This document shows, one piece after another, positions 1 through 64,000 of a stretch of DNA of 64,000 bases. The stretch's first letter is position 1. Each line of letters starts with the position of its first letter. The notes under the pieces were generated by a model. That model ran no database searches and was not told where the DNA came from. It was given only the letters and a program-made list of their open reading frames with translations. Origin of the DNA: Fuscovulum blasticum DSM 2131 (lineage in GTDB: Bacteria; Pseudomonadota; Alphaproteobacteria; Rhodobacterales; Rhodobacteraceae); the NCBI RefSeq assembly GCF_003034965.1, contig NZ_PZKE01000002.1:124001-188000 (forward strand), in the 5' to 3' direction. A program made the position numbers and the translations under genes.

Positions 1-898
1 CGGAACCCTTCCCTACACGCTGACGCTCAAGCCCGGGGCAAAACCGACACGGGTTCTGGTCAACGACAGCAACGACCAGTTTCAGGAAGTGGACCCAAGT
101 CAGAAACTGGCTGAAGCGGTCACGATAAACGGCATCACCCGCCCGGCCGGAACCACCATCAACTCGGCTTATGATCTTTACAGCACCAGCAGTTCCCTGC
201 GGGTGATCACGGTGCATTTCGGCGGCGACGGTTATTTTTCCGGCCCCGTTCACGGGCTTGTTTCCACCGAACCGCTTGTGCCGGGCCAACCCTATACCTT
301 CAACAGATCGGTCACGTCGAACTCGGCGCCGATCAACTACGCTAACCTTGCCTGTTTTGCCGAAGGCACCCGCATCCTGACCGATCAGGGCGAAGTTGCC
401 GTGGAAACGCTGAAGGCGGGGCAGATGCTGGTCACGCTGGACAACGGCCTGCAACCGTTGCGGCGCCTGTTGCAAACGACGGTTGCCGCAGACGGGTATC
501 ATGCCCCGGTGAAGGTGCCCGCCGGCAGGTTCGGCAACCGCCGCGACCTGTGGCTGTCGCCGCAGCACCGCGTTCTGATCCGTGGTCCACGGGCTGAACT
601 GCTGTTCGGCGAAGCTGAGGTTCTTGTGTCGGCCATTCACCTTGTCAGGTCGGGCCTGGCCGTGCAGATCCCGCAACCGGAAGTGACCTATTTCCATCTG
701 CTGCTGGACCGGCACGAAATCCTGTTCTCGGAAGGGGCGCCGACCGAAAGCTACCTGCCCGGCATCGAGGACGAGCTGATCCAGGTCGATGGTGCCGAAG
801 CCATGCCGCGCCCTGGCCCCTATCGCGCGGCCAACAGCCCCCGCGCAGCACGGCTGTGCCTGCGCGGCTATCAGGCCGCAGCGCTTCTGGCGGCCTGA
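1..898 (+). CDS. Hint-domain protein, 5' end outside the window
   Basis: The reading frame is open from the first bases of the window, so the true start lies upstream and the internal GTG at 89 is probably not the start. The visible part ends in a Hint (hedgehog/intein) domain: it begins at CFAEGTRILTDQGEVAV and continues through a conserved SPQHRVLIRG stretch. In this family the domain sits at the C-terminus of secreted Rhodobacteraceae proteins and is thought to allow self-cleavage or surface processing; I infer that role only. A paralogue with the same tail (HEILFSEGAPTES here, HELIFSEGAPTET there) is at 51648-52772 on the other strand. A short hairpin with a T run follows the stop. Family assignment is firm; the substrate or partner is unknown. 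Confidence 0.85.
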   Translation, partial: GTLPYTLTLKPGAKPTRVLVNDSNDQFQEVDPSQKLAEAVTINGITRPAGTTINSAYDLYSTSSSLRVITVHFGGDGYFSGPVHGLVSTEPLVPGQPYTFNRSVTSNSAPINYANLACFAEGTRILTDQGEVAVETLKAGQMLVTLDNGLQPLRRLLQTTVAADGYHAPVKVPAGRFGNRRDLWLSPQHRVLIRGPRAELLFGEAEVLVSAIHLVRSGLAVQIPQPEVTYFHLLLDRHEILFSEGAPTESYLPGIEDELIQVDGAEAMPRPGPYRAANSPRAARLCLRGYQAAALLAA

Positions 899-925
899 GA
901 ACCACGCCTCCATCCGGCACAAGGG

Positions 926-942
926 GGCGGATGCCGCCTTTT
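926..942 (+). terminator. Rho-independent terminator after the Hint gene
   Basis: GGCGG, a three-base loop ATG, then CCGCC followed directly by TTTT. It lies 28 bases after the stop codon of the Hint gene and points the right way. Confidence 0.6.
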
Positions 943-1009
943 GCACAAAGGCCCCGGGCCCTTTCGGGCACCGGAGCAATGGCAGTGGCGCATTCCGATG
1001 TCAGACGAT

Positions 1010-1033
1010 GCGCGCCCCAAAGCCGGGGCGCGC
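1010..1033 (-). terminator. GC hairpin after the aminotransferase
   Basis: GCGCGCCCC pairs with GGGGCGCGC across a six-base loop, nine bases beyond the minus-strand aminotransferase stop. No clear T run follows, so it may be a weak terminator or an mRNA 3' stabiliser. Confidence 0.4.
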
Positions 1034-1041
1034 GCGTCCGG

Positions 1042-2442
1042 TCAGCCTTCCCGGGCGACCAGCAGCCCGTCTTTCTTCAGACCGGCATAGCATTCGTCCA
1101 GGCTCTTCTTCGCACGATCAACCAGGATGTCGATCTCGGACGGGGTGATGACCAGCGGCGGCGCGATGATCATCCGGTCGCCCACGGCGCGCATGATCAG
1201 GTCATTGGCAAAGCAGCGCTCGCGGCAGCGATAGCCCACCGTCCCCTCTTCCCCGGCGAACTTGGCGCGCTTGGCCTTGTCCGGCGTCAGCGCGATCGAC
1301 CCCATCAGCCCCACCAGCTTGGCCTCCCCCACCAGCGGATGCTCGGCCAGCGCGTCCCAGCGCTCCTTGAGGTAGGGGTGCGCCACGTCGCGGACATGCT
1401 CGACCACCTTCTCGTCCTGCATGATGCGCAGGTTTTCCAGCGCCACCGCCGCCGCCACCGGATGGCCGCTGTAGGTGTAGCCATGGAAGAACTCGCCCGC
1501 GCCGCCCACAACCTCGGCCACCTCATCACAGACGATGCTGCCGCCGATCGGCTGGTAGCCCGAGGACAGGCCCTTGGCGATGGTCATGATATGCGGCTTG
1601 ATGCCGAAGGTCTGGCTGCCGAACCATTGCCCAGTGCGGCCGAACCCGGTGATCACCTCGTCCGCGATCAGCAGGATACCGTATTTCTGGCAGATGCGCT
1701 GGATTTCCGGCCAATAGGTCCGGGGCGGAATGATCACGCCGCCCGCGCCCTGCACCGGCTCGCCGATGAAGGCCGCCACATTGTCCGGCCCGACCTGCAG
1801 GATCTTCTCTTCAAGCTGACGTGCCCGGGCCAGGCCGAACTCGTCCTCGCTCATGTCGCCGCCCTCGGCCCACCAGTAGGGTTGGTCGATGTGCTCGATG
1901 CCGTCGATCTTGCCGCCATGGGCGTGGATCGGCTTCATCCCGCCAAGGCTGCCCCCGCCCATGGTGGAGCCGTGATAGCCGTTCCAGCGCGCGATGATGG
2001 TCTTGCGCCAGGGCATCCCCTTCACGTCCCAGTAGCGGCGGACAAGGCGGATGTTGGTATCATTCGCTTCCGACCCGGAAGACGCAAAGAAGACGTGATT
2101 AAGATCGCCCGGCGCCAGTTCGGCGATCTTGGCGGCCAGTGCGATGGCGGGCACATGGGTGGTCTGGAAGAAGGTGTTGTAATAGGGCAGCTCGTCCATC
2201 TGACGCGCGGCGACCTGCGCCAGTTCCTTGCGGCCATAGCCGATGTTCACGCACCACAGGCCGGCCATGCCGTCGATGATGCGATGGCCTTCGCTGTCGG
2301 TCAGCCAGACCCCCTCGCCCCGCAGGATCACCCGCGCGCCCTTGGCGGCCAGCCCGGCCTTGTCGGTGAAGGGATGGAAGTGGTGCGCCGCGTCCAGCTT
2401 CTGCAGCTCGGCCGTGGGCAGATGGTTGGTGATCATGTTCAT
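1042..2442 (-). CDS. PLP-dependent class III omega-aminotransferase
   Basis: A 466-residue fold-type I aminotransferase that should move an amino group from a terminal amine (polyamine, beta-alanine or similar) to pyruvate. The PLP lysine lies in MTIAKGLSSGYQPIGGS and the cofactor-binding Asp in LIADEVITGFGRTG. The N-terminus (MNMITNHLPTAELQ) and overall sequence closely resemble, from memory, the Ruegeria pomeroyi amine:pyruvate transaminase. I chose the start at 2442 because AGGAGG stands eight bases upstream; the longer frame to 2520 has no such site. A perfect AATTTGATCAAATT palindrome lies about 80 bases upstream and is shared in part with the GntR gene and the pot operon, which points to polyamine catabolism. 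The exact substrate cannot be read from sequence. Confidence 0.9.
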   Translation of the reverse strand: MNMITNHLPTAELQKLDAAHHFHPFTDKAGLAAKGARVILRGEGVWLTDSEGHRIIDGMAGLWCVNIGYGRKELAQVAARQMDELPYYNTFFQTTHVPAIALAAKIAELAPGDLNHVFFASSGSEANDTNIRLVRRYWDVKGMPWRKTIIARWNGYHGSTMGGGSLGGMKPIHAHGGKIDGIEHIDQPYWWAEGGDMSEDEFGLARARQLEEKILQVGPDNVAAFIGEPVQGAGGVIIPPRTYWPEIQRICQKYGILLIADEVITGFGRTGQWFGSQTFGIKPHIMTIAKGLSSGYQPIGGSIVCDEVAEVVGGAGEFFHGYTYSGHPVAAAVALENLRIMQDEKVVEHVRDVAHPYLKERWDALAEHPLVGEAKLVGLMGSIALTPDKAKRAKFAGEEGTVGYRCRERCFANDLIMRAVGDRMIIAPPLVITPSEIDILVDRAKKSLDECYAGLKKDGLLVAREG

Positions 2443-2522
2443 CGGGGCCTCCTGACGGAATCGTCCGGGGCCGAATGCCCCGCTTTGGACCAGCTTAAGG
2501 TCAAACCGGAGGGGCTTCAAGA

Positions 2523-2536
2523 AATTTGATCAAATT
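2523..2536. promoter_or_regulatory. Candidate GntR operator, AATTTGATCAAATT
   Basis: A perfect 14-bp palindrome upstream of the aminotransferase start. Its core TGATCAAAT recurs at 3458 (before the GntR gene) and 35018 (before potA). Being AT-rich in a GC-rich genome, three intergenic copies are unlikely by chance. Assignment to the neighbouring GntR protein is inference. Confidence 0.5.
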
Positions 2537-2579
2537 AAGAAAGAGCGGGGGCGCTTCCCCTGCACACTGGAATATATGG

Positions 2580-2660
2580 GGACAGATGAATGGGCAGGAG
2601 CAGGCCCTGCATTTCATCTGTCCGAAAATATCCCCGCCGGAGGCACGCCCGAGCCGGTTG
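2580..2660. repeat. Dispersed intergenic repeat, copy A (inverted pair)
   Basis: GGACAGATGAA at 2580-2590 is the reverse complement of TTCATCTGTCC at 2613-2623, with related flanks (an ATAT-rich tract outside each arm). The right arm continues as GAAAATATCCCCGCCGGAGG. The same TCTGTCC...AAATATCCC core occurs near 9002, 26505 and, on the other strand, 50440. Confidence 0.6.
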
Positions 2661-2740
2661 GTTCGCGCGCCCCGCGCGGACCAGAGGCGAGACAAAAGGT
2701 GTGCGTCCGCGCTTGCGCGGGCGCTCCGCTTAGGTCGCGA

Positions 2741-3400
2741 TCAGAGACCGCCTTCGGTCAGGGCCTGACGGACATGGTCGATGCCCTGCTGGATGTCGCG
2801 GGCGATGGCGGCGGCCAGGGCCTCTGCATCCCCGGCGCGCATTGCGGCCAGCGCCTCGTGGTGGCGGTCGGGCAGCGCCGAGCGGCCATAGCGGCCAATC
2901 ACCGCCCGCAGGCTGGGCCCGGCCCGCAACCAAAGCGAGCGGGCAAGATCCAGCAGGACAGGCGCATTGGCGGCTTGGTAAAGCGTGAAATGGAAGGCGT
3001 GGTTCGCGGCCAGGTAATCGGGCAACTGTCCGGCCTCGACGGCATCGGTCACCCGGTCGTCGATGGCGGCCAGCCGGGCGATCAGCGCCGGGGTCACATG
3101 GGCAGCGGCGCGGCGGGCAAGTTCCGGTTCGACCGCGAGGCGGACGAAGGCCACCTGATCCAGCATGTCCGCCGTCATCGGCGGCACAGCGACGCGGCGG
3201 TTGCCCTGCGGCAAGAGCGCCCCTTCCGCCGTCAGCCGGCGAATCGCCTCGCGCACCGGGGTCATCCCGGCGCCCAGACCGGCGATCAGGCCCTGAATGG
3301 TCACGGGCTGGCCGGGCGCAAGATGGCCATAAAGGATCATGTCACGCAGCCGGGCGTAGGTGATTTCATGGGTCGGGATCTTGCGGTCGGCGTCGTCCAT
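2741..3400 (-). CDS. GntR-family transcriptional regulator (FCD type)
   Basis: A 219-residue regulator with an N-terminal winged helix (about residues 10-75; the recognition region reads MTPVREAIRRLTAEGAL) and an all-helical C-terminal FCD ligand domain. Start chosen at 3400, where AGGAGA stands six bases upstream; the frame to 3448 is less likely. It lies just upstream of the omega-aminotransferase on the same strand and both have a TGATCAAAT motif before them, so autoregulation and control of the aminotransferase are likely. The third copy of the motif before potA suggests that it also controls polyamine uptake. Ligand unknown; a polyamine or its catabolite is a guess. Confidence 0.85.
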   Translation of the reverse strand: MDDADRKIPTHEITYARLRDMILYGHLAPGQPVTIQGLIAGLGAGMTPVREAIRRLTAEGALLPQGNRRVAVPPMTADMLDQVAFVRLAVEPELARRAAAHVTPALIARLAAIDDRVTDAVEAGQLPDYLAANHAFHFTLYQAANAPVLLDLARSLWLRAGPSLRAVIGRYGRSALPDRHHEALAAMRAGDAEALAAAIARDIQQGIDHVRQALTEGGL

Positions 3401-3452
3401 GCAGTCTCCTCGCGCTTCGTGCCCTTTATGGCGCGGCGGGCGGCACAATCAA

Positions 3453-3469
3453 GATGTGATCAAATCAGG
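3453..3469. promoter_or_regulatory. Candidate GntR operator upstream of the GntR gene
   Basis: Contains TGTGATCAAATCA, sharing TGATCAAAT with the sites at 2523 and 35016. It lies about 55 bases before the GntR start and overlaps the stop codon of the nudix gene. Confidence 0.4.
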
Positions 3470-4362
3470 GCGGCGCGCAGCGTGTCGCGCTGCCCCGCCA
3501 GCCAGAACAGCGTCAGGATCAGCGGGGCATTGGCGATCTCGCCGCTGGCAACCAGTTCCAGCGCCTTGTCAAAGGGCAGCAGATGGCCGCGAATGTCCTC
3601 GGCTTCCTCGGCCAGACCATGAATGCCGGCGCGGCCATCCGGCAGGTCAACCGGCGCAACATAGGACCAGAGGAATTCCGACACCGCACCGGGCGATGGA
3701 TAATAGGCTGCCACCTGAACCAGTCGGCCCAGCGTCAGCCCCGCCTCTTCCCGCGCCTCGCGGCGGGCGGCCTGTTCGGGCGTTTCGCCGGCATCGACAC
3801 GGCCTGCCACCGCCTCAAGCTGCCAGGGATTGGCCGCACCGCGCGCCAGCGGCCCGACGCGCATCTGTTCAACCAGCAACACCCGGTCGCGGACCGGATC
3901 CCAGGGCAGCACGGTGACCGCATCGCAGGCGACAAACACCTCGCGGCGGACCGGGCCCAAGGTGGCACCGTCAAAGCGCCGGTGGTCCAGTGTCAGGCTT
4001 TCGACGGCGAAGAAACCGTTGAAATCATGGGACAGGTGGCTGATCGCCACATCGCCGGGGGCCGCCGCATGGCGCAGGCCGGCCGGAGACAAGGCCGCCG
4101 ATGCCCGCAGGGCTGAGGCCGCCCGCGCCAGCATAGGCCCGCGCCGCGCGCGCAACCGCTCGGGGGGAACCTGCCCCATCGTGGCCAGAATGTCCGTGGC
4201 AAGCTGCCGTTCCAGCGCGGCATCCGGCGCGGCCAGCCCACCTGTCGCGGCCTGCCAGAACGCCAACCGCGCGGCCCCCTGACCATCCCTGCCCAAAATC
4301 AGCGCCCGAAGCTGCGCGTCCGACAGGCGCGCGTCGTCCCCTTCGCCCGGTTCGGATGTCAC
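3460..4362 (-). CDS. trgB: Nudix hydrolase, TrgB-like
   Basis: A 300-residue protein whose C-terminal half is a nudix pyrophosphatase of the ADP-ribose type. The nudix box is intact: G-x5-E-x7-REAREEAG, reading GRVDAGETPEQAARREAREE. The C-terminal part closely resembles TrgB of Rhodobacter, which with TrgA contributes to tellurite resistance. The N-terminal 100 residues are Ala/Arg-rich and do not show the gamma-glutamylcyclotransferase-like (AIG2-type) motif I recall in TrgB, so this region is divergent or different. The start overlaps the trgA stop by four bases (ATGA), so the two are translationally coupled. It is the last gene of the phr-cfa-trgA-trgB cluster. The nudix call is firm; a tellurite role is by context. 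Confidence 0.8.
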   Translation of the reverse strand: MTSEPGEGDDARLSDAQLRALILGRDGQGAARLAFWQAATGGLAAPDAALERQLATDILATMGQVPPERLRARRGPMLARAASALRASAALSPAGLRHAAAPGDVAISHLSHDFNGFFAVESLTLDHRRFDGATLGPVRREVFVACDAVTVLPWDPVRDRVLLVEQMRVGPLARGAANPWQLEAVAGRVDAGETPEQAARREAREEAGLTLGRLVQVAAYYPSPGAVSEFLWSYVAPVDLPDGRAGIHGLAEEAEDIRGHLLPFDKALELVASGEIANAPLILTLFWLAGQRDTLRAALI

Positions 4363-4802
4363 CGCCAGCGCCTCGCTGCGGCCTCGGCAACCAGGCCACC
4401 GATCATGCCGCCCAGGATCAGCACCCCCAGAACGCCGATGGTCAGCATCTTGCGCCCCTGTTCCAGCATGATCTCGAACGCGCCCAACACGGCATCCATC
4501 GGGCCGTCATAGCCGTTCACCACGAAAGAGCTTTTGATCATCAGGTAGATGCTGAACAGCAACAGCGCAAAGAACGCCAGCGTGACCGAGGTGCGCAAGC
4601 CCGACCCCACGCCTTGGGCATAGCCCTGCCCGACCAGCCGCCCCATCACCCGCCAGCCGATCACCAGCCCCAGAAGCGCGGTCAGTTCCCGGAACAGCCC
4701 GACCGAAGCGCCTTGGCCAAGCGTGGGCACATGTGCATTTGCTGCCAGCCAGCCCACAAGGGCAAACCACAAGGCGGCGACAAGCTTGGCAGCGGTTGGC
4801 AT
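4359..4802 (-). CDS. trgA: TrgA-family membrane protein
   Basis: A 147-residue inner-membrane protein with about four hydrophobic segments: the N-terminal helix (AAKLVAALWFALVGWLAA), ALLGLVIGWRVMG, LAFFALLLFSIYLMI and a C-terminal IGVLGVLILGGMIGGLVAE. This matches TrgA, found in Rhodobacter next to trgB and implicated in tellurite resistance; its biochemical action is not known. I start it at MPTAAKL (4802), immediately after the cfa stop, rather than at the longer 4898 frame, which would overlap cfa by nearly 100 bases. The four-base overlap with the nudix gene indicates one operon. Confidence 0.8.
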   Translation of the reverse strand: MPTAAKLVAALWFALVGWLAANAHVPTLGQGASVGLFRELTALLGLVIGWRVMGRLVGQGYAQGVGSGLRTSVTLAFFALLLFSIYLMIKSSFVVNGYDGPMDAVLGAFEIMLEQGRKMLTIGVLGVLILGGMIGGLVAEAAARRWR

Positions 4803-4804
4803 GG

Positions 4805-6025
4805 TCAGGGGGTATCCGGTCGCCTGAGCGTGATCTGCGTCACATCGCAGTTTCCACCGCGGAAAGCGCCAGCGCAAGAGGTGAGGTAGAAGTCCCACAT
4901 CCGCTTGAACCGCTCGTCAAACCCCAGCTTCCGAACCTCGGACCAGCGGGCGTCGAAGGTCTCGTGCCAGCGCCGCAGCGTCTGGTCATAGCTGGAGCCG
5001 AACTCCATCGACCCGGCCACCGTCAGGCCCGCGCGTCCGGCTTCGGCCCGCAAGGCCGAGGGGCAGGGCAACATGCCGCCGGGGAAGATGTATTTCTGGA
5101 TAAAGTCCACCCCCCGGCGGTAGCTGTGCCAGCGGGCATCGGGCACGGTGATGATCTGCAGCGTGGCGTTGCGCCCGGGTTTCAGCCGGTCATAAAGCGT
5201 GCGGAAATAGACCGGCCAGTATTTCTCGCCCACCGCCTCGAACATCTCGATCGAGGCGATGCCGTCATAGGCGCCGCGCTCGTCGCGATAGTCCTGCAAC
5301 TTGATCTCGACCCGGTCGGAAAGGCCCGCCTTGCGGATGCGGTCCACCGCATAGTCATGCTGGGCCTGGCTGATGGTCAGCCCGGTCACCCGCAGGCCGC
5401 GGCGGGCGGCGGCATATTCGGCAAAACCGCCCCAGCCGCAGCCGATTTCCAGCACGTGATCGCCGGGCTTCGCCCCGATCAGATCGACCATGCTTTCGTA
5501 TTTCGCCTCTTGCGCGCGCTCCAGGCTTTCCTGCCCGGTACGGAACAGCGCGCTGGAATAGGTCATGCTGTCATCCAGCCACAGCCGGTAGAAATCATTG
5601 CCCAGATCGTAATGCGCCGCGATGTTGCGCTTCGCCTGCCGGCGGCTGTTCGATTGCAGCCAGAAACGCAGCTTTTCAAAGGCGCGCACCAAACCCATGC
5701 CGGGAAAGGCATCGTTCACCACATTGTTGGCCGGCGACTGGATCAGGTCCAGAAAGGCCTGAAGGTCGGGCGTCGTCCAGTCGCCATCCAGATAGGCATC
5801 GCAAAAGCCCAACTCGCCCTCACGGATCAGCCGGGCGAACAGGTCGGGCGACTGGATGTCGATCTCGGCCACCGGGCCGGGCTTTGCCCCTTCGATGCGA
5901 AAGCGCCGCCCGTCCGGCAGGGCAAAATCCAGCCGCCCCTCGCCCAGACGGCTGGCAAGGCGGAACACCTGTTTGAAATAGCGCGGCAGTCCGGGCTGGC
6001 CCTCGGCCGAAGTCAGGATCTCCAT
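4805..6025 (-). CDS. cfa: Cyclopropane-fatty-acyl-phospholipid synthase family methyltransferase
   Basis: A 406-residue SAM-dependent enzyme of the CFA synthase family, which methylates unsaturated acyl chains in membrane phospholipids. The SAM-binding glycine motif is VLEIGCGWGGFAEYAA and it is preceded by the family signature AHYDLGNDFYRLWLDDSMTYS. Start chosen at 6025 behind CAGGGAGCGAC; an upstream in-frame ATG at 6058 lacks a ribosome site. It lies 56 bases after the photolyase stop and two bases before trgA. In Rhodobacter sphaeroides a homologue (CfaA) and the photolyase belong to the RpoE singlet-oxygen regulon, consistent with the RpoE-like promoter before phr here. The exact product (cyclopropane or another modified fatty acid) is not decided. 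Confidence 0.88.
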   Translation of the reverse strand: MEILTSAEGQPGLPRYFKQVFRLASRLGEGRLDFALPDGRRFRIEGAKPGPVAEIDIQSPDLFARLIREGELGFCDAYLDGDWTTPDLQAFLDLIQSPANNVVNDAFPGMGLVRAFEKLRFWLQSNSRRQAKRNIAAHYDLGNDFYRLWLDDSMTYSSALFRTGQESLERAQEAKYESMVDLIGAKPGDHVLEIGCGWGGFAEYAAARRGLRVTGLTISQAQHDYAVDRIRKAGLSDRVEIKLQDYRDERGAYDGIASIEMFEAVGEKYWPVYFRTLYDRLKPGRNATLQIITVPDARWHSYRRGVDFIQKYIFPGGMLPCPSALRAEAGRAGLTVAGSMEFGSSYDQTLRRWHETFDARWSEVRKLGFDERFKRMWDFYLTSCAGAFRGGNCDVTQITLRRPDTP

Positions 6026-6081
6026 GTCGCTCCCTGCGGATCTTGCTGTTGATATCATGGTTTCAGGATTGTCGCACCAGG

Positions 6082-7482
6082 TCAGGCCCTTGCATCGGCA
6101 TAGGCCGCAAGGGCAAGCGCCCGGCCCCGGGCCAGATCGACCAGCGGCGGCGGTGCGGGCTGATCGGGCCGCAAGCCCCAGGATCGCGGCACCGCATCAA
6201 AGAACGACCGCGCCTCGGGCGATGCCTTGTCAAGATAGCGGCGGCGATAGCGCCCCTCGGGGTCAAACTTCTGGGCCTGCGTGGCGGGGTTGAAGATGCG
6301 GAAATAGGGGGCGGCATCCGGGCCGGAACCGGCCACCCATTGCCAGCCCATCGCATTGGCGGCGGGATCCCAGTCGGTCAGGCAGTCGGCGAACCAGTCC
6401 TGCCCCAGGCGCCAATGCGTCAGCAGGTGCTTGGTCAGGTAGCTGGCCACGATCATCCGGGCGCGGTTGTGCATGGTGCCGGTCACATACATCTCGCGCA
6501 TGGCGGCATCGACGAAAGGCTCGCCAGTCTGGCCGCGCCGCCAGCGGTCAACCTCGGGGCTGTCGCCAGCCCAGGGGAAACGGTCCCACTCGGGCCGCCA
6601 GTTGGCCGAGGTGATCTGGGGCGTGTGGTGCAGCAGGTGATAGCTGAACTCGCGCCAGGCCAGTTCGCGGAGGAAGGCCCCCGCGCCCCGCGCGCCCATC
6701 TCCATGGCCCGAAACCCGGCGTGCCAGACCTCGCGGATGCCGATCTCGCCATAGGTCAGGGGTTCGGACAGGCGCGATGTGCCGTCGATGGCCGGGAAAT
6801 CGCGCGTCTCGGCATAATCCGGGGCGATCCGGTCCAGAAAATCGCCCAGCCGGGCGCGGGCGCGGTCTTCGCCCACCCGGACATGCGCGCCAACAACCGC
6901 CGCCCCCCGGTTCATCGCCGCGCCCAGCCGCCAATCCGCCAGCCGGTCCGATGCAGGCCAGGCCGAAGGGCCGCGCAGCGCCACCGGAGCAGGCTGCGGC
7001 GCCGGCACCGGCCGGCCGCGCAGCGCCGTCCAGAACGGGGTGAACACGCGGTAGAAACCGCCCTGCCCGGTTTCAATCTCCCACGGTTCATGCAGCAGAT
7101 GCCCGGCAAAGGATCGCGCCTCAAGCCCCTCGGCCTTGAGCGCGGCCTTCACTGCGCTGTCCCGCGCCACCGACACGGGGTCGTAAAGCCGCGACCACCA
7201 CACGCCGCCCGCGCCGGTTTCCGCCACCAGCGCCCGCAAGACCGCCAGCGCCGGGCCGCGCCGCAGGGTCAACCGCGACCCGACCCCGGCCAGCCGGTCC
7301 GCGAAATGGTCAATGCCCAGACCCAGCCGCCATTTCGGGGCCGCGCCCAGAGCTTCGGTCTCGGGGTCCAGCACGAAAACCGGCAACAGCGGTCGGCCGG
7401 TAGCCACCGCCGCCGCCAACATTGGCTGGTCGCCCAGCCGCAGGTCGCGGCGGAACCAAAGGATCAACGGTGTTTCGGTCAT
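6082..7482 (-). CDS. phr: Deoxyribodipyrimidine photolyase
   Basis: A 466-residue blue-light DNA repair enzyme of the cryptochrome/photolyase family. The N-terminal antenna domain begins LILWFRRDLRLGDQPML; the C-terminal FAD domain shows GEPFVDAAMREMYVTGTMHN and NRARMIVASYLTKHLL with WDPAANAMGWQWVAGSGPDA, all hallmarks of class I CPD photolyases. It heads the minus-strand cluster phr-cfa-trgA-trgB. An RpoE-like promoter (TGATCC, 18 bases, TAGGAT) lies just upstream, matching the known RpoE control of phrA in R. sphaeroides. Length and motifs are complete. Confidence 0.93.
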   Translation of the reverse strand: MTETPLILWFRRDLRLGDQPMLAAAVATGRPLLPVFVLDPETEALGAAPKWRLGLGIDHFADRLAGVGSRLTLRRGPALAVLRALVAETGAGGVWWSRLYDPVSVARDSAVKAALKAEGLEARSFAGHLLHEPWEIETGQGGFYRVFTPFWTALRGRPVPAPQPAPVALRGPSAWPASDRLADWRLGAAMNRGAAVVGAHVRVGEDRARARLGDFLDRIAPDYAETRDFPAIDGTSRLSEPLTYGEIGIREVWHAGFRAMEMGARGAGAFLRELAWREFSYHLLHHTPQITSANWRPEWDRFPWAGDSPEVDRWRRGQTGEPFVDAAMREMYVTGTMHNRARMIVASYLTKHLLTHWRLGQDWFADCLTDWDPAANAMGWQWVAGSGPDAAPYFRIFNPATQAQKFDPEGRYRRRYLDKASPEARSFFDAVPRSWGLRPDQPAPPPLVDLARGRALALAAYADARA

Positions 7483-7506
7483 GCCCTGCCTGCACTGTCA
7501 CGCCTT

Positions 7507-7536
7507 ATCCTACGCCGCAGCGCCGCGGGCGGATCA
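7507..7536 (-). promoter_or_regulatory. RpoE-type promoter for phr-cfa-trgAB
   Basis: On the minus strand TGATCC (7531-7536) is followed 18 bases later by TAGGAT (7507-7512), 24 bases before the phr ATG. TGATCC is the -35 sequence of the Rhodobacter RpoE/ChrR regulon as I recall it. The link to singlet-oxygen stress is inference from the motif and the gene content. Confidence 0.5.
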
Positions 7537-7587
7537 CCGCCACGGGCCCTGCGGACGCAGAAATATCGCGCGAACAGATGCGTTTGG

Positions 7588-8814
7588 CTACAGCACCGCG
7601 TCCAGCGCCGTGATCAGCCGCGCCACATCATCGGGGCTGGTGTAATGCACCGCCGACATCCGCAGCACGCCCTTGTCCAGGTCAATGCCCAAGGCCTGCA
7701 ACGGGCGCACGGCGTAAAAGTCGCCGGCCCAGCAGGCAATGCCCCGACGGCCCAGTTCTTCCGACACCGGCTCGGCCGCGCCGGCCAGTTCCACCGCCAC
7801 TGTCGGCGCGCGCAGCGCCGCATCGCGCGGCCCGATCAGGCGCAGGTCATTGCGCGCCGAGAGATAGTCCAGCAGCGGCTGGATCACCGCCGCCTCTTGC
7901 GCGCGCATCAGATCATGCACGCCGCGATTCCGCGCCGCCGGATCGCCCGACACGCCATGATGCGCCGCCAGCGCGTCGATGTAATCGGCCATGCCGGCAC
8001 AGGCTGCCACCTGCGCATGGTCCGGCCCGGCGGGCGTGTGCCGCTTGTACAGCGTGCCATGGTTGAAGAAATGCGCCTGCCCCGGCAGTTCGAAACCAAA
8101 GGCTTCACGCAGCACCATGATGCCCTGATGCGGGCCGAAGGTCTTGTAGGCCGAAAACAGATAGACGTCGCAGCCCAGCGCCGGAATGTCGGGGAAGCCG
8201 TGCGGCGCATAGCTGACGCCATCCACCACCGTGCGCGCGCCAGCCGCCGCCGCAAGCGCGGAAATCGCTGCCACATCATTCACTTCCGCGATGACGTTCG
8301 AGCAATGCGGGAAGCACACCAGCCGCACCTTGCCATCGGCCAGCAGCTTCGAAAGCGCGGCCGGGTCCAGCGACCCGGTGGCCGGGTCAAGTGCCCATTC
8401 GCGGACCTCGATCCCCTCGTCGGCCAGCCGCCGCCACACGCCGGAATTCGCCTCATGGTCCTGATTGGTGACAACGATGGCGCCATCCGTGCCGCGCAGC
8501 CATTGCCGCACCGCCTGCGCCAGCACATAGGTATTGGCGCTGGTCGACGGGCCGAAGGACACTTCCTCGCGCTTCACGCCCATCATGGCCGCCAGCCTGG
8601 TCCGCGCCTCGTCCATCTCGGCGCCACCGGCCTGCGCGCCGGGATAGGGCGCATAGGGCTGCACCTTGCGGTCGGTGTAGAACCGGGTCAGCCGGTTCAC
8701 CACCTGCGCACAGGGATAGCTTCCCCCGGCATTTTCGAAGAACGCATGGCTGGACAGCACGGGCGAGGAAAACGCCGGGAACTGCGAACGAACGAAATCA
8801 AGATCAAGCGCCAC
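7588..8814 (-). CDS. Class V aminotransferase, cysteine desulfurase-like
   Basis: A 408-residue PLP enzyme of fold type I. The Schiff-base lysine is in LFSAYKTFGPHQG, and FGPSTSANTYVLAQA and VDGVSYAPHGFPD match the csdA/sufS-like branch often annotated as cysteine desulfurase-like or isopenicillin-N epimerase family. Start taken as GTG at 8814 because AAAGGAG stands eight bases before it; the open frame extends to 9000 without a better site. No suf or isc genes are nearby, so a role in Fe-S assembly is not supported; the substrate is unknown. Confidence 0.82.
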   Translation of the reverse strand: MALDLDFVRSQFPAFSSPVLSSHAFFENAGGSYPCAQVVNRLTRFYTDRKVQPYAPYPGAQAGGAEMDEARTRLAAMMGVKREEVSFGPSTSANTYVLAQAVRQWLRGTDGAIVVTNQDHEANSGVWRRLADEGIEVREWALDPATGSLDPAALSKLLADGKVRLVCFPHCSNVIAEVNDVAAISALAAAAGARTVVDGVSYAPHGFPDIPALGCDVYLFSAYKTFGPHQGIMVLREAFGFELPGQAHFFNHGTLYKRHTPAGPDHAQVAACAGMADYIDALAAHHGVSGDPAARNRGVHDLMRAQEAAVIQPLLDYLSARNDLRLIGPRDAALRAPTVAVELAGAAEPVSEELGRRGIACWAGDFYAVRPLQALGIDLDKGVLRMSAVHYTSPDDVARLITALDAVL

Positions 8815-9000
8815 GAGGCGGCTCCTTTTGCATCTGGGCCGCGGGGCCGGGCCGCCCGCAGAGGCGGGAAACCCCGGTCCGCGGCAGGTCTTCCAGCCAG
8901 ACCCGAAGGATGTCTCTCCCTCAGGCCAGACGCCGGAAAATCCCCGGCGTCGGCAAAAACAGTAATGCCCCCGCAAACCCCGGGCAACCCCGCCGGCCAC

Positions 9001-9045
9001 TCATCTGTCCGAAAATATCCCGGGGGTGCGGGGGCTGGCCCCCGC
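9001..9045. repeat. Dispersed intergenic repeat, copy B, with GC hairpin
   Basis: TCATCTGTCCGAAAATATCC followed by a C/G tract and the hairpin GCGGGGGC-TG-GCCCCCGC at 9028-9045. It lies between two minus-strand genes and matches copy A (2613) over TTCATCTGTCCGAAAATATC. Confidence 0.6.
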
Positions 9046-9076
9046 TACCTGCCGGATCACCGCAAGCCTGCGCCCG

Positions 9077-10069
9077 TCAGGCGTTCACATCCACCACCAC
9101 ACGCCCCTGCACCGCGCCTTTCAGGATTGCGGCACCCAGCGCCGGCACCTCGTCCAGCCGCGCGGGCCGGATCATGCCTTCCAACAGCCCAAGGTCCAGA
9201 TCACGGGCGATGCGATCCCAGATCGCCACTCGCCGCGCCTGCGGCACTGTCACCGAATTGATGCCCAGCAGGTTCACCCCCCGCAGCAGGAAGGGAATGA
9301 TGTTGGCCGGCACCGTCAGCCCGCCCGCATTGCCCACCGCCGCGACGCTGGCGCCAGATTTCATCTGCCCCAGAAGCCGCGCCAGCATGGTGCCGCCCAC
9401 GGCGTCGATGCAGCCGGCCCAGGTCTCGGCCTCGAGCGGTTTCTTCACCGTCTCGGCCAGATCATCGCGCGGCACGATCCGCGCCGCGCCCAGATGACGC
9501 AGATAGTCGGCGGTCTCGGGCCGCCCGGTCACAGCCGCCACTTGGTAACCCAGCCGCGCCATCAGCGCGACCGCGACCGAACCGACACCACCCGCAGCAC
9601 CGGTCACCAGCACCTCGCCCTGATCGGGCGTCAGGCCGTGGTCTTCCAGCGCCATCAGCGCCTGCATCGCCGTGAAGCCCGCCGTGCCCACTGCCATCGC
9701 CGTGCGCGTGGTCAGCCCCTGCGGCACGGCCACCAGCCAGTCGGCGCGGACGCGCGCCTTCTGGGCGTATCCGCCCCACTGCGCCTCGCCCACGCGCCAG
9801 CCGGTCAGGATCACCCGGTCGCCGGGGCGCCAGCGCGGATCGTCCGAAGCCTCGACCACGCCGGCGAAATCAATGCCGGGCACATGCGGCCAGGTGCGCA
9901 CCAGGCCACCACCGCTGGCCGACAGGCACAGCCCGTCCTTGTAGTTCACGGTCGAATATTCGACCGCCACCGTCACCTCGCCGGGCGGCAGCGCCGTCTC
10001 GTCCAGATCGGCCAGACGTGCGACCGCGGCCCCGTCTTCGCCCTTCTCCACCAGCACTGCCCGAAACAT
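9077..10069 (-). CDS. acuI: Zinc-free MDR oxidoreductase, AcuI-type acrylyl-CoA reductase
   Basis: A 330-residue medium-chain dehydrogenase/reductase of the YhdH/AcuI group, which reduces acrylyl-CoA to propionyl-CoA with NADPH, notably in DMSP breakdown and detoxification. The N-terminus MFRAVLVEKGEDG and STVNYKDGLCLSA are typical, the dinucleotide motif is VTGAAGGVGSVAVALMARLG, and GVNLLGINSVTVP follows late. Zinc-ligand cysteines of alcohol dehydrogenases are absent as expected. Start at 10069 behind GGGAGAGG. It diverges from the binding-protein gene at 10304. No other DMSP genes are in the window, so the physiological role is inferred from family alone. Confidence 0.88.
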   Translation of the reverse strand: MFRAVLVEKGEDGAAVARLADLDETALPPGEVTVAVEYSTVNYKDGLCLSASGGGLVRTWPHVPGIDFAGVVEASDDPRWRPGDRVILTGWRVGEAQWGGYAQKARVRADWLVAVPQGLTTRTAMAVGTAGFTAMQALMALEDHGLTPDQGEVLVTGAAGGVGSVAVALMARLGYQVAAVTGRPETADYLRHLGAARIVPRDDLAETVKKPLEAETWAGCIDAVGGTMLARLLGQMKSGASVAAVGNAGGLTVPANIIPFLLRGVNLLGINSVTVPQARRVAIWDRIARDLDLGLLEGMIRPARLDEVPALGAAILKGAVQGRVVVDVNA

Positions 10070-10303
10070 CCGCCTCTCCCTGCCGAATCCATGAAGGCAC
10101 AGACTGCCCTCTGCCCGCACGGCAGGCAATCGTCTGCTATCCTGTCGTCCTGACGTGATTTCCGGCGCTTTCCCCCTTGCGTGACAGCCAACCGATGTCG
10201 ACTTCATATTCACGCTTGTGATGCCATGGGGGCTGTCATAGCGTCCGAAAGCCACCCGGAATGGCCGCAAGGGGAAGACGGCCGCCAACGACAGAGGAGC
10301 ACC

Positions 10304-11356
10304 ATGAAACAATCCATCCGCCTTTTGGCCACCGCTGCCACGGCACTTGCGCTTTCCACCGCAGCCCAGGCCGCCGACCCCGATCTGACCATTCTTGACT
10401 GGGCCGGTTGGGAAATCGACGGCGCGCTTGCGCCCTATGTTGCAAAGCACGGCGACAAGCCGACCTATGCCTTCTTCGCCGACGATGACGAAGCGTTCCA
10501 GAAGGTCTCGTCGGGCTTCAAGGCCGATGTGGTGCACCCCTGCCCCGGCGCCGTGCCGCGCTACCGCGATGCCGGTCTGATCGAACCCTGGGATACATCC
10601 AAGGTCGAAGCCTTCTCGAAGATTGACCCCAAGCTCTTCGACTCGCATTTCATCAAGGATGATGGCGGCGTCTGGTTCCTGCCCTTCGACTTTGCCTACA
10701 CCGCCATCGCCTACAACACCAAGGAAGTGCCCGAGGCCGACGTTCAGTCGCTCGAAGTGTTCGCCGATCCGAAATACGCTGGCCGCATCTCGATCTCGGA
10801 CAACTCGGACGATGTCTGGGCACTGGCATTTCTGGCGACCGGCGTCACCTCGTGGGAAAACGTGACGGATGAACAGGTCGCTGCTGCCGCCGCCTGGCTG
10901 CGCAAGATCCATCCGAACGTCCGCTCTTACTGGTCCGATCCGTCGGAACTGGCGCAGATGATGGCCTCGGGCGAAATCCTGGTCGCCTGGTCGTGGAACG
11001 ATCCCGTCGCCATCCTGATGTCGGAAGGCTTCCCGGTCGGCTTCAACCGCGCGCCCAAGGAAGGCTCGACCTCGTTCTTCTGTGGCTTCGTCAACATGAA
11101 GGACGGCCCCGGCAAGGAAGACAAGGTCTATGACTGGGTGAATTCGATGTATGCGCCGTCCAGCGCGGCCCCCATCGTTGAGGCAATCGGTTACGCCAAC
11201 GTCAACCCCGATGCCATGGCAACGATCCCGGAAGAGCAGCAGAAGGCGTCTTTCGTCGACAAGATCGACACCACGCTGTTCCTGCAAACCCCGATGGACC
11301 CGGCCCTGCGCGACAAGCTGGTGGAAGAGTTCGAACTGATCAAGTCGGGCTTCTGA
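10304..11356 (+). CDS. Periplasmic spermidine/putrescine-type binding protein
   Basis: A 350-residue solute-binding protein of an ABC importer (PotD/PotF-like family). A Sec signal peptide (MKQSIRLLATAATALAL...AQA) precedes the mature start ADPDLTILDWAGWEIDG. Start at 10304 behind AGAGGAGCACC. It stands alone: no permease or ATPase gene is adjacent, and a strong terminator follows the stop, so it would have to share a membrane complex, perhaps that of the pot operon at 30-35 kb, or its permease genes are elsewhere. The ligand is not known; this branch also binds other small cationic or carboxylated amines. Confidence 0.85.
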   Translation: MKQSIRLLATAATALALSTAAQAADPDLTILDWAGWEIDGALAPYVAKHGDKPTYAFFADDDEAFQKVSSGFKADVVHPCPGAVPRYRDAGLIEPWDTSKVEAFSKIDPKLFDSHFIKDDGGVWFLPFDFAYTAIAYNTKEVPEADVQSLEVFADPKYAGRISISDNSDDVWALAFLATGVTSWENVTDEQVAAAAAWLRKIHPNVRSYWSDPSELAQMMASGEILVAWSWNDPVAILMSEGFPVGFNRAPKEGSTSFFCGFVNMKDGPGKEDKVYDWVNSMYAPSSAAPIVEAIGYANVNPDAMATIPEEQQKASFVDKIDTTLFLQTPMDPALRDKLVEEFELIKSGF

Positions 11357-11379
11357 TCGCCCGATCCTGACCACTGACC

Positions 11380-11412
11380 AAGCGGCGCCCGGTTCTTTCG
11401 GGCGCCGCTTTC
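11380..11412 (+). terminator. Strong Rho-independent terminator
   Basis: AAGCGGCGCCCG pairs perfectly with CGGGCGCCGCTT across a seven-base loop, followed by TTCATTT. It ends the solitary binding-protein gene and also faces the oncoming SLC13 gene. Confidence 0.85.
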
Positions 11413-11432
11413 ATTTCGGCCATTGCGAAACG

Positions 11433-12824
11433 TTACAGCCAGCCCAGCAAGCGCCACCACAACCAGTCCAGCGGCAGAAGCAGAACAAGCGTCACCGCCG
11501 TAAGCGGCAGGGTCACGCGGACCAGGTGCCCCAGCCTTTCGCCGGACAGTTGCATCGCCAGGATCAGCGGGCCAACCTGATAGGGGAAGACCACCGTCGA
11601 GAACCCGATCACCTGCGTCATCAGCACGGTCTGCAACGACAGGCCCGTGGTTTGCGCCATATCCTGCGCCATGGGCGTCAGCACGGCCGGCACACCCGGA
11701 ATGGTGGTCACCAACCCGGTCACCGCCGACAGCAGCGAAAGCGACAGGAAGTTGACGAAGCTCTGCCCGGCCTCAAGCGGCAGCACGGACAGCACCGCGC
11801 CGCCCACAGCTGCCCCGATGCCCGAGGCATTGACCAGCGCCCCCAGACCAAGCGCGGCCGCGACGAAGACGATCATGCCGAAATCGACGGCGGCGTTGAA
11901 CTCCTTGGCCGGAACCGCACCGATGCCGGGCAGCAGCAACAAAACGGCAGAGGCGATGCCGATCCAGGCCGGGTTCACGCCGTGCCAGGCGTCGGTCATC
12001 CACAAAAGCAGCGTCAGCCCCAGGATGACTGCAACCCGGGCTTCCGCCGCCGTGCCGGGCACCGCGTCCGGCGGGTTGGTTGGCGCCACGGCCGTTTCAC
12101 GGGCACGGTCAGGGAACAGCCAGATCACCAGCAGCACGGCCACCGCCGATTTTGCAACGCCCAGCAAGGGGTAATGCAGCGCCAGATAGGACATGTAGGA
12201 AAACCCGACGCCATATTGCGTCTCGGCCGCGCCGGCTAGGATCATGTTCGGGATATTCGACGGCAGGATCGCGAAACTTGGCATGTTGCAGGCCAGCGCC
12301 AGTGCAACGGCCAGCCCTGCCCGCCCCTTCGTGCCGGCAACCAGCCCCAGATGGTCGGCCAAGGCCATGCCCACCGGCACCAGCACCACCGCGCGCCCGA
12401 CCGATGACGGCATCACGAAGCCAAGCGCCATGGCGGTAATGGTCATCACCGTTACAAGGCGTGCGTAACTGCCGGCAGCCAGCGGCGCCAGCGCCGCTGC
12501 AAGACGCGCGACCAAGCCCGTTCGACGGATCGCCGCCCCGATCACGAACCCCGAAACGATCAGCCAGACCGCCGCCGAACCGAAACCCGCAAAGATCAGG
12601 TCCGGCCTCGCAAGACCGGGGATCAGCACCGCGGCAAAGAAGATCAACCCGGTCACAAAGGGCGGCAATGCCCCGGTGGCCCAAAGGACAAGTGTCAGCA
12701 GAACCACACCGGCGCTGGCGCCCATCGGTTGCGGGAGTGGCCCAACGGCCAGCCACAGCGCCAGCAGCGCGGCAGCGGATAGGACGGTTGTGCGAAGGAT
12801 GTTGGCGAGCATCGGGGGACTCAT
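11433..12824 (-). CDS. SLC13/DASS-family anion permease
   Basis: A 463-residue, highly hydrophobic transporter with about twelve membrane segments. Repeated motifs resembling the DASS signature are present: MPSSVGRAVVLVPVGMALA in the first half and TTIPGVPAVLTPMAQDMA in the second, together with FAILPSNIPNMILAG. The family moves dicarboxylates, citrate or sulfate with sodium. The start is uncertain: ATG at 12824 or 12812, neither with a strong ribosome site. It diverges from the AraC regulator at 12922 with about 100 bases between, so that protein may control it. Substrate unknown. Confidence 0.82.
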   Translation of the reverse strand: MSPPMLANILRTTVLSAAALLALWLAVGPLPQPMGASAGVVLLTLVLWATGALPPFVTGLIFFAAVLIPGLARPDLIFAGFGSAAVWLIVSGFVIGAAIRRTGLVARLAAALAPLAAGSYARLVTVMTITAMALGFVMPSSVGRAVVLVPVGMALADHLGLVAGTKGRAGLAVALALACNMPSFAILPSNIPNMILAGAAETQYGVGFSYMSYLALHYPLLGVAKSAVAVLLVIWLFPDRARETAVAPTNPPDAVPGTAAEARVAVILGLTLLLWMTDAWHGVNPAWIGIASAVLLLLPGIGAVPAKEFNAAVDFGMIVFVAAALGLGALVNASGIGAAVGGAVLSVLPLEAGQSFVNFLSLSLLSAVTGLVTTIPGVPAVLTPMAQDMAQTTGLSLQTVLMTQVIGFSTVVFPYQVGPLILAMQLSGERLGHLVRVTLPLTAVTLVLLLPLDWLWWRLLGWL

Positions 12825-12921
12825 GTCTGGTAAACGAAGCGCTGTTGCAGGGCGCACCGCATCTTGCGGCCAGCGCACCCCGACATTAGGTGCCGGATGG
12901 CAGATGCGGAAGATCGACAGG

Positions 12922-13824
12922 ATGACAACATATATCGCCAATCCGCCAATCCCATTTCCAGACGCCGGCCTCGATGCGCTGCGCCTGTCGCCGGCCGGGC
13001 CGGCCTATGTGCTTGATCCGTCGCGCCCCGTTCTGGTTCATTCCCGCGCCCTTGCCGCCGGATCGGTCATCACCCGCCACGCCCATCCGCGCGCGCAGCT
13101 TCTGCAGGCGGTGCAGGGGTTGTTGCGGATCAAGACAGGCGGTGCGATCTGGCTGGTGCCGCCGGGGTTCGGGGTCTGGATTCCGGGCGGTGCAGTGCAT
13201 GAGGTCACCATCGAGACCGCCGCGCGCACCGCGAATATCTATGTCGATCCCAGCATCACCGTCCGACCCGGGCAGACCTGCGAAGTGGTGCCGGTCTCCC
13301 CGCTTCTGCGCCTGCTGATCCAGCGAATGCTGGACGAAACCCACCCTGACCGGCTGAACCGGCTGGGGGCGGTGGCCTGCGATGAAATCTCGGCGGCTGA
13401 ACCCGCGCCGCTGAACCTGCCTGTCGGGCAGGACGCGCGGCTGCGGCGCGTCACGACCAGCCTTGCGCGCAACCCGGGTGACCCGCGTCCCCTGCCCGCG
13501 CTTGCCGCGGAAGCGGCGACCAGCCCCCGCACATTGGAACGGCTGTTTCGCGCCGAAACCGGCCTTGGCTTTCGCGACTGGCGGTCCCGGGCGCGGCTGC
13601 TTCAGGCCGTTGCGCAGCTGGAACGGGGCGAAACCTCGACCCGGATCGCCTATGGCCTTGGCTACCGCAGCGTCAGCGCCTTCGTCGCGGCTTTCCGCCA
13701 GCAGTTCGGCTGCGCCCCGCAGGCCTATCTTGACCGCCCGAACCGAACTGATCCGAACACAGATGCGGGAAAGATGGCACAGGCAGATCTGGCGGAAGCG
13801 GTGACTTCCTCCGCCACTTCCTAG
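12922..13824 (+). CDS. AraC-family regulator with its 3' end altered by the island
   Basis: A 300-residue regulator with an N-terminal cupin sensor (about residues 35-110; HAHPRAQLLQAVQG) and a C-terminal double HTH (TSPRTLERLFRAETGLGFRDW and IAYGLGYRSVSAFVAAFRQQ). It diverges from the SLC13 permease and may regulate it. Start taken at ATG 12922; ATG 12904 in the same frame is possible. The left attachment repeat begins at 13790, within codon 290, so the last 11 residues and the stop codon come from the repeat and the island. Joining the AraC sequence directly to the tRNA-side sequence would give a different tail that also stays open for several codons. The HTH is intact, so the protein is probably still functional. 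Confidence 0.88.
   Translation: MTTYIANPPIPFPDAGLDALRLSPAGPAYVLDPSRPVLVHSRALAAGSVITRHAHPRAQLLQAVQGLLRIKTGGAIWLVPPGFGVWIPGGAVHEVTIETAARTANIYVDPSITVRPGQTCEVVPVSPLLRLLIQRMLDETHPDRLNRLGAVACDEISAAEPAPLNLPVGQDARLRRVTTSLARNPGDPRPLPALAAEAATSPRTLERLFRAETGLGFRDWRSRARLLQAVAQLERGETSTRIAYGLGYRSVSAFVAAFRQQFGCAPQAYLDRPNRTDPNTDAGKMAQADLAEAVTSSATS
13790..13803 (+). repeat. attL, 14-bp direct repeat of the tRNA-Ser 3' end
   Basis: TGGCGGAAGCGGTG, identical to 23409-23422 where it forms the 3' acceptor end of tRNA-Ser(UGA) read on the minus strand. It marks the left edge of the island, 161 bases before the integrase. Confidence 0.8.
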
Positions 13825-13889
13825 ACGTTCCGTAACAGTACTTTTTCCCTTATTTTATTAGGATTTATGCCCTTGCAATGTTCCGCAGT

Positions 13890-13904
13890 GTTCCGCTATT
13901 GTTC
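13890..13904 (+). promoter_or_regulatory. LexA-type SOS box before the integrase
   Basis: GTTC-CGCTATT-GTTC fits the GTTC-N7-GTTC box known for Rhodobacter LexA. A further GTTC lies ten bases upstream at 13880. It sits 60 bases before the integrase start, which suggests DNA-damage induction of excision. Confidence 0.55.
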
Positions 13905-13964
13905 ACGTCAATCCCGCGCCGAGTGGGGGAAGGCATGGCGGAATGAAAGGTTGGGATCCCTGTT

Positions 13965-15143
13965 TTGCGAAAGCCGGAAAAAACGCTGAATGCCCGCATG
14001 GTGCAGACCGTCACGGAACCGGGCAAGTACTTTGACGGCCACGGGCTTTACCTTCGGGTGGACAAGACCGGCGGCAAGTTCTGGGTGCAGCGTATCGTCA
14101 TCAACGGAAAGCGGCGCGAGTTGGGGCTTGGCAGCTTCGACTTCGTGACGCTGGCCGATGCTCGCCTTGCCGCCTTCGGCAATCGCAAGCTGGCGCGCGA
14201 GGGCGGCGATCCCCTTGCCGCTCGAAGGCAGGAGAAGACAATCCTGAATTTCGAGGAAGCCGCCCGTGAGGTTCACCGAATCCACATGCCGACATGGAAG
14301 AACCCCAAGCACGGCGAACAGTTCATCAACACGCTGACGACCTATGCCTTCCCCACTTTGGGAACGAAGCGGGTGTCTGATGTGACGACAAGCGATGTGC
14401 TGACGGCGCTGCAACCGATCTGGCTCACCAAAGCCGAAACCGCACGGCGGGTGAAGCAGAGGATCAGCACTGTCATGAAGTGGACCATCGCCAAGGGGTG
14501 GCGGCGCGACAATCCCGTTGATGCGGTGGACAAGGGGCTTCCCCGGCAGACTGACAAGGTAGAGCATCGCAAGTCCCTGCCCTACGATCAGGTTGCCACA
14601 TGCCTGCGCACGATGGCCGCTTCTCAGGCCGGGCTTTCAACGAAGCTCTGTCTTGAGTTTCTTGTGTTGACCTGTGTCAGGTCAAATGAGGCACGGGAAG
14701 CGCGATGGTCGGAAATCGACCTCAAGGCCAAGGTATGGGACATCCCCGCAGAACGGATAAAGATGGACCGGCCGCACCGCATTCCCCTTTCTGATCGTGC
14801 GCTGGCGGTGTTGAGGCGGGCCGAAGGGCTGGATGAAATTCTGGTGTTCCCCGGCGCAATCAAGGGCAAGCCGCTGTCAGATGCCACGCTGTTGAAGCTG
14901 ATCCGCGAGAACGGCTTTGAGGTGGACATTCACGGCTTTCGGACGAGCTTCCGCACATTGGCACAGGAAAGAACGAACTTCCCGCGAGAGGTTGCAGAAG
15001 CGGCGCTGGCACACCTGTCAGGGGATGCTGTGGAGCGGGCCTATGCCCGGTCTGATCTGTTCGAGAAACGGCGGAAGATGATGGGCGCCTGGGCGGCGTT
15101 TCTGGCCGAGAAGCCGGCCAAGGTTGTGGGGAGGATTGGGTGA
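13965..15143 (+). CDS. int: Tyrosine integrase (DUF4102/P4-type)
   Basis: A 392-residue site-specific recombinase. An N-terminal arm-binding domain (FDGHGLYLRVDKTGGKFWVQ) is followed by a core-binding region and the catalytic domain. The catalytic residues are visible: Arg in TCVRSNEAREARWSEI, the HGFR box in DIHGFRTSFRTLAQ, the second His in ALAHLSGDAVERAYARSD and the nucleophilic Tyr in AYARSD. The only start that keeps MRKPEKT is TTG at 13965, since an in-frame stop lies at 13944; ATG at 13998 is the alternative. It is transcribed away from attL and overlaps the next gene. It should catalyse integration into and excision from the tRNA-Ser gene. Confidence 0.93.
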   Translation: MRKPEKTLNARMVQTVTEPGKYFDGHGLYLRVDKTGGKFWVQRIVINGKRRELGLGSFDFVTLADARLAAFGNRKLAREGGDPLAARRQEKTILNFEEAAREVHRIHMPTWKNPKHGEQFINTLTTYAFPTLGTKRVSDVTTSDVLTALQPIWLTKAETARRVKQRISTVMKWTIAKGWRRDNPVDAVDKGLPRQTDKVEHRKSLPYDQVATCLRTMAASQAGLSTKLCLEFLVLTCVRSNEAREARWSEIDLKAKVWDIPAERIKMDRPHRIPLSDRALAVLRRAEGLDEILVFPGAIKGKPLSDATLLKLIRENGFEVDIHGFRTSFRTLAQERTNFPREVAEAALAHLSGDAVERAYARSDLFEKRRKMMGAWAAFLAEKPAKVVGRIG

Positions 15144-15757
15144 TGCCAAAGGAGGAAATCATCGGAAATGGTATCACCGAACGGAAGCGCATTACCTATG
15201 ATATGACTGGAAAGACCCCTGGTGACCAGCGCGCGGCAATGCAGACGCTCCGTGCAATGGGGGATGCTATCAAAGAAATGGGAATTTGGCCGGCTAGCAG
15301 CTTGGTCGCGCGGGCGGTGTGTAGTGAAATTATAGGTGGCAAGTCCGAAGATAGCTCTGAGATCGACTCCCCAGAGCAGTTTGCTCAGGAAATCACAATT
15401 CTCTTGGATATTGTAGACAAGGCGGTTCAGGAGGGGGATGCAGCATTAGCGGCTAAATTTGCTTTCAAGGCAGGGGATTTGTGGAGAACGGCGCTGATGA
15501 AATGGCAGTGGGAGCCTAGTGCTCTTAGTGGGCAGAAATATCAGAGAGCGTCGGAGGTCGGCGCGGCAGCTCGCCGTGGGTCCGTCGCAGATCATACACC
15601 ACGTGTATTGTCAGAAATGAACCGCCTGATTACTGAGAGCGGGTTGACAGCCACCGCGGCGGCGAGGACGGCAGCAAAGAATGGTATCGGGACAAGTCTC
15701 GGTGCCAACCGTGCAATTTGGCAGCGCCACAAGAAGAAACATGTGACAAACCCCTGA
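15143..15757 (+). CDS. Island protein of unknown function
   Basis: A 204-residue protein I do not recognise. It begins by ATG overlap with the integrase stop (TGATG) behind GAGGATTGGG, so it is translated from the integrase message. The middle is acidic and helical (FAQEITILLDIVDKAVQEGD AALAAKFAFKAGDLW region); the end is basic and Ala-rich (TATAAARTAAKNGIGTSLGA, then RHKKKH), which suggests a C-terminal nucleic-acid-binding tail, possibly HTH-like. Base composition is lower in GC than the flanking core genes. A partner of the integrase or a regulator of it are possibilities only. Confidence 0.6.
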   Translation: MPKEEIIGNGITERKRITYDMTGKTPGDQRAAMQTLRAMGDAIKEMGIWPASSLVARAVCSEIIGGKSEDSSEIDSPEQFAQEITILLDIVDKAVQEGDAALAAKFAFKAGDLWRTALMKWQWEPSALSGQKYQRASEVGAAARRGSVADHTPRVLSEMNRLITESGLTATAAARTAAKNGIGTSLGANRAIWQRHKKKHVTNP

Positions 15758-15824
15758 TCTGTCACAGAAGGATGCCGCTACCCTCCATCACGAACCGTAA
15801 CGGCCAGTGATGAAAGGATGCAAA

Positions 15825-16007
15825 ATGTCACGGAAAATCGCCCGCCTTACCCGGCTCGAAGAGATGACGGGCCTCAAGAAGACGAAGCTTTACGATCTGA
15901 TGAACAGTGGGGATTTTCCCCGCAAGGTTAAGCTTACCGGCAAAGCGGTGGGCTGGTTCGAAGACGAAGTGGAGGCATGGCTGGCCTCGCGGCAAGTCGC
16001 TGCGTGA
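15825..16007 (+). CDS. alpA: AlpA-family excisionase/regulator
   Basis: A 60-residue MerR-like winged-helix protein: MSRKIARLTRLEEMTGLKKT followed by KLYDLMNSGDFPRKVKLTGK and GWFEDEVEAWLASR. This is the AlpA fold, used by P4-like and satellite elements as activator of integrase transcription or as excisionase. Start at 15825 with AAAGGA seven bases upstream; upstream GTG/ATG codons in frame are less well placed. It lies about 70 bases after the previous gene and just before a run of coupled genes. Confidence 0.88.
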   Translation: MSRKIARLTRLEEMTGLKKTKLYDLMNSGDFPRKVKLTGKAVGWFEDEVEAWLASRQVAA

Positions 16008-16016
16008 GGTGGGCAC

Positions 16017-16304
16017 ATGGCACCCCGCCCCCTCTTCGCCCCTGAGCGGACAGCAGAAGAATGCCTGTGGCTTTGGCCGACAGTCCTGATCCGGTCTGGC
16101 GAAACAGGCCAGGATCAGGACTTTGCAGACCGGATCATGCAGCAAGCGCAGCGCCCCGGCTGGGAGCCATCGCCGCTGCAACTGGACCTGATGCGCAGGA
16201 TGGTGAAGCACTACTGCCCCGATGGCATCCGGCTTGATCCTGATCTGATCGCAGGAGCATCAACCGGATGGAGTGATGTAGTGATTAAGGGGGCCGGCCA
16301 ATGA
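16017..16304 (+). CDS. Small island protein, unknown
   Basis: A 95-residue protein not recognised. It starts ten bases after the alpA stop (GTGAGGTGGGCAC before the ATG) and its stop overlaps the next start by four bases (ATGA), so it belongs to the alpA-rep operon. The middle (PSPLQLDLMRRMVKHYCPDG) is amphipathic; no motif is visible. Confidence 0.6.
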   Translation: MAPRPLFAPERTAEECLWLWPTVLIRSGETGQDQDFADRIMQQAQRPGWEPSPLQLDLMRRMVKHYCPDGIRLDPDLIAGASTGWSDVVIKGAGQ

Positions 16305-16531
16305 CCCGGCCCCTGACACGGCAGCAGCGATGGCGTCAGAACAATCCCCGGCGCTACCTTGCGCACCTCTATGTGCAGGCCGGCAAGCGCCTCGGCTTCA
16401 TCACACCACAGCCTTGCGAGGTATGTGGGGGCGAAAAGGCAGAGGCGCACCACCCTGACTATGACCGACCCGGCGATGTGCAATGGCTGTGCCGCCGTCA
16501 CCATCGCCAGCATCACGCGCGGGGAGTCTGA
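16301..16531 (+). CDS. HNH-like zinc-binding phage protein
   Basis: A 76-residue basic protein. CEVCGGEKAEAHHPDYDRPG and WLCRRHHRQHH give the Cys2...His2-like metal site and an HH pair typical of short phage HNH or HNH-like zinc proteins (HHPDYDRP is a common phage signature). Catalytic competence is uncertain because the protein is short. HNH proteins near phage terminase genes often help packaging; here the gene sits before the replication gene. ATGA overlap with the preceding gene. Confidence 0.7.
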   Translation: MTRPLTRQQRWRQNNPRRYLAHLYVQAGKRLGFITPQPCEVCGGEKAEAHHPDYDRPGDVQWLCRRHHRQHHARGV

Positions 16532-16533
16532 TC

Positions 16534-16815
16534 GTGGTCTATACACTCAGCCAGAGAAACCGCCTCCATGCCGTCTATATGGAAATGGTCGGCAAGTTGC
16601 GGGCAAGTCTCACTGGTAACGTTACCAGTGAGGCCAGCATAAGGGCGCCGGTCACATGTGATCAGATCACAAGTGAGGCGCGGACCTATGCCGCCCGCCG
16701 TTCACTGTCATCTAATGACAATGAACACACCACGGTGGTGCAATCGCGCCCAGATCATCTTGGGAATTCCCGAGATAGCGCCATTCCGATTCCCATTGTT
16801 GGGAAGGCATCATGA
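16534..16815 (+). CDS. Small ORF filled with hairpin-forming dyads
   Basis: A possible 93-residue protein starting at GTG 16534 behind CGGGGAG and ending in an ATGA overlap with the replication gene. The first 30 residues (MVYTLSQRNRLHAVYMEMVG) look protein-like; the rest is disordered and matches nothing I know. The same DNA from 16609 to 16805 holds six inverted repeats with 3-4 base loops, so selection here appears to act on nucleic-acid structure. It may be a real short protein with an origin or regulatory RNA embedded in it, or merely an open frame across a structured region. Confidence 0.45.
   Translation: MVYTLSQRNRLHAVYMEMVGKLRASLTGNVTSEASIRAPVTCDQITSEARTYAARRSLSSNDNEHTTVVQSRPDHLGNSRDSAIPIPIVGKAS
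16609..16805 (+). other. Array of six hairpin-forming inverted repeats
   Basis: In order: 16609-16632, CTCACTGGTAAC followed at once by its exact complement; 16652-16676, a 25-bp dyad around TGTGATC-A-GATCACA with one mismatched pair; 16706-16720, TGTCAT-CTA-ATGACA; 16728-16740, CACCAC-G-GTGGTG; 16759-16774, CTTGGG-AATT-CCCGAG (perfect if a G-U pair is allowed); 16790-16805, TTCCCA-TTGT-TGGGAA. All sequences differ, so a single DNA-binding protein does not explain them; the common feature is a folded stem with a tight loop. They precede the iteron-bearing replication gene. Confidence 0.75.
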
Positions 16816-17420
16816 GCCGAAAGCGCAAGGCGGCAAAAGTCCTCTCAGGGCGGTTCACGGCTATGCCACACTACATTCTCGACTGCCCAGCCTATAAGGC
16901 ACTGCCACCACTCGCCCGGTGCATCTACTGGCACCTGCACCGCCTTGCCGGGGTAGCGGGCGAGAAGAATGGCGAGGTGTTCTATTCGGTGCGGAACGCT
17001 GCTGAAGATCATGGGGTTGGTAAGGATAGGGCCAACCGTGCCTTCGATGACTTGCAGGCAAAGGGATTCATATTGCCTGAACGCATCGGGCACCTTGGCA
17101 TTGAGGGGCAAGGCAAGGCCACAACGTGGCGTCTAACGCATTTCCGCGCTGACAGGGATTTCCTAAAATGGTCAGATGGTCGCGACTTCCCCGTCGCCAA
17201 GAAACAGAAGCCTGTCCTCACCACACGGACGGCCCTGTCCTCAAAACAGGGACAGTCAGTCAACACACGGGACAGGATCGCCCGCCCCTGTCCTCAAAAC
17301 AAGGACGTTTCAGGCGCTTTCGATGCCTCGCCTGTCCTCACCACCGGGACATATAAAGATATACCATCTGGCAGGGCCTCGCCTGTGGTGCGCTTGGTCA
17401 CGGGTGGGCGTGGTGACTGA
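16812..17420 (+). CDS. Winged-helix replication initiator-like protein with iterons in its gene
   Basis: A 202-residue protein. Residues 15-110 form a winged-helix-like domain (YKALPPLARCIYWHLHRLAG; EDHGVGKDRANRAFDDLQAK; GFILPERIGHLG), similar in layout to phage replication organisers and DnaT/O-type proteins. The C-terminal third is low complexity (TALSSKQGQSVNTRDRIA), because its DNA carries 20-bp iterons read in three different frames. This is the arrangement of lambda O, whose gene contains the origin. It starts by ATGA overlap with the previous gene. Replication function is inferred; a plain HTH regulator is the alternative. Confidence 0.65.
   Translation: MSRKRKAAKVLSGRFTAMPHYILDCPAYKALPPLARCIYWHLHRLAGVAGEKNGEVFYSVRNAAEDHGVGKDRANRAFDDLQAKGFILPERIGHLGIEGQGKATTWRLTHFRADRDFLKWSDGRDFPVAKKQKPVLTTRTALSSKQGQSVNTRDRIARPCPQNKDVSGAFDASPVLTTGTYKDIPSGRASPVVRLVTGGRGD
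17211..17350 (+). repeat. 20-bp iterons, candidate replication origin
   Basis: Four copies of CCTGTCCTCA-N2-AC-N2-GGAC at 17211-17230, 17234-17253, 17287-17306 and 17331-17350, plus a degenerate fifth at 17254-17273 that abuts copy 2. The copies fall in different reading frames of the surrounding gene (PVLTT, ALSSK, PCPQN, PVLTT), so the conserved unit is DNA, not peptide. Confidence 0.75.
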
Positions 17421-17669
17421 CCCCCGCATGACATGTGCCCCTGCACCAAGGCAGCACAAAGATAGCGTTTCGGATCAAGCGGCAAATTTGCCGCTTGGGA
17501 TGCCTCGGCACCACAGGCGCGCGATAACCTGGGTATCTGCGCACGGAACGCAGATAGATCGGCACCGCATCGACCGACATGTCACCGGGGGTGGTTCCGA
17601 ACTTCGGACCTCTATCGGGGACTGGCGCGGGGACTGTCGCGCAAGACACGAGCAAATTGGAGTTTTCGC
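17421..17669. other. Structured non-coding gap in the island
   Basis: No credible ORF. It contains a 22-bp perfect palindrome at 17476-17497 (CAAGCGGCAAA and its complement), an 8-bp stem with 7-base loop at 17534-17556 (TATCTGCG/CGCAGATA) and a repeated GGGGACTG near 17626-17640. It could be part of the origin, an operator region for the downstream HTH/portal genes, or a packaging site. Confidence 0.55.
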
Positions 17670-17891
17670 ATGACGATGCCGACCAGGCCGCCGCTTGATC
17701 CTTGGCGCCTTGACGAGGTGCTTGAACCTGACCGAATGCTCTGGGGGCTACCAGCCATTGCAAGGGCTGCCGGGGTGAGTGAGGACACCGCGCGTCGCTG
17801 GCATCGGCACACAGACGCGCCGATCACGAAGCCGGGTGGCCGGTATTTTGCGCAACGGCGGGCGCTTCTGGCATGGCTCCGTGCAAGGTAA
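17670..17891 (+). CDS. Small HTH DNA-binding protein
   Basis: A 73-residue protein with a MerR/Nu1-like helix-turn-helix: LWGLPAIARAAGVSEDTARR followed by WHRH and a wing GGRYFAQRRALLAWLRAR. Proteins of this size and fold act as phage small-terminase DNA-binding domains or as local regulators. Start ATG 17670 with TTGGAG upstream. It lies immediately before the portal gene, the usual place of terminase genes, but no large terminase follows. Both roles remain open. Confidence 0.65.
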   Translation: MTMPTRPPLDPWRLDEVLEPDRMLWGLPAIARAAGVSEDTARRWHRHTDAPITKPGGRYFAQRRALLAWLRAR

Positions 17892-17953
17892 ACCTATGTT
17901 TTGCAAGGTTTTGCTATCTGACGGCGTGACCCGGAAGCCGACACAATGGGCCA

Positions 17954-19165
17954 ATGATCAGATGGCCCTTCACCCGCAAGGCTTCGCAGCCTGAACAGAA
18001 ATCGCTCACCACGGCTGGTTCGTGGGTGGAGTTGATTACGGGCACCGCGCCGACAAGCTCCGGTATCTATGTCACCGCCGCCGATGCGCTCAAGGTTCCC
18101 GCCGTTTCCAACGCGGTGCAGATCATCAGCGAAGCGGTCGCAACCCTCGACATTCAGCTTAAGCGGATTGAGGGCGGCACAGAAGCTGACGATGAGGGCC
18201 ACCGCCTTCTGCCGCTGTTGCGGGACGAGGTGAACGGCTGGACAAGCGCCTTCGAGTTCTTCCGCCAGATCGTTTTCGATGCCCTTACTTCGGATGCGGG
18301 CGGCTTGGCCTGGGTAAACCGCGTGAACGAGCGGGTGGCTGAAATCATCAGGTACCAGCCGGGCGTGTTGTCCTTTGATGTTGACCAGACCACGGGGGAA
18401 CGGCGCTACAGGATCAACGCGCGCCCTGTGCCGGCGTCAGACGTGATCCACCTTCTTCCGCCGCTGGGCGTGGCCCCGCTCACCCTTGCCCGCGAAGCCA
18501 TCGGGGTTGCGGTGGACCTTGAGCGTCACGCTGCCCGGCTGTTCTCCCGTGGTGCCCGCCCAGTTGGTGCCCTGAAATTTCCGAAGGGTCTTAGCGAAGA
18601 CGCCGTGAAGAAGATCGCTGCGGTTTGGCGGGCAACCCATGAGGGCGAAAACGCCACCGGAAGAACGGCGATCTTGGCAGACGGTGCCGAGTTCCAACCG
18701 TTCACGTTCAACAGCACCGACGCGCAATTCCTCGAAAACCGGCGTTTCCAGATCCTCGAAATCGCCCGCGCCTTCAACATTCCGGCGCCGATGATTGGCG
18801 ATCTGGAACGCGCAACCTGGTCGAACAGCGAACAGAAGGGCCGTGAGTTCCTGTCTTACACGCTTGAACCATGGCTTCGGGCACTGGAAGGCGCGCTGCG
18901 ACGGGCGCTTTTTAGCGACGACGAGCGGCCTAGCTATTTAATTCGCTTCGACCGCGACGACCTGACCCGCGCCGATCTCGCAACCCGTGCGACCGTCATA
19001 AACAGCCTGATCGCATCCAAGACCATCAACCCCAACGAAGGGCGTGGCTGGCTTGGCATGCCGCCCCGCGACGGCGGCGACAGCTTCGAGAATCCGAACA
19101 TCACGAGCGGCGCGGCGCCTTCTGCCGAGCCGCCTGCAAACGAGGTGCCCCGTGAACCTGTCTGA
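17954..19165 (+). CDS. HK97-family phage portal protein
   Basis: A 403-residue portal. Typical blocks are AVSNAVQIISEAVATLDIQL, GYxP-like VHLLPPLG region preceded by SDVIHLL, GLTLAREAIG-type APLTLAREAIGVAVDLERHA and the late ARAFNIPAPMIGDLERATWS-NSEQKGREF signature, all found in HK97-type and gene-transfer-agent portals. Portals form the dodecameric DNA-entry ring of the procapsid. Length is normal and the frame is intact. It is the only full-length structural gene I see in the element, and no terminase precedes it or capsid follows it. Confidence 0.9.
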   Translation: MIRWPFTRKASQPEQKSLTTAGSWVELITGTAPTSSGIYVTAADALKVPAVSNAVQIISEAVATLDIQLKRIEGGTEADDEGHRLLPLLRDEVNGWTSAFEFFRQIVFDALTSDAGGLAWVNRVNERVAEIIRYQPGVLSFDVDQTTGERRYRINARPVPASDVIHLLPPLGVAPLTLAREAIGVAVDLERHAARLFSRGARPVGALKFPKGLSEDAVKKIAAVWRATHEGENATGRTAILADGAEFQPFTFNSTDAQFLENRRFQILEIARAFNIPAPMIGDLERATWSNSEQKGREFLSYTLEPWLRALEGALRRALFSDDERPSYLIRFDRDDLTRADLATRATVINSLIASKTINPNEGRGWLGMPPRDGGDSFENPNITSGAAPSAEPPANEVPREPV

Positions 19166-19544
19166 GGTTTCCAACATCGCTGAGGATCAGGATCGGGGCC
19201 GCTGGCTCGATCTTCTTAGCCCCTATGACGGCAAGCCGGTGGGTATCCGGCTTCTGATCGCCGGTCCGGATTCAATGGTGCAGGCGCGCGCGCGCCTGAA
19301 GCTGGCAGACGAACTTGCCGACATGGCGGATGATGAGGGCCGGGTTTCCGCCGAAAATCGCGAGACTGCCCGGCTGCGCAACCTTGCCCGCTGTGTGCTG
19401 GCATGGGACGCGACCGAAGACGGCAAGGCCGTGCCTTTCAGCTTCGAGGGGGCGCTTCGACTGCTTCGGGCTGGCCGCTGGGTTCAGGAACAGGTTGACG
19501 ACTTCGCCGGTTCGCGTCGCGCCTTTGCCAAGGGGGCAGCGTGA
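19152..19544 (+). CDS. Unknown protein between portal and protease
   Basis: A 130-residue protein starting at GTG 19152 inside the portal 3' end and ending in a TGATG overlap with the protease, so the three are coupled. It is acidic and helical (ARLKLADELADMADDEGRVS; EGALRLLRAGRWVQEQVDDF). No family recognised. Its position suggests a head-assembly or packaging accessory role, but nothing in the sequence proves that. Confidence 0.65.
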   Translation: MNLSEVSNIAEDQDRGRWLDLLSPYDGKPVGIRLLIAGPDSMVQARARLKLADELADMADDEGRVSAENRETARLRNLARCVLAWDATEDGKAVPFSFEGALRLLRAGRWVQEQVDDFAGSRRAFAKGAA

Positions 19545-20002
19545 TGGACCGGATTGAGTTCAAGGCTCAGCTTTCCGTTGACGATGCGGGCGCGATCACC
19601 GGCATTGCCTGGCCCTTCTTTGGGCCGGATCGGGTTGGCGACGTGATCGAACGCGGCGCGTTCAAGGCCCTGCCGCCCCTGCCCATGCTGGACACGCACG
19701 ACCAGGCGAAGGCCGTGGGTGTTTGGGAAGAGATCACCGAAACCACCGAAGGCTTGGCCGTGAAAGGCCGGCTTCTGGTGGAAGACGTGGAGCGCGCCCG
19801 CGAGGTCCGGGCGCTGATCAAGGCGGGTGCCATGCGTGGCCTGCCCCTTGAACCGCACCACGTTGAGACGATCCGCCGAATGGATCAGGTCTGGTTGTCG
19901 GCCACGCTGGCAGACACCACGACAACGCGGGGTGAAAAGGTGCTGCCGCGCGTGTCACGGCATGCCATCACACCGCAACTCATTGATGCGATGTTCCCAT
20001 GA
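19544..20002 (+). CDS. HK97-type prohead protease, apparently degenerate
   Basis: A 152-residue protein whose first 100 residues match prohead proteases: WPFFGPDRVGDVIERGAFKA, MLDTHDQAKAVGVWEEI with the catalytic His, then GLAVKGRLLVEDVERAREVR and ALIKAGAMRGL. At the place where the family has GLSIGY with the nucleophilic Ser, this protein reads GLPLEPHH, and the following strand pattern is also lost (the family's LWEVSLVTFP block is missing). It is probably inactive as a protease, or its second half has been replaced. It is coupled to its neighbours by TGATG and ATGA overlaps. No major capsid gene follows it. Confidence 0.75.
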   Translation: MDRIEFKAQLSVDDAGAITGIAWPFFGPDRVGDVIERGAFKALPPLPMLDTHDQAKAVGVWEEITETTEGLAVKGRLLVEDVERAREVRALIKAGAMRGLPLEPHHVETIRRMDQVWLSATLADTTTTRGEKVLPRVSRHAITPQLIDAMFP

Positions 20003-20514
20003 AGGTGCATCGCGATATTTTGGCGAACCTGGCAGAGCGGCGACGGCTGGAACGGCGCGAGCGGGACGCGCGGCGCGGCCGGCTTGGTCGCGGTCGCTTT
20101 GATCAGCTTGTGAGGGAACTTGCGGGCGTCATTCGGCTTGCTTTCGAGGCCGGGGCAACAGGATCTCTGTTCGGGCTTGAGGGGCCGCTGCGGCATGGCA
20201 TCCGGGCCGATCTGTGCTTGCAGGGCTGGCACTGGCACGACGCCGACCAGATGGCCCGTGAGTTGATGGACGAGGCATTCAAGGCGGTTCGCGCGACCCG
20301 CCCAAGCTGGAACGAGGGGCAAAGAGAATGGACAGTAGAGGCCGGAACGCTGATCGAACGGACCCGCTGCGCTCATTGCGGGAAGCCATTGCCCGAGGGG
20401 CATCACAAGTTCTGCAGAACAACTTGCGCAAACGTGTATCACAGCCGACTGAGCCGCTTGAAGGATGGCGCGGAAACGGCGGTGGTGCGGATAGCGGTTC
20501 GAGTGATGACGTAG
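19999..20514 (+). CDS. Zinc-ribbon protein, N-terminal part
   Basis: A 171-residue basic protein with an Arg-rich N-terminus (RRRLERRERDARRGRLGRGR) and one C-terminal ribbon CAHCGKPLPEGHHKFCRTTC (C-x2-C-x11-C-x3-C). Three more ribbons of the same class follow at once in the next ORF, one frame back, which suggests that a -1 frameshift split one longer protein. It starts by ATGA overlap with the protease gene. Function unknown; multi-ribbon proteins usually bind nucleic acid. Confidence 0.65.
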   Translation: MKVHRDILANLAERRRLERRERDARRGRLGRGRFDQLVRELAGVIRLAFEAGATGSLFGLEGPLRHGIRADLCLQGWHWHDADQMARELMDEAFKAVRATRPSWNEGQREWTVEAGTLIERTRCAHCGKPLPEGHHKFCRTTCANVYHSRLSRLKDGAETAVVRIAVRVMT

Positions 20515-20954
20515 CCGCCGAGTGCGAGTGGTGCGGTGGCCCGATCCTTGAGCGGGGGCGTCTAAAGTTCTGCGGCGAGAAATGTGCGAAGGCAGGCGCG
20601 GCGATAGTGCGGCGGGCGTCACTTGAACGGCGCTACACAAGGCAACGGGAAGGCCGCATCTGCGCCTGGTGCGGGAAGCCACTGAAACCGGCCACGCGAG
20701 GACATGCGAAATATTGCTGCATCGAATGTACGCAAAAGGGGTATTACGCTGGTCGCAAGGCGACAAACAGGAGAACCTGTGTCCAGTGCGGCTCAGAGTT
20801 CACGACCGCAAGCCGGACAGCGAAGCATTGCGGCCGATCATGTGTGGCCAAAAGCAGGTTGGCGGAGACTGCCAAGAGGCGCATCAGGGGGCGGTGGCGC
20901 GCTCACCTCACCCCGGCCCTGTTCGACAGGGCGTTTATCAGGCTGGACGGGTAG
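20328..20954 (+). CDS. Triple zinc-ribbon ORF, real start uncertain
   Basis: The frame is open from 20328, but its first 60 residues overlap the well-supported ribbon of the previous gene in another frame, so true coding probably begins near 20510. It contains CEWCGGPILERGRLKFCGEK, CAWCGKPLKPATRGHAKYCC and CVQCGSEFTTASRTAKHCGR, three ribbons alike in spacing and in the K-[FYH]-C motif, then a basic tail. The absence of a well-placed start and the matching ribbon upstream favour a frameshifted continuation of 19999-20514. Confidence 0.55.
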   Translation: MDSRGRNADRTDPLRSLREAIARGASQVLQNNLRKRVSQPTEPLEGWRGNGGGADSGSSDDVAAECEWCGGPILERGRLKFCGEKCAKAGAAIVRRASLERRYTRQREGRICAWCGKPLKPATRGHAKYCCIECTQKGYYAGRKATNRRTCVQCGSEFTTASRTAKHCGRSCVAKSRLAETAKRRIRGRWRAHLTPALFDRAFIRLDG

Positions 20955-20969
20955 CAGGGTTGGCGGCGC

Positions 20970-20990
20970 ATCTGCAAACGGTTTGCAGAT
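20970..20990. other. 21-bp palindrome after the zinc-ribbon gene
   Basis: ATCTGCAAAC, one G, then the exact complement GTTTGCAGAT. With only a one-base spacer it looks more like a protein-binding dyad than a terminator. A second dyad TCACTGCG-N6-CGCAGTGA follows at 21021-21042. Confidence 0.5.
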
Positions 20991-21086
20991 AGTGCAGGCC
21001 AGGCGGGTGAAGCGCGGGTGTCACTGCGTTTTCGCGCAGTGAGGATCAGCCGGGGCGACCCGACTACCTAATACCTGGAAAACATA

Positions 21087-21112
21087 GAAGCCCCGCACTT
21101 CTGCGGGGCTTC
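21087..21112 (+). terminator. Terminator hairpin closing the island's rightward operon
   Basis: GAAGCCCCGCA pairs with TGCGGGGCTTC over a four-base loop. It lies between the rightward zinc-ribbon genes and the leftward gene ending at 21138, so it may act in both directions. Confidence 0.65.
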
Positions 21113-21137
21113 AGGGGTCGCGTAATGCTCAGCAATA

Positions 21138-21323
21138 CTAAGCACACTTTGCCAGCGCTCTGGTGCTTTCGTCTTGGGTGTACTGCCTATCTTCAGGCAC
21201 AGCAGCGACAACCGTTTGCACCTGACGGTCGCTCATCCACCGCGCAGCGTGCGCGGCATGGCGCTCAGCAGCATTCACCATCAGCTCAATTTGCTGATCG
21301 CGAGTCAGGGGTGGCATCGTCAT
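21138..21323 (-). CDS. Small unknown protein in island cargo
   Basis: A 61-residue hydrophilic protein, MTMPPLTRDQQIELMVNAAE..., start at 21323 behind AGGAGA. It follows the 167-residue gene by 49 bases on the same strand and is probably cotranscribed. No motif is recognised. The codon use and composition are less GC-rich than core genes. Confidence 0.55.
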   Translation of the reverse strand: MTMPPLTRDQQIELMVNAAERHAAHAARWMSDRQVQTVVAAVPEDRQYTQDESTRALAKCA

Positions 21324-21372
21324 GTACGTTCTCCTGATACGGCCTGCATAGGCCATAACCTTTACCTAAGCG

Positions 21373-21876
21373 TTAAGGGGCAGAATTTCTACGCTTAAGC
21401 ATCCACATGTTACTACCATGGTATGGGTCTGTCCTCGAGCCATGATATCCTGCGGTCCTTAATGCCTTGCATATGTGCCCATACTTCGTCAACGCCTTGT
21501 CAGGCAGGTATGCGACTGCTGTAACAAACACGATTGCTGAGGGACGTACCTGCTCAGCAAGTTCAACGGCCGCTGTGCAAACACAATCCAGCACAGCCTT
21601 CCTCGCGTCGCCGGTCAGAAAGCTCTTTGTCTGCGCTCCATCCAAGATCATCTGCGGCTCGCCAACACTTTGTAATGACTCAACTATTCCAAACGTGAAT
21701 TCCATAACACCAGGCTGAAGGTGTGGCTGAGACATCAAAGAAGCCAAGACACTGTAGACAGCCCCACGCTCCTTGTCTGATCCAATAAAAAGTCGCGCTA
21801 AGTGCTCTCTATCATTAGATAAAATATCAAACCGAAGTGGCTTCCCAGAAGCAATGTCGGCGAGAACGAAAGCCAT
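21373..21876 (-). CDS. Unknown low-GC cargo protein
   Basis: A 167-residue protein I do not recognise. It appears alpha/beta: KPLRFDILSNDREHLARLFI, PQMILDGAQTKSFLTGDARK, PSAIVFVTAVAYLPDKALTK and a C-terminal GSNMWMLKRR. Its DNA is clearly more AT-rich than the rest of the island, and it is read against the packaging genes together with one small ORF. In phage satellites this position commonly carries host-benefit or anti-phage cargo; that is context only. Confidence 0.6.
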   Translation of the reverse strand: MAFVLADIASGKPLRFDILSNDREHLARLFIGSDKERGAVYSVLASLMSQPHLQPGVMEFTFGIVESLQSVGEPQMILDGAQTKSFLTGDARKAVLDCVCTAAVELAEQVRPSAIVFVTAVAYLPDKALTKYGHICKALRTAGYHGSRTDPYHGSNMWMLKRRNSAP

Positions 21877-21923
21877 AAGCAGTTTCCAGTTGTAAGTTGG
21901 CCCAAAAAATAGCCATCAAGCCG

Positions 21924-22133
21924 CTACCTGTCCATAGCGCTGTTCCTGATTCTCCCCTCTTCGATCAGTCCTCGGATGAACTCTGGCCGCGTCGGCTCCG
22001 GATCGAGCTTCGCCCGTTCCTGATCAACCCACGCCAGAAGGTCGGGTTGCAAGCGGACCATCACTGGTGTGCCCTGTCCGGTAGCCGGTCGGCCACCACG
22101 GTTTTTGGTATCATTTTCTTGTTGAGTGCTCAT
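21924..22133 (-). CDS. Ribbon-helix-helix regulator
   Basis: A 69-residue CopG/Arc-like protein: RGGRPATGQGTPVMVRLQPD then LLAWVDQERAKLDPEPTRPE and FIRGLIEEG, i.e. beta strand, two helices and the usual basic lead. It diverges from the small-gene operon at 22227, and an exact inverted repeat overlaps its start codon, so it probably represses itself and perhaps that operon. No obvious toxin partner is adjacent. Start at 22133 chosen because the longer frame to 22436 is antisense to other genes. Confidence 0.75.
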   Translation of the reverse strand: MSTQQENDTKNRGGRPATGQGTPVMVRLQPDLLAWVDQERAKLDPEPTRPEFIRGLIEEGRIRNSAMDR

Positions 22134-22152
22134 GTGGTTTATGATACCACAT
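22132..22152. promoter_or_regulatory. Candidate operator of the RHH regulator
   Basis: ATGTGGT and its complement ACCACAT flank seven bases (TTATGAT), overlapping the start codon of the RHH gene. A second GGTATCAT/ATGATACC pair spans 22117-22149. Confidence 0.5.
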
Positions 22153-22226
22153 CGGACAGGCCGAGCAAGAAGGTGAGAGCTCTCGCCCGGCCCTAACCGA
22201 AACCCTGATCTATGGAGGATCAGTGA

Positions 22227-22457
22227 ATGGCTATACATTGCCATAACACTCCCCGCTTGCCTGATCAAATCCGCCGCCCTGTCCTGCCGGCAGAGACGTG
22301 GAACGAGTTGCACGACTTCCTCTCGCTGGCGCTGGATGCCCTGGGCGAGAGACCGCAGGACTTCACCCCCGACTTTCTGCACAACGCGGTGCTGCACCAG
22401 CGGCTCGCGATCAAGATCACCCACAAGGCCATGCAACAGATCGGGGGGGCGGCATGA
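22227..22457 (+). CDS. Small island protein, unknown
   Basis: A 76-residue protein, first of five rightward genes that overlap by four bases each. It shows an amphipathic helix WNELHDFLSLALDALGERPQ and ends AIKITHKAMQQIGGAA. Start ATG 22227 follows GGAGGATCAGTGA. No family recognised. Confidence 0.6.
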   Translation: MAIHCHNTPRLPDQIRRPVLPAETWNELHDFLSLALDALGERPQDFTPDFLHNAVLHQRLAIKITHKAMQQIGGAA

Positions 22458-22591
22458 TCTTTTACATCGTCCGTATCGCGGTGCGCCTGCACCTCAACCT
22501 GAACTGGATCTTCGATCCGGTGACCTCATGGAAACGGCGCGAACCTCTACTGAGACGCTATACGCCCCGGCGGAAAGGGGGTGCGGCATGA
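22454..22591 (+). CDS. Very short basic ORF in the coupled small-gene operon
   Basis: A 45-residue ORF starting by ATGA overlap with the previous stop and ending with the same overlap to the next gene. The N-terminus is hydrophobic (MIFYIVRIAVRLHLNLNWIF) and the C-terminus Arg-rich, like a small membrane-anchored peptide. It is supported mainly by the overlap pattern. Confidence 0.45.
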   Translation: MIFYIVRIAVRLHLNLNWIFDPVTSWKRREPLLRRYTPRRKGGAA

Positions 22592-22836
22592 TCCCGAGCA
22601 AGTACCGCGAAGCGCACCAAGACGCTGGCTATGCCCTCGGCAAGGCGCAGGGTTACATGACCGCCCTCTACACTCTAGTGATGCTCGGCAAAGCGGTGGA
22701 TCACAGCCACCCCGACGGCAACGCTATCGCCACTCTTTGCAACGCAATCGAGGGTGAGCTTGAAGCAATGGGCAAGAAGCTGGACGAAGCATGGAACGCG
22801 GTCAGCGAAGCCACTGATCAGGAGAAGGCAGCATGA
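22588..22836 (+). CDS. Small island protein, unknown
   Basis: An 82-residue helical protein (YGxxALGKAQGYMTALYTLVML region; EGELEAMGKKLDEAWNAVSE). It overlaps both neighbours by four bases. No family recognised. Confidence 0.55.
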   Translation: MIPSKYREAHQDAGYALGKAQGYMTALYTLVMLGKAVDHSHPDGNAIATLCNAIEGELEAMGKKLDEAWNAVSEATDQEKAA

Positions 22837-23033
22837 GCGCGCTTCTGAACCACATTCAGGCGCAGCAAGACACCGCCTGCAAGCTCGCAAACGTGCTTCA
22901 TGCCGCCTCCCTTCTTGACGACGTGCAGATCGCACCAGACGCCGTATCTCGCCTGATTGGCGAGGCGCTGACCTTGGCGCGCAACATCAGCATCAATCTC
23001 GACTGTGTATCGCTTCCGGAGGGCGCAGCATGA
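22833..23033 (+). CDS. Small island protein, unknown
   Basis: A 66-residue helical protein (CKLANVLHAASLLDDVQIAP; LIGEALTLARNISINLDCVS), behind GAGAAGGCAGC and overlapping its neighbours by four bases. It shares a general style with the 82-residue product before it, perhaps as a partner subunit, but no family is recognised. Confidence 0.55.
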   Translation: MSALLNHIQAQQDTACKLANVLHAASLLDDVQIAPDAVSRLIGEALTLARNISINLDCVSLPEGAA

Positions 23034-23263
23034 GCGACGACAAATTCAAGTTCACCGAACTGCACCTTGGCACCCCGCACGACAACATTGCGGCCGCAAT
23101 CAGCATCATTCAGACCCAGATTATGGCAACGTACTCTGACGTGGACAGCCAAACAATGTTCGGCCTTTTCCATTGCAAAACGGATCATCTACTGGCTGCT
23201 GTTTCTCTGTTGGTGCCGCTACTTGGGCCGGTCGAGGCGCTCCGCTGGGAAGGCCGCGGCTAG
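23030..23263 (+). CDS. Small island protein, last gene of the coupled operon
   Basis: A 77-residue protein (KFKFTELHLGTPHDNIAAAI; HLLAAVSLLVPLLGPVEALR) starting by overlap with the preceding stop. A GC hairpin follows at 23276. Function unknown. Confidence 0.55.
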   Translation: MSDDKFKFTELHLGTPHDNIAAAISIIQTQIMATYSDVDSQTMFGLFHCKTDHLLAAVSLLVPLLGPVEALRWEGRG

Positions 23264-23275
23264 GACATCGCCTTC

Positions 23276-23297
23276 GCCCCCGGCTACGGTCGGGGGC
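23276..23297 (+). terminator. Hairpin after the small-gene operon
   Basis: GCCCCCG and CGGGGGC pair across eight bases, 12 bases after the last stop. No T run follows. Confidence 0.45.
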
Positions 23298-23334
23298 TAT
23301 GTTCCGCAGACAGCCGCGCCGTTCCGGCGTTGAT

Positions 23335-23357
23335 TGGGGGAAGCAATGGCGGAATGA
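23335..23357 (+). repeat. Right inner repeat of the island
   Basis: A 23-bp stretch (TGGGGGAAGCAATGGCGGAA plus TGA) matching 13924-13946 at 21 positions; an ATGTTCCGCAG 11-mer precedes each copy (13878 and 23299). The pair lies just inside both ends and may be integrase arm sites. Confidence 0.6.
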
Positions 23358-23408
23358 TCTGATCTTCTCGAAAATAACCCAACAATAACAATGCGTTACA
23401 ATGAGAAT

Positions 23409-23498
23409 TGGCGGAAGCGGTGGGATTCGAACCCACGGTGGAGTTCCCCCCACGCTAGTTTTCAAGACTAGAGCCTTAAACCACTCGGCCACACTTCC
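23409..23498 (-). tRNA. tRNA-Ser (UGA), island attachment site
   Basis: A 90-base class II tRNA with encoded CCA: acceptor GGAAGTG/CGCTTCC, anticodon arm CTAGTCTTGAAAACTAG with UGA in the loop, a long variable arm, and the T arm GTGGGTTCGAATCCCAC. The gene is intact; its last 14 bases are repeated at 13790 as attL. Confidence 0.97.
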
Positions 23499-23697
23499 GT
23501 GCCGCCGACTTACGGTGTGACGGGCGATTCTGAAAGACCGCCGCAGCGGCGATTTCCACAGATCGTGAAACGGCATCCGGCCTCTGCTCTTTCCATGCCG
23601 GCTTGCGCCCGGTATGCTTGTGCCAAGATGCAGGAAAGCCGGATCACGGCACACAGAAACAGTGCGGCATTTCAACGACCGCGCGGATGAGGGCAAG

Positions 23698-24579
23698 ATG
23701 GCAGCAGCGGCAGTGTCACGGGTTCTGGTTCTATCCGCAGCGGTGTTGGCGCTGCAGGCCTGCGAACCGGGCACCGGCCCCTTTGCCGCCAAGCCCCCCG
23801 CAGGCACCGAGGCGGCCGCCGCTTCCACCGCACGGGCCACGAAGGGCGCCGGAGGCGATGTTGAGGCACCCGAGGTGTTCCAGATCACCGATACCGCGCT
23901 TTGGGACGGTCGGCCCTCGCTGGGCGGTGTCTGGGTCGCCTCGCCCGATACGAAAGACCCCGAGCGGGTGATCATGCGCAACCCGGCGAACGGCAAGTTC
24001 GTGGTGGGCGCCCTGTTCAAGCGTGAGGTCGAGAACCCGGGGCCGAAGTTGCAGATTTCGTCCGATGCCGCCGATGCGCTGGGGCTTCTGGCGGGACAAC
24101 CGGCCAAGATTTCGGTCACCGCCCTGCGCCGCAAGGAAGTGGCCGAGGCCCCGACAGCAGCGGCAGCCCCCGCCGCGGCCGGAGCAATCGACGCTGGCGG
24201 GGTCGAGACGAAACCGCTGGATGGCGGGGCCGAACCTGCCACGAAGGGCAAGACAAAGGCCTCGAAGAAGGCAGCGGAAACCGCCGCCGTGGCGACCGCC
24301 GCGCTGGACGCAGCCGCAACCAAACCCACTGCGGCCAAGCCTGCCGCGCCCGCGCCGGCCGCTTACTCAGGCGGGCGGCCGATCCAGATCGGGTTCTTCT
24401 CGGTTGAAACCAATGCCCAACGGGCGGCGGACAAGCTGGCCAAGGCCGGGATTGCCGCCGAGGTGCGGTCCGAAAGCACCAAGGGCAAACCCTATTGGTC
24501 GGTGGTGGCCCGCGGCGACGCGGCGCTTCTGGCAAAGATCAAGGCCGCCGGCTTCGCCGACGCCTACCTGCTCAAATAG
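23698..24579 (+). CDS. SPOR-domain lipoprotein, RlpA-like
   Basis: A 293-residue envelope lipoprotein. The signal peptide ends in a lipobox (LALQACEPG, Cys about 22). A central domain (FQITDTALWDGRPSLGGVWV to QPAKISVTALRR) resembles an RlpA-type beta-barrel, followed by an Ala/Lys/Pro linker and a C-terminal SPOR domain (IQIGFFSVETNAQRAADKLA), which binds denuded glycan strands at division sites. It starts at 23698 behind GAGGG and is followed 11 bases later by dacA, as expected for a peptidoglycan remodelling pair. Lytic activity of the RlpA-like part is not certain. Confidence 0.85.
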   Translation: MAAAAVSRVLVLSAAVLALQACEPGTGPFAAKPPAGTEAAAASTARATKGAGGDVEAPEVFQITDTALWDGRPSLGGVWVASPDTKDPERVIMRNPANGKFVVGALFKREVENPGPKLQISSDAADALGLLAGQPAKISVTALRRKEVAEAPTAAAAPAAAGAIDAGGVETKPLDGGAEPATKGKTKASKKAAETAAVATAALDAAATKPTAAKPAAPAPAAYSGGRPIQIGFFSVETNAQRAADKLAKAGIAAEVRSESTKGKPYWSVVARGDAALLAKIKAAGFADAYLLK

Positions 24580-24590
24580 AAAGGAAGCAC

Positions 24591-25754
24591 ATGCTGCGGA
24601 TGCTTCGCTTCGCCGGTCTCGCCCTGGTCTTGGGCCATGCGCCGGCCCACGCCTTCGACACGCAGGCCACTGCCGCCTGGGTCTATGACGTGACCACCCA
24701 TACCGTGCTGATGGACAAGAATGCCAGCCAGCCGGTCCCCCCGGCCTCGATGTCGAAGCTGATGACGATCAACATGCTGTTCGAAGCCCTGCGCGACGGG
24801 CGGGTGCAGATGGACACCACCTTCGGCGTCTCGGACAAGGCCGTGCAGATGACCAAGGCCGGCGGTTCGACCATGATGCTTCAGCATGATGACCGCCCGA
24901 CGGTCGAGGAACTGATCCACGGCATGATCATCAACTCGGGCAACGATGCCTGCGTGGTTGTGGCCGAGGGTCTGGCCGGCACGGAAGAGGCCTTCTCGCA
25001 GCAGATGACGCAACGCGCGCAGGCGCTTGGCATGACCGCCTCGACCTTTGCCAATGCCAGCGGCTGGCCGTCGCCGGATCACCGCATGTCGATGCGTGAT
25101 CTGGGCATCCTTGCCCAGCGGCTGATCGAGGAATTCCCCGAGTATTACCCGATCTTTGCCGAGACCGAATACAGCTACAAGGGCCGCTCGCCCGACAACC
25201 GCTTCAATCGCAACCCGCTGCTGAAACTGGGCATCGGCGCCGATGGGCTGAAGACCGGCCATACGTCCGAGGCAGGCTATGGCCTGGTCGGCAGTGCCAA
25301 GCAGGGCGACCGCCGGGTGATCTTCGCCATCACAGGCCTGCCCTCGGACAGCGCCCGCGCGCAAGAGGCCGAGCGGATCGTGTCCTGGGCCTTCCGCCAG
25401 TTCGCCGAAAAGACCGTGGCCAAGGCCGGTGTCCGCGTCGCGGAAGCCGAGGTCCACATGGGCGAGGCCACGACCGTCGGTCTGGTTCCGGCAGAAGACC
25501 TGCGCCTTCTGGTGCCTGCTCTGGTGCAGGACAAGGTCGAGGCCGAGGTCGTCTACAAGGGCCCGCTCAGCGCCCCGATTGCCGCCGGAAGCCCGGTGGC
25601 CGAGCTTATTGTCCATGTTCCCGACCTGCCCGACCATCGCGTGCAACTCGTGGCCGAAACCGATGTCGGCCGCGCCGGCTTTGTCCGCCGGCTGACCACC
25701 GCCGCCGGCTTCCTGTGGAAGACTTATGTGGAGGGCGGGGCGCCAGCCTCGTAA
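24591..25754 (+). CDS. dacA: D-alanyl-D-alanine carboxypeptidase (PBP5/6 type)
   Basis: A 387-residue serine peptidase that trims pentapeptide side chains in the periplasm. A signal peptide ends near APAHA. The penicillin-binding motifs are all present: SMSK (S-x-x-K), SGN, and KTG in GLKTGHTSEAGYG. A C-terminal PBP5-type beta domain follows (about 270-370). Ribosome site AAGGAAG precedes the ATG. It lies between the SPOR lipoprotein and tmk, three bases before the latter. Confidence 0.93.
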   Translation: MLRMLRFAGLALVLGHAPAHAFDTQATAAWVYDVTTHTVLMDKNASQPVPPASMSKLMTINMLFEALRDGRVQMDTTFGVSDKAVQMTKAGGSTMMLQHDDRPTVEELIHGMIINSGNDACVVVAEGLAGTEEAFSQQMTQRAQALGMTASTFANASGWPSPDHRMSMRDLGILAQRLIEEFPEYYPIFAETEYSYKGRSPDNRFNRNPLLKLGIGADGLKTGHTSEAGYGLVGSAKQGDRRVIFAITGLPSDSARAQEAERIVSWAFRQFAEKTVAKAGVRVAEAEVHMGEATTVGLVPAEDLRLLVPALVQDKVEAEVVYKGPLSAPIAAGSPVAELIVHVPDLPDHRVQLVAETDVGRAGFVRRLTTAAGFLWKTYVEGGAPAS

Positions 25755-25757
25755 CCG

Positions 25758-26378
25758 ATGCCGGGTCTGTTCCTCTCGCTGGAAGGTATCGACGGGTCGG
25801 GCAAAAGCACGCAAGGCCGATTGCTGGCCGAGGCGCTGCGCGCCCTTGGCCATGTAGTAACCCTGACGCGCGAACCCGGCGGCAGCGCGGGGGCCGAGGA
25901 AATCCGCCGGCTGGTGCTGGAGGGCGACCCCGACCGCTGGTCGGCCGAGACCGAGATCCTGTTGTTCACCGCCGCGCGGCGCGATCATCTGGAAAAGACC
26001 ATCCGCCCGGCCCTGTCCCGGGGCGAGGTGGTGATCTGCGACCGCTTTGCCGACAGCACCCGCATCTTTCAGGGCGTCACTCGCGGTGACCTGCGCGAGA
26101 CGGTGAACCGCCTGCACGCGCTGATGATCGGTGTCGAGCCGGACCTGACGCTGCTGTTCGATCTTGACCCTGAACAGGGCCTGTCGCGGGCCACCGCCCG
26201 CAGGGGCCACGAGATGCGGTTTGAGGACATGGGCCTGGAGTTCCAGACCCGCGCCCGGGCCGGATTTCTGGATCTGGCCCGCGCACACCCGGACCGCTTC
26301 CGCATCATCGACGCCGCCCCGGATGCCGAAACGGTCGCCCGGGCCGTGCGGGCCGCCGTGCTTGACGCCTTGACCTGA
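25758..26378 (+). CDS. tmk: Thymidylate kinase
   Basis: A 206-residue cytosolic kinase making dTDP from dTMP. The P-loop is LEGIDGSGKST, the DR-x motif ICDRFADSTRIFQG and TREPGGS are in place. It is translated almost directly from the dacA end and is followed by a GC-rich terminator and repeat before holB, a common partner gene. Confidence 0.95.
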   Translation: MPGLFLSLEGIDGSGKSTQGRLLAEALRALGHVVTLTREPGGSAGAEEIRRLVLEGDPDRWSAETEILLFTAARRDHLEKTIRPALSRGEVVICDRFADSTRIFQGVTRGDLRETVNRLHALMIGVEPDLTLLFDLDPEQGLSRATARRGHEMRFEDMGLEFQTRARAGFLDLARAHPDRFRIIDAAPDAETVARAVRAAVLDALT

Positions 26379-26453
26379 GCGGAGCGGCCGCGAAACGCGG
26401 CCGCAAGCCCTGCATCTCGCCTCTGCGCGCAAGCGCGCAACCGGCTCGGGGTG

Positions 26454-26549
26454 CCTCCGGCGGGGATATTGCGGACGGAAAATCCGTCGGACCTCCTCCA
26501 TTTTCTGTCCTCAAATATCCCGGGGGCACGGGGGCAGCGCCCCCGTCTT
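26454..26549. repeat. Dispersed intergenic repeat, copy C, with terminator
   Basis: A left arm GCGGGGATATT and a right arm CTCAAATATCCCGGGGGCAC face each other across a GACGGA-AAA-TCCGTC hairpin. The right end contains ACGGGGGC-AGC-GCCCCCGT followed by CTTT (26528-26549), which should terminate tmk. Confidence 0.6.
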
Positions 26550-26665
26550 TGAGGAGGAGCCGGAACGGCGACGACGAGGCAAGGACCATGCGCCCGACCT
26601 TCGCGGGCGCGCCGCAAGGTCAGGCCCCCTTTCCCTTGCCGCGCATGCCGTGCAATCTGTAGCGT

Positions 26666-27796
26666 ATGGCCGAAGACCTTCCCGAACCCGACCGCATCCC
26701 CGGCGCCCCCCACCCGCGCGAGACCGCCCGCCTGTTCGGACAGGCGACGGCCGAGGCGGAATTCCTGAACGCCCATGCAACGGGGCGTCTGCACCATGCC
26801 TGGATGCTGACCGGACCACGCGGCGTGGGCAAGGCCACGCTGGCCTGGCGGATCGCGCGTTTCGTGCTGGCCACGCCCGAGGCCGGTGATGGCGGCCTGT
26901 TCGGCGCCCCGCCCCCGCCCGAAACGCTGGATATTCCCGACGACCACCCGGTCGCCCGCCGCCTGCGCGCGCTGGCCGAACCACGGGCCTGGCTTTTGCG
27001 CCGCGGCCCGAACGACAAGGAAACCGCCCTGTCGCAGTTCATCACGGTTGATGAGGTGCGGAAGATGAAATCCTTCTTCGCCCTGTCAGCCGCCGATGGC
27101 GGGGCGCGTGTCGCGATCATCGACTCGGTGGACGAAATGAACACGGCCGCCGCCAATGCCCTGCTGAAGCTGCTGGAGGAACCGCCCGCCGGGGCCATCT
27201 TCCTGCTGATCTCGCACCAGCCGGCGCGCCTGCTGCCCACCATCCGCTCGCGCTGCCGCGAATTGCGGCTGGCCCCGCTGGCGCCAGACGCGCTGTCGCA
27301 AGCGCTGGCACAGGCGGGCGGCGCGGTGGACCCGCAAGCGCAGGCCGCGCTGGCGGAACTGGGCGGCGGCTCGGTGGGCGAGGCGTTCCGGCTGACCAAT
27401 CTGGACGGGCTGGAAACCTATGCCGGGCTTGTGGCGCTGCTGGGCACCCTGCCCCGGCTGGACCGCGCGCGCGCGCTGGCGCTGGCCGAAACCGCCGCCG
27501 CCCGGGGCGCAGGCGAGACCTTCGATCTGATCCTGTTCCTGATCGACCTGTTCCTTGCCCGGCTGGCCCGCGCCGCCGCCACCCGCGAAACCCCGCCCGA
27601 AGCCGCGCCCGGCGAAGCTGCGCTCTTCGCACGTCTTGCCCCGCAGTCCGCCGCGGCCCGCCCCTGGGCTGAACTGGCGCAAACCCTGTCCTTGCGCGCC
27701 CGCCGGGGCAAGGCGGTGAACCTTGACCCTGCCGCGCTTCTCATGGATACCCTCCTGAAGATCGACGAAACGGCGGGGCTGCTCGCCGCAAGGTAA
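26666..27796 (+). CDS. holB: DNA polymerase III subunit delta'
   Basis: A 376-residue AAA+ clamp-loader subunit. It shows the P-loop-like GPRGVGKATLAWR, DEMNTAAANALLKLLEEPPA (sensor region of the family) and RSRCRELRL containing the SRC motif. It is downstream of tmk, as in many bacteria, and ends four bases before tatD. The C-terminal collar domain is Ala-rich and less conserved. Confidence 0.92.
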   Translation: MAEDLPEPDRIPGAPHPRETARLFGQATAEAEFLNAHATGRLHHAWMLTGPRGVGKATLAWRIARFVLATPEAGDGGLFGAPPPPETLDIPDDHPVARRLRALAEPRAWLLRRGPNDKETALSQFITVDEVRKMKSFFALSAADGGARVAIIDSVDEMNTAAANALLKLLEEPPAGAIFLLISHQPARLLPTIRSRCRELRLAPLAPDALSQALAQAGGAVDPQAQAALAELGGGSVGEAFRLTNLDGLETYAGLVALLGTLPRLDRARALALAETAAARGAGETFDLILFLIDLFLARLARAAATRETPPEAAPGEAALFARLAPQSAAARPWAELAQTLSLRARRGKAVNLDPAALLMDTLLKIDETAGLLAAR

Positions 27797-27800
27797 GGCG

Positions 27801-28604
27801 ATGCAACCTCCAGACATCGTGGACAGCCACTGCCACCTCGACTTCCCCGATTTCGAGGGCGAACTTGACGACATCATCGCCCGTGCCCGCGCGGCCGGGG
27901 TGCGGCGCATGGTGACCATCTGCACCCGCCGCGCCGGCCTGTCCCGCGTGCAGGAGATCGTGGCGCAATATGACGGCCTGTCTTACGCCTTCGGCATCCA
28001 TCCGATGAGCGTGGAAAAGGAAGCGCCGATCACGGTGAAGGAACTGGTTGAGGCCGCCCGTCACCCGAAGATGGTGGCGATCGGCGAAACGGGGCTGGAT
28101 TACCACTATACCCCCGACAGCGCAGCCCTGCAGCAGGCCAGCCTGCGCCTGCACATCCGGGCCGCACAGGAAACCGGCCTGCCGCTGGTGATTCACGCCC
28201 GTGCGGCAGATGAGGATATGGAGGCGATCCTGGCCGAAGGGCTGGCCCGTGCGCCCTATACTTGCGTGATGCACTGTTTTTCCTCGGGGCCAAGGCTGGC
28301 CGAGGCGGCGCTGGAGATGGGGTTCTACCTGTCGATGTCGGGCATCGCCGCCTTTCCGAAAAGCCAGGACATCCGCGACATCTTTGCCCGCGCGCCGCTG
28401 GACCGCATCCTTGTGGAAACCGACAGCCCCTATCTGGCCCCGCCGCCACATCGCGGGCGGCGCAACGAACCGGCCTATACCGTGCATACGGCCCGTGTCG
28501 GCGCCGCAGTCTTCGGTCTGACCGAGGCCGAGTTTGCCGCCGCCACCACGACGAATTTCGACCGTCTCTTCGCCAAGGCCCCGCGCCTGGCCGATGCGGC
28601 CTGA
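27801..28604 (+). CDS. tatD: TatD-family metal-dependent hydrolase
   Basis: A 267-residue TIM-barrel nuclease/hydrolase. Metal ligands are visible: DSHCHLDFPDF at the N-terminus, GETGLDYHY, VIHARAAD, MHCFSSG and ETDSPYLAPPPHRGR near the C-terminus. TatD enzymes act as 3'-5' exonucleases or D-aminoacyl-tRNA deacylases in different systems; the true substrate is not settled here. Compact operon with holB and the MBL hydrolase. Confidence 0.93.
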   Translation: MQPPDIVDSHCHLDFPDFEGELDDIIARARAAGVRRMVTICTRRAGLSRVQEIVAQYDGLSYAFGIHPMSVEKEAPITVKELVEAARHPKMVAIGETGLDYHYTPDSAALQQASLRLHIRAAQETGLPLVIHARAADEDMEAILAEGLARAPYTCVMHCFSSGPRLAEAALEMGFYLSMSGIAAFPKSQDIRDIFARAPLDRILVETDSPYLAPPPHRGRRNEPAYTVHTARVGAAVFGLTEAEFAAATTTNFDRLFAKAPRLADAA

Positions 28605-28605
28605 C

Positions 28606-29409
28606 ATGGGCGAGTTGCGCTTCACCATCCTGGGCTGCGGCTCGTCCGGCGGGGTGCCGCGGCTGGGGGGCGACTGGGGCACCTGCGACCCGGCGAACCC
28701 GAAGAACCGCCGGCGCCGCTGCTCGATGTTGGTCGAACGGATCACTGCCCAGGGCGTGACACGGGTGCTGATCGACACCTCGCCCGACATGCGCGAGCAG
28801 TTGCTGGATGCCGGTGTGGGCGAGCTTGATGCGGTGGTGTTCACCCATTCCCATGCCGACCACACCCATGGCATCGACGACCTGCGCCAGATCGTCTTCA
28901 ACATCCGTCGTCGCCTGCCGGTCTGGGCCGATGGCCCCACCCAGGATGCGCTGTTGTCGCGTTTTGGCTATGCCTTCGTGCAACCGGCAAACAGCCCCTA
29001 CCCGCCGATCCTTGAACTGAACACGATTGACGGGCCGATCACCATCGAAGGGGCCGGTGGTGCGCTGACGCTGCATCCGTTCCGCGCCGAGCATGGGGCC
29101 ATGGATGCGCTTGGCTTCCGCATCGGGCCGCTGGCCTATCTGCCCGATGCGGTGGCGATCCCCGACGAAAGCTGGCTGCTGCTGGAAGGGCTGGAGTGCT
29201 GGGTGGTTGATGCGCTGCGCCGCAAGCCCCACCCGACCCATGCCCATCTGGAGATGACGCTGGACTGGATCGCCCGCGCCCGGCCTGCCCGCGCCGTGCT
29301 GACCAACATGCATCTCGACATGGACTACGCCGTACTGCTGGACGAACTGCCGCCGCATATCAGGCCCGCGCATGACGGCATGACCGTCACCTACGAGTTG
29401 CCGGGGTGA
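28606..29409 (+). CDS. MBL-fold metallo-hydrolase (PhnP/Lnb-like)
   Basis: A 267-residue metallo-beta-lactamase-fold protein with the zinc motif THSHADHTHGIDDLR and an N-terminal GCGSSGGVPRLGG typical of PhnP-like phosphodiesterases. The start is either ATG 28606, just after the tatD stop, or ATG 28594 overlapping it. Its constant place behind tatD in alphaproteobacteria suggests a nucleotide or nucleic-acid phosphodiester substrate, but this is not proven. Confidence 0.88.
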   Translation: MGELRFTILGCGSSGGVPRLGGDWGTCDPANPKNRRRRCSMLVERITAQGVTRVLIDTSPDMREQLLDAGVGELDAVVFTHSHADHTHGIDDLRQIVFNIRRRLPVWADGPTQDALLSRFGYAFVQPANSPYPPILELNTIDGPITIEGAGGALTLHPFRAEHGAMDALGFRIGPLAYLPDAVAIPDESWLLLEGLECWVVDALRRKPHPTHAHLEMTLDWIARARPARAVLTNMHLDMDYAVLLDELPPHIRPAHDGMTVTYELPG

Positions 29410-30347
29410 GTGCCCTTCTTGACGTCATCCTGCCGGTCTTTCTGGTCATCGGGTTCGGATATGCCGCCGCGCGCTGGCTGGGATTTGCCCCGGCCGCCGT
29501 TGACGGGCTGATGCGCTTTGCGCAAAGTTTTGCCGTGCCCTGCATGTTGTTCCGCGCGGTCAGCCAGATCGACCTGGGAACCGAGGCGGCGCCGGGGCTG
29601 TTCCTGTCGTTCTACATCGGCGCCTTCACCTGCTTTTTCCTGGGCTTCGCCGGGGCGCGGCTGATCTTTGGCCGCGACGCGCAGGACGCGGTGGCCATCG
29701 GCTTTGCCTGCCTGTTCTCGAACTCGCTTCTGCTGGGCGTGCCCATCACCGAGCGCGCCTATGGCGCCGGGGCGCTGGCCGGCAACTTCACCATCATCGC
29801 GCTTCATTCACCGCTGTTCTACACCTTCGGCGTGATCGCGATGGAGCTGGCCCGGTCACGCGGGCATCCGCCGGCGCATTTCGGCGTGCTGTTGCTGAAC
29901 ATCGCCAAGGGGGTGCTGCGCCAGCCGCTGGTGATCGGCGTGCTGTCGGGGCTGGTGGTCAATGTCACCGGGTTGCCGATGCCCGGCGTTCTGGCCGATG
30001 CGCTGGACATGCTGGTGCGTGCGGCGGTGCCGGCGGCGCTGTTCGGTCTGGGGGGCGTTCTGCTGCGTTATCGCCCCGAGGGCGACATGAAGACCATCGC
30101 CATGGTCTGCGGCCTGTCGGTGCTGGTGCATCCGGGCATCGTCTGGCTGCTGGGGACGCAGGTTTTCGACCTTACGGTGAACCAGCTTCGGTCAGCCGTG
30201 ATGACGGCGGCCATGGCGCCCGGCATCAACGCCTATCTCTTTGCCGATCTTTACGGCCGGGCGCGGCGCGTGAACGCCTCGGCGGTGCTGATCGGCACGG
30301 CCACTTCGATCATGACGATCTGGGTCTGGCTGCACATCCTGCCCTAG
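29406..30347 (+). CDS. AEC-family transporter
   Basis: A 313-residue membrane protein of the auxin-efflux-carrier fold with about ten membrane segments (VILPVFLVIGFGYAAARWLG at the start; GLSVLVHPGIVWLLG late). Members export or exchange malonate, malate or other organic acids. It starts at GTG 29406 overlapping the preceding stop (GTGA). Substrate unknown. It converges on potC with nine bases between stops. Confidence 0.85.
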   Translation: MSALLDVILPVFLVIGFGYAAARWLGFAPAAVDGLMRFAQSFAVPCMLFRAVSQIDLGTEAAPGLFLSFYIGAFTCFFLGFAGARLIFGRDAQDAVAIGFACLFSNSLLLGVPITERAYGAGALAGNFTIIALHSPLFYTFGVIAMELARSRGHPPAHFGVLLLNIAKGVLRQPLVIGVLSGLVVNVTGLPMPGVLADALDMLVRAAVPAALFGLGGVLLRYRPEGDMKTIAMVCGLSVLVHPGIVWLLGTQVFDLTVNQLRSAVMTAAMAPGINAYLFADLYGRARRVNASAVLIGTATSIMTIWVWLHILP

Positions 30348-30356
30348 GGTGGCAGA

Positions 30357-31328
30357 TCAGCGCCCTGTCACCCCGCGCAGTCGGTCGGACCGGCGCCGCA
30401 GCAGTTCCACCACCGTCAGCAGCGCCACCGAGAAGATGACGAGGATGGTCGCCACCGCCAGGATCGCCGGGCTGATCGCCTCGCGGATGCCGTTGAACAT
30501 CTGGCGCGGAATCGTCTGCTGTTCGGGGCCGGCGATGAACAGCACCGCCACCACTTCGTCGAACGAGGTGCCGAAGGCGAACAGCGCCCCCGAAATCACG
30601 CCGGGCAGGATCAGCGGCGCCACCACCTTGAAGAAGGTCACCCGCGGGTTGGCCCCCAGCGAATGGGCTGCCCGGATCAGCGACTGGTCGAAGCCCGACA
30701 GCGTGGCCGTCACGGTGATGATGACGAAGGGAATCCCCAGCACCGCATGGGCAACGATCACCCCCAGATAGGAATTTGCCAGGCAGCCCTTGGTTGACAG
30801 GAAGGTGCCGGTGATCATGCCAACCGCGCTGTCGGGGGCGACGCAGGCCTTGGCGTAGAAAAAGCTCATCCCGACCGCGATGATGATGATCGGCACGATC
30901 ATCGGGCTGATCAGGATCGCCATGATCAGGCGGCGATAGGGCATTTCCGGGCGTGACAGGCCAAGGGCCGCGATGGTGCCAAGCGTGGTGGCCAGCACGG
31001 TGGCCCACAACCCGACCCAGAGCGAGTTCTTCGCGGCCTTGACCCAGGTCGCGTTTTCCCAGGCCGACCACCACCAGGCATTGTCGCGCGGCGCATCGGC
31101 CGTGGGGTGGCCCAGCGTCAGCAGCGTGTCATACCAGCGCAGCGAATAGCCGTCCGGGTCCAGCGCCAGCATCTTTTCGGTGAAGCTGAAATAGGGTTCG
31201 AGGTTGAACGACAGCGGAATGACGATCAGCACCGGCAGTATCAGGAACAGGAACACCAGCACGCAGATCGTCAGGTAGGTGTAGTACCAGACGCGCTCCA
31301 GCGGCGAGGCATAGGTTGGCAGGGCCAT
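30357..31328 (-). CDS. potC: Polyamine-type ABC transporter permease PotC
   Basis: A 323-residue inner-membrane permease with six segments and the EAA loop near the C-terminal half (IRAAHSLGANPRVTFFKVVA). It is the last gene of the potA-potD-potB-potC operon on the minus strand, 17 bases after potB. With PotB it forms the channel for a polyamine or related cation. Compared with E. coli PotC it has a longer periplasmic loop after segment 1 (YFSFTEKMLALDPDGYSLRW). Confidence 0.9.
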   Translation of the reverse strand: MALPTYASPLERVWYYTYLTICVLVFLFLILPVLIVIPLSFNLEPYFSFTEKMLALDPDGYSLRWYDTLLTLGHPTADAPRDNAWWWSAWENATWVKAAKNSLWVGLWATVLATTLGTIAALGLSRPEMPYRRLIMAILISPMIVPIIIIAVGMSFFYAKACVAPDSAVGMITGTFLSTKGCLANSYLGVIVAHAVLGIPFVIITVTATLSGFDQSLIRAAHSLGANPRVTFFKVVAPLILPGVISGALFAFGTSFDEVVAVLFIAGPEQQTIPRQMFNGIREAISPAILAVATILVIFSVALLTVVELLRRRSDRLRGVTGR

Positions 31329-31345
31329 GGCGTGTGTTCCTTTCC

Positions 31346-32599
31346 TCAGCCGAACTTCAGCCGGTCGATGCCGACCAGCCGGTCATAGACCCAGTAAAGG
31401 ACCAGGATCGCCACCAGCAGCAGCGCCGCCAGCGCGGCCGCCAGCGACCAGTTTGATTTCGTCATGTGGAAGCTGACCAGATTGGAAATCAGTTGCCCAT
31501 CAGCGCCACCCACCAGCGCGGGGGTGATGTAGTAGCCCACAGCCAGAATGAAGACGAGCAGCGAGCCGGCGGCGATTCCGGGCAGCGTCTGCGGCAGATA
31601 GACCCGGCGGAAGGTGGTCCAGCTTGTGGCGCCCAGAGACCGGGCGGCACGGGCATAGCTGGGCGGGATCACCCGCATCACGGAATAAAGCGGCAGGATC
31701 ATGAACGGCAGCAGCACATGTGTCATGGCGACGATGGTGCCGGTCATGTTGTACATCATGCTCAGGCGGTTGCCGTCGCTGACCAGGCCAAGCGCCACCA
31801 GCATGTTGTTGACAACCCCCTGCTCTTGCAGAAGCGCGATCCAGGCTGTCGTCCGCACCAGAAGTGATGTCCAGAACGGCAGCAGCACCAGGATCATCAG
31901 CAGTGAGGATTTGGCCATCGGCAGCGTGGCCAGCAGATGCGACACCGGAAAGGCCAGCAGCAGGCAGATCACCGTGATCAGCGCCGAGACCAGGAAGGTC
32001 TTGACGAAAAGATAGACGTAGATCCGTTCCTTGTCGCCGCCGCGCGCCCAGCCGTCATCGGTCAGCTTGCGGTCCACCGCGACCTGATAGAAATCGCCGG
32101 TATAGGTGCTGGAGGCGTCATACATCCCGCGCCACAGTGCCGGCTGTCCCCATTTCGCATCCTCGGCCAGCAGCGCCTCCTTGTAAGGGGGCGCCAGATC
32201 CTTGGCCGCCCGCGCGCCAGATTTGAACAAGCTGATGGTGCCGGGCACGGTATAGTTGATGCGGGTTCCCACCATGCCGGTGGTCTTGTCCGCCTGCATC
32301 TTCGCCAGATCCTGCACCAGCGCGGCAAAGGCCGCCTCCGGCGGATTGGCGGGGTCGAATCCGGGGTTTTCGGCGAACCACTGCACCAGCGCGGGCGCAT
32401 TGGCGGAAAAGCCGTCATGTTCGAATGACCGTTTCAGCATATAGCCGATCGGTATCAGGAAGGTCAGCAGCACGAAGGCCAGCAACGGCAGCACCAGCAG
32501 GAAGGCGCGGCGGCGCGACCTGGCCTGCGCGGTTGCCAGCGCGGCCTTGAGCGGACGCCCGTCGGCAGTTTTCAGCAGCGTCGTGGCGTCTTCGGCCAT
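31346..32599 (-). CDS. potB: Polyamine-type ABC transporter permease PotB
   Basis: A 417-residue permease. A cytoplasmic N-terminus and first segment (AFLLVLPLLAFVLLTFLIPI) are followed by an unusually long periplasmic insertion of about 150 residues before segment 2; the EAA loop ARAARSLGATSWTTFRRVYL is normal. This long insertion is known in the PotB-like branch of Rhodobacterales opine/polyamine transporters. Start at 32599 behind GAGGA. Confidence 0.9.
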   Translation of the reverse strand: MAEDATTLLKTADGRPLKAALATAQARSRRRAFLLVLPLLAFVLLTFLIPIGYMLKRSFEHDGFSANAPALVQWFAENPGFDPANPPEAAFAALVQDLAKMQADKTTGMVGTRINYTVPGTISLFKSGARAAKDLAPPYKEALLAEDAKWGQPALWRGMYDASSTYTGDFYQVAVDRKLTDDGWARGGDKERIYVYLFVKTFLVSALITVICLLLAFPVSHLLATLPMAKSSLLMILVLLPFWTSLLVRTTAWIALLQEQGVVNNMLVALGLVSDGNRLSMMYNMTGTIVAMTHVLLPFMILPLYSVMRVIPPSYARAARSLGATSWTTFRRVYLPQTLPGIAAGSLLVFILAVGYYITPALVGGADGQLISNLVSFHMTKSNWSLAAALAALLLVAILVLYWVYDRLVGIDRLKFG

Positions 32600-32664
32600 G
32601 CGATCCTCGGGGTCGTCCGGTGGCAGGAAAGCCGGGCGCAGGAAACCCCGCGCCCGGCCGCTGA

Positions 32665-33732
32665 TTATTGCGACAGCCAGGCCTGGAAGCGCTCGTTCAG
32701 TTCGGCGTCATGGTCGACCCAGAACTCGGACGAGGTTTCCAGCGCGTTGGTCATGTTTTCCGGCGCGGTCGGCAGGTGCGGCGCCATCACCGTCTTGCCG
32801 TCCTTGAAGATGATCTCGGTGGCCATCGACGATTTGCGCGCCGGACCGTAGGAGATCTGCTGAGCCGAGGCGCGCAGGCCTTCGGTCGAGGTGGAGAAGG
32901 CGATGAACTTCATCGCGTCTTCCTTGTTCGGCGCCCCCTTCGGCACGACGAACATTTCGTTTTCATAGATCTGGCCATCCCAGACGATCTGGAACGGTTT
33001 GCCTTCGTTCATCGCCGCGGCGAAGATGCGCCCGTTATAGGCGGTGGTCATCGCCACTTCGCCATCGGCCAGAAGCTGCGGCGCCTGCGACCCGGCTTCC
33101 CACCAGACGACATCCTTCTTGATGGTGTCGAGCTTGGCGAAAGCGCGATCCACGCCTTCCGGCGTCGAGAGCACGGCATAGACTTCCGAAGCCGGAACGC
33201 CGTCGCCCATCAGCGCCAGTTCCAGAACCGCCTTGGCGCCCTTCTTCAGACCGCGCTTGCCGGGGAACTTCTCAAGATCAAAGAAATCGGCAACCTTGGT
33301 CGGGCCTTCCGCGAACTTGGTGGTGTCATAGGCAAAGACGTTCGACCAGATGTCGGTCGAGACGGCACATTCGGTCACGGCGCCGGGCAGGAAGTCGTCG
33401 GCGGCAGGGGTGCCATCGGCACCGGCGGGCAGCGTGGCAATGTCGATCGGCTCCAGCACGCCTTCGTCGCACAGGCGGATGGCGTCGGCATATTCGATGT
33501 TGGCGACATCGACCGTGACGTTGCCCGATTCGACCATGGCCTTGACCGGGGTGGCCGGGTTGTCGCTGTCGACCATGATGGTCTTGATGCCGGTCGTGGC
33601 CATGAACGGCTTCACGAAGGCTTCGGTCTGGGCTTCGCCATAGGCGCCGCCCCAGGACATGACCGTCAGGTCGGCATGGGCCGCAGAGGCCAGGCCGGTC
33701 AGTGCCGTCGACAGGATCAGGATTTTCTTCAT
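32665..33732 (-). CDS. potD: Periplasmic polyamine-type binding protein PotD
   Basis: A 355-residue binding protein with a signal peptide (LILSTALTGLASAAHA, mature DLTVMSWGG). YDTTKFAEGPTKVADFFDLE and WEAGSQAPQLLADGEVAMTT match the spermidine/putrescine-binding family. It lies between potA and potB with about 65 bases on each side, which may allow higher expression of the binding protein. The ligand is inferred from family only. Confidence 0.9.
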   Translation of the reverse strand: MKKILILSTALTGLASAAHADLTVMSWGGAYGEAQTEAFVKPFMATTGIKTIMVDSDNPATPVKAMVESGNVTVDVANIEYADAIRLCDEGVLEPIDIATLPAGADGTPAADDFLPGAVTECAVSTDIWSNVFAYDTTKFAEGPTKVADFFDLEKFPGKRGLKKGAKAVLELALMGDGVPASEVYAVLSTPEGVDRAFAKLDTIKKDVVWWEAGSQAPQLLADGEVAMTTAYNGRIFAAAMNEGKPFQIVWDGQIYENEMFVVPKGAPNKEDAMKFIAFSTSTEGLRASAQQISYGPARKSSMATEIIFKDGKTVMAPHLPTAPENMTNALETSSEFWVDHDAELNERFQAWLSQ

Positions 33733-33797
33733 GCGTCAGCTCCCTGTTTTGGAACGATTTTTCGTTCAGTATTGGCCGCCATGACCGGCGGCAGGCA

Positions 33798-34898
33798 TCA
33801 AGGGTCGAGGGCGCGGGCATCCTGCGGATGCCAGCCCACCTTGATCTTCTGGCCGGGAACCAGTCGGGTCTGCCCCAGCGTGTTGCGCATCTTCATCACG
33901 AAATCCTCGGTCCCGGCGACCTTGAGGACAGCGCGAAGGATGTCGCCCATATAGATGACCTCGACCACCTCGGCGTCCAGCGTATGGGCACCGGCAGGCA
34001 TCATCTCGGGCTTGAACTCCACCCGCTCGGGCCGGATCGAGACCAGCGTCTTCTGGCCCTTTTCCTTGATGTTGACGGGGGTTGCGTCGATCAGCTCACC
34101 CGTGGCCAGCCGCACCAGCGCCTTGTCGCCCGACAGTTCCTCGATGGTGCCCGGCAGCTTGTTGTTTTCGCCGATGAACTGGGCGACGAAGCTGTTTTCC
34201 GGGCGTTCGTACAGATCGGCCGGCGGGGCAAGCTGCTGGATGCGGCCATCGTTGAACACCGCCACCCGGTCCGACATGGTCAGCGCCTCGCCCTGGTCGT
34301 GGGTGACATAGACCACGGTGATGCCAAGGCTTTCGTGCAGGTGCTTGATCTCGAACTGCATGTGTTCGCGCAACTGCTTGTCCAGCGCCCCCAGCGGTTC
34401 GTCCATCAGCACCAGCGCCGGGTCGAAGACCAGCGCGCGCGCCAGTGCGATCCGCTGCTGCTGGCCGCCCGAAAGCTGCGCCGGACGGCGGTTGGCAAAG
34501 GCGCCCATCTGCACCATGTCCAGCGCCCGCTTGATCTTGGCCTCGCGCTCGGATTTGCCCAGCCCGCGCACCTCAAGCGGGAAGGCAAGGTTTTCCCCCA
34601 CCGTCATATGCGGGAACAGCGCATAGTTCTGGAACACCATGCCGATCCCGCGCTTGTGCGGCGGAACCGAGTTGATCGGCGCCCCGTCCAGCCGGATCTC
34701 GCCATGCGTTGCGGTCTCGAACCCGGCCAGCATCATCAGACAGGTGGTTTTCCCACTGCCCGACGGCCCCAGCATTGTCAGAAACTCGCCCTTGGCGATA
34801 TTCAGGTTCAGGTCTTTGACGACCAGCGTCACGCCGTCATAGCTTTTCTGGACGTGTTCGAATGCGACATAGGCGTCGCTCCGGGTTTCTACCGCCAC
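33798..34898 (-). CDS. potA: Polyamine-type ABC transporter ATPase PotA
   Basis: A 366-residue ATPase. Walker A GPSGSGKTTC, signature LSGGQQQRIALARAL, Walker B ALVLMDEPLGALD and the His switch VTHDQGEAL are intact, followed by a C-terminal TOBE domain. Start is GTG 34898 with GGAG six bases ahead. It is the first gene of the operon; a TGATCAAAT motif lies about 120 bases upstream. Confidence 0.93.
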   Translation of the reverse strand: MAVETRSDAYVAFEHVQKSYDGVTLVVKDLNLNIAKGEFLTMLGPSGSGKTTCLMMLAGFETATHGEIRLDGAPINSVPPHKRGIGMVFQNYALFPHMTVGENLAFPLEVRGLGKSEREAKIKRALDMVQMGAFANRRPAQLSGGQQQRIALARALVFDPALVLMDEPLGALDKQLREHMQFEIKHLHESLGITVVYVTHDQGEALTMSDRVAVFNDGRIQQLAPPADLYERPENSFVAQFIGENNKLPGTIEELSGDKALVRLATGELIDATPVNIKEKGQKTLVSIRPERVEFKPEMMPAGAHTLDAEVVEVIYMGDILRAVLKVAGTEDFVMKMRNTLGQTRLVPGQKIKVGWHPQDARALDP

Positions 34899-35290
34899 CC
34901 ATGTCTCCCTGATGCATCGGCAGGCGACCCTGCGCTCTTGTTGCTTTGAACGTAAGCAAATGGCCCGGCCATATGCAACGCCGAAGTAACGCTTAGGCTG
35001 GCCCTGCCCTGATCGTTGATCAAATGGTCAGCAACGACGCCGAATCCGCAAGCAGAACAGTCGTATTCTGGACAAGGCCGGCAACGGGGGCGGCCACCCA
35101 AAACAACCATTCCAAACACAACTTTACGCTGCACGGATCAGGACATGCCGCGACGCAGCAAGTTGCGCCGGCAAAATGGCGTTCGCGCCGAATCGGCGCG
35201 GCCTGCAGGTTGTCATCAATTTGGGAGGGTGTTGCCCGTCCGGGCCGGTTGCCTGTCGTCAGGTCTTCGGGGGTTCACCTGGCCGGGGCG
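34899..35290. other. Long intergenic region before the pot operon
   Basis: About 390 bases without a convincing gene. It contains the candidate GntR operator at 35014-35025, presumably the pot promoter, and a 17-bp palindrome CGCGCCGA-A-TCGGCGCG at 35184-35200 of unknown role. The rest shows nothing I can name. Confidence 0.6.
35014..35030. promoter_or_regulatory. Candidate GntR operator before potA
   Basis: CGTTGATCAAATGGTCA, sharing TGATCAAAT with the sites at 2523 and 3453. It lies upstream of potA at promoter distance. Confidence 0.45.
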
Positions 35291-35377
35291 TGGTGCGGAT
35301 GAAAAGACTCGAACTTTCACTCCGGTTAAGGAACAGCGACCTCAACGCTGCGCGTCTACCAATTCCGCCACATCCGC
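35291..35377 (-). tRNA. tRNA-Leu (GAG)
   Basis: An 87-base class II tRNA with encoded CCA: acceptor GCGGATG/CATCCGC, D arm TGGCGGAATTGGTAGACGC, anticodon loop TTGAGGT (GAG), variable arm and T arm AGTTCGAGTCT. Confidence 0.96.
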
Positions 35378-35416
35378 ACTCCGCCCTGGCACAGGTGGCG
35401 CGTATTTAGCGGCAGT

Positions 35417-35459
35417 TGCCCGGGAAGGAAAGGGGCATTTTCATGCCCCTTCCGGGCAA
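35417..35459. terminator. Large hairpin after the peptidoglycan-binding gene
   Basis: TTGCCCGG...AGGGGCAT pairs with ATGCCCCTTCCGGGCAA, with a seven-base bulge on one side. It lies 12 bases beyond the minus-strand stop at 35471. T runs are weak. Confidence 0.45.
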
Positions 35460-35470
35460 GCACGCGCCGG

Positions 35471-37147
35471 TCAGAAGCCCACCGCGAAGATCATCATCGG
35501 CGCGCGGGCAAGGCCCATCACCACATCCGATCCAACCTTCATCACCTGCGGATTCGGGTTCACCGGCGCGGCCGGATCGGCGGGCACGGGGGCAGCTTCC
35601 GCGACCACCGGCGCCGCCACGGGCGCGGGCACCGCAGCCGGGGCCGGGTCGGCCACCGGGGCCACCGCAACTGCGGCCGCCACCGGCACCGCAGGCGGAA
35701 CCTCGGCCGCCACATCGGTTGCCGCCGGTTCCGCCACCTCTGGCGTTACCGAAAATGCCGGAAGCGCGGCCTCTTCCACCTTGGGCTGCGGGACCAGATC
35801 CGAGGCGCGCCCGGCCAGCGTGTAAGAGGCCTTGCGGATCAGATCCTCGCGCCCGGCCATGCCGGGGGCAAAGACATCCGTCCCGCCCTCCATCGCGCCC
35901 AGTGCCACCTCATACCAGCCCATCGCCAGATCGGGGCGCTGCGTGGCGCCAAACCCCTGCGCCAGATGGTGGCCCAGCAATTCGGCATAGCCGGTCTCGC
36001 CCATCGCGGTCAGCATCAGCGCCGAGCCGATGGCCACATCCATCTGGTCGGTCTTGTAGCCCACACCAAGGCAGACCTTGGCCGTGCCCGACAGTTGCGC
36101 CGGCGACATGCCGGAATTCAGGATGAACGCCTCGACCCCGGCCAGAACCTCATCAGCCGGGCGCAGCGACAGGGCGGCGACCTGATCCTTCAGCACCGGG
36201 CCGAAACCGGCGCATTGCTGGGAAATCTGGTCGGGCGTGAAGCCCGCCACTTTGGAGGCCAGCGCATCGCCATTGCTGATGGCCGCCGCGCGCGTCAGGC
36301 AGAACTGTTCCGCCAGCGCGCCGTGGGCATCGGTCATGGTGGCGGCGGTGACATAGCCGCCGTTCTGCCCGGTGCTGAGGCTGACCGCATTGCAGACAGC
36401 CGACAACGCGCCCTTGCCGCCATTCGGGTCCATGAACGACGGCAGCGCCGGCGCGGTCGGGGCTACTTCAACCGGCGCGGCGGGTATCGGCTCAGCGGCG
36501 GCCTGGATCGGCGCTGCGGGCGCGGGTGCCGCCACGGCCGGCGCATCGGGCACGATTGCCCCGGCCGCCGCCGCGCCAACCGCAGCCCCTGCCCCTGGCA
36601 TCGCGGCAACAACCGGGCCAGCGGCCTTCATGTCGTCGCGCTGCGCCAGAATCACCCCGCGCACCCCATAGACGCTGCCCGACACGATCTCGGTGATGGC
36701 CGCGCCGCCGGCATTGGCCCGCACATGCGCGGTCACCAGGATCGTGCGTTCCTCTTGCGTCAGCTCCCCTGTGCCGGGGTGGCCCAGAAACGCCTGATAT
36801 TCAGAGATGGCCGAGCGGCTTTTCTTGCCAAGCGCCCCGTCGGCGGTGCCGACCGGCCAGCCAAAGAAGTTCAGCGCCTGCTGCACCTCGATATTGGCGG
36901 CCTTCTGTTCCGGCGAAATGGCCGACTTGGTGGATTTCGCCTTCACCTTGGTCTTGCTGCCGGGCGCGGCCTTCTTCTTCGACCCTTCATTGATGGCGGC
37001 GCCGATGATGCCGCCCACGATCAGCCCGGCCACAACATCGCCGGTATCGGCGCGCGCCGGCGCCACCAGCGGCGAGACCGGCGCGAAGGACAATGAGGCG
37101 ACAAGAAAACTGGTTGCGGCACTGGTTGCAAAAGCCCTGGTCTTCAT
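35471..37147 (-). CDS. Secreted peptidoglycan-binding protein
   Basis: A 558-residue exported protein. A long signal peptide ends near PARA; a glycine-rich helix ([20 protein letters not shown]) follows, then a PG_binding_1 domain ([32 protein letters not shown]). After an Ala/Pro linker comes a helical repeat-like domain of about 250 residues (LALGxM and YELLGHH segments), and finally a second Ala/Pro/Val-rich tail. Start at 37147 behind GGAGTGA. It lies alone, divergent from lipB. Function beyond cell-wall association is unknown. Confidence 0.8.
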
Positions 37148-37195
37148 TGCATCACTCCAACAAATGCGGTCTGGGAAATTGCCTGTGATGCTAGC

Positions 37196-37924
37196 ATGAC
37201 GCGGGCATCTGAAAAGGCCGGAATCCCGGATGCCACAGCAAAAGGACCGCTGATTTTGGTCGAATGGACGCATCTTCCGGGTCTGGCGCCCTATGAACCC
37301 ACCCTTGCCGCCATGGAGGCGCGGGCCGAAGCCATCGCGCGTGGCGAGGCGGATGAGGCGATCTGGCTGCTGGAACACCCGCCGCTTTACACCGCCGGCA
37401 CCTCGGCGCGCGACGCCGATCTGGTTGATCCGGGCCGGTTTCCCGTGATCCGCACCGGACGCGGCGGCCAGTACACCTATCACGGGCCGGGCCAGCGCAT
37501 TGTCTATACAATGCTGGACGTGCGCGCCCGTGGCGGCGATGTGCGCTGCTTTGTGCGGGCGCTGGAACGCTGGGTGATTGCCGCCCTGGCCGAGTTCAAT
37601 GTGACAGGCGAGATTCGCCCCGGCCGTGTCGGCGTCTGGGTGGTGCGGCCCGACCGCCCGGCCAACCCCGACTGCAGCCCGGCGGAAGACAAGATCGCGG
37701 CCATCGGCATCAAGATCCGCCGTTGGGTCAGCTTCCACGGCATTTCGATCAATGTCGAACCCGATCTGTCGCATTTCTCGGGCATCGTGCCCTGCGGAAT
37801 CCGCGACCATGGCGTTACCAGCCTGGTCGATCTGGGCCTGCCCGTGACGCTGGCCGATCTGGACGCCGCCTTGCTGAAAACCTTCCCCGCCGCGTTCGAT
37901 TCCGCCCCCGCCTGCGGGATGTGA
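37196..37924 (+). CDS. lipB: Octanoyl-[ACP]-protein N-octanoyltransferase
   Basis: A 242-residue transferase that moves octanoate from ACP to lipoyl domains. The family blocks [38 protein letters not shown] (catalytic Lys) and [12 protein letters not shown] (catalytic Cys) are present. The ATG at 37196 has a weak ribosome site. An insertion [12 protein letters not shown] is typical of alphaproteobacterial LipB. Confidence 0.94.
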
Positions 37925-38034
37925 CGCCAGATAACAGGCCAAAGCTATGGGCTTGCTATTGCATATCAACCGCCCCCTGCCCCATGTTGCAGCCAAGGTG
38001 CCGAGCGTTCCGCACCGCATACGATGAGGACGAC

Positions 38035-38448
38035 ATGACCAAGTTCACCTTCCTGGCCGCCACCTTCGCCGCTCTTGCCGCGGCCCCCGCCCTGGCGGGC
38101 GATCCGGCCGCCGGCGAGGCCGAATTCAAGAAGTGCAAGGCCTGCCATTCGATCATCGCGCCCGACGGGACCGAGATCCAGAAGGGCGGCAAGACCGGCC
38201 CCAACCTTTATGGCGTGGTCGGTCGCCGGGTCGCCTCGGACCCTGATTTCCGCTATGGCGACGGCATCCTTGCGGCGGGCGCGACCGGCGCCTCGTGGGA
38301 CGAAGCCTCGATCGCGGCTTATGTCGCGGACCCGGCTGCCTGGCTGAAGCAGGTTTCGGGTGACGAAAGCGCCAAGTCCAAGATGTCGTTCAAACTGACG
38401 GCGGGCGGCGCCGATGTGGCGGCCTATCTCGCTTCGGTCGGCGGCTGA
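38035..38448 (+). CDS. Periplasmic class I cytochrome c (c550/c2 type)
   Basis: A 137-residue exported cytochrome. Signal peptide to ALA; haem motif CKACH early; the axial Met is likely in AKSKMSFKLTAGG. Such cytochromes carry electrons from the bc1 complex to aa3 oxidase, and the oxidase subunit gene ctaD follows directly, the same pairing as cycA and a ctaD gene in Paracoccus. Start at ATG 38035 behind GAGGAC. Confidence 0.92.
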   Translation: MTKFTFLAATFAALAAAPALAGDPAAGEAEFKKCKACHSIIAPDGTEIQKGGKTGPNLYGVVGRRVASDPDFRYGDGILAAGATGASWDEASIAAYVADPAAWLKQVSGDESAKSKMSFKLTAGGADVAAYLASVGG

Positions 38449-38477
38449 CAAGCCCCCGTTTCCTGAGCCTTTTCCCG

Positions 38478-38506
38478 ACGCGGCCGGTCACACCGGCCGC
38501 GTTTTT
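38478..38506 (+). terminator. Rho-independent terminator after cytochrome c
   Basis: ACGCGGCCGGT pairs with ACCGGCCGCGT across three bases, followed by TTTT. Confidence 0.85.
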
Positions 38507-38539
38507 CGTTGCCGGAACCACCGGCCGAAAATCAAGAAT

Positions 38540-38553
38540 TTGATCTATATCAA
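38540..38553. promoter_or_regulatory. FnrL box before ctaD
   Basis: TTGAT-CTAT-ATCAA, a perfect match to the FNR consensus TTGAT-N4-ATCAA, 101 bases before the ctaD ATG. In Rhodobacter FnrL represses the aa3 oxidase when oxygen is low, so a repressor role is likely. Confidence 0.75.
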
Positions 38554-38654
38554 TTTCATTGCCTGTCGCCCGCACCGCAGCTAGAACAGGTTCAAGGGAA
38601 CCGGGCCGTGGAACCAACCAACGGCCTGTACGGGATTACGCAACGGAGGACCCG

Positions 38655-40325
38655 ATGGCCGACGCCGCCATGCATGGGCATGATCATCACAAGCGCAGCT
38701 TCTTTGTGCGCTGGTTCATGTCGACGAACCACAAGGACATTGGTGTCCTCTATCTTTTCACCGCCGGTCTGGTGGGGCTGATTTCGGTCGCCTTCACCGT
38801 CTACATGCGTATGGAACTGATGCACCCCGGCGTGCAGTACATGTGCATGGAAGGTACACACCTTCTTCCTACCACCGTGGACCAGTGCACCCCGAACGGA
38901 CACCTGTGGAACGTGATCGTCACGGCGCACGGCATCCTGATGATGTTCTTCGTGGTGATCCCCGCCCTGTTCGGCGGCTTCGGCAACTACTTCATGCCGC
39001 TGATGATCGGGGCGCCGGACATGGCCTTCCCGCGGATGAACAACCTGTCCTACTGGCTGTATGTCGCGGGCACCGCGCTGGCGATTGCTTCGGTGCTGGC
39101 GCCGGGCGGCAATGGTCAGGCCGGGTCGGGGGTTGGCTGGGTTCTGTACCCGCCGCTGTCGAATCGCGAAGACGGCTTCTCGCTTGATCTGGCGCTGTTC
39201 GCGGTTCACCTGTCGGGCGCGTCGTCGATCCTGGGTGCGATCAACATCATCACCACCTTCCTGAACATGCGTGCCCCCGGCATGACCATGCACAAGGTGC
39301 CGCTGTTCCCCTGGTCGATCTTCGTCACCGCCTGGCTGATCCTGCTGTCGCTGCCCGTGCTGGCCGGCGCGATCACCATGCTGATCACCGACCGCAACTT
39401 CGACACCGCCTTCTTCAAGCCCGAGTTCGGCGGCGACCCGATCCTGTACCAGCACATCCTGTGGTTCTTCGGCCACCCGGAAGTGTATATCATCGTCATC
39501 CCCGCCTTCGGCATCATCAGCCATGTCATCGCGACCTTCGCGAAGAAGCCGATCTTCGGCTATCTGCCGATGGTCTATGCCATGGTCGGGATCGGTGTTC
39601 TGGGCTTCGTGGTCTGGGCGCACCACATGTACACCGTGGGCATGTCGCTGACCCAGCAGTCCTACTTCATGCTGGCGACGATGGTCATCGCGGTGCCCAC
39701 CGGCATCAAGGTCTTCTCGTGGATCGCAACGATGTGGGGCGGTTCGGTCGAGTTCAAGACGCCGATGCTGTTCGCCTTCGGCTTCCTGTTCCTGTTCACC
39801 GTGGGCGGCGTGACCGGCATCGTGCTGAGCCAGGCCCCCGTGGACCGCGTGTATCACGACACCTATTACGTCGTGGCCCACTTCCACTATGTGATGAGCC
39901 TTGGCGCGGTCTATGGCATCTTCGCGGGCATCTACTACTGGATCGGCAAGATGTCGGGCCGCCAGTACCCGGAATGGGCGGGCAAGCTGCACTTCTTCCT
40001 GATGTTCATCGGGTCGAACCTGACGTTCTTCCCGCAGCACTTCCTGGGCCGTCAGGGCATGCCGCGCCGCTACATCGACTATCCCGATGCCTTTGCCTAC
40101 TGGAACTATCTGTCGTCGATCGGCGCGATGATCTCGTTCGCTTCGTTCCTGCTGTTCCTGGGGATCGTGTTCTACACGCTGTTCGCCGGCAAGCGCGTGA
40201 CCCAGAACAACTACTGGAACGAATACGCCGACAGCCTGGAATGGACCCTGCCCTCTCCGCCGCCGGAGCATACCTTCGAGCAACTGCCGAAGCGTGAGGA
40301 CTGGGACCGTTCGCCCGCGCACTGA
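38655..40325 (+). CDS. ctaD: aa3-type cytochrome c oxidase subunit I
   Basis: A 556-residue, twelve-segment haem-copper oxidase subunit that reduces oxygen and pumps protons. Diagnostic motifs: [20 protein letters not shown], haem a ligand region [28 protein letters not shown] (CuB His and cross-linked Tyr), WAHHMYTVG (CuB His pair) and [12 protein letters not shown] (haem a3/a ligands). Ribosome site ACGGAGGA. It stands apart from other oxidase subunit genes, as usual in Rhodobacteraceae, and a perfect FnrL box precedes it. Confidence 0.97.
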
Positions 40326-40345
40326 GCGCCCTCAGGCACGCGGGC

Positions 40346-40376
40346 AAGGCCCCGGGGGAAACCCCGGGGCCTTTTG
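40346..40376 (+). terminator. Rho-independent terminator after ctaD
   Basis: AAGGCCCCGGGG, loop GAAA, CCCCGGGGCCTT, then TTGC. Strong stem 20 bases after the stop. Confidence 0.85.
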
Positions 40377-40417
40377 CTTTGGGTAAGCCCGCCCTGAACT
40401 AACGGTGCCGCCAGACC

Positions 40418-40903
40418 ATGCCCTATGAATGGCATCCGCCCGCCGAGGAAACCCAGCGCCTGCACCTGTGGCCGCATCGGTCACTGGGGCAGCGCGGATT
40501 CGTCTGGTTCATCGGGCTGACCGCGATACTGATCGCCGTGCCGCTGGCGGCGGTGATCGGCAGCCAGGTGCTTTGGGCGCTGCTGCCGTTTCTGGGGGGT
40601 GCGCTTTGGGCGATCTGGGCCGCGCTGCGCAAGAACGGTCGCGACCGTGACATTCTTGAAGTGCTGACGCTGGCCCCCGAACAGATCAGCCTGTCGCGCC
40701 ACGGGCCGCATGGCCGCCGGCAGGACTGGCAGGCGAACCCGCATTGGGTGCGGGTTGACCTGCACCCGACCGGCGGCCCGGTGCCGCAGTATCTGACGCT
40801 GCGGGGCGCGAATCGCGACGTGGAACTGGGCGCCTTCCTGACCGAAGGCGAGCGCGCCGCGCTGGCGGGCGAGCTGCGGGCCCGGCTGGCGGCCCTGCGT
40901 TAG
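40418..40903 (+). CDS. DUF2244 membrane protein
   Basis: A 161-residue protein with two membrane segments ([39 protein letters not shown]) and a cytoplasmic domain with [15 protein letters not shown], typical of DUF2244. It commonly lies near oxidase genes in alphaproteobacteria, as here after ctaD, but its function is unknown. It converges on ynfA and the two 3' ends overlap by four bases. Confidence 0.85.
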
Positions 40904-41229
40904 CCCGCCGCGCCGCGCGGGCCGAACAGGATGATGGCCGCCCCCAGCAGGCAAACCGCGCCGCCGATCAGATCCCAGCGGTCAGGCAAGCGCCCCTCGA
41001 CCAGCCAGAGCCACAGGATCGAGGCCGCGACATAGACCCCGCCATAGGCGGCATAGGCGCGCCCGGCGGCATCGGCCGGCGCCTGTGTCAGGACCAGACC
41101 GAAGGCCAGCAGAAGCAGCGCCCCCGGCACGGCCCAAAGCGGCGACGCACCCAGCCGCACCACGGCCCAGAGCGCGAAACAGCCGCCGATCTCGGCCAGC
41201 GCAGCAAGGGGAAAAAGGACCCAGGTCAT
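40900..41229 (-). CDS. ynfA: YnfA/UPF0060 family membrane protein
   Basis: A 109-residue four-helix inner-membrane protein, SMR-like in fold. [19 protein letters not shown] and [20 protein letters not shown] are the family signature. Some members have been linked to drug efflux; the role here is unknown. Confidence 0.88.
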
Positions 41230-41271
41230 GTCCCTGCCCCCGCCCTGACGGCGAAGGCGGCGATACGGGCC

Positions 41272-41730
41272 TTAGCCAAACCGCGCCTTGACCAGCGCCC
41301 CGACGGCGCCGAAATCCATCTGGCCGGCGTGTTTCGCCTTGAGCAGCGCCATCACCTTGCCGACATCGCGGATGCTGGCGGCGCCGGTCTCGGCCATGGC
41401 GGCCTCGATCGCGACGGACACTTCCTCGGGCGACATCTGGCGCGGCAGGTATTCCTGGATCACCACGATTTCCGCCAGTTCCTTCTCGGCCAGTTCCAGC
41501 CGCCCGCCCTCTTCATAGGCGCGGGCCGATTCCTGGCGCTGCTTCACCATCTTGCCCATCAGAGCCACGATCTCGGGATCGGACACCATGCCCTCACCGC
41601 CTTCGCCGCGGCTGGCGATGTCGCGGTCCTTGATCGCCGCATTGATCAGCCGCAGCGTGGACAGGCGGTCGGCCTCTCGCTGCTTCATCGCGTCCTTCAA
41701 CGCCGTCTGAAGACGGTCCCGCAAAGACAT
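41272..41730 (-). CDS. GatB/YqeY domain protein
   Basis: A 152-residue helical protein: LRLINAAIKDRDIASRGEGG and VIQEYLPRQMSPEEVSVAIE are typical of YqeY, a stand-alone version of the GatB tail domain with tRNA-binding potential. It is divergent from carA with about 180 bases between, a pairing common in alphaproteobacteria. Confidence 0.88.
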   Translation of the reverse strand: MSLRDRLQTALKDAMKQREADRLSTLRLINAAIKDRDIASRGEGGEGMVSDPEIVALMGKMVKQRQESARAYEEGGRLELAEKELAEIVVIQEYLPRQMSPEEVSVAIEAAMAETGAASIRDVGKVMALLKAKHAGQMDFGAVGALVKARFG

Positions 41731-41911
41731 CTGGCTGCATCCCTTTTGTTGACTGGCCGACAGATTACCGGATGCGCGCGTCCGGCGCAACACGGCGACC
41801 CGGAACCAAGCCGTTGTTCTGAAAAGGAAATCCTTTTCCGGCAAAGGGTTGACCCCGCCCCGCCCCCCCTTTAGGTTCGCGCCAATTCGCCACATTCCGG
41901 AGACTCAGCCC

Positions 41912-43066
41912 ATGCCTGCGCCGCAGAATGCCACCGCCTGCCTTGCGCTTGCCGACGGCACGCTTTTCTACGGGCAGGGTTTCGGCGCCGTGGGCGAGAC
42001 GGTGGCCGAGCTGGTCTTCAACACGGCGATGACCGGCTATCAGGAAATCATGACGGACCCGTCCTATGCGGGGCAGGTGGTGACCTTCACCTTCCCGCAT
42101 ATCGGCAATACCGGCGTGACGCCCGAAGATGACGAGACCGCCGCCCCCGCCGCGGCCGGGCTGGTGGTGAAATGGGACCCGACCGAACCGTCGAACTGGC
42201 GTTCCACGGGCGAGCTGACCGCCTGGCTGACGAAGGTTGGCCGCATCGGCATTGGTGGCGTGGACACCCGCCGCCTGACCCGCGCCATCCGGCAGCAGGG
42301 CGCCCCGCATGTGGCGCTGGCGCATGATCAGGCGGGCAAGTTCGACATCGAGAAGCTGGTGGCCAAGGCGCGGGCCTGGAAAGGGCTGGTCGGCCTGGAT
42401 CTGGCCAAGGATGTGACCTGCGCCCAGTCCTACACCTGGGATGAACAACGCTGGGCCTGGCCCGAAGGCTATACCCGGCGCAGCGGGCCGGGGTTCAAGG
42501 TGGTTGCCGTGGATTACGGCGCCAAGCGCAACATCCTGCGCTGCCTGGCCAGCGCGGGCTGCGATGTGACCGTGCTGCCCGCCACCGCCACCGCCGACGA
42601 GGTGCTGGCGCACAAGCCGGACGGCGTGTTCCTGTCGAACGGCCCCGGCGACCCGGCGGCGACGGGCGAATATGCGGTGCCGATGATCCAGGGCGTGCTG
42701 AAGGCCGACCTGCCGCTGTTCGGCATCTGCCTGGGCCACCAGATGCTGGCGCTGGCGCTTGGCGCCAAGACCCGCAAGATGAACCACGGTCACCATGGTG
42801 CGAACCATCCGGTGAAGGATCTGACCACGGGCAAGGTGGAAATCACCTCGATGAACCATGGCTTCACCGTGGATGCCGACACCCTGCCCAAGGGCGTGAT
42901 GGAAACCCATGTCAGCCTGTTCGACGGCACCAACTGCGGCATCGCCATGACCGACCGCCCGGTGTTCAGCGTGCAGTATCACCCCGAGGCCAGCCCCGGC
43001 CCGCAGGACAGCTATTACCTGTTCGAACGCTTTGCCGCCGCCATGCAGGCCCGCCGCGCCGCCTGA
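41912..43066 (+). CDS. carA: Carbamoyl-phosphate synthase small subunit
   Basis: A 384-residue glutaminase subunit. The N-terminal CPSase domain has NTAMTGYQEIMTDPSYAGQ; the GATase domain has the nucleophile in GICLGHQMLALALG and the His/Glu pair in QYHPEASPGPQ. It supplies ammonia to CarB for arginine and pyrimidine synthesis; carB is not adjacent. Start 41912 behind CCGGAGA. Confidence 0.97.
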   Translation: MPAPQNATACLALADGTLFYGQGFGAVGETVAELVFNTAMTGYQEIMTDPSYAGQVVTFTFPHIGNTGVTPEDDETAAPAAAGLVVKWDPTEPSNWRSTGELTAWLTKVGRIGIGGVDTRRLTRAIRQQGAPHVALAHDQAGKFDIEKLVAKARAWKGLVGLDLAKDVTCAQSYTWDEQRWAWPEGYTRRSGPGFKVVAVDYGAKRNILRCLASAGCDVTVLPATATADEVLAHKPDGVFLSNGPGDPAATGEYAVPMIQGVLKADLPLFGICLGHQMLALALGAKTRKMNHGHHGANHPVKDLTTGKVEITSMNHGFTVDADTLPKGVMETHVSLFDGTNCGIAMTDRPVFSVQYHPEASPGPQDSYYLFERFAAAMQARRAA

Positions 43067-43093
43067 GCGCGACGACAGGCGGCGGGGCGGCTG

Positions 43094-43119
43094 TTAATCT
43101 GTTGTTAACCAAGCGTTAA
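43094..43119. promoter_or_regulatory. Tandem CtrA-type sites, three TTAA spaced by seven
   Basis: TTAA-N7-TTAA-N7-TTAA (43094, 43105, 43116), the last followed by C. TTAA-N7-TTAAC is the CtrA full site in alphaproteobacteria; two overlapping full sites share the middle half. They lie 50-70 bases before the glycosyltransferase. Confidence 0.6.
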
Positions 43120-43165
43120 CGATGGCTCGCGATGCTGCGCCGTCCGGTCAAGACGGTGCGTTGCG

Positions 43166-44977
43166 GTGCATGTTCCCGATCCCTTGCAACAGGCCCCTCC
43201 GTCCGCCGAAAACAAGGCGGCGGCCCTGCCCCTGCGGCTGGTACGCCGGGGCCTGCTGGCGCCGGCAGACCTTGCCACCGGGGCCGATGTCCGCGTGGCG
43301 GAAGACCGGCTGTTGGACGCCGCCGCCCGGCATTTCGGCACGACGCGGGTCAATCCCTGCGCCCCGCTGCCCGACCCGGCCCTGATCGACCGGCTGGGGG
43401 TGCAGCTTTGCCTGCGCCACGGCCTGCTGCCCTGGCGGCGCGCGGGGGCGGCGACCGTGGTCGTCACCTCGCGCCCCGACACATTCACCCGGCTTCGCCC
43501 GCTGCTGGAGCGGCGGCTTGGCCCGGTGCTGATGGCACTGGCCCCGGTTGCGCAGATCGAGGCGGCGCTGCACGCCCGCCGCGGCGCGAGGCTGGCGCAG
43601 ATTGCCGAAACCCGCGTTGACGCCGCTGAAAGCTGCCGCACCTGGGGCAGCGGTCTGGCGATGCCCTGGCTGGCGGCCGGTCTGGGCCTGATACTGGCGG
43701 TGCTGTGGGCCGCGCCGCTGATGCTGCTGCAAGGGCTGCTTGCGGTGGCGGTGGGGGCGCTGATCCTGTCCACCGCGCTGAAACTGGCCGCCGCCGTGGC
43801 CGCGTTGCGCGCCCCGCCGCCCGAACCCGCCGCCGCCACGCTGCTGCGCCTGCCTACCGTCTCGATCATCGTGGCGCTGTATCGCGAGGCGGACATTGCC
43901 CCGCGCCTTGTCCGCCGCCTGTCGCGGCTGGAGTATCCGCGCGACAGGCTGGATGTGCTGCTGGCGGTCGAGGCGGACGATACCCTGACCCGCGACGCGC
44001 TGGCGGCGGCCGACCTGCCGCCGTGGATGCGCGTCATCGTGATGCCCGACGGGCAGGTTCGCACCAAGCCGCGCGCGCTGAACATCGCGCTGGATCATTG
44101 CCGGGGCAGCCTGATCGGCATCTATGACGCCGAAGATGCCCCCGACCCCGACCAGATCCGCAAGGTGGTGGAGCGGTTCCACAGCCGTGGCCCCGAAGTG
44201 GCCTGCTTGCAGGGGATGCTGGATTACTACAACCCGCGCACCAACTGGATGTCGCGCTGCTTTACCATCGAATATGCAGGCTGGTTCCGGCTGATGCTGC
44301 CCGGCATCGCCCGCATGGGCCTTGTGGTGCCACTGGGGGGAACGACGCTGTTCTTCCGCCGGCAGGTTCTGGAAGACCTGGGCGGCTGGGACGCCCATAA
44401 CGTGACCGAGGACGCCGATCTGGGCATCCGTCTGGCCCGGCACGGCTATCGGACCGAGGTGATCGAGACCGTCACAGGGGAAGAGGCGAATTGTCGGGTT
44501 CTGCCCTGGGTCCGGCAGCGGTCGCGCTGGATCAAGGGCTATATGGTGACATGGGCCGTGCATATGCGGGCGCCGCGTCTGTTGTGGCGGCAGATCGGGC
44601 CGCGCCGGTTCTTCGGATTCCAGGTGATGTTCCTGGGCAGTATCCTGCAATCGCTGCTGGCGCCGCTGCTGTGGTCGTTCTGGATCATGGCGCTTGGGTT
44701 GCCGCATCCGCTGGCGGCGGCGCTGTCGCCCGCCACGCTGGGCGCGCTGGTCACGCTGTTCCTGCTGGCCGAGGCGGTGAACATCAGCCTTGGCATCATC
44801 GCGCTGCGCCGCAGCGGGCACCGGGTTTCCCCGCTTTGGGCCTTCACGCTGCAGGCCTATTTCCCGCTGGCGGCCTTTGCCGCCTACAAGGGGCTGTGGG
44901 AAACTCTGCGCCGCCCCTTCTACTGGGACAAGACGCATCACGGCCTTTACGACAGCGGGGCCGATCCGGCAGAGTAA
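43166..44977 (+). CDS. Membrane glycosyltransferase family 2 with MshEN-like N-terminus
   Basis: A 603-residue protein. Residues 20-150 look like a type II secretion GspE/MshE N-terminal domain (PLRLVRRGLLAPADLATGAD), a fold that in MshE binds c-di-GMP. After two membrane segments comes a GT-A domain (PTVSIIVALYREADIAPRLV; DAEDAPDPDQ; TEDADLGIRL; RQRSRWIKGYMVTW with the QxxRW motif of processive enzymes) and more C-terminal membrane segments. It probably makes or exports a beta-linked polysaccharide. The only in-frame start near the CtrA-type sites is GTG 43166, with a poor ribosome site. Polymer and regulation are inferred. Confidence 0.85.
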   Translation: MHVPDPLQQAPPSAENKAAALPLRLVRRGLLAPADLATGADVRVAEDRLLDAAARHFGTTRVNPCAPLPDPALIDRLGVQLCLRHGLLPWRRAGAATVVVTSRPDTFTRLRPLLERRLGPVLMALAPVAQIEAALHARRGARLAQIAETRVDAAESCRTWGSGLAMPWLAAGLGLILAVLWAAPLMLLQGLLAVAVGALILSTALKLAAAVAALRAPPPEPAAATLLRLPTVSIIVALYREADIAPRLVRRLSRLEYPRDRLDVLLAVEADDTLTRDALAAADLPPWMRVIVMPDGQVRTKPRALNIALDHCRGSLIGIYDAEDAPDPDQIRKVVERFHSRGPEVACLQGMLDYYNPRTNWMSRCFTIEYAGWFRLMLPGIARMGLVVPLGGTTLFFRRQVLEDLGGWDAHNVTEDADLGIRLARHGYRTEVIETVTGEEANCRVLPWVRQRSRWIKGYMVTWAVHMRAPRLLWRQIGPRRFFGFQVMFLGSILQSLLAPLLWSFWIMALGLPHPLAAALSPATLGALVTLFLLAEAVNISLGIIALRRSGHRVSPLWAFTLQAYFPLAAFAAYKGLWETLRRPFYWDKTHHGLYDSGADPAE

Positions 44978-44984
44978 GCCGCGG

Positions 44985-45620
44985 TCAGCGCAGCCGCAAC
45001 TCGCCCGCCTCGACCCGGAGGCGGGTTTCGAAGGCGCGGCTGATATGGGTCTTCAGCGCCTGATAGGCCGCTTCGCCATCCCCCGCCGCAATGGCCGCAA
45101 CGATTTCCTCATGCTCGTGCAGCGCCACCTCATCGCGTCCTTCGGCCGCGAAGGAGGTGGTCGCCATCAGCGCCATCGACCGATGCACAAGATCCAGTTG
45201 CTGCACCAGAAACCTGTTGTGGCTGGCCAGATGAATGAGCTTGTGGAACCGCTTGTTCGCGCGGCTGAGTTCGCGCGGATCGCCGCCCACCAGCGCGCGG
45301 TCATCGGCCGCCATGCTTTGCAGCACGCGGATCTCTTCCTCGGTCGCGTGGCGGGCCGCAAGCCGGGCGGCTAGCCCTTCAAGCTCGGTCCGCACGGCGT
45401 AAAGTTCGGCCAACTGGTTGTGGTCCAGCGTGGCCACGATCAGGCTGCGGCCGTCGCGCGTCAGCATCGCCTGCGTTTCCAGCCGTTGCAGCGCCTCGCG
45501 CACGGGGGTGCGGCTGACGCCCAGCCGTTCGGCCAGTTCGCTTTCGACCAGCCGGTCGCCCGGCTTGTAAGTCCCGGCCTCGATCGCCTCAAGGATCAGC
45601 GTATAGGCGTCTTTCTGCAC
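44985..45620 (-). CDS. GntR-family regulator (FCD type)
   Basis: A 211-residue regulator: winged helix with ERLGVSRTPVREALQRLETQ and an FCD domain with metal-type ligands in RANKRFHKLIHLASHNRF. Start GTG 45620 behind GGAAAG; upstream ATGs are out of frame. It is convergent with the glycosyltransferase and has no obvious target next to it. Confidence 0.87.
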   Translation of the reverse strand: MQKDAYTLILEAIEAGTYKPGDRLVESELAERLGVSRTPVREALQRLETQAMLTRDGRSLIVATLDHNQLAELYAVRTELEGLAARLAARHATEEEIRVLQSMAADDRALVGGDPRELSRANKRFHKLIHLASHNRFLVQQLDLVHRSMALMATTSFAAEGRDEVALHEHEEIVAAIAAGDGEAAYQALKTHISRAFETRLRVEAGELRLR

Positions 45621-45720
45621 GGCTTTCCGGCCCTCTGCTGCATTGCATCCCGCACCCTAGACCCCGGGCCGGGGCCAATCAACCCTTCCCAAAGCCGCAG
45701 CACCGGCCTAGAACGCCGCC

Positions 45721-46371
45721 ATGCCCCAAACAGATTTTTCCCATGTCGACACTTGGGTGTTCGACCTCGACAACACCCTGTATCCGCCGCAGATGCGGCT
45801 GTTCGACCAGATCGAGCAGCGGATGACCGACTGGGTGATGACCCGCCTGAATGTCAGCCGGGACCGGGCCGACCATCTGCGCCAGCATTACTGGGCGCTT
45901 TACGGCACCACGCTGGCGGGGCTGATGCATGAACATGCCATCGAACCGGGCGAGTATCTGGCCGATGTGCATGACATCGACTTTTCGCCGCTGACGCCCG
46001 ACCCGGACCTTGCCGCCGCCATTGCCGCCCTGCCCGGCCGGCGCATTGTCTTTACCAATGCCGATACGCCCTATGCCCACAAGGTTCTGGCGGCGCGCGG
46101 GCTGGATGGCGGGCTGTTCCACGCTGTCTATGGCGTTGAACATGCGGGCTATCACCCCAAGCCCCGGCGCGAGGCGTTCGAGACGGTGTTTGCCCGCGAC
46201 GCGCTGGCGCCGACCCGCGCCGCCATGTTCGAGGACGATCCGCGCAATCTGGCCGTGCCGCATGACATGGGCCTGCGCACGGTGCATGTGGCCCCGGAGG
46301 CCGCACCCGCGCCGCATATCCAGCACCATACCGCCGACCTGACCGCCTTCCTGCGCCGCCTGACCCGCTGA
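45721..46371 (+). CDS. HAD-family pyrimidine 5'-nucleotidase
   Basis: A 216-residue HAD hydrolase of the SDT1/yeast pyrimidine nucleotidase type. Motif I VFDLDNTLYPP, motif II IVFTNADTPYA, a Lys in HPKPRREAFE, and motif IV MFEDDPRNL. It should dephosphorylate UMP/CMP or similar nucleotides. Start ATG 45721. It is very common at this position beside regulators in Rhodobacteraceae, with no clear operon. Confidence 0.9.
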   Translation: MPQTDFSHVDTWVFDLDNTLYPPQMRLFDQIEQRMTDWVMTRLNVSRDRADHLRQHYWALYGTTLAGLMHEHAIEPGEYLADVHDIDFSPLTPDPDLAAAIAALPGRRIVFTNADTPYAHKVLAARGLDGGLFHAVYGVEHAGYHPKPRREAFETVFARDALAPTRAAMFEDDPRNLAVPHDMGLRTVHVAPEAAPAPHIQHHTADLTAFLRRLTR

Positions 46372-46504
46372 AACGGCAGGCAGATGCAGGACGGGCCATG
46401 CGGCGACGCGACGTTGCGGCAGGATTCTGCCGCACTGCGGCAAAACGTCACTTTTCGTGGCGGCCAAATTGGATATCTGGGATTCATCAAAGAGAGGATT
46501 CCCG

Positions 46505-46750
46505 ATGACCCTTGCCGCCGACCTTGACCTGCCCCGCGCCGCCCTGTCCGCCCCCGCCCGGCCTGCCCATGGGGCCTCGAAGCACAGCGAGACCGATGCG
46601 GCGGCGGAAACCGTGCTTTGGGCGGTTCCGATCGTGCTGCTTGCGCTGGTGCTGGCGGTGCAGACCTGGGGCCTTGTCGCGCTGACGCTGACGGCGGTGA
46701 CGCTGGTTCCGGTGATCTTCGTCCTGCTGATCTGGATCACCCTGCCCTGA
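46505..46750 (+). CDS. Small membrane protein, unknown
   Basis: An 81-residue protein with two hydrophobic segments (VLWAVPIVLLALVLAVQTWG; VALTLTAVTLVPVIFVLLIW). Start ATG 46505 behind GAGAGGA. It precedes ubiH on the same strand with 82 bases between. A hairpin TGCGGCAG-N4-CTGCCGCA at 46415-46434 lies upstream. Function unknown. Confidence 0.7.
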   Translation: MTLAADLDLPRAALSAPARPAHGASKHSETDAAAETVLWAVPIVLLALVLAVQTWGLVALTLTAVTLVPVIFVLLIWITLP

Positions 46751-46832
46751 CGGCGCCGGGCGCGCCGCCTGCCGCCGAACTGCGCACTGGCGCCTGCGCC
46801 CCCCAGCCCCTAGTTTGGATGCGGAGGCCCAC

Positions 46833-48032
46833 ATGACCCGCGAATCCACCGACATCCTGATTTCCGGCGGCGGCCCCGCCGGACTTGCCGCCGCCGCCGC
46901 CTTCGGATCGGCCGGTTTCTCGGTCATCTGTGTTGACCCGACCCCGCCGGTGACCGATGGCGATGCCGAAGGCGCCGATCTGCGGACCACGGCCTTCCTG
47001 CACCCGTCCCGCGCGGTGTTGCAGGCCGCCAGCCTGTGGGACCGGCTGGAACCCCATGCCGCCGCGTTGCAGGTGATGCGGATCGTCGATGCGGGCGGGC
47101 CGGTGGCGGAACCGCGCATCGTCAAGGATTTCGACGCCGCCGACATTTCCGACGAACCCTTCGGCTGGAACTTTCCCAACTGGCTGCTGCGCCGCGAGAT
47201 GGTGGCCCGGCTGGCGGACCTGCCGACCGTCTCGTTCCGGCCCGGCATCGCCACCACCGCGCTGTTCACCCGCGAGGCCGAGGCGCGCGTCACCCTGTCG
47301 GACGGCGCCATTGTCACCGCCCGGCTGGTGGTGGCCGCCGATGGCCGCAATTCCACCATCCGGCAGGCGCTGGACATCGGGGTTCATACCCTGCGCTATG
47401 GCCAGAAGGCGCTGGCCTTCGCGGTGACGCATCCGATTCCGCATCACAACATCTCGACCGAGATCCACCGTTCGGGCGGGCCGTTCACGCTGGTGCCGCT
47501 GCCGGACCGCAATGGCCAGCCGGCCTCGGCCATTGTCTGGATGGAGACCGGGCCGGAAGTGACCCGTCTGGCCGCCCTGCCCGAGCGCGACTTCGAGGCC
47601 GAGATGAATGTGCGGTCTTGCCAGATCCTTGGGCCGCTGAAGCTGGCGACCCGGCGGTCGGTCTGGCCGATCATCAGCCAGGTCGCCGACCGCATGACCG
47701 GCGAGCGCACGGCGTTGATGGCCGAGGCGGCGCATGTGGTGCCGCCGATCGGGGCGCAGGGGCTGAACATGTCACTGGCCGATCTGCGGGTGCTGCTGGA
47801 ACTGGCCGAAGCCGACCGCGCCGGTCTGGGCGGGGCGAAGATGCTGGAGACCTACCAGCGGCGGCGGCATCTTGAGGTGAAGGCGCGGGTTGCCGGGATT
47901 GACGCGCTGAACCGCGCCTCGATGATGGGCGGACAGACCTTCCGCGACCTGCGGGCGGCGGCGCTGGACACGCTGTATTCGGTGGCCCCGCTGCGCCGCA
48001 CCATGATGCGCGCCGGGCTGGGCGTGCGCTGA
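46833..48032 (+). CDS. ubiH: UbiH/UbiF-family FAD monooxygenase
   Basis: A 399-residue flavoprotein hydroxylase of ubiquinone synthesis. FAD-binding GGGPAGLAAAAAFGSAGFSV at the N-terminus, the DG motif LVVAADGRNSTIRQ and the second FAD motif MAEAAHVVPPIGAQGLNMSL are present. Which ring position it hydroxylates cannot be told from sequence; alphaproteobacteria often use a UbiL or UbiM-like enzyme instead. Ribosome site GCGGAGG. Confidence 0.9.
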   Translation: MTRESTDILISGGGPAGLAAAAAFGSAGFSVICVDPTPPVTDGDAEGADLRTTAFLHPSRAVLQAASLWDRLEPHAAALQVMRIVDAGGPVAEPRIVKDFDAADISDEPFGWNFPNWLLRREMVARLADLPTVSFRPGIATTALFTREAEARVTLSDGAIVTARLVVAADGRNSTIRQALDIGVHTLRYGQKALAFAVTHPIPHHNISTEIHRSGGPFTLVPLPDRNGQPASAIVWMETGPEVTRLAALPERDFEAEMNVRSCQILGPLKLATRRSVWPIISQVADRMTGERTALMAEAAHVVPPIGAQGLNMSLADLRVLLELAEADRAGLGGAKMLETYQRRRHLEVKARVAGIDALNRASMMGGQTFRDLRAAALDTLYSVAPLRRTMMRAGLGVR

Positions 48033-48120
48033 AACCGGCATCACGAGACCGCGTCTTTTCCCCGGCCTGCCCGCGGGGTAATGTGCGGCCTTGCCCGTCC
48101 ATGACCCTTGCAGGTTCTTC

Positions 48121-48939
48121 ATGCCCTATCGCCTTGCCCCGCTGTTCGCCCTTGTCCTTGCCGGTCCGGCGCTGGCGCAGAACGCCGACCAGATCCTGAC
48201 CGTGAACGGCCACAGCATCACGGTCAGCGATGATGGCGAAGGCACCGACACGCTGACCGTGGATGACAAGGTCGTGCATACCGATGGCGACATCTTTCTG
48301 GATTCCCCCGAAAAGGTGGGCGGCGAGACGGTGATCTCGGGCGTGTCCGGCCCCGGCGGCAATGCCTGCAACGCCGCGCCCTTCGTGCTGGTCCTGCCGC
48401 AGGGCGGCCCTGCCCGGCTGGACGGTCCGGTGGAAACCTGCAACGGGCTGACGCTTGAGGTGCGGCCCGAGGCGCTGATCTGGACCGGCGAAGCCACGCC
48501 GTCCCTGCCCGGCGAAGTGTGGAGCTGGACGCCCGAACACGGCTTCGTTGCCGGCAAGCCCGAAAGTTTCGCCAGCACCGCGACGCTGGACTGGGACGCC
48601 CTGCCGACCCTGGCCGAGAAGCACCCGGTCGAGGCGCTGAAGATCAAGCCGGTCGAGCAGGAGCTGAAATCCGCCCTGGGGGCAAGCTGGCCGCAGTTCG
48701 CCGACCGGATCAGCGAGCTGGGGTCGGGCGGGCTGGTCGATGGCAACTATCTGGGCGAGGCCTGCCTGAAGTTCACCTGCGACGAAGACTATGCCGGGCT
48801 TTACCTTGACGCGGCCAAGCGCAAGGTGTTCGCCTTCTGGCATGTGGGGGATGCCAAGGCGCCGATGGTCTATCCCGATGACCTGTCGCTTTGGCCCGAA
48901 CCCGCGCTTGCGGCGCTGAAGGCCCATACCGGCGGCTGA
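48121..48939 (+). CDS. Exported protein of unknown function
   Basis: A 272-residue protein with a short signal peptide (PLFALVLAGPALA, then QNADQILT). Beta-rich N-terminal half (TVNGHSITVSDDGEGTDTLT) and a C-terminal region with Cys pairs (CLKFTCDEDYAGLYLDAAKR). I do not recognise the family. Start at 48121, eight bases after the likely ribosome region; probably periplasmic. Confidence 0.7.
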   Translation: MPYRLAPLFALVLAGPALAQNADQILTVNGHSITVSDDGEGTDTLTVDDKVVHTDGDIFLDSPEKVGGETVISGVSGPGGNACNAAPFVLVLPQGGPARLDGPVETCNGLTLEVRPEALIWTGEATPSLPGEVWSWTPEHGFVAGKPESFASTATLDWDALPTLAEKHPVEALKIKPVEQELKSALGASWPQFADRISELGSGGLVDGNYLGEACLKFTCDEDYAGLYLDAAKRKVFAFWHVGDAKAPMVYPDDLSLWPEPALAALKAHTGG

Positions 48940-49022
48940 CACCCCGAGACGGGGCGCGGTCCGTCGTCGCGGACCCTAGGTCATGCTTGCGCGAGGCCGC
49001 GCCCCGGTTCAGCCTGTGGCCC

Positions 49023-50399
49023 ATGGACAGCGAACATCACGCCCCCACCATTGCCGCCCTGCGCGCCGCCCTGGCGCTGCAACCCGCCGGGCTGACCCGC
49101 TCGGACCGGCTGGCCGCGCTGGAGCGGCTGCGCCGCGAAATCCGCGCCCGCGAAGCGGCGGTGAAATCCGCCCTGCTGGCCGATTTCGGCAAGGGCCCGG
49201 TCGAGGTGCAACTGACCGAACTGCTGCCGGTCTATCAGGAGCTGCGCAGCGCCCGCCGCCGGCTTGGCCGCTGGATGCGCGGCCGCCGTCTGGGCGCGGG
49301 GCTGACCATGGCCGGCACCTTTACCCGCGTCATTCCCGAACCCAAGGGGCTGTGCCTGATCTTCGGCCCGTCGAACTATCCTTTCATGCTGACGCTGGGG
49401 CCGCTGGTTTCGGCCATTGCGGCGGGCAACCGGGTGGTGGTGAAACCCTCGGAACTGACGCCCCGCACCGCCGCCCTGCTGGCCGAGATCATCGCGGCGA
49501 CCTTCCCCGAAGATCATGTCGCCGTGGCGCAAGGCGGGCCCGAAGTGGCCGAGGCGCTGCTGGCGCAGCCCTTCGACCATATCTTCTTTACCGGATCGAC
49601 CGCCGTCGGGCGCAAGGTCATGGCGGCTGCCGCGCCGCATCTGGCCAGCGTGACGCTGGAACTGGGCGGCAAGAGCCCGGTCATCGTCGGCCCCGGTGCG
49701 GATATTGCGCGCGCCGCGCGGATGCTGGCCTGGGGCAAGCTGTCGAACGGCGGGCAGGCCTGCGTGTCGCCCGACCATCTGTATCTGCACCGCAGCATCG
49801 CCCAGCCCTTCCTGGCCGCGCTGGAGGGTGAACTGGCGCGCATGGCGCCCGACATGACCGGCCCGATCACCCCCCGCCACGGGCCACGGATGCAGGCCCT
49901 GCTGGACGATGCCGCCGCCAAGGGCGCCACCCTGCGCCCGGTTGGCCAGCCGCCCGCCGGCTGCACGGTGCCGACGCTGATCCTGAACGCGACGGCCGAA
50001 ATGGCCGCGATGCGCGAAGAGATCTTCGGCCCGCTCTTGCCGGTGATCGAGTATGACGACCTTGGCCCGGTGCTGGCCGCGATCAATGCCGGGGAAAAGC
50101 CGCTGACGCTGTATGTCTTCGACAGCGACGCCGCCCGGATCGAGCGTATCCGCGCGGAAACCCGCTCCGGCTCGGTCGCGGTGAACCTGACGATGGCGCA
50201 TTTCGCCCACCCGACCATGCCCTTTGGCGGCATCGGGGCCAGCGGTCAGGGCGCGGCGCATGGGGAAGCGGGGTTCCTGGCCTTCAGCCATGAAAAGCCG
50301 GTGGTGGTGAACCGCTTTTCGGTGCTGCCGCTGCTGTTCCCGCCGGTGACCGGCCGGGTGCGGCGGCTGGTGTCGCTTCTGCTGGGGCTGCTGCGCTGA
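49023..50399 (+). CDS. NAD(P)-dependent aldehyde dehydrogenase with hydrophobic tail
   Basis: A 458-residue ALDH of the coniferyl/fatty-aldehyde branch. NAD-binding FGPSNYPFMLTLGPLVSAIA and FFTGSTAVGRKVM, catalytic Glu in TLELGGKSP and Cys in SNGGQACVSPDHLYL. The C-terminus is hydrophobic (RLVSLLLGLLR), as in membrane-attached fatty aldehyde dehydrogenases. Start 49023 is the first plausible ATG. Substrate likely an aliphatic or aryl aldehyde. Confidence 0.9.
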   Translation: MDSEHHAPTIAALRAALALQPAGLTRSDRLAALERLRREIRAREAAVKSALLADFGKGPVEVQLTELLPVYQELRSARRRLGRWMRGRRLGAGLTMAGTFTRVIPEPKGLCLIFGPSNYPFMLTLGPLVSAIAAGNRVVVKPSELTPRTAALLAEIIAATFPEDHVAVAQGGPEVAEALLAQPFDHIFFTGSTAVGRKVMAAAAPHLASVTLELGGKSPVIVGPGADIARAARMLAWGKLSNGGQACVSPDHLYLHRSIAQPFLAALEGELARMAPDMTGPITPRHGPRMQALLDDAAAKGATLRPVGQPPAGCTVPTLILNATAEMAAMREEIFGPLLPVIEYDDLGPVLAAINAGEKPLTLYVFDSDAARIERIRAETRSGSVAVNLTMAHFAHPTMPFGGIGASGQGAAHGEAGFLAFSHEKPVVVNRFSVLPLLFPPVTGRVRRLVSLLLGLLR

Positions 50400-50404
50400 A
50401 CGGC

Positions 50405-50455
50405 GCGGGCCGGGGGGTTCACACCCCCGGACCCCCGCGGGGTATTTGAACCAAG
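50405..50455. repeat. Dispersed intergenic repeat, copy D
   Basis: GGGGGTTCACACCCCC hairpin followed by GGACCCCCGCGGGGTATTTG, the reverse-strand version of the AAATATCCCGGGGG core in copies B and C. Confidence 0.5.
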
Positions 50456-50471
50456 GGGAAGCGGGGAAGAG

Positions 50472-50504
50472 AAAGGCCGGAAGGTTTCCCCTCCGGCCCT
50501 TTGT
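50472..50504 (-). terminator. Terminator of ilvC
   Basis: On the minus strand GGGCCGGA pairs with TCCGGCC across GGGGAAACCT, followed by TTTCTCTT, just after the ilvC stop. Confidence 0.65.
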
Positions 50505-50522
50505 TTGCCGATCTGGCCGCGC

Positions 50523-51641
<1,119 letters not shown>

Positions 51642-51647
51642 CTATTT

Positions 51648-52772
51648 TCATGCGTGCTTGGCGTTATTATCCGCAAATTCATGCACGACAGCGGGCACCG
51701 CACCCAGCATCCGCGCTTCCTGCCGGGTCAGGTCAGCCCGGGCAAGCTGGTGACCGATGGCGTCGATCCGGGGGAAGATAGCCAGCAGTTCGGCGCGGGC
51801 GGCTTCGGGCAGCGCCTGCAGCGCCATCGGGCCGGCGAACAGCGTTTCGGTCGGCGCGCCTTCGGAAAAGATCAGCTCATGATGGTCAAGCATCAGATGC
51901 AGATAATCGGCCACGGGCCGCGGGGCGCGCGTGACATTCACGCCATCCATCAGGAACTTGGCCGCGACCAGCACTTCGGAGCTGCCAAACAGGAGTTCGG
52001 CCTGGGACGAGCGGACGAGGATGCGGTGATTGGGCGACACATGAAGATCGCGCGTGTTGCCGATGGTGCCGGCGCGGAAGCAGAGCGGGGCAAGATCGCC
52101 GGTGCCATCCACCTGGCTGCGGCCGATCCAGCGCACGGGCTGCGGCCCGCTGTCCAGCGTCAGCACCAGATCGCCCACCCGCAGATCCTCAACCGCGCGC
52201 GAACCTTCGGGGGTGTCGATCAGCGTGCCGGCCAGGAAGCAGGGCACGGCGGTCTGGGTGCCGTCCTGCTGGAAGGTCGACTGGCCCTGCCGGTAATAGA
52301 GCGTGGCGCCCGCCGGGGGCTGCGGGCCTTCGAAGAACACGCCGACAACCGACGGAGTGTTGTAGCCGGCTGTCACCGTGACCGAAACCATCCGGTATTC
52401 CGTACCGTCGGCCGCGTAGAGCGTGACCTCGGAATGGTTGGAAACGAAGGTCGTGCCCTGCCAGCGGAATTCGGAGCCGTTCGGCACATAGTTCGTGCCG
52501 CCGACGGTGATCGGGGCGGCCAGAAGCTGATCGCTGACCTGGGTCGCCGAAGGGTCGACGCCATCCAGCGAGGCATTGCTGTCCTGATAGGTCAGCGACA
52601 CCGTTGTCGTGGGCAGCGTGATCGCCAGATCGGAGGGCGTGTTCCAGGAATAGGCGTTGCCGTTGGTGTAGGGGTTCTGGGCCGGGTTGACGCCGCTGCT
52701 GAACCCCTGGCCGTCGGTGCGGACCACCGACAAGGCCGAAGCCGAGAAAAGATGAACGGTTACAACGGCCAT
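51648..52772 (-). CDS. Hint-domain secreted protein
   Basis: A 374-residue protein. The N-terminal 170 residues are beta-rich and Ser/Thr/Asn-rich (TVSLTYQDSNASLDGVDPSA); the C-terminal half is a Hint domain starting VPCFLAGTLIDTPEGSRAVE and continuing LHVSPNHRILVRSSQAELLF. No classical signal peptide, so type I or unusual secretion is likely in this family. Start ATG 52772 behind AAGAAAGAG. It is a paralogue of the gene at 1-898, with the same post-Hint tail. Confidence 0.85.
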   Translation of the reverse strand: MAVVTVHLFSASALSVVRTDGQGFSSGVNPAQNPYTNGNAYSWNTPSDLAITLPTTTVSLTYQDSNASLDGVDPSATQVSDQLLAAPITVGGTNYVPNGSEFRWQGTTFVSNHSEVTLYAADGTEYRMVSVTVTAGYNTPSVVGVFFEGPQPPAGATLYYRQGQSTFQQDGTQTAVPCFLAGTLIDTPEGSRAVEDLRVGDLVLTLDSGPQPVRWIGRSQVDGTGDLAPLCFRAGTIGNTRDLHVSPNHRILVRSSQAELLFGSSEVLVAAKFLMDGVNVTRAPRPVADYLHLMLDHHELIFSEGAPTETLFAGPMALQALPEAARAELLAIFPRIDAIGHQLARADLTRQEARMLGAVPAVVHEFADNNAKHA

Positions 52773-52934
52773 TTGCAACTCTTTCTTGCGAGAAAGTCCC
52801 CATTTTCGCCTGTAACAGCGGGTCTACCCCCCGTCCAGAGTTTTCACGATCAGACGTGATGACGCAGCATTCACATTGATGTTGGGGAGAATTGCAGTCT
52901 ATCATTCACTCAACCCAGGGTTTATGAGATACCT

Positions 52935-53390
52935 ATGCTTGACGATACTGACCGCCGATTGATGCGCCACCTGCTGGCCGATCCGGGGCTGGCCACCGCC
53001 GCCCTTGCCGAACGCGCCGGCATCACCACCGCGACCTGCTGGCGCCGGCTGGAACGGCTGACCGCGGCCGGCGTCATTCGCGGCCAGCACGCGGTGATCG
53101 ACTGGAGGGCGCTTGGCTATGCGGTCGAGGTTTCGCTGCGCTTCACGCTGGACAAGACCGATCCGCGCGCCTTTGACGAATTCATCGCCGCGGCCCGTCT
53201 GGTGCCCGAGGTGATTGCCATCGAAACCTTCCTTGGCCGGGTGGATGTGCGGCTGAACGTCATCGCCCGCGACATGGGCCACTGGACCGAGGTCTATCGC
53301 CAGCAGATCCTGGCCCTGCCCCATATCGCCGAGGTCGAGGCGCTGATGCTGGTCTCGACCATCAAGAACACCGAAGGGTTGCCGCTGTGA
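52935..53390 (+). CDS. Lrp/AsnC-family regulator 1
   Basis: A 151-residue regulator: HTH (LDDTDRRLMRHLLADPGLAT; AGITTATCWRRLERLTAAGV) plus a RAM effector domain (IETFLGRVDVRLNVIARDMG). It overlaps the second Lrp gene by four bases (GTGA), so both are made from one message and may form mixed oligomers. The pair is divergent from the Hint gene and upstream of an enolase-superfamily enzyme it may control. Confidence 0.9.
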   Translation: MLDDTDRRLMRHLLADPGLATAALAERAGITTATCWRRLERLTAAGVIRGQHAVIDWRALGYAVEVSLRFTLDKTDPRAFDEFIAAARLVPEVIAIETFLGRVDVRLNVIARDMGHWTEVYRQQILALPHIAEVEALMLVSTIKNTEGLPL

Positions 53391-53869
53391 TCGACCTTGA
53401 CGATACCGACCGCGCGCTTCTGCGGGCGCTGGCGCAGGATGCCACGCTGTCGGCTGGCGAACTGGGCCGCCGGATCGGCCTGTCGCAGCCCGCCGCCTGG
53501 CGCCGCATCCGCCGGATGGAGGAGGCCGGCATCCTGACCGGGCGCCGGATCGAGGTGGACCGGCAGGCGCTTGGCTTTGGCGTGACGGTGTTCCTGGGGG
53601 TCAGGCTTGCCACCAAGGGCCGCGTCAGCCTGGAGGATTTCGAACGCGCCGCCACCGCCATTCCCGAGGTGCAGGTGGTGCAGCATGTACTGGGCCTGTT
53701 CGATTACCGCCTGCGCGTCGTCGCCCGCGACCTGGCCGATTTCGAGCGTGTCCTGCGCCGCCGCATCATGACGCTGCCCGGTGTCGGCAATGTCGAGGCC
53801 AATGTGCTGCTGACCGAAGAACGACGCCCCGGCCCGCTGGGCATGGCGGAAACGGTCGTGAAACCGTGA
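53387..53869 (+). CDS. Lrp/AsnC-family regulator 2
   Basis: A 160-residue regulator with the same layout (IDLDDTDRALLRALAQDATL; GLSQPAAWRRIRRMEEAGIL; QHVLGLFDYRLRVVARDLAD). Start GTG overlapping the first regulator's stop. The tandem arrangement of two complete Lrp proteins is unusual enough to note; they are not the truncated NirD/NirL decarboxylases, since the N-terminal HTH cores look intact and no haem d1 genes are near. Confidence 0.9.
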   Translation: MIDLDDTDRALLRALAQDATLSAGELGRRIGLSQPAAWRRIRRMEEAGILTGRRIEVDRQALGFGVTVFLGVRLATKGRVSLEDFERAATAIPEVQVVQHVLGLFDYRLRVVARDLADFERVLRRRIMTLPGVGNVEANVLLTEERRPGPLGMAETVVKP

Positions 53870-53924
53870 TCGCAGCCCGATACCATGGCCCGCAGACAGG
53901 CATACCGGCAGCAGGACCAGACGA

Positions 53925-55028
53925 ATGAAGATTGCGAAACTTGAAACCTTCGGGAATGAATTTGTCTGCTTCGTCAAGGCCACCGCCGAGACCGGCGATA
54001 TTGGCTGGGGCCAGACCTCAACCTACATGGCCGACATCACGGCGCAGGTGTTTCACCGCCAGGTCGCGCCCCATGCCCTGGGCACCGATGCGCTGGACTT
54101 CGAGGATACGCTGCGCCTGATCCAGGAGCGGGAACACAAGTTCCCCGGCAGCTATCTGCGCCGCGCCATGACGGGCCTTGATACCGCGCTGTGGGATCTG
54201 CGGGGCCGGCTGGAGGGCAAGCCGGTGGTGGAACTGCTGGGCGGCACCCCCGGCCCCCTGCGCGCCTATGCCAGCAGCATGAAGCGCGACATCACCCCCG
54301 AGGACGAGGCCGCCCGCTTCCTGCGGCTGCGCGACGACCACGGCTTTACCGCCTTCAAGTGGCGGGTCGGCGCCGAATGTGGCCGCGACCGCGACGAATG
54401 GCCGGGGCGGACCGAGGCGGTCATTCCGGTGGTGTCAAAGGCGCTTGGCGACGGCATCGACAAGCTGGTTGACGGCAATTCCTGCTATTCCCCCGCCCGC
54501 GCCATTGAAGTGGGCCGGATGCTGGAAGACCACGGCATCGGCCATTTCGAGGAGCCCTGCCCCTATTGGGAGGTGGACCAGACCGCCGAGGTCCGCCGCG
54601 CGCTGCGCATCGACGTGGCCGGGGGCGAACAGGATTGCGAGTTCACCGCCTGGCAACTGATGATCGAACACAAGGCCGTGGACATCCTGCAACCCGATGT
54701 CATGTACATGGGCGGCATCCACCGCACGCTGCAGGTTGCCCGCATGGGCCATGCCGCGGGCCTGCCGGTCACCCCCCATGCCGCCAACCTGTCGCTGGTG
54801 ACGATGTGCACCATGCACCTGCTGAAGGCGCTGCCGAATGCCGGCAAGTACCTGGAACTGTCGATCGAGGGGCTGGATTACTACCCCTGGCAGGACGGGC
54901 TGTTTCTGGGCACCCCCTACCGGGTGGACGGTGGCCACGTCACCGTGCCCGACGCCCCCGGCTGGGGAGTGGAGATCAACCCAGCCTGGCTGGACCGCAG
55001 CACGCATCGGGTCAGCGAACGGGGGTGA
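53925..55028 (+). CDS. Enolase-superfamily enzyme (mandelate racemase/muconate lactonizing type)
   Basis: A 367-residue TIM-barrel enzyme. The catalytic lysine region is TAFKWRVGAEC; metal ligands are likely Asp in KLVDGNSCYSP, Glu in HFEEPCPYWE and Glu in DVAGGEQDCEF; the general base His is probably in TPHAANLSLV. The family abstracts a proton next to a carboxylate (sugar acid dehydratases, racemases, cycloisomerases). The specific reaction is unknown. It follows the Lrp pair by 55 bases. Confidence 0.88.
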   Translation: MKIAKLETFGNEFVCFVKATAETGDIGWGQTSTYMADITAQVFHRQVAPHALGTDALDFEDTLRLIQEREHKFPGSYLRRAMTGLDTALWDLRGRLEGKPVVELLGGTPGPLRAYASSMKRDITPEDEAARFLRLRDDHGFTAFKWRVGAECGRDRDEWPGRTEAVIPVVSKALGDGIDKLVDGNSCYSPARAIEVGRMLEDHGIGHFEEPCPYWEVDQTAEVRRALRIDVAGGEQDCEFTAWQLMIEHKAVDILQPDVMYMGGIHRTLQVARMGHAAGLPVTPHAANLSLVTMCTMHLLKALPNAGKYLELSIEGLDYYPWQDGLFLGTPYRVDGGHVTVPDAPGWGVEINPAWLDRSTHRVSERG

Positions 55029-55217
55029 AGGGGCGGGGCAGACGGTCAGGCGCAAGTTAACTGCTGTTGAATCCAGCGAATTTCATGGCCATGCAGAAGG
55101 TTGCCATTTACAGAATAGAATGAATGGTGTCTTGACACTCAAAAACATGGTTTGCACTATTTTGAGGTTTCCAAGGGAAATATCGAGCGTTTAGTCTTTT
55201 CATAGAGGCGGATTCAT

Positions 55218-56258
55218 ATGGTGCGACCGACAGTCACCGCAATTTACTTGATACTACTCAGTGCAAAAATCGGCATCGCCGGCCCAAAAGAGGACTGTAC
55301 TATTGCCGTAGAGTACCTCGGTTTTCCGACAATTAGATACAGCTTTGTCGAGTCGGGCATATTCACCCAGGAGCGCCACGTCTTCGGCGACGACATCAAC
55401 TGCTACGTGTCTTTCGATGGGAAGATCGACAGCATCACCCGTGGCACTACGGTGCTTATGGAAGATGGTTACTATGGCCCTGAAGCACTAGCAAAGAAGA
55501 CCGAGATAGAGGAACATGGCCGCGCCCTAGAGGCGGCGGCATATGAAGCCTATGAGGACGCAAGTAAGCAGATAGAGCGGAATACCGAACGAGACTTAGA
55601 GGCGCTGCGACGAAGCAGCAGCCCTTTCGTTAAGAATAGCACCTCAATAGTACCGCCGCCAGCGACGGCAGAGCTTTCACTCGCCTCGCCTGAGCCAAAT
55701 CCCCAGCCCGCCCCCGCTTCTGTAAAGGAAATGTGGAGCACCGCCGATCGATTAACCATCCGCACCTGCCCTTCGACGCAATGTGGGGTGACAGGCTGGA
55801 TAACGGATGGCAGTAAGGTCACGGTTTTCGAAGAAAAGAGTGGCTGGTCGCGGATCGACGAACCTCACTCTGCCATGTGCATCGACGGCAAGAGCGGTAT
55901 GGTGGATTCTGGGAATGTTGCCTGCACACCAGCCAATGGGATCGTTGATGGGCAGTTCTCACGTTGGGTTTATTCGGATTATCTAGCGAACGAGAAGCCA
56001 GAAGCGCCCAAAACCGCCCAAGACTGCGGCGATCTGAGGCTAGACAACTCCGACAACTACCGGAGATATTCTAACCAGTTCTGCACGGCTTCTCTCAAGA
56101 TGATCAATGATGGCACCTGTAAACCCTCAGATTTCCGTGAGTGGGCTTGGTCATCCTCGCCCGCAAAGGGTCAGGACTACTACTTCACCTATTGCGGTGG
56201 GATCCAGCCTCGAAACCGATGGTATCTGAACATACGAACCGGCGCGATCACGCAATGA
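55218..56258 (+). CDS. Foreign-looking exported protein with SH3-like domain
   Basis: A 346-residue protein with a signal peptide (TAIYLILLSAKIGIA), an N-terminal Cys-containing beta domain, a charged helical stretch (EEHGRALEAAAYEAYEDASK), a Pro-rich linker, an SH3-like domain (ADRLTIRTCPSTQCGVTGWI-TDGSKVTVFEEKSGWSRI) and a C-terminal Cys-rich region. Its DNA and both flanks are markedly AT-richer than the neighbours, and codon use differs, which suggests recent acquisition. No integrase or repeat is next to it. Function unknown; host-wall binding is a possibility from the SH3 fold. Confidence 0.7.
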   Translation: MVRPTVTAIYLILLSAKIGIAGPKEDCTIAVEYLGFPTIRYSFVESGIFTQERHVFGDDINCYVSFDGKIDSITRGTTVLMEDGYYGPEALAKKTEIEEHGRALEAAAYEAYEDASKQIERNTERDLEALRRSSSPFVKNSTSIVPPPATAELSLASPEPNPQPAPASVKEMWSTADRLTIRTCPSTQCGVTGWITDGSKVTVFEEKSGWSRIDEPHSAMCIDGKSGMVDSGNVACTPANGIVDGQFSRWVYSDYLANEKPEAPKTAQDCGDLRLDNSDNYRRYSNQFCTASLKMINDGTCKPSDFREWAWSSSPAKGQDYYFTYCGGIQPRNRWYLNIRTGAITQ

Positions 56259-56601
56259 CCCCGGTCTCTCCGATCCGGCTTACGCTACAGGCACAGGCTA
56301 CCCCGTCCCAATTTTAAGAGGAACAACGGCAACAATTAGTCGCGCACGGGCAACGTGTGCAATGAGCTAAAACGACATCCACTCCTGCCCCATATCAGGC
56401 GGATGCCCGCCCGGGGGGCGGTCGGGCGCTGGCCGGGGCCGCTGCGCGGCTGTTAACCCGGCCGGGGCTTCCGGTCGGGCGTGGGACGGCCCCTGTGCCC
56501 TGCGAAAGCGGGGTCGCCTCAGGCAACATCCATTCGCGACACTCTCCCCCTTGCGTCTGCGGCCGCAGGGCCTAGCTTCACCCCGAACAGGGAGACCCGC
56601 C
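56259..56601. other. Intergenic region with no gene seen
   Basis: 343 bases. The left half is AT-richer and continues the composition of the foreign gene; the right half is GC-rich and holds the promoter region of the next aminotransferase. I see no ORF, RNA or repeat I can support. Confidence 0.6.
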
Positions 56602-57726
56602 ATGCCCGGACTGCACGCCCATATCGACCCCGACGGCCTTGAGGAATTCTCGGTCGTCTTCACCGACCGCTCGCTGAACCACATGTCCGCCCGCTTCCAG
56701 CAGGCCATGCGCGACATCTCGGGGATGCTGCGCGAGGTTTACAACGGCAGCGCCGTGGCGCTGGTGCCGGGGGGCGGGTCTTATGCGATGGAATCGGTCG
56801 CCCGCCAGTTCGGGCAGGGGCGCGCGCTGATCGTGCGCAACGGCTGGTTCAGCTATCGCTGGACCCAGATCTTCGAGGCCGGCGGCTTTGCCACCGAAAC
56901 CCATGTCGCCATGGCCCGCCAGACCGGCAACGAGGCCCGCGCCCCCTATGCGCCGCCGCCCATCGACGAGGTGGTTGCCAAGATCCGCGAAACCCGCCCC
57001 GATGCGGTGTTCGCGCCGCATGTGGAAACCAGCGCCGGCATCATCCTGCCCGACGACTACATCCGCCAGCTTGCCGCCGCCGCGCATGAGGTGGGGGCGC
57101 TGATGGTGCTGGACTGCATCGCCAGCGGCTGCATCTGGGTGGACATGCAGGACACCGGCGTCGATGTGCTGATCAGCGCCCCGCAAAAGGGCTGGAGCGC
57201 CTCGCCTTCCGCCGGAATCGTGGTGATGGGGCCCCGGGCCGAGGCGCGGCTGGCCGAGACGACCAGCAACAGCTTTGCGCTGGACCTGAAGAAATGGCGC
57301 GCGATCATGGAGGCCTATGAAAAGGGCGGCCATGCCTATCATGCCACCATGCCCACCGATGCGCTGATCGGCTTCCGCGATGCCATGCTGGAAACCCGCG
57401 CCATGGGCTTTGCTGAGGCCAAGGCCGCGCAATGGGCGCTTGGCCAGGCGGTGCGGGCGATGCTGGCGGAAAAGGGCGTTGCCTCGGTCGCGGCGCCGGG
57501 GTTCCAGGCGCCGGGCGTGGTGGTCAGCTATACCGACGACCCCGAGGTGCAGTCAGGCGCGAAGTTCCGCGCGCAAGGCATGCAGATCGCGGCGGGCGTG
57601 CCGCTGCAGGTGGGCGAAGGGGCGGCCTTCCGCACCTTCCGGCTGGGGCTGTTCGGGCTGGACAAGATTGCCGATGTGCCGGCAACCGTGGCCCGTCTGC
57701 GCCGGGCGGTGGACGCGGTTCTTTGA
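56602..57726 (+). CDS. Class V aminotransferase (serine/alanine-glyoxylate type)
   Basis: A 374-residue PLP enzyme. GGGSYAMESVARQF binds cofactor phosphate, LDCIASGCIWVDMQ is the Asp region and APQKGWSASPSAG holds the Schiff-base lysine; the lysine context and C-terminal domain fit alanine--glyoxylate/serine--glyoxylate transaminases. Start 56602 behind GGGAGA. It stands alone with its own terminator; substrates not certain. Confidence 0.88.
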   Translation: MPGLHAHIDPDGLEEFSVVFTDRSLNHMSARFQQAMRDISGMLREVYNGSAVALVPGGGSYAMESVARQFGQGRALIVRNGWFSYRWTQIFEAGGFATETHVAMARQTGNEARAPYAPPPIDEVVAKIRETRPDAVFAPHVETSAGIILPDDYIRQLAAAAHEVGALMVLDCIASGCIWVDMQDTGVDVLISAPQKGWSASPSAGIVVMGPRAEARLAETTSNSFALDLKKWRAIMEAYEKGGHAYHATMPTDALIGFRDAMLETRAMGFAEAKAAQWALGQAVRAMLAEKGVASVAAPGFQAPGVVVSYTDDPEVQSGAKFRAQGMQIAAGVPLQVGEGAAFRTFRLGLFGLDKIADVPATVARLRRAVDAVL

Positions 57727-57745
57727 CACGGGGGCGCAAAGGGAA

Positions 57746-57769
57746 ACGCCCGGCCTACAGGCCGGGCGT
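57746..57769 (+). terminator. Rho-independent terminator
   Basis: ACGCCCGGCC, loop TACA, GGCCGGGCGT, then CTAATCTTTT. It ends the class V aminotransferase gene and faces glmM. Confidence 0.85.
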
Positions 57770-57818
57770 CTAATCTTTTGATGTCATGCGGGCGTTGTGG
57801 CACCTCATCTTCGCCGCG

Positions 57819-59162
57819 TCAGACCGCAGCTTCAACCGCGCCGACGATTTCCTCCACCACGGATTCCAGCAGCCGGGGGTCTTCACATTCCGCCATGACG
57901 CGGATCAGCGGTTCGGTGCCCGACTTGCGGATCAGGATGCGGCCCTTGCCGGCAATCCGCGCCTCGCCCGCCGCGATGACCGCCTTGACCGAGGCCACCT
58001 CAAGCGGTTTCGCCCCGGCGGCAAAACGGACGTTCTTCAGCATCTGCGGCACGGTGTCGAACTGGCGCACCAACTCGCTGGCCGGCCGGCCGGTGCGGAC
58101 CATCTCGGCCAGGAACTGCAGGCCGGCCAGCAGGCCATCGCCGGTGGTGGCATAGTCGGTCATCACGATATGGCCGGACTGTTCACCGCCCAGGTTCCAG
58201 CCGCCCTTGCGCATCGCCTCGACGACATAGCGGTCGCCCACGGCGGTGCGTTCCAGCCGCAGGCCGCGCGCATCCAGGAAGCGTTCCAGCCCGAGGTTCG
58301 ACATGACCGTCGCCACCAGCGTACCGCCCTGCAACCGCCCCTCTTCCGCCCAGCGGGCGGCGAAAAGGGCCATGATCTGATCGCCGTCGGCCACCCTGCC
58401 CTGTTCATCCAGGATCATCACCCGGTCGGCATCGCCATCCAGCGAAATGCCCACATGCGCGCCATGCGCCACCACCGCCTCGGCGGCGGTTTCGGGGTGG
58501 GTGCTGCCGCAGCGGTCGTTGATATTGGTGCCGTTCGGGCTGACACCCAGGGCAATGACCTCGGCCCCCAGTTCCCAGAGCACCTCGGGGGCGGCCTTGT
58601 AGGCGGCGCCATTGGCGCAATCGACCACCACCTTCAGCCCGTCCAGCCGCAGCCCGGCGGGGAAGCTGGTCTTGACGAATTCCTGATACCGCCCGCGCCC
58701 GTCCTCGATCCGCCTGGCGCGGCCGATGTTCTCGGCCTGGGCAAGCCGCACCTCGCCTTCAAGGATCGCCTCGATCTCGGCCTCGGCCTCATCCGAGAGC
58801 TTGAACCCGTCGGGGCCAAAGAATTTGATGCCGTTGTCCTGATGCGGGTTGTGGCTGGCACTAATCATCACGCCCAGATCGGCGCGCATGCTGCGGGTCA
58901 GGAAGCCCACCGCCGGGGTTGGCACCGGGCCGACCAGCAGCACGTTCATGCCGGTCGAGGTCAGCCCCGCCGTAAGCGCATTTTCCAGCATGTAGCCCGA
59001 CAGCCGGGTATCCTTGCCGATCAGCACCCGATGCGCCGCCGATCCGTCGCGCCGGAAATAGCGGCCCGCCGCAGCGCCCAGCCGGAGCGCCACTTCGGCG
59101 GTCATCGGATGGGTGTTCGCCCGGCCCCGCACCCCGTCGGTTCCGAAAAGCTTGCGTGTCAT
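57819..59162 (-). CDS. glmM: Phosphoglucosamine mutase
   Basis: A 447-residue enzyme that converts glucosamine-6-P to glucosamine-1-P for peptidoglycan. [16 protein letters not shown] at the start, the phosphoserine in [17 protein letters not shown], the metal loop DGDADR, and the sugar loop EQSGHI. Its start overlaps the folP stop by four bases, the conserved folP-glmM pairing. Confidence 0.97.
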
Positions 59163-60163
59163 GTCCTGCTCCCGTTGATCGCCTGCCACAGCCGCAGCGC
59201 CTGCCGCGTCTCGGCCACGTCATGAACCCTTAGAATCTGTGCGCCCTGCGCCGCGCCCGCCAGCGCCACGGCAACCGAGCCGGGCATCCGCGCCTCGGCC
59301 ACCTCAGCCCCGCCCAGCGTGCCGATGAACCGCTTGCGGCTGGCGCCCAGCAAGACCGGGCAGCCCAGGCCGTGAAACAGCGACAGGCCCCGGATCAGCG
59401 CCAGATTATGCGCCAGCGTCTTGCCAAAGCCGATGCCGGGATCAACCGCGATCCGGCTGCGCGGGATGCCCAGCCGTTCGGCACGGGCCACGCTTTCGGC
59501 AAGCCAGTCATAGACATCCAGCAGCACATCGTCATAGCGCGGGTCGGCCTGCATGGTTTCGGGCGTGCCCAGATGGTGCATCAGCACCACCGGCGCCTGT
59601 GTTTCGGCCGCCAGCGGGCCAAGCGCCGGATCGAAGGTCAGTGCGGCCACATCGTTCACGATGTCGGCGCCGGCCTGCAACGCCGCCTTGGCCACCGGAG
59701 CCTTGCGCGTGTCGATCGAGATTGTCGCCGTGACCCCGGCCGCGCGCAGCGCCGCGATCACCGGCGCGGTGCGGGCGATTTCATCGGCCACGGCCACCGT
59801 CTGCGCACCGGGGCGGGTGCTTTCGCCGCCGATGTCCAGAATCTCGGCCCCCTCGGCCATGGCGCGGGCCTGCGCCAGCGCGGCCTGCGGCGCCAGAAAG
59901 CGGCCGCCGTCGGAAAAGCTGTCGGGCGTCACGTTCAGGATGCCCATGATCCGGGGCCGGTCCATTGCCAGACCGGCAAAATCGGCGCGGGGTGCGGCCA
60001 GCGCGTCAAGTGCTGTGCCAGCTTCGGCGGCGGGCACCACTTCGGGCGCGCGGCCGCGTTCCAACCGTTCGACCTGCGCAAACCACAGGGGGCCGCCCGC
60101 CAGCGGAACAGCGCCCGAGGGGCGGGACAGATCGGTTTGAACCAGGGGGCGCCAATAGATCAT
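59159..60163 (-). CDS. folP: Dihydropteroate synthase
   Basis: A 334-residue folate enzyme joining pABA to the pterin; the sulfonamide target. [41 protein letters not shown] and GASRKRFIG are the family motifs. An N-terminal extension of about 65 residues precedes the barrel. It lies 45 bases after folB and overlaps glmM. Confidence 0.95.
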
Positions 60164-60208
60164 GCGGTGGGGTTAAGCCGTTCCCGCCAAGGCTGGCAAG
60201 GGGAGAGG

Positions 60209-61102
60209 TCAGGCCCGCAGCACCGGAACGCGGCTTCCCGCCGGCAATGCAACATCCCCGTGAACCACAAGTTCCGTGGCCGCCATCTGTTCGGCCAGCC
60301 ACAGCGCAAGGGCGACGGGATCGGTGGCCTTGGGCCCGTCGACCGTATCCAGCACGATCTTGGACGGCGCCCAGACCACGCTGCGGCCGCGTTTTACCGC
60401 CCAGTCGATTTCGGTCCGGCTGGCGACAACCACGCAGCGCGGATCGCGGGCGGCCAGCGCCCAGGCGTTCTGTTCGATGGCCAAGAGGTCGATGCGCCGC
60501 TGGGTCGGCTTGTGGCCGGTGCGGGGGCGCGGCAGATCGGGCAGGCCAACGCAGACGATCATCGGCAGGCCGCGCGCGGCCAGCGCGTCGATCCGGGCGG
60601 AAAGATCGGGGGCGCCGATCGCGGCATTGTCCAGATAGACCACCAGCGGATGCACCGCCCCCTCTTCGGCGCGCAAGGGCACCTCGGCGCGCGAACGGAC
60701 GATTTCCACGCCCAAGGCATAGGGGCCGACATCCAGCTTCTCGATCCGCACGAAGGCGCGCATGGCCTGCGGTTCGGACAGGATGCGTTCTGCCACACGT
60801 TCTGCCAGCGTTTCCAGCAGGTTAAGCCGTTCCGCCGCCAGTTCGTCGGCAATCACCTCGGTGATGCGATCATAGGACAGGATGCGATCAACATCATCGT
60901 CCAGCGGCTGCGGCGCGGGCCGCACCTCGACCACGACGTTGAAACGCAGGCGCTGCTTGGTGCCGCGTTCCTTCTGGAAGGCGCCGATCTCGGCCTCGAC
61001 CACATGGTCGCGCAGGGAAATCCGGTCGCGCGGATCGGCCGGGGCAGTCGCCTCGGCCCGTTCTTCAGGATGGGCAAAGGCAAGGCGCGTGTCGGTTGTC
61101 AT
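60209..61102 (-). CDS. folB: Dihydroneopterin aldolase with extra C-terminal domain
   Basis: A 297-residue protein. Residues 25-150 are a FolB fold (ISLRDHVVEAEIGAFQKERG; RILSYDRITEVIADELAAER; NLLETLAERVAERIL; LDVGPYALGVEIVR). E. coli FolB ends there at about 120 residues; this protein has a further 150, with KPTQRRIDLLAIEQNAWALA and DPVALALWLAEQMAATELVV, that I do not recognise. It is not an HPPK (FolK) fold by motif. First gene of folB-folP-glmM; start 61102 chosen over 61180 by position of the FolB domain. Confidence 0.87.
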   Translation of the reverse strand: MTTDTRLAFAHPEERAEATAPADPRDRISLRDHVVEAEIGAFQKERGTKQRLRFNVVVEVRPAPQPLDDDVDRILSYDRITEVIADELAAERLNLLETLAERVAERILSEPQAMRAFVRIEKLDVGPYALGVEIVRSRAEVPLRAEEGAVHPLVVYLDNAAIGAPDLSARIDALAARGLPMIVCVGLPDLPRPRTGHKPTQRRIDLLAIEQNAWALAARDPRCVVVASRTEIDWAVKRGRSVVWAPSKIVLDTVDGPKATDPVALALWLAEQMAATELVVHGDVALPAGSRVPVLRA

Positions 61103-61198
61103 CGGGCCCCCCAAGGCCGCAGTGGTTGCCCCGCAGCCTAAGGCTGCCGGGCCTTCACGCCTTGCCTCAAGACGGCACACGGCGCAAGGGCCGCGACA

Positions 61199-61909
61199 TC
61201 AGCCCCGGGTGCCGGGCTGGCGATAGAACATATGCGCGCCAATGGCGGCGGTCTGCGGGAAGCGGCGGGCCCAGCCGGGGCGAACCCCGCGCGTGTGGAA
61301 ATGGGTGGCGCCATCGGTCAGCGCCCGCGGCGCGCCATCCAGCATCAGCCGGGCAATGCGGCCGGCAATGGCACGCGGCCCCGCCTCGCCCATGCGGTTG
61401 GAACGGGAATCGCAGATATAGCTGAACTGGCAGGCCCCGCCGCCACGCTGTTTGACCACACCGCAGATCGAGCGCGGATAAAGCCCGCTGTCGGCGCGGT
61501 TCAAGATCACCTCAGCCACCGCGAACTGGCCCTTGATGGTTTCACCGCGCGCCTCGAAATAGATCGCCTCGGTCAGGCACTGCCAGTTTTCATCGCCCTT
61601 GGGTTCGGGCTGGGTCATCAGCCAGGCGGCGGAATATTGCACCGCTGGCTCAAGCTTGGGCTGCATCGCCTTCAGCTTGACCTTGGGCACGGCCTGAACT
61701 TGGGGTCCGGCCGCGATGGCCGCCAGGGTTTCGCCCGACAGGCCGCCAAGGCGGCGGTTCTCGGCGCCAAGCAACTGCCCCATTTCGGAGGCGATCACGG
61801 CATTGGCGGGGGTATTCTTGTCGCTGCGCGACACATCGGCATCGGCCGCCTGAGCGAGGGCCCAGATCGCCACAAGGGCGAGGCCCGTCAACTTCCGCAA
61901 GCTCGTCAT
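61199..61909 (-). CDS. SleB-family cell wall hydrolase
   Basis: A 236-residue exported protein. A signal peptide ends near AQAADA; after a linker comes a SleB/hydrolase_2 domain with CLTEAIYFEARGETIKGQFA (catalytic Glu), NRADSGLYPRSICGVVKQRG and the aromatic CQFSYICDSRSNRM. The fold is a lytic amidase or glycosidase used in wall turnover. Start 61909 by signal peptide position. Confidence 0.88.
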   Translation of the reverse strand: MTSLRKLTGLALVAIWALAQAADADVSRSDKNTPANAVIASEMGQLLGAENRRLGGLSGETLAAIAAGPQVQAVPKVKLKAMQPKLEPAVQYSAAWLMTQPEPKGDENWQCLTEAIYFEARGETIKGQFAVAEVILNRADSGLYPRSICGVVKQRGGGACQFSYICDSRSNRMGEAGPRAIAGRIARLMLDGAPRALTDGATHFHTRGVRPGWARRFPQTAAIGAHMFYRQPGTRG

Positions 61910-62097
61910 GAGATGTCCAGATCCATTGTTACGAACAAGACGGGCCACGCATGGCCCGCCTTCTTAATGTCGCGGGAGGTAGAGGAGATGCAGCGGGGCG
62001 GTCCAGTGCCGTTGCAAAAATGGCACGGAATTCAGGCCAGGATAGGCGACATTCTGCCGAAAAAGCTGATAAATCACTTCAGCTTTCTATCGCAAGG

Positions 62098-64000
62098 CTA
62101 TGATTTAACTTCCTCATTGCGAAATGCGTCGCGAGAAACCTTCGCCTCTGAAAGCGCAAGGTGCGCCGCAGCAAGGCGCGCCATCGGCACCCGATACGGG
62201 CTGCAGGAAACGTAGTCGAATCCCGCCTTGCGGCAGAAGGCGATCGATTCCGGGTTGCCGCCGTGTTCGCCGCAGATCGACAGTGTAAGGTCTGGGCGGG
62301 TCTCGCGGCCACGCTCGGCGCCCATCAGCAACAACTCTCCCACCCCGTCCACATCAAGAATGTGGAACGGGTCTTCGGGGAAGACGCCCTGCTGGACATA
62401 GGTGTTCATGAACCGCCCGGCATCGTCGCGCGACAGGCCATAGGTCATCTGCGTCAGGTCGTTGGTGCCGAAGGACAGAAAGGCGGCGTGCTGGGCAATC
62501 TCGCCCGCGCGCAGGGCCGCGCGCGGCGTTTCCACCATGACGCCCAGCTTGTAGTCGAATTCGGCCTTGGCGCGGCTGCGCACCATGGCCGCCACGGCGT
62601 CGATGCGCGCCTTGACCAGTTCCACCTCGCGGCGGGCGCTGACCAGCGGGATCATCACCTCGGGCACGACGGGCGCGCCGCGCCGTGCGCTTTCCAGCGT
62701 CGCCTCGAAAATTGCCTGGGCCTGCATGTCATAGATTTCCGGCAGCACAATGCCCAGCCGCACGCCCCGCATCCCCAGCATCGGGTTCACCTCCGACAGC
62801 GCCTCGGCGCGGCGGGTGACCTCGCTCAGCGGGCGGTCCAGAGCCTCGGCCAGATCGCGCAGGCCTTCGCGGCCCGAGGGCAGGAATTCGTGCAAGGGCG
62901 GGTCGAACAGGCGGATGCAGACCGGCTTGCCTTCCATGATTTCGAAAAGCTGAACGAAATCGGCCCGTTGCATGGGCAAAAGCCGCGCCAGCGCCGCCGC
63001 CCGGTCGCCCGGCGTATCGGCAAAGATCATCTCGCGCATGGCGACAAGACGGTCTTCGTCAAAGAACATGTGTTCGGTCCGGCACAGGCCGATGCCTTCA
63101 GCCTCGAACTTGCGGGCGGTGGCGGCGTCGGCAGGTGTGTCGGCATTGGCGCGCACGCCGATGTCGCGGAAGGTGTCGGCCCAGTTCAGCAACTGGCGGA
63201 AACTGTCGTCCAGTGCCGGCGGCAGCATCTCGGCCGCGCCGGCCATCGCCTCGCCCTTCGAACCGTCGATGGTGAGCACGTCGCCCTCGCCGAACACCCG
63301 GCCATCGGGCGCGGTCAGCCGGCGTTCGCGCAGGTCAAGCCGCATGTCCGAGGCCCCCACCACGCAGGGCACCCCCAGACCGCGGGCGATCACCGCCGCG
63401 TGGCTGGTCATGCCGCCGCGTTCGGTCAGCACGGCGACCGACGAATGCATACCGCGAATATCCTCGGGCGCAGTTTCCTTGCGCACCAGAATGCAGGGTT
63501 CGCCGCGTGCAGCACTGGCCTGCGCGGCGTCAGAGGTAAAGACCAGCCGGCCCGTCGCTGCGCCGGGGCTGGCGGCGATGCCGCGGGCGATCACGTCGCG
63601 CGGGCCACGCGGATCAACCTGATGGTGCAGCAGTTCGGACAGCGCGCGCGGTTCCACCCGCAGCACCGCCTCTTCCTTGGGAATGACGCCATCCTCGGCC
63701 AGCGCCACGGCGATGCGCAGGCCGGCGCGGGCGCTGCGGGCGACCTTGACTGCATCCAGCACGAACAGATGACCGTCCTCGATGGTAAACTCGATCTGCA
63801 TCTCTTCGCGCAGGCCCACGCGACAGATGGCGCCAAAGCGTTGCAGGTCGGCAAAGATGTCCGGCGCCACGTCCTCCAGCGACGGGCCGCGGGCGTCTTT
63901 CGTCAGATAGAGCGACTCGCGCGCCGACAGGGCAGCGCGGCCCTGGCTTTGGTTCAGGTAGCGGCCGGTCACCCGGGCCTGCCCGGTGACGCTGTCGACG
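62098..64000 (-). CDS. ppdK: Pyruvate, phosphate dikinase, C-terminal part
   Basis: The gene runs off the right edge; about 634 C-terminal residues are present. The phosphohistidine domain reads TERGGMTSHAAVIARGLGVP and the C-terminal barrel has the catalytic Cys in ICGEHGGNPESIAFC with LSFGTNDLTQMTYGLSRDDA, matching PPDK rather than PEP synthase or EI. It interconverts pyruvate and PEP. The internal GTG at 63972 is not the start, since the frame stays open to the edge. Confidence 0.93.
   Translation of the reverse strand, partial: VDSVTGQARVTGRYLNQSQGRAALSARESLYLTKDARGPSLEDVAPDIFADLQRFGAICRVGLREEMQIEFTIEDGHLFVLDAVKVARSARAGLRIAVALAEDGVIPKEEAVLRVEPRALSELLHHQVDPRGPRDVIARGIAASPGAATGRLVFTSDAAQASAARGEPCILVRKETAPEDIRGMHSSVAVLTERGGMTSHAAVIARGLGVPCVVGASDMRLDLRERRLTAPDGRVFGEGDVLTIDGSKGEAMAGAAEMLPPALDDSFRQLLNWADTFRDIGVRANADTPADAATARKFEAEGIGLCRTEHMFFDEDRLVAMREMIFADTPGDRAAALARLLPMQRADFVQLFEIMEGKPVCIRLFDPPLHEFLPSGREGLRDLAEALDRPLSEVTRRAEALSEVNPMLGMRGVRLGIVLPEIYDMQAQAIFEATLESARRGAPVVPEVMIPLVSARREVELVKARIDAVAAMVRSRAKAEFDYKLGVMVETPRAALRAGEIAQHAAFLSFGTNDLTQMTYGLSRDDAGRFMNTYVQQGVFPEDPFHILDVDGVGELLLMGAERGRETRPDLTLSICGEHGGNPESIAFCRKAGFDYVSCSPYRVPMARLAAAHLALSEAKVSRDAFRNEEVKS

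Follow-up and report, generated by a model that had tools for sequence, protein, structure and literature searches.

A 9.6-kb island of Fuscovulum blasticum with a lone portal gene is very probably an internal-deletion derivative of a satellite-like element

Capsid-forming PICIs (cfPICIs) have been described in PMC10690885 and PMC11389934. The former also deals with the Streptomyces satellites MulchRoom and MiniFlayer, which, as far as its description goes, encode portal, capsid and terminase without key replication genes, one of the two having a tail fibre. In the latter, a model of reductive evolution is presented which involves defective prophages and 'proto-hitchers'.

The window analysed here, a stretch of 64,000 nucleotides from F. 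blasticum DSM 2131, contains an integrated element of 9.6 kb (13790-23422) that is flanked by 14-bp repeats (Table 1). The repeat TGGCGGAAGCGGTG has exactly two matches in the window, compared with a mean of 0.02 expected, and two matches were found in 0 of 100 shuffles. The order of the tRNA and the next two genes on its right is conserved in all five same-genus stretches fetched. The left flank was matched in none of these five, so that there is no pair of occupied and empty sites and hence no empty-site proof. The integrase region shows 76% DNA identity to a same-genus genome (G220), with the match beginning 3 bp ahead of the att core, and the 35-nt subterminal repeats are possible integrase arm sites. 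Two relatives whose integrases are ~56% identical likewise have a 14-bp core from the tRNA-Ser 3' end at their boundaries; both were detected via tRNA 3'-end matching. The same tRNA-Ser(tga) is occupied in the genus Paracoccus by an element that has a full late block and an integrase of 56% identity. An 11-nt att core string was not found in the 14 loci searched.

Table 1. Features of the island and its integration site, with positions in the window.
Feature	Position	Strand	Remarks
attL core	13790..13803		14-bp copy of tRNA-Ser 3' end, TGGCGGAAGCGGTG
35-nt subterminal repeat, copy 1	13912..13946		83% identical to 23323-23357; repeat family D6
Tyrosine integrase	13965..15143	+	PF00589, PF13356, PF22022
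205-aa ORF	15140..15757	+	no family match
AlpA-type regulator/excisionase	15807..16007	+	PF05930, 8.9e-17
95-aa ORF	16017..16304	+	homologue in two relatives (40%, 56%)
HNH-like endonuclease	16301..16531	+	phrog_2340, 4e-17
Rep-like initiator	16812..17420	+	HTH_36, 1.2e-5; weak PHROG replication-initiator matches
Four 21-nt iteron-like repeats	17210..17350		inside rep; repeat family D2
73-aa HTH protein	17670..17891	+	homologue 5' of portal in 28/28 non-window portal loci
HK97-type portal	17954..19165	+	full length; PF04860, 6.6e-82, profile positions 1-321 of 321
130-aa gene between portal and protease	19152..19544	+	tail assembly chaperone phrog_313, 2.4e-18
Protease stump	19541..19843	+	residues 1-101 of the family's prohead protease(-capsid) gene
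Deletion junction	19839..19846		Ser of G(L/I)SIGF/Y motif gone, Pro instead
Tail assembly chaperone C-terminus	19844..20002	+	last 52 residues, fused in frame to protease stump
Zinc-ribbon protein	19999..20514	+	homologue after chaperone gene in L053, L068, L088, L090
Second zinc-ribbon protein	20328..20954	+	homologue in L053, L068, L088, L090
72-aa ORF	21138..21356	-	weak DUF2564, under cut-off
167-aa ORF	21373..21876	-	no PADLOC match
70-aa repressor-like protein	21924..22136	-	homologue in right arm of several relatives
Four small ORFs	22227..23263	+	some with homologues in relatives' arms
35-nt subterminal repeat, copy 2	23323..23357		repeat family D6
attR core	23409..23422		second TGGCGGAAGCGGTG copy, within tRNA-Ser 3' end
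tRNA-Ser(tga)	23409..23498	-	intact integration target; 3' end is the right 14-bp copy

The initial annotation had described 14-bp direct repeats with an intact tRNA-Ser at one side, an integrase, AlpA, an HK97 portal and an iteron-bearing replication gene; the repeat counts and Pfam matches bear this out, and the replication gene is a Rep-like HTH_36 gene with four iteron-like copies. Its protease-like gene does match Peptidase_S78 (5.6e-6), over residues 18-101 only, but this is a stump fused to the end of a tail chaperone. Capsid, large terminase, connector and lysis genes are unseen, as had been stated, whereas the absence of tail genes is not quite exact, because of the chaperone end in the chimera and the phrog_313 match of the 130-aa gene. 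At an att site, the island combines an integrase with an AlpA-type regulator and a replication gene, while its own major capsid protein, TerS and TerL are absent and no capsid, terminase or connector gene was recognised. Lysis families were not matched among the window proteins scanned, several small ORFs of which match nothing, and none of ten proteins searched with PADLOC for defence systems (seven of the window, three of the related locus L091) gave a match.

The gene at 19541-20002, read in a draft assembly, is a chimera in which two separate genes of the family are joined in frame. Its residues 1-103 match protease N-termini, while residues 101-152 match a protein encoded far downstream in the relatives, a Phage_TAC_18 tail chaperone, so that protease codon 101 is followed by the last 52 chaperone codons. 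The Ser lost at the junction is conserved in all 27 relatives. Compared with the two closest loci of the same genus, the DNA ceases to be similar at window position 19839/19840, and the interval from protease to chaperone measures 8.4-9.8 kb in all eight intact tRNA-bounded relatives. Only 20% of the protease-capsid gene is retained in the window, compared with at least 90% in each of the 28 non-window portal loci. The flanks are collinear with the relatives, and the junction unites two genes which are separate there.

For comparison, 30 loci were tabulated: the window, 21 loci in which capsid, terminase, tape measure and chaperone were all found, and eight others. The latter comprise L066, which is rearranged and has neither the chaperone nor the 130-aa gene, L004, L051 and L069, which are interrupted by the end of the record or locus, L073, L076 and L093 with losses, and L081 with losses and without portal. 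The counts are not independent, since L060 and L069 are apparently one place and several of the IMG/VR records hardly differ from each other. A homologue of the 130-aa gene is present in 27 of the 28 non-window portal loci, the exception being L066. Repeats of a tRNA 3' end delimit eight of 13 non-window elements; these eight are 17.1-18.9 kb long, as opposed to 9.6 kb for the island. G205 and G210, both among the eight, are nearly identical to each other, and no such repeat was found for the remaining five elements checked (G501, G490, G481, G214 and G471).

The gene order of the window is found on both sides of the late block in L088, a full-length relative from the genus of Paracoccus rhizosphaerae. 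Its left part runs AlpA, HNH, rep, HTH, portal and 130-aa gene, its right part chaperone, both zinc-ribbon genes and repressor-like gene, and a full head, packaging and tail block lies between the 130-aa gene and the chaperone. In L053 the chaperone is likewise followed by both zinc-ribbon genes (61% and 39%). This arrangement occurs in only four of the 21 intact loci (L053, L068, L088 and L090), which counts against a deletion. The arms are mosaic, with a primase or AAA helicase in place of the small Rep of the window in L053, L062 and L091. In the relatives, the interval missing from the window carries what is left of the protease, including the Ser motif, together with capsid, tail tube, connectors, tape measure and both subunits of the terminase. 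Portals of the same genus with 38-41% identity were also observed (G212, G213 and G220).

Taken together, the island is very probably an internal-deletion derivative of a satellite-like family of ~17-19 kb, and its lone portal is best taken as a remnant, since the deletion join is visible in the fused protease/tail-chaperone gene. The ancestor would have been a tRNA-integrated, capsid-encoding element of ~18 kb, from which a deletion, presumably a single event, removed ~8-9 kb with the capsid, packaging and most tail genes and left a scar that can still be read. Because no immediate parent was found and the closest relatives differ in ~26-28% of portal amino acids, the end points rest on homology instead of an allele pair, and several steps are possible. 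The att sites, integrase, AlpA, Rep, portal, 130-aa gene and zinc-ribbon genes have kept the order seen in the relatives. The island can probably still excise and replicate. It is predicted to make a portal without a procapsid of its own and would thus be unable to package itself, moving only with capsid, terminase, tail and lysis functions from an intact sibling or a phage. The portal was probably kept owing to the recency of the deletion, without a demonstrated job for it alone.

It had initially been proposed that the island may replace the portal of a helper phage to redirect packaging. On this reading only a portal is kept on purpose, and it would enter the helper's procapsid and divert packaging to island DNA. 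The portal is indeed full length and undecayed, and integrase, AlpA and att sites are all there. However, the adjoining gene is a fusion scar, a degenerate junction pattern (one form only) had 0 matches in viral_contigs, the layout recurs in none of the other 28 portal loci in the table, and neither capsid nor TerL of the family was found elsewhere in the genome. Moreover, when changes at columns that are invariant among the other members were counted in a leave-one-out manner, the functionless protease stump (0/20) was as undecayed as the portal (0/83) and the 130-aa gene (0/19), which leaves the proposal unsupported and, in our view, highly improbable. In L076, which contains a stop, the counts were 8/91, 5/24 and 4/24 for portal, 130-aa gene and stump. 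The distant L066 gave 8/91 for the portal although capsid and terminase are present, so that the count follows distance as well as decay; the chaperone end of the window (0/2) offers too few columns for use. Since stump and portal are equally clean, the deletion appears to be recent and nothing points to selection acting on a lone portal, a recently selected function being indistinguishable from mere recency. Portal-specific selection was rejected as an interpretation for this reason, the test showing recency only.

The other initial suggestion, a decayed prophage, is supported as regards decay, as the in-frame join attests, but less so as regards the parent, which looks satellite-like and of ~17-19 kb. 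The satellite reading was to be refuted if the closest relatives proved to be full-length prophages whose head genes, absent here, follow one another in unchanged order, indicating simple deletion. At the level of sequence the relatives do show this, the missing genes being collinear there, except that they look like capsid-encoding satellite-like elements instead of full-length prophages. A remnant of a self-sufficient siphovirus prophage would agree with the phage-type head, terminase, tail tube, tape measure and, in some loci, distal tail protein of the relatives, whose lysis genes could hide among small unmatched ORFs. It is nevertheless an improbable origin: the eight tRNA-bounded relatives reach merely 17.1-18.9 kb, and no lysis, tail-hub or receptor-binding family was recognised among 20 of 23 L062 and seven L053 genes (PHROGs) and ten L091 genes (Pfam), several of these ORFs matching nothing. 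In addition, the 1312 portal matches in 50,697 phage records were all below 60% identity, the best among the matches listed being ~33%.

Judged by gene content, the parent family consists of tRNA-integrating, capsid-encoding satellite-like elements of ~17-19 kb, represented here by loci from Paracoccus and further alphaproteobacteria, so that 'satellite' suits it better than 'prophage'. As far as cfPICIs are portrayed in the two papers cited above, the intact relatives resemble them in their size, the integrase at a tRNA site, the AlpA/excisionase-like regulator, the primase or Rep and in that no lysis genes were recognised, as well as in having portal, protease, capsid, connectors, HNH, TerS and TerL together (L062 and the 30-locus table). 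They differ by an added major tail (tube) protein, tail terminator, tape measure, tail chaperone and sometimes, as in L062, a distal tail protein, and thus do not lack tail genes of their own, while the island differs by the loss of capsid, protease Ser motif and terminase. Compared by description only, MulchRoom and MiniFlayer are similar to the family in portal, capsid and terminase. The analysis highlights a group of ~17-19-kb elements with head, packaging and partial tail genes in which lysis and receptor-binding genes were not recognised.

The island resembles the defective prophages and proto-hitchers, as PMC11389934 outlines them, in that integration functions are kept and structural genes are missing through gene loss; it differs in that its parent was already small and satellite-like and the in-frame join is preserved. 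The tempting idea of a portal-only hijacker gives way to a readable deletion scar. At the level of single bases, the scar exemplifies the reductive route that has been proposed to lead from elements encoding a capsid to dependent ones, and the family in which it occurs has lost late genes in several differing ways. Four further loci show such losses or fusions: L076 has two in-frame joins and a stop within the terminase part, the first join of L093 is out of frame, its upstream frame being open into the zinc-ribbon gene, the join of L073 runs into unrelated sequence, and L081 is the fourth. Frame-preserving deletion as a selected pattern was dropped, the window, L076, L093 and L073 being too mixed and too few. 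The island might be one of several derivatives that live by trans-mobilisation from intact siblings, akin to defective interfering genomes. These differing losses, the presence of integrase, AlpA and att sites, and the published model, in which gene loss yields such dependants, are consistent with this, but transfer has no support here, the genome is without the family's capsid and TerL, and the stop and excess changes of L076 are plain decay; we regard it as unlikely. Still more speculative, and rather doubtful, is that the relatives are little-described satellites which build head, tail tube and tape measure, borrow lysis and receptor binding, and repeatedly shed late genes to give trans-mobilised derivatives such as the island, whose orphan portal may interfere with assembly of the parent.

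Elsewhere in the genome, PF03354 terminases were not found, and the two PF03237 terminases lie on contig C6 and on contig C2, ~20 kb left of the window. A Mu-like prophage region, with genes named by eye, was seen left of the window, and there is no reason to call it a helper. The sole PF05065 capsid match adjoins the other portal gene of the genome, on C6. The combination of HK97-type portal and capsid at this locus resembles Rhodobacter-type gene transfer agents, and it is likely a putative gene transfer agent; its portal shares only 29% identity over 176 aa with that of the window.

We found that the element fills 9.6 kb between two identical 14-bp repeats. Their sequence is that of the tRNA-Ser(tga) 3' end and matches twice in the window where 0.02 matches are expected. 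The 14-bp repeats, tRNA-Ser, integrase, AlpA, iteron-bearing Rep and portal described in the initial annotation were all found. Its observation that capsid and large terminase are missing also held: no capsid or terminase was recognised inside the element, and in a genome search the matches to capsid families, PF03354 and PF03237 lay outside it or were absent. The left flank matched none of five same-genus stretches. A reading frame named by eye as AraC-type passes through attL, and integration may have changed the C-terminus of its product.

Features of the window element and extents of intact relatives
Feature	Position	Remark
Window element	13790-23422	
Integrase	within 13790-23422	
AlpA regulator	within 13790-23422	
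HNH-like gene	within 13790-23422	
Rep-like gene	within 13790-23422	four 21-nt iteron-like repeats
Small HTH gene	within 13790-23422	
HK97-type portal	within 13790-23422	full
130-aa gene	within 13790-23422	
Protease-like gene	within 13790-23422	
Two zinc-ribbon genes	within 13790-23422	
Right arm	within 13790-23422	small ORFs, repressor-like gene
AraC-type reading frame	12676-13824	
Intact relative L053	3728-21288	end in L085 stretch
Intact relative L062	631-18255	
Intact relative L067	940-18854	
Intact relative L091		together with L107/L108
Possible SLATT-type gene	L091:18801-19190	right arm

The gene annotated as protease-like is a scar. Residues 1-103 of its 153-aa product match the N-terminus of the relatives' prohead protease, which in many of them is part of a single protease-capsid protein of ~510-530 aa. 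Residues 101-152 match a separate ~110-130-aa protein far to the right in the relatives, the tail assembly chaperone (Phage_TAC_18, 3.7e-15 for L062). Across the join the product runs ...GAMRGL and then PLEPHHV.... In relatives the left part corresponds to ...G(L/I)SIGF/Y... and the right part, in many of them, to ...LMRxPLEPHHV.... The Ser of the left-hand motif, present in 27/27 relatives (26 SIG[FY], one SVGF), is missing from the window product; we take it to be the catalytic nucleophile of S78 proteases. Judged by its sequence, the stump cannot work as a protease. DNA similarity to the two closest same-genus loci ends at the join. The left side of L053 and the right side of L091 have a ~5-bp stretch, GCCTG, in common there, a comparison between relatives that hints at a sequence shared at the deletion join.

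The missing genes were found in the same order in L088, which belongs to the genus that includes Paracoccus rhizosphaerae, as the initial annotation had envisaged for simple deletion, although not in the full-length prophages it had named. Here AlpA, HNH, rep, HTH, portal and the 130-aa gene are followed by protease-capsid, tail tube, connectors, tail terminator, TerS, TerL and tape measure, and then by the tail chaperone, two zinc-ribbon genes and a repressor-like gene. This contig, with AlpA about 0.8 kb from its start, gave no integrase match. L053 likewise has both zinc-ribbon genes (61% and 39%) after the chaperone, an arrangement present in four of 21 intact loci (L053, L068, L088, L090), and is flanked by 50-bp repeats, 17.5 kb apart, that match a tRNA-Trp end. 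Ends were sought for 13 non-window elements; eight have tRNA 3'-end repeats on both sides and a length of 17.1-18.9 kb. The interval equivalent to the window join is 8.4-9.8 kb in all eight, two of which (G205 and G210) are near-identical, and broadly equals the size gap to the window element. One of the eight, from the Paracoccus genus (G435), occupies tRNA-Ser(tga), has a 14-bp core and encodes an integrase that shares 56% identity with that of the window; G449, also among the eight, is in tRNA-Ser(gct) and likewise has a 14-bp core. The protease-capsid is at least 90% kept in 28/28 non-window portal loci tabulated and TerL at least 95% in 23, the other five being cut by the record end (L004, L051) or deletion cases (L073, L076, L093).

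With att sites, scar, collinearity, size and loss of the Ser motif demonstrated, the window element is very probably what a recent internal deletion has left of a satellite-like, capsid-encoding element. The late-block interval would have been lost in one step. The remnant may be able to excise and replicate, would be unable to package itself, and any transfer would depend on a sibling element or phage. Of the decayed prophage proposed earlier, the deletion remnant stands; as its parent, a satellite-like element fits better than a prophage.

A PHROGs scan covered 20 of 23 called L062 genes and seven L053 genes, and a Pfam scan ten genes each of L062 and L091. These scans identified integrase, excisionase/AlpA-like regulators, primase or AAA helicase, HNH, head, packaging and partial tail genes, in L062 including a distal tail protein. 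Lysis, tail-hub and receptor-binding families had no match among these scanned genes; a lysis gene could have escaped recognition among the small ORFs that matched nothing. The intact relatives, ~17-19 kb long and tRNA-integrated, carry genes for head, packaging, tail tube and tape measure and lack recognised genes for lysis or receptor binding. Judging from this gene content, the parents seem unlike full prophages and may represent a satellite type that has its own tail tube. In gene content they are close to the capsid-forming PICIs described in PMC10690885 and PMC11389934. However, those PICIs are described as taking their tails from a helper, whereas the relatives have their own tail tube and tape measure. 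Among the matches listed we recognised no published report of such elements, and we do not claim the first. According to PMC6536676, a Paracoccus prophage survey retained only regions with lysis modules and would therefore have passed them over. The right arm of L091, an intact tRNA-Ser element, holds a candidate cargo gene whose two-transmembrane product is possibly of SLATT type (0.0028, which falls below the Pfam cut-off).

The initial annotation had also proposed that the element might replace a helper phage's portal to redirect packaging. At 83 columns that do not vary among the other 26 family members, the window portal shows 0 departures, but the dead protease stump is equally undecayed (0/20). 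Hence these counts say nothing for a selected portal role, and instead indicate, at sequence level, a recent deletion. This genome yielded no sibling that could serve as a helper. Nothing in the analysis favours portal replacement, and we regard it as highly improbable. Some 12-33 kb to the left of the window, the contig also carries a Mu-like prophage region (L105/L106) that has a PF03237 terminase of its own and a MuB-like ATPase, the latter named by eye.

In a sample that is small and partly redundant, four further loci show differing late-block losses or fusions. In the window's genus, L073 is without TerS, TerL and tape measure, L076 has two joins (capsid to TerL, TerL to tape measure) separated by a stop, and L081 retains only the tape-measure end and chaperone, versus one intact locus (L075). 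In L093, of the Paracoccus genus, tail terminator, a TerL piece and a zinc-ribbon gene are joined. Three same-genus islands (L078, L079, L080) have related integrases (60-82%), fragmented in L078 and L080, and the family portal was not found in these stretches; L079 and L080 each hold a tRNA called SeC(tca) by ARAGORN. Portals 37-42% identical to the window's occur on small PLSDB plasmid records of Paracoccus, Roseomonas and Methylorubrum (NZ_CP157016.1, 17,494 bp; CP099479.1, 16,883 bp; NZ_CP088250.1, 16,127 bp; NC_010721.1, 23,392 bp); free circular forms of distant relatives may occur.

Follow-up and report, generated by a model that had tools for sequence, protein, structure and literature searches.

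A frame of 93 codons lying directly ahead of the replication initiator gene (rep) of a small integrated island carries six inverted repeats, all within positions 16609-16805 of the window, i.e. the whole 64,000-nucleotide stretch of Fuscovulum blasticum DNA that was analysed. The repeats form predicted hairpins in a density that neither base composition nor the encoded peptide accounts for, and the last of them takes up most of the putative rep Shine-Dalgarno sequence. The reading that we favour, which we hold at a little under an even chance, is that the hairpins belong to a leader ORF whose structure meters the translation of rep through coupling, in the manner of the S004-repA pair.

The island and its replication module

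The hairpins belong to an island of about 9.6 kb, of the integrase/AlpA/portal type, integrated at tRNA-Ser. Its genes come in the order tyrosine integrase (13965..15143, + strand), an unknown frame, the phage AlpA excisionase/regulator gene alpA (15828..16007, +), an unknown frame, a small HNH-type gene (16301..16531, +), the hairpin ORF (16534..16815, +), rep, which encodes a winged-helix (HTH_36) replication initiator of 202 aa (16812..17420, +), a second HTH gene, the portal protein gene (17954..19165, +; 61-73% identity in close related islands) and a short prohead protease frame. Two copies of a 14-nt core, TGGCGGAAGCGGTG, are present, at 13790-13803 and, within the 3' end of the tRNA-Ser gene, at 23409-23422; they are likely the attachment core at tRNA-Ser(TGA). 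Similar arm-like sites located just inside both island ends (13875-13946 and 23296-23357) are probable integrase arm sites.

The island is related to satellite-like islands of Rhodobacterales. Portal searches in IMG/VR led to island-sized contigs, mostly with 61-68% identity across the portal and with the HTH-portal-protease order kept, and a Rep homologue is also present on a contig of Rhodobacter sp. Har01. As in the capsid-forming PICI-type (cfPICI) satellites, integrase, AlpA, replication initiator and packaging genes (portal and protease) stand together in one small, tRNA-sited island with many relatives in Rhodobacterales; unlike in those satellites, the protease frame is short, with 153 codons, and no capsid family was recognised in the island frames scanned. 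Two further sequence elements lie downstream of rep. A conserved GGGGACYGGCGCGGGGA stretch 5' of the portal gene (17616-17656), found also in loci L028, L032 and L101, could be a cos-like packaging site, and a perfect 22-nt palindrome, CAAGCGGCAAATTTGCCGCTTG, is located between rep and the next gene at 17476-17497, with the arms of a perfect 12-nt inverted repeat on either side (17380-17391 and 17508-17519).

That a replication gene follows the hairpins directly, as read from the sequence, is confirmed by the HTH_36 assignment and by the predicted Rep structure, whose best matches (4pql, 5kbj and 4pt7, the same entries as in the profile search) are plasmid RepA initiators; a profile built from 16 Rep homologues also retrieves, weakly, the N-terminal domains of plasmid initiator RepA. 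Inside the 3' end of rep there are four iterons, CCTGTCCTCA...GGAC (17207..17350, +), followed by an AT-rich stretch, and on sequence grounds this region is the probable origin. In 20 of 20 loci (the window and 19 related ones) the 3' end of rep contains repeated words, mostly of the GTCnnCA form, which are all but absent from the 400 bp 5' of the gene. The proposal that the hairpins could be the replication origin is hence disfavoured and was set aside; with the probable origin elsewhere, expression control becomes the simplest role left for them. The words near the rep 3' end vary among GTCACCA, GTCCCCA, GTCATCA, GTCTTCA and GTCCTCA, and iteron families are seen in the window and in L037, L038, L003, L047, L056, L059, L067, L069, L098, L099 and L113.

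Six hairpins and their fold

All six repeats listed by the sequence-only reading are present. H1 (16609..16632) is a perfect 24-nt palindrome, CTCACTGGTAACGTTACCAGTGAG, of -18.7 kcal/mol, which as plus-strand RNA lengthens to 16607-16634 through a U:G pair. H2 (16652..16676) is a 25-nt dyad with a single A:A mismatch at the centre of a longer hairpin, itself imperfect, that spans 16632-16696. H3 (16700..16726) is a 27-nt dyad with a loop of 3 and one mismatch, C:A on the plus and U:G on the minus strand. H4 (16728..16740; CACCACGGTGGTG) has a perfect 6-bp stem, and H5 (16757..16776; ATCTTGGGAATTCCCGAGAT) has one U:G pair on the plus strand, which is C:A on the minus strand. While these five are given without a strand, H6 (16790..16805, +; TTCCCATTGTTGGGAA) is assigned to the plus strand; it has a perfect 6-bp stem and a loop of 4, and most of the putative rep Shine-Dalgarno falls within its 3' arm.

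The 24-bp palindrome and the 25-bp dyad with one mismatch had thus been described correctly. In contrast, the stems are not mostly perfect, as three are and three carry one non-Watson-Crick pair each, and the loops of 3-4 bases hold for a folded strand but not for DNA, where H1 and H5 have no spacer. The spacings at the stem centres are 0, 1, 3, 1, 0 and 4, and the stems sit in mixed codon phases. The claim that every stem differs is nearly right: a TCAC(T)nGTnA-like core is common to the arms of H1-H3, as is TTGGGAA to H5 and H6, a likeness that is suggestive only (pairwise p 0.0015-0.23, uncorrected). A tandem duplication relating H1 to H2, with compensatory changes (peptides RASLTGNVTSEA and RAPVTCDQITSEA), is suggestive by eye and was dropped, its p value of 0.23 at the stem level not being significant.

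The summed hairpin stem score of 16609-16805 is 49. Of 2000 dinucleotide shuffles of the 282-bp region none scored above 28, of 1000 synonymous-codon permutations within the frame none above 22, and resampling of codons from host usage gave no more than 30; when the entire 64 kb was shuffled 40 times, the best 200-bp score averaged 25, with a maximum of 36. The region is the densest hairpin cluster of the window, where the next one scores 30, and also exceeds those of the related DNA compared (next 30 and 34). The minimum free energy (MFE) lies at z = -7.3 against the synonymous null. The synonymous and dinucleotide nulls rule out that the peptide or the base composition imposes the stems, and because the stems beat the synonymous-codon null, what is acted upon should be the nucleic-acid structure rather than the peptide.

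Fold prediction, which had been proposed as a check, gave strong structures on both strands, with MFE z values of -5.5 on the plus strand, -6.5 on the minus strand and -6.5 as a DNA fold. Positions 16597-16727 (131 nt) are predicted to fold predominantly into a single structure, in which H3 stands beside a three-way junction (z -7.9). The predicted junction domain (16599..16698, on neither strand in particular) consists of a GCGGGC/GCCCGC closing helix around H1 and the extended H2 arm, and the first 100 nt contain GCGGGC/GCCCGC and GCATA/TATGC as nested outer helices. When H1 and H2 were kept fixed and the rest of 16597-16698, a domain picked after the fold had been seen, was shuffled, the energy was matched in 47 of 2000 cases on the plus strand (p ~0.02) and in 5 of 2000 on the minus strand (p ~0.003); the hairpin region as a whole shows no excess energy of this kind. 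The earlier preference for a folded RNA or single-stranded DNA over repeated operators stands in so far as the stems were confirmed and differ from one another, the peptide does not explain them, and the nested helices fit one folded strand better.

That the stems are operators, arrayed for a dimeric regulator or for several, is very improbable. It would suit the perfect, zero-spacer palindrome H1, the nearly perfect H5 and the core shared by the H1-H3 arms, and H1 weakly resembles an imperfect dyad just 5' of alpA (15781-15817, with the H1-like part at 15788-15810; p 0.012). However, the centre spacing varies from stem to stem, the sequences differ and operators would have no use for nested outer helices; the window contains other matches at least as good as the one 5' of alpA, and a shared operator was discarded on that account.

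Concerning the strand, wobble pairs give a mixed answer: the H1 extension and H5 favour the plus strand, H3 and the total energy the minus strand, and folds are strong on both. For a separate regulatory RNA, two kinds of precedent exist. The copy-number RNAs of plasmids are counter-transcripts that pair with the rep leader, and the CI RNA of satellite P4 is a processed immunity RNA 5' of the replication gene. Either form, a minus-strand counter-transcript pairing with the rep leader or a processed RNA similar to CI, seems rather unlikely here. The position just 5' of rep fits both, being where these structured RNAs also lie; hairpins form on both strands with a fold slightly stronger on the minus strand, as the z values and the nested-helix p values above indicate, and H3 pairs fully on that strand only. 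On the other side, H5 and the H1 extension pair fully on the plus strand only, neither strand showed a promoter (none of sigma-70 type was found) or a convincing terminator, Rfam 15 gave no family match at or near gathering score, and no extended complementarity with the remainder of the island turned up. The promoter, processing and pairing target of the precedents have no counterpart found in the window.

Hairpins acting as single-stranded DNA or cruciforms, whether as priming or primosome sites, as a second replication or transfer element or as sites for structure-specific proteins, are an improbable explanation. The mismatches lack a clear strand preference, the DNA fold is strong (z -6.5) and the cluster adjoins rep; moreover, no primase was recognised among the island frames scanned in the window, whereas in some relatives, whose islands use another replication module, the slot after HNH is taken by a primase or an AAA protein. 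Against it, the iterons mark the origin at the other end of rep, a similar cluster precedes rep in no relative compared, and a DNA site needs no open, coupled frame.

The hairpin frame and its origin

The hairpin ORF starts with GTG, 2 nt past the HNH stop and with GGGGAG upstream. Its first 18 residues, MVYTLSQRNRLHAVYMEM, resemble the start of a gene of about 290 codons (MVYQASRIRRRRATQAEM and similar) that precedes rep in relatives and that in L098 adjoins the 3' side of HNH. This match is the best among 3000 start codons in the window (permutation p ~1e-4), and past residue 18 the frame shows no match to that gene. From these comparisons, the frame is probably a gutted remnant of the ~290-codon gene, its body filled with hairpin-rich DNA; only the start of that gene and the overlap with rep would have been retained.

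No homologue of the frame or of the hairpin region was found by exact-word scans of 85k genomes and of IMG/VR, by tblastn of phages and plasmids, among 397 family genomes, by DNA search, with a covariance model or with exact H1 and near-exact H2 patterns. A match in L013 (E 0.003) was taken as chance, as it lies inside a long frame, contains a stop and has an unrelated context. Searches for a second copy in the own genome and genus return self matches only. The peptide, described earlier as disordered in this part, is so in a single-sequence AlphaFold model at residues 58-93, while residues 5-57, which include the H1 and H2 codons, are predicted as helices; overall confidence of the model is low (pTM 0.28), and a fold search with it gave no match.

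A neutral or selfish palindrome array, left without function in the gutted gene by template switching or by insertion of palindromic elements, is unlikely. Its occurrence in one island only, the orphan peptide, the apparent gutting of the gene and the mixed codon phases would all agree with it, and there are precedents in the Rickettsia palindromic elements and in the coding palindromes of nematomorph mitochondria, for which a function is doubted (PMC6649704). These, too, are palindromes within coding frames (PMC6649704); they differ in that the window has a single locus with several short, distinct stems, not a multi-copy family, and its stems are not in conserved protein regions. Six distinct stems per 200 bp are, however, far beyond the shuffles, the frame is still open with start and overlap intact, and a spreading element would be expected to have left further copies, in genome or genus.

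Proposed coupling of rep to the preceding frame

The stop of the hairpin ORF overlaps the rep start codon as ATGA (16812-16815). In 32 of 38 homologous loci an upstream frame likewise has its stop no more than a few nt from where rep starts; 17 of these are overlaps of the TRATG kind, and a lenient count gives 36 of 39 (some loci share a genome or near-identical elements, so that the counts are not fully independent); among control ATGs opening frames of at least 100 codons, 56 of 397 have a nearby upstream stop. The gene before rep varies, being HNH in L047, L059 and L069, the ~290-codon unknown gene in L098, L067 and L074, and others elsewhere.

The putative rep Shine-Dalgarno, GGGAAGG (16801..16807, +), lies mostly within H6. 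Its first four bases have an unpaired probability of at most about 0.03, and in all contexts tested the core is taken up almost completely by pairing in H6; the rep start codon is mostly unpaired in the longer fold contexts. Low Shine-Dalgarno accessibility is also common in the hairpin-less relatives. The structure itself is peculiar to the window: the region before rep has z = -7.6, against a mean of -0.7 in 34 other Rep loci, none of them comparably structured, and a family-wide RNA before rep is rejected on this basis. As a separate observation, the frame before rep in a viral contig (L072, 4894-5150) is also unusually structured (z -4.4).

Taken together, the ATGA overlap, the coupled arrangement across the family and the position of the Shine-Dalgarno within H6 point to a leader that needs to be translated for Rep to be made. 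Leader-rep systems of plasmids, e.g. repY-repZ and tap-repA, are comparable to S004-repA. In the island SGI1, S004 is a leader that overlaps repA; the Shine-Dalgarno and start of repA lie masked by an inverted repeat, and translation of the leader in cis has been shown experimentally to be essential (PMC7826253). Both SGI1 and the window present a mobile island, a small leader frame whose end overlaps rep and an inverted repeat over the rep Shine-Dalgarno (in the window a putative one, beside a start codon that is mostly unpaired), which translation of the leader would open (PMC7826253). They differ in that leader and initiator are unrelated, there are six stems in the window instead of one long one, and coupling in the window is inferred.

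Under the leader reading, HNH, the hairpin frame and rep would be carried on one mRNA. While the leader is untranslated, H6 would hide the rep Shine-Dalgarno, and the upstream stems would hold off ribosomes and alternative pairings; a ribosome completing the leader would melt the stems one by one, open H6 and re-initiate at the overlapping ATG. The stems, and the host-rare codons within them, may slow or meter this flow, so that little Rep is made per transcript, H1-H5 serving possibly in ribosome metering, mRNA protection or insulation. Several points weigh against this. H6 alone would be enough for coupling, so that five further stems are not required; the minus strand folds slightly better than the plus strand; and the rep start codon is mostly unpaired in the longer contexts. 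The low Shine-Dalgarno accessibility in relatives that have no hairpins, the lack of comparable structure in the 34 other loci and the failure to find a sigma-70-type promoter count against it as well. A related, unlikely proposal is that a multi-hairpin RNA or single-stranded DNA module occupying the gutted slot between HNH and rep sets Rep dosage by its successive stems, with shape and not sequence under selection.

The literature consulted gives no description of how the replication initiator is dosed in satellite-like islands of Rhodobacterales. The Rep family offers a natural set of initiator/iteron specificity variants of the GTCnnCA type, each beside its own initiator. If the multi-hairpin proposal were true, such a module would represent, for satellites, a structured control element of a new type. 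More generally, the locus suggests that translation of rep is tied to the preceding frame in these islands, and that one of them may have replaced its pre-rep frame by a chain of hairpins.
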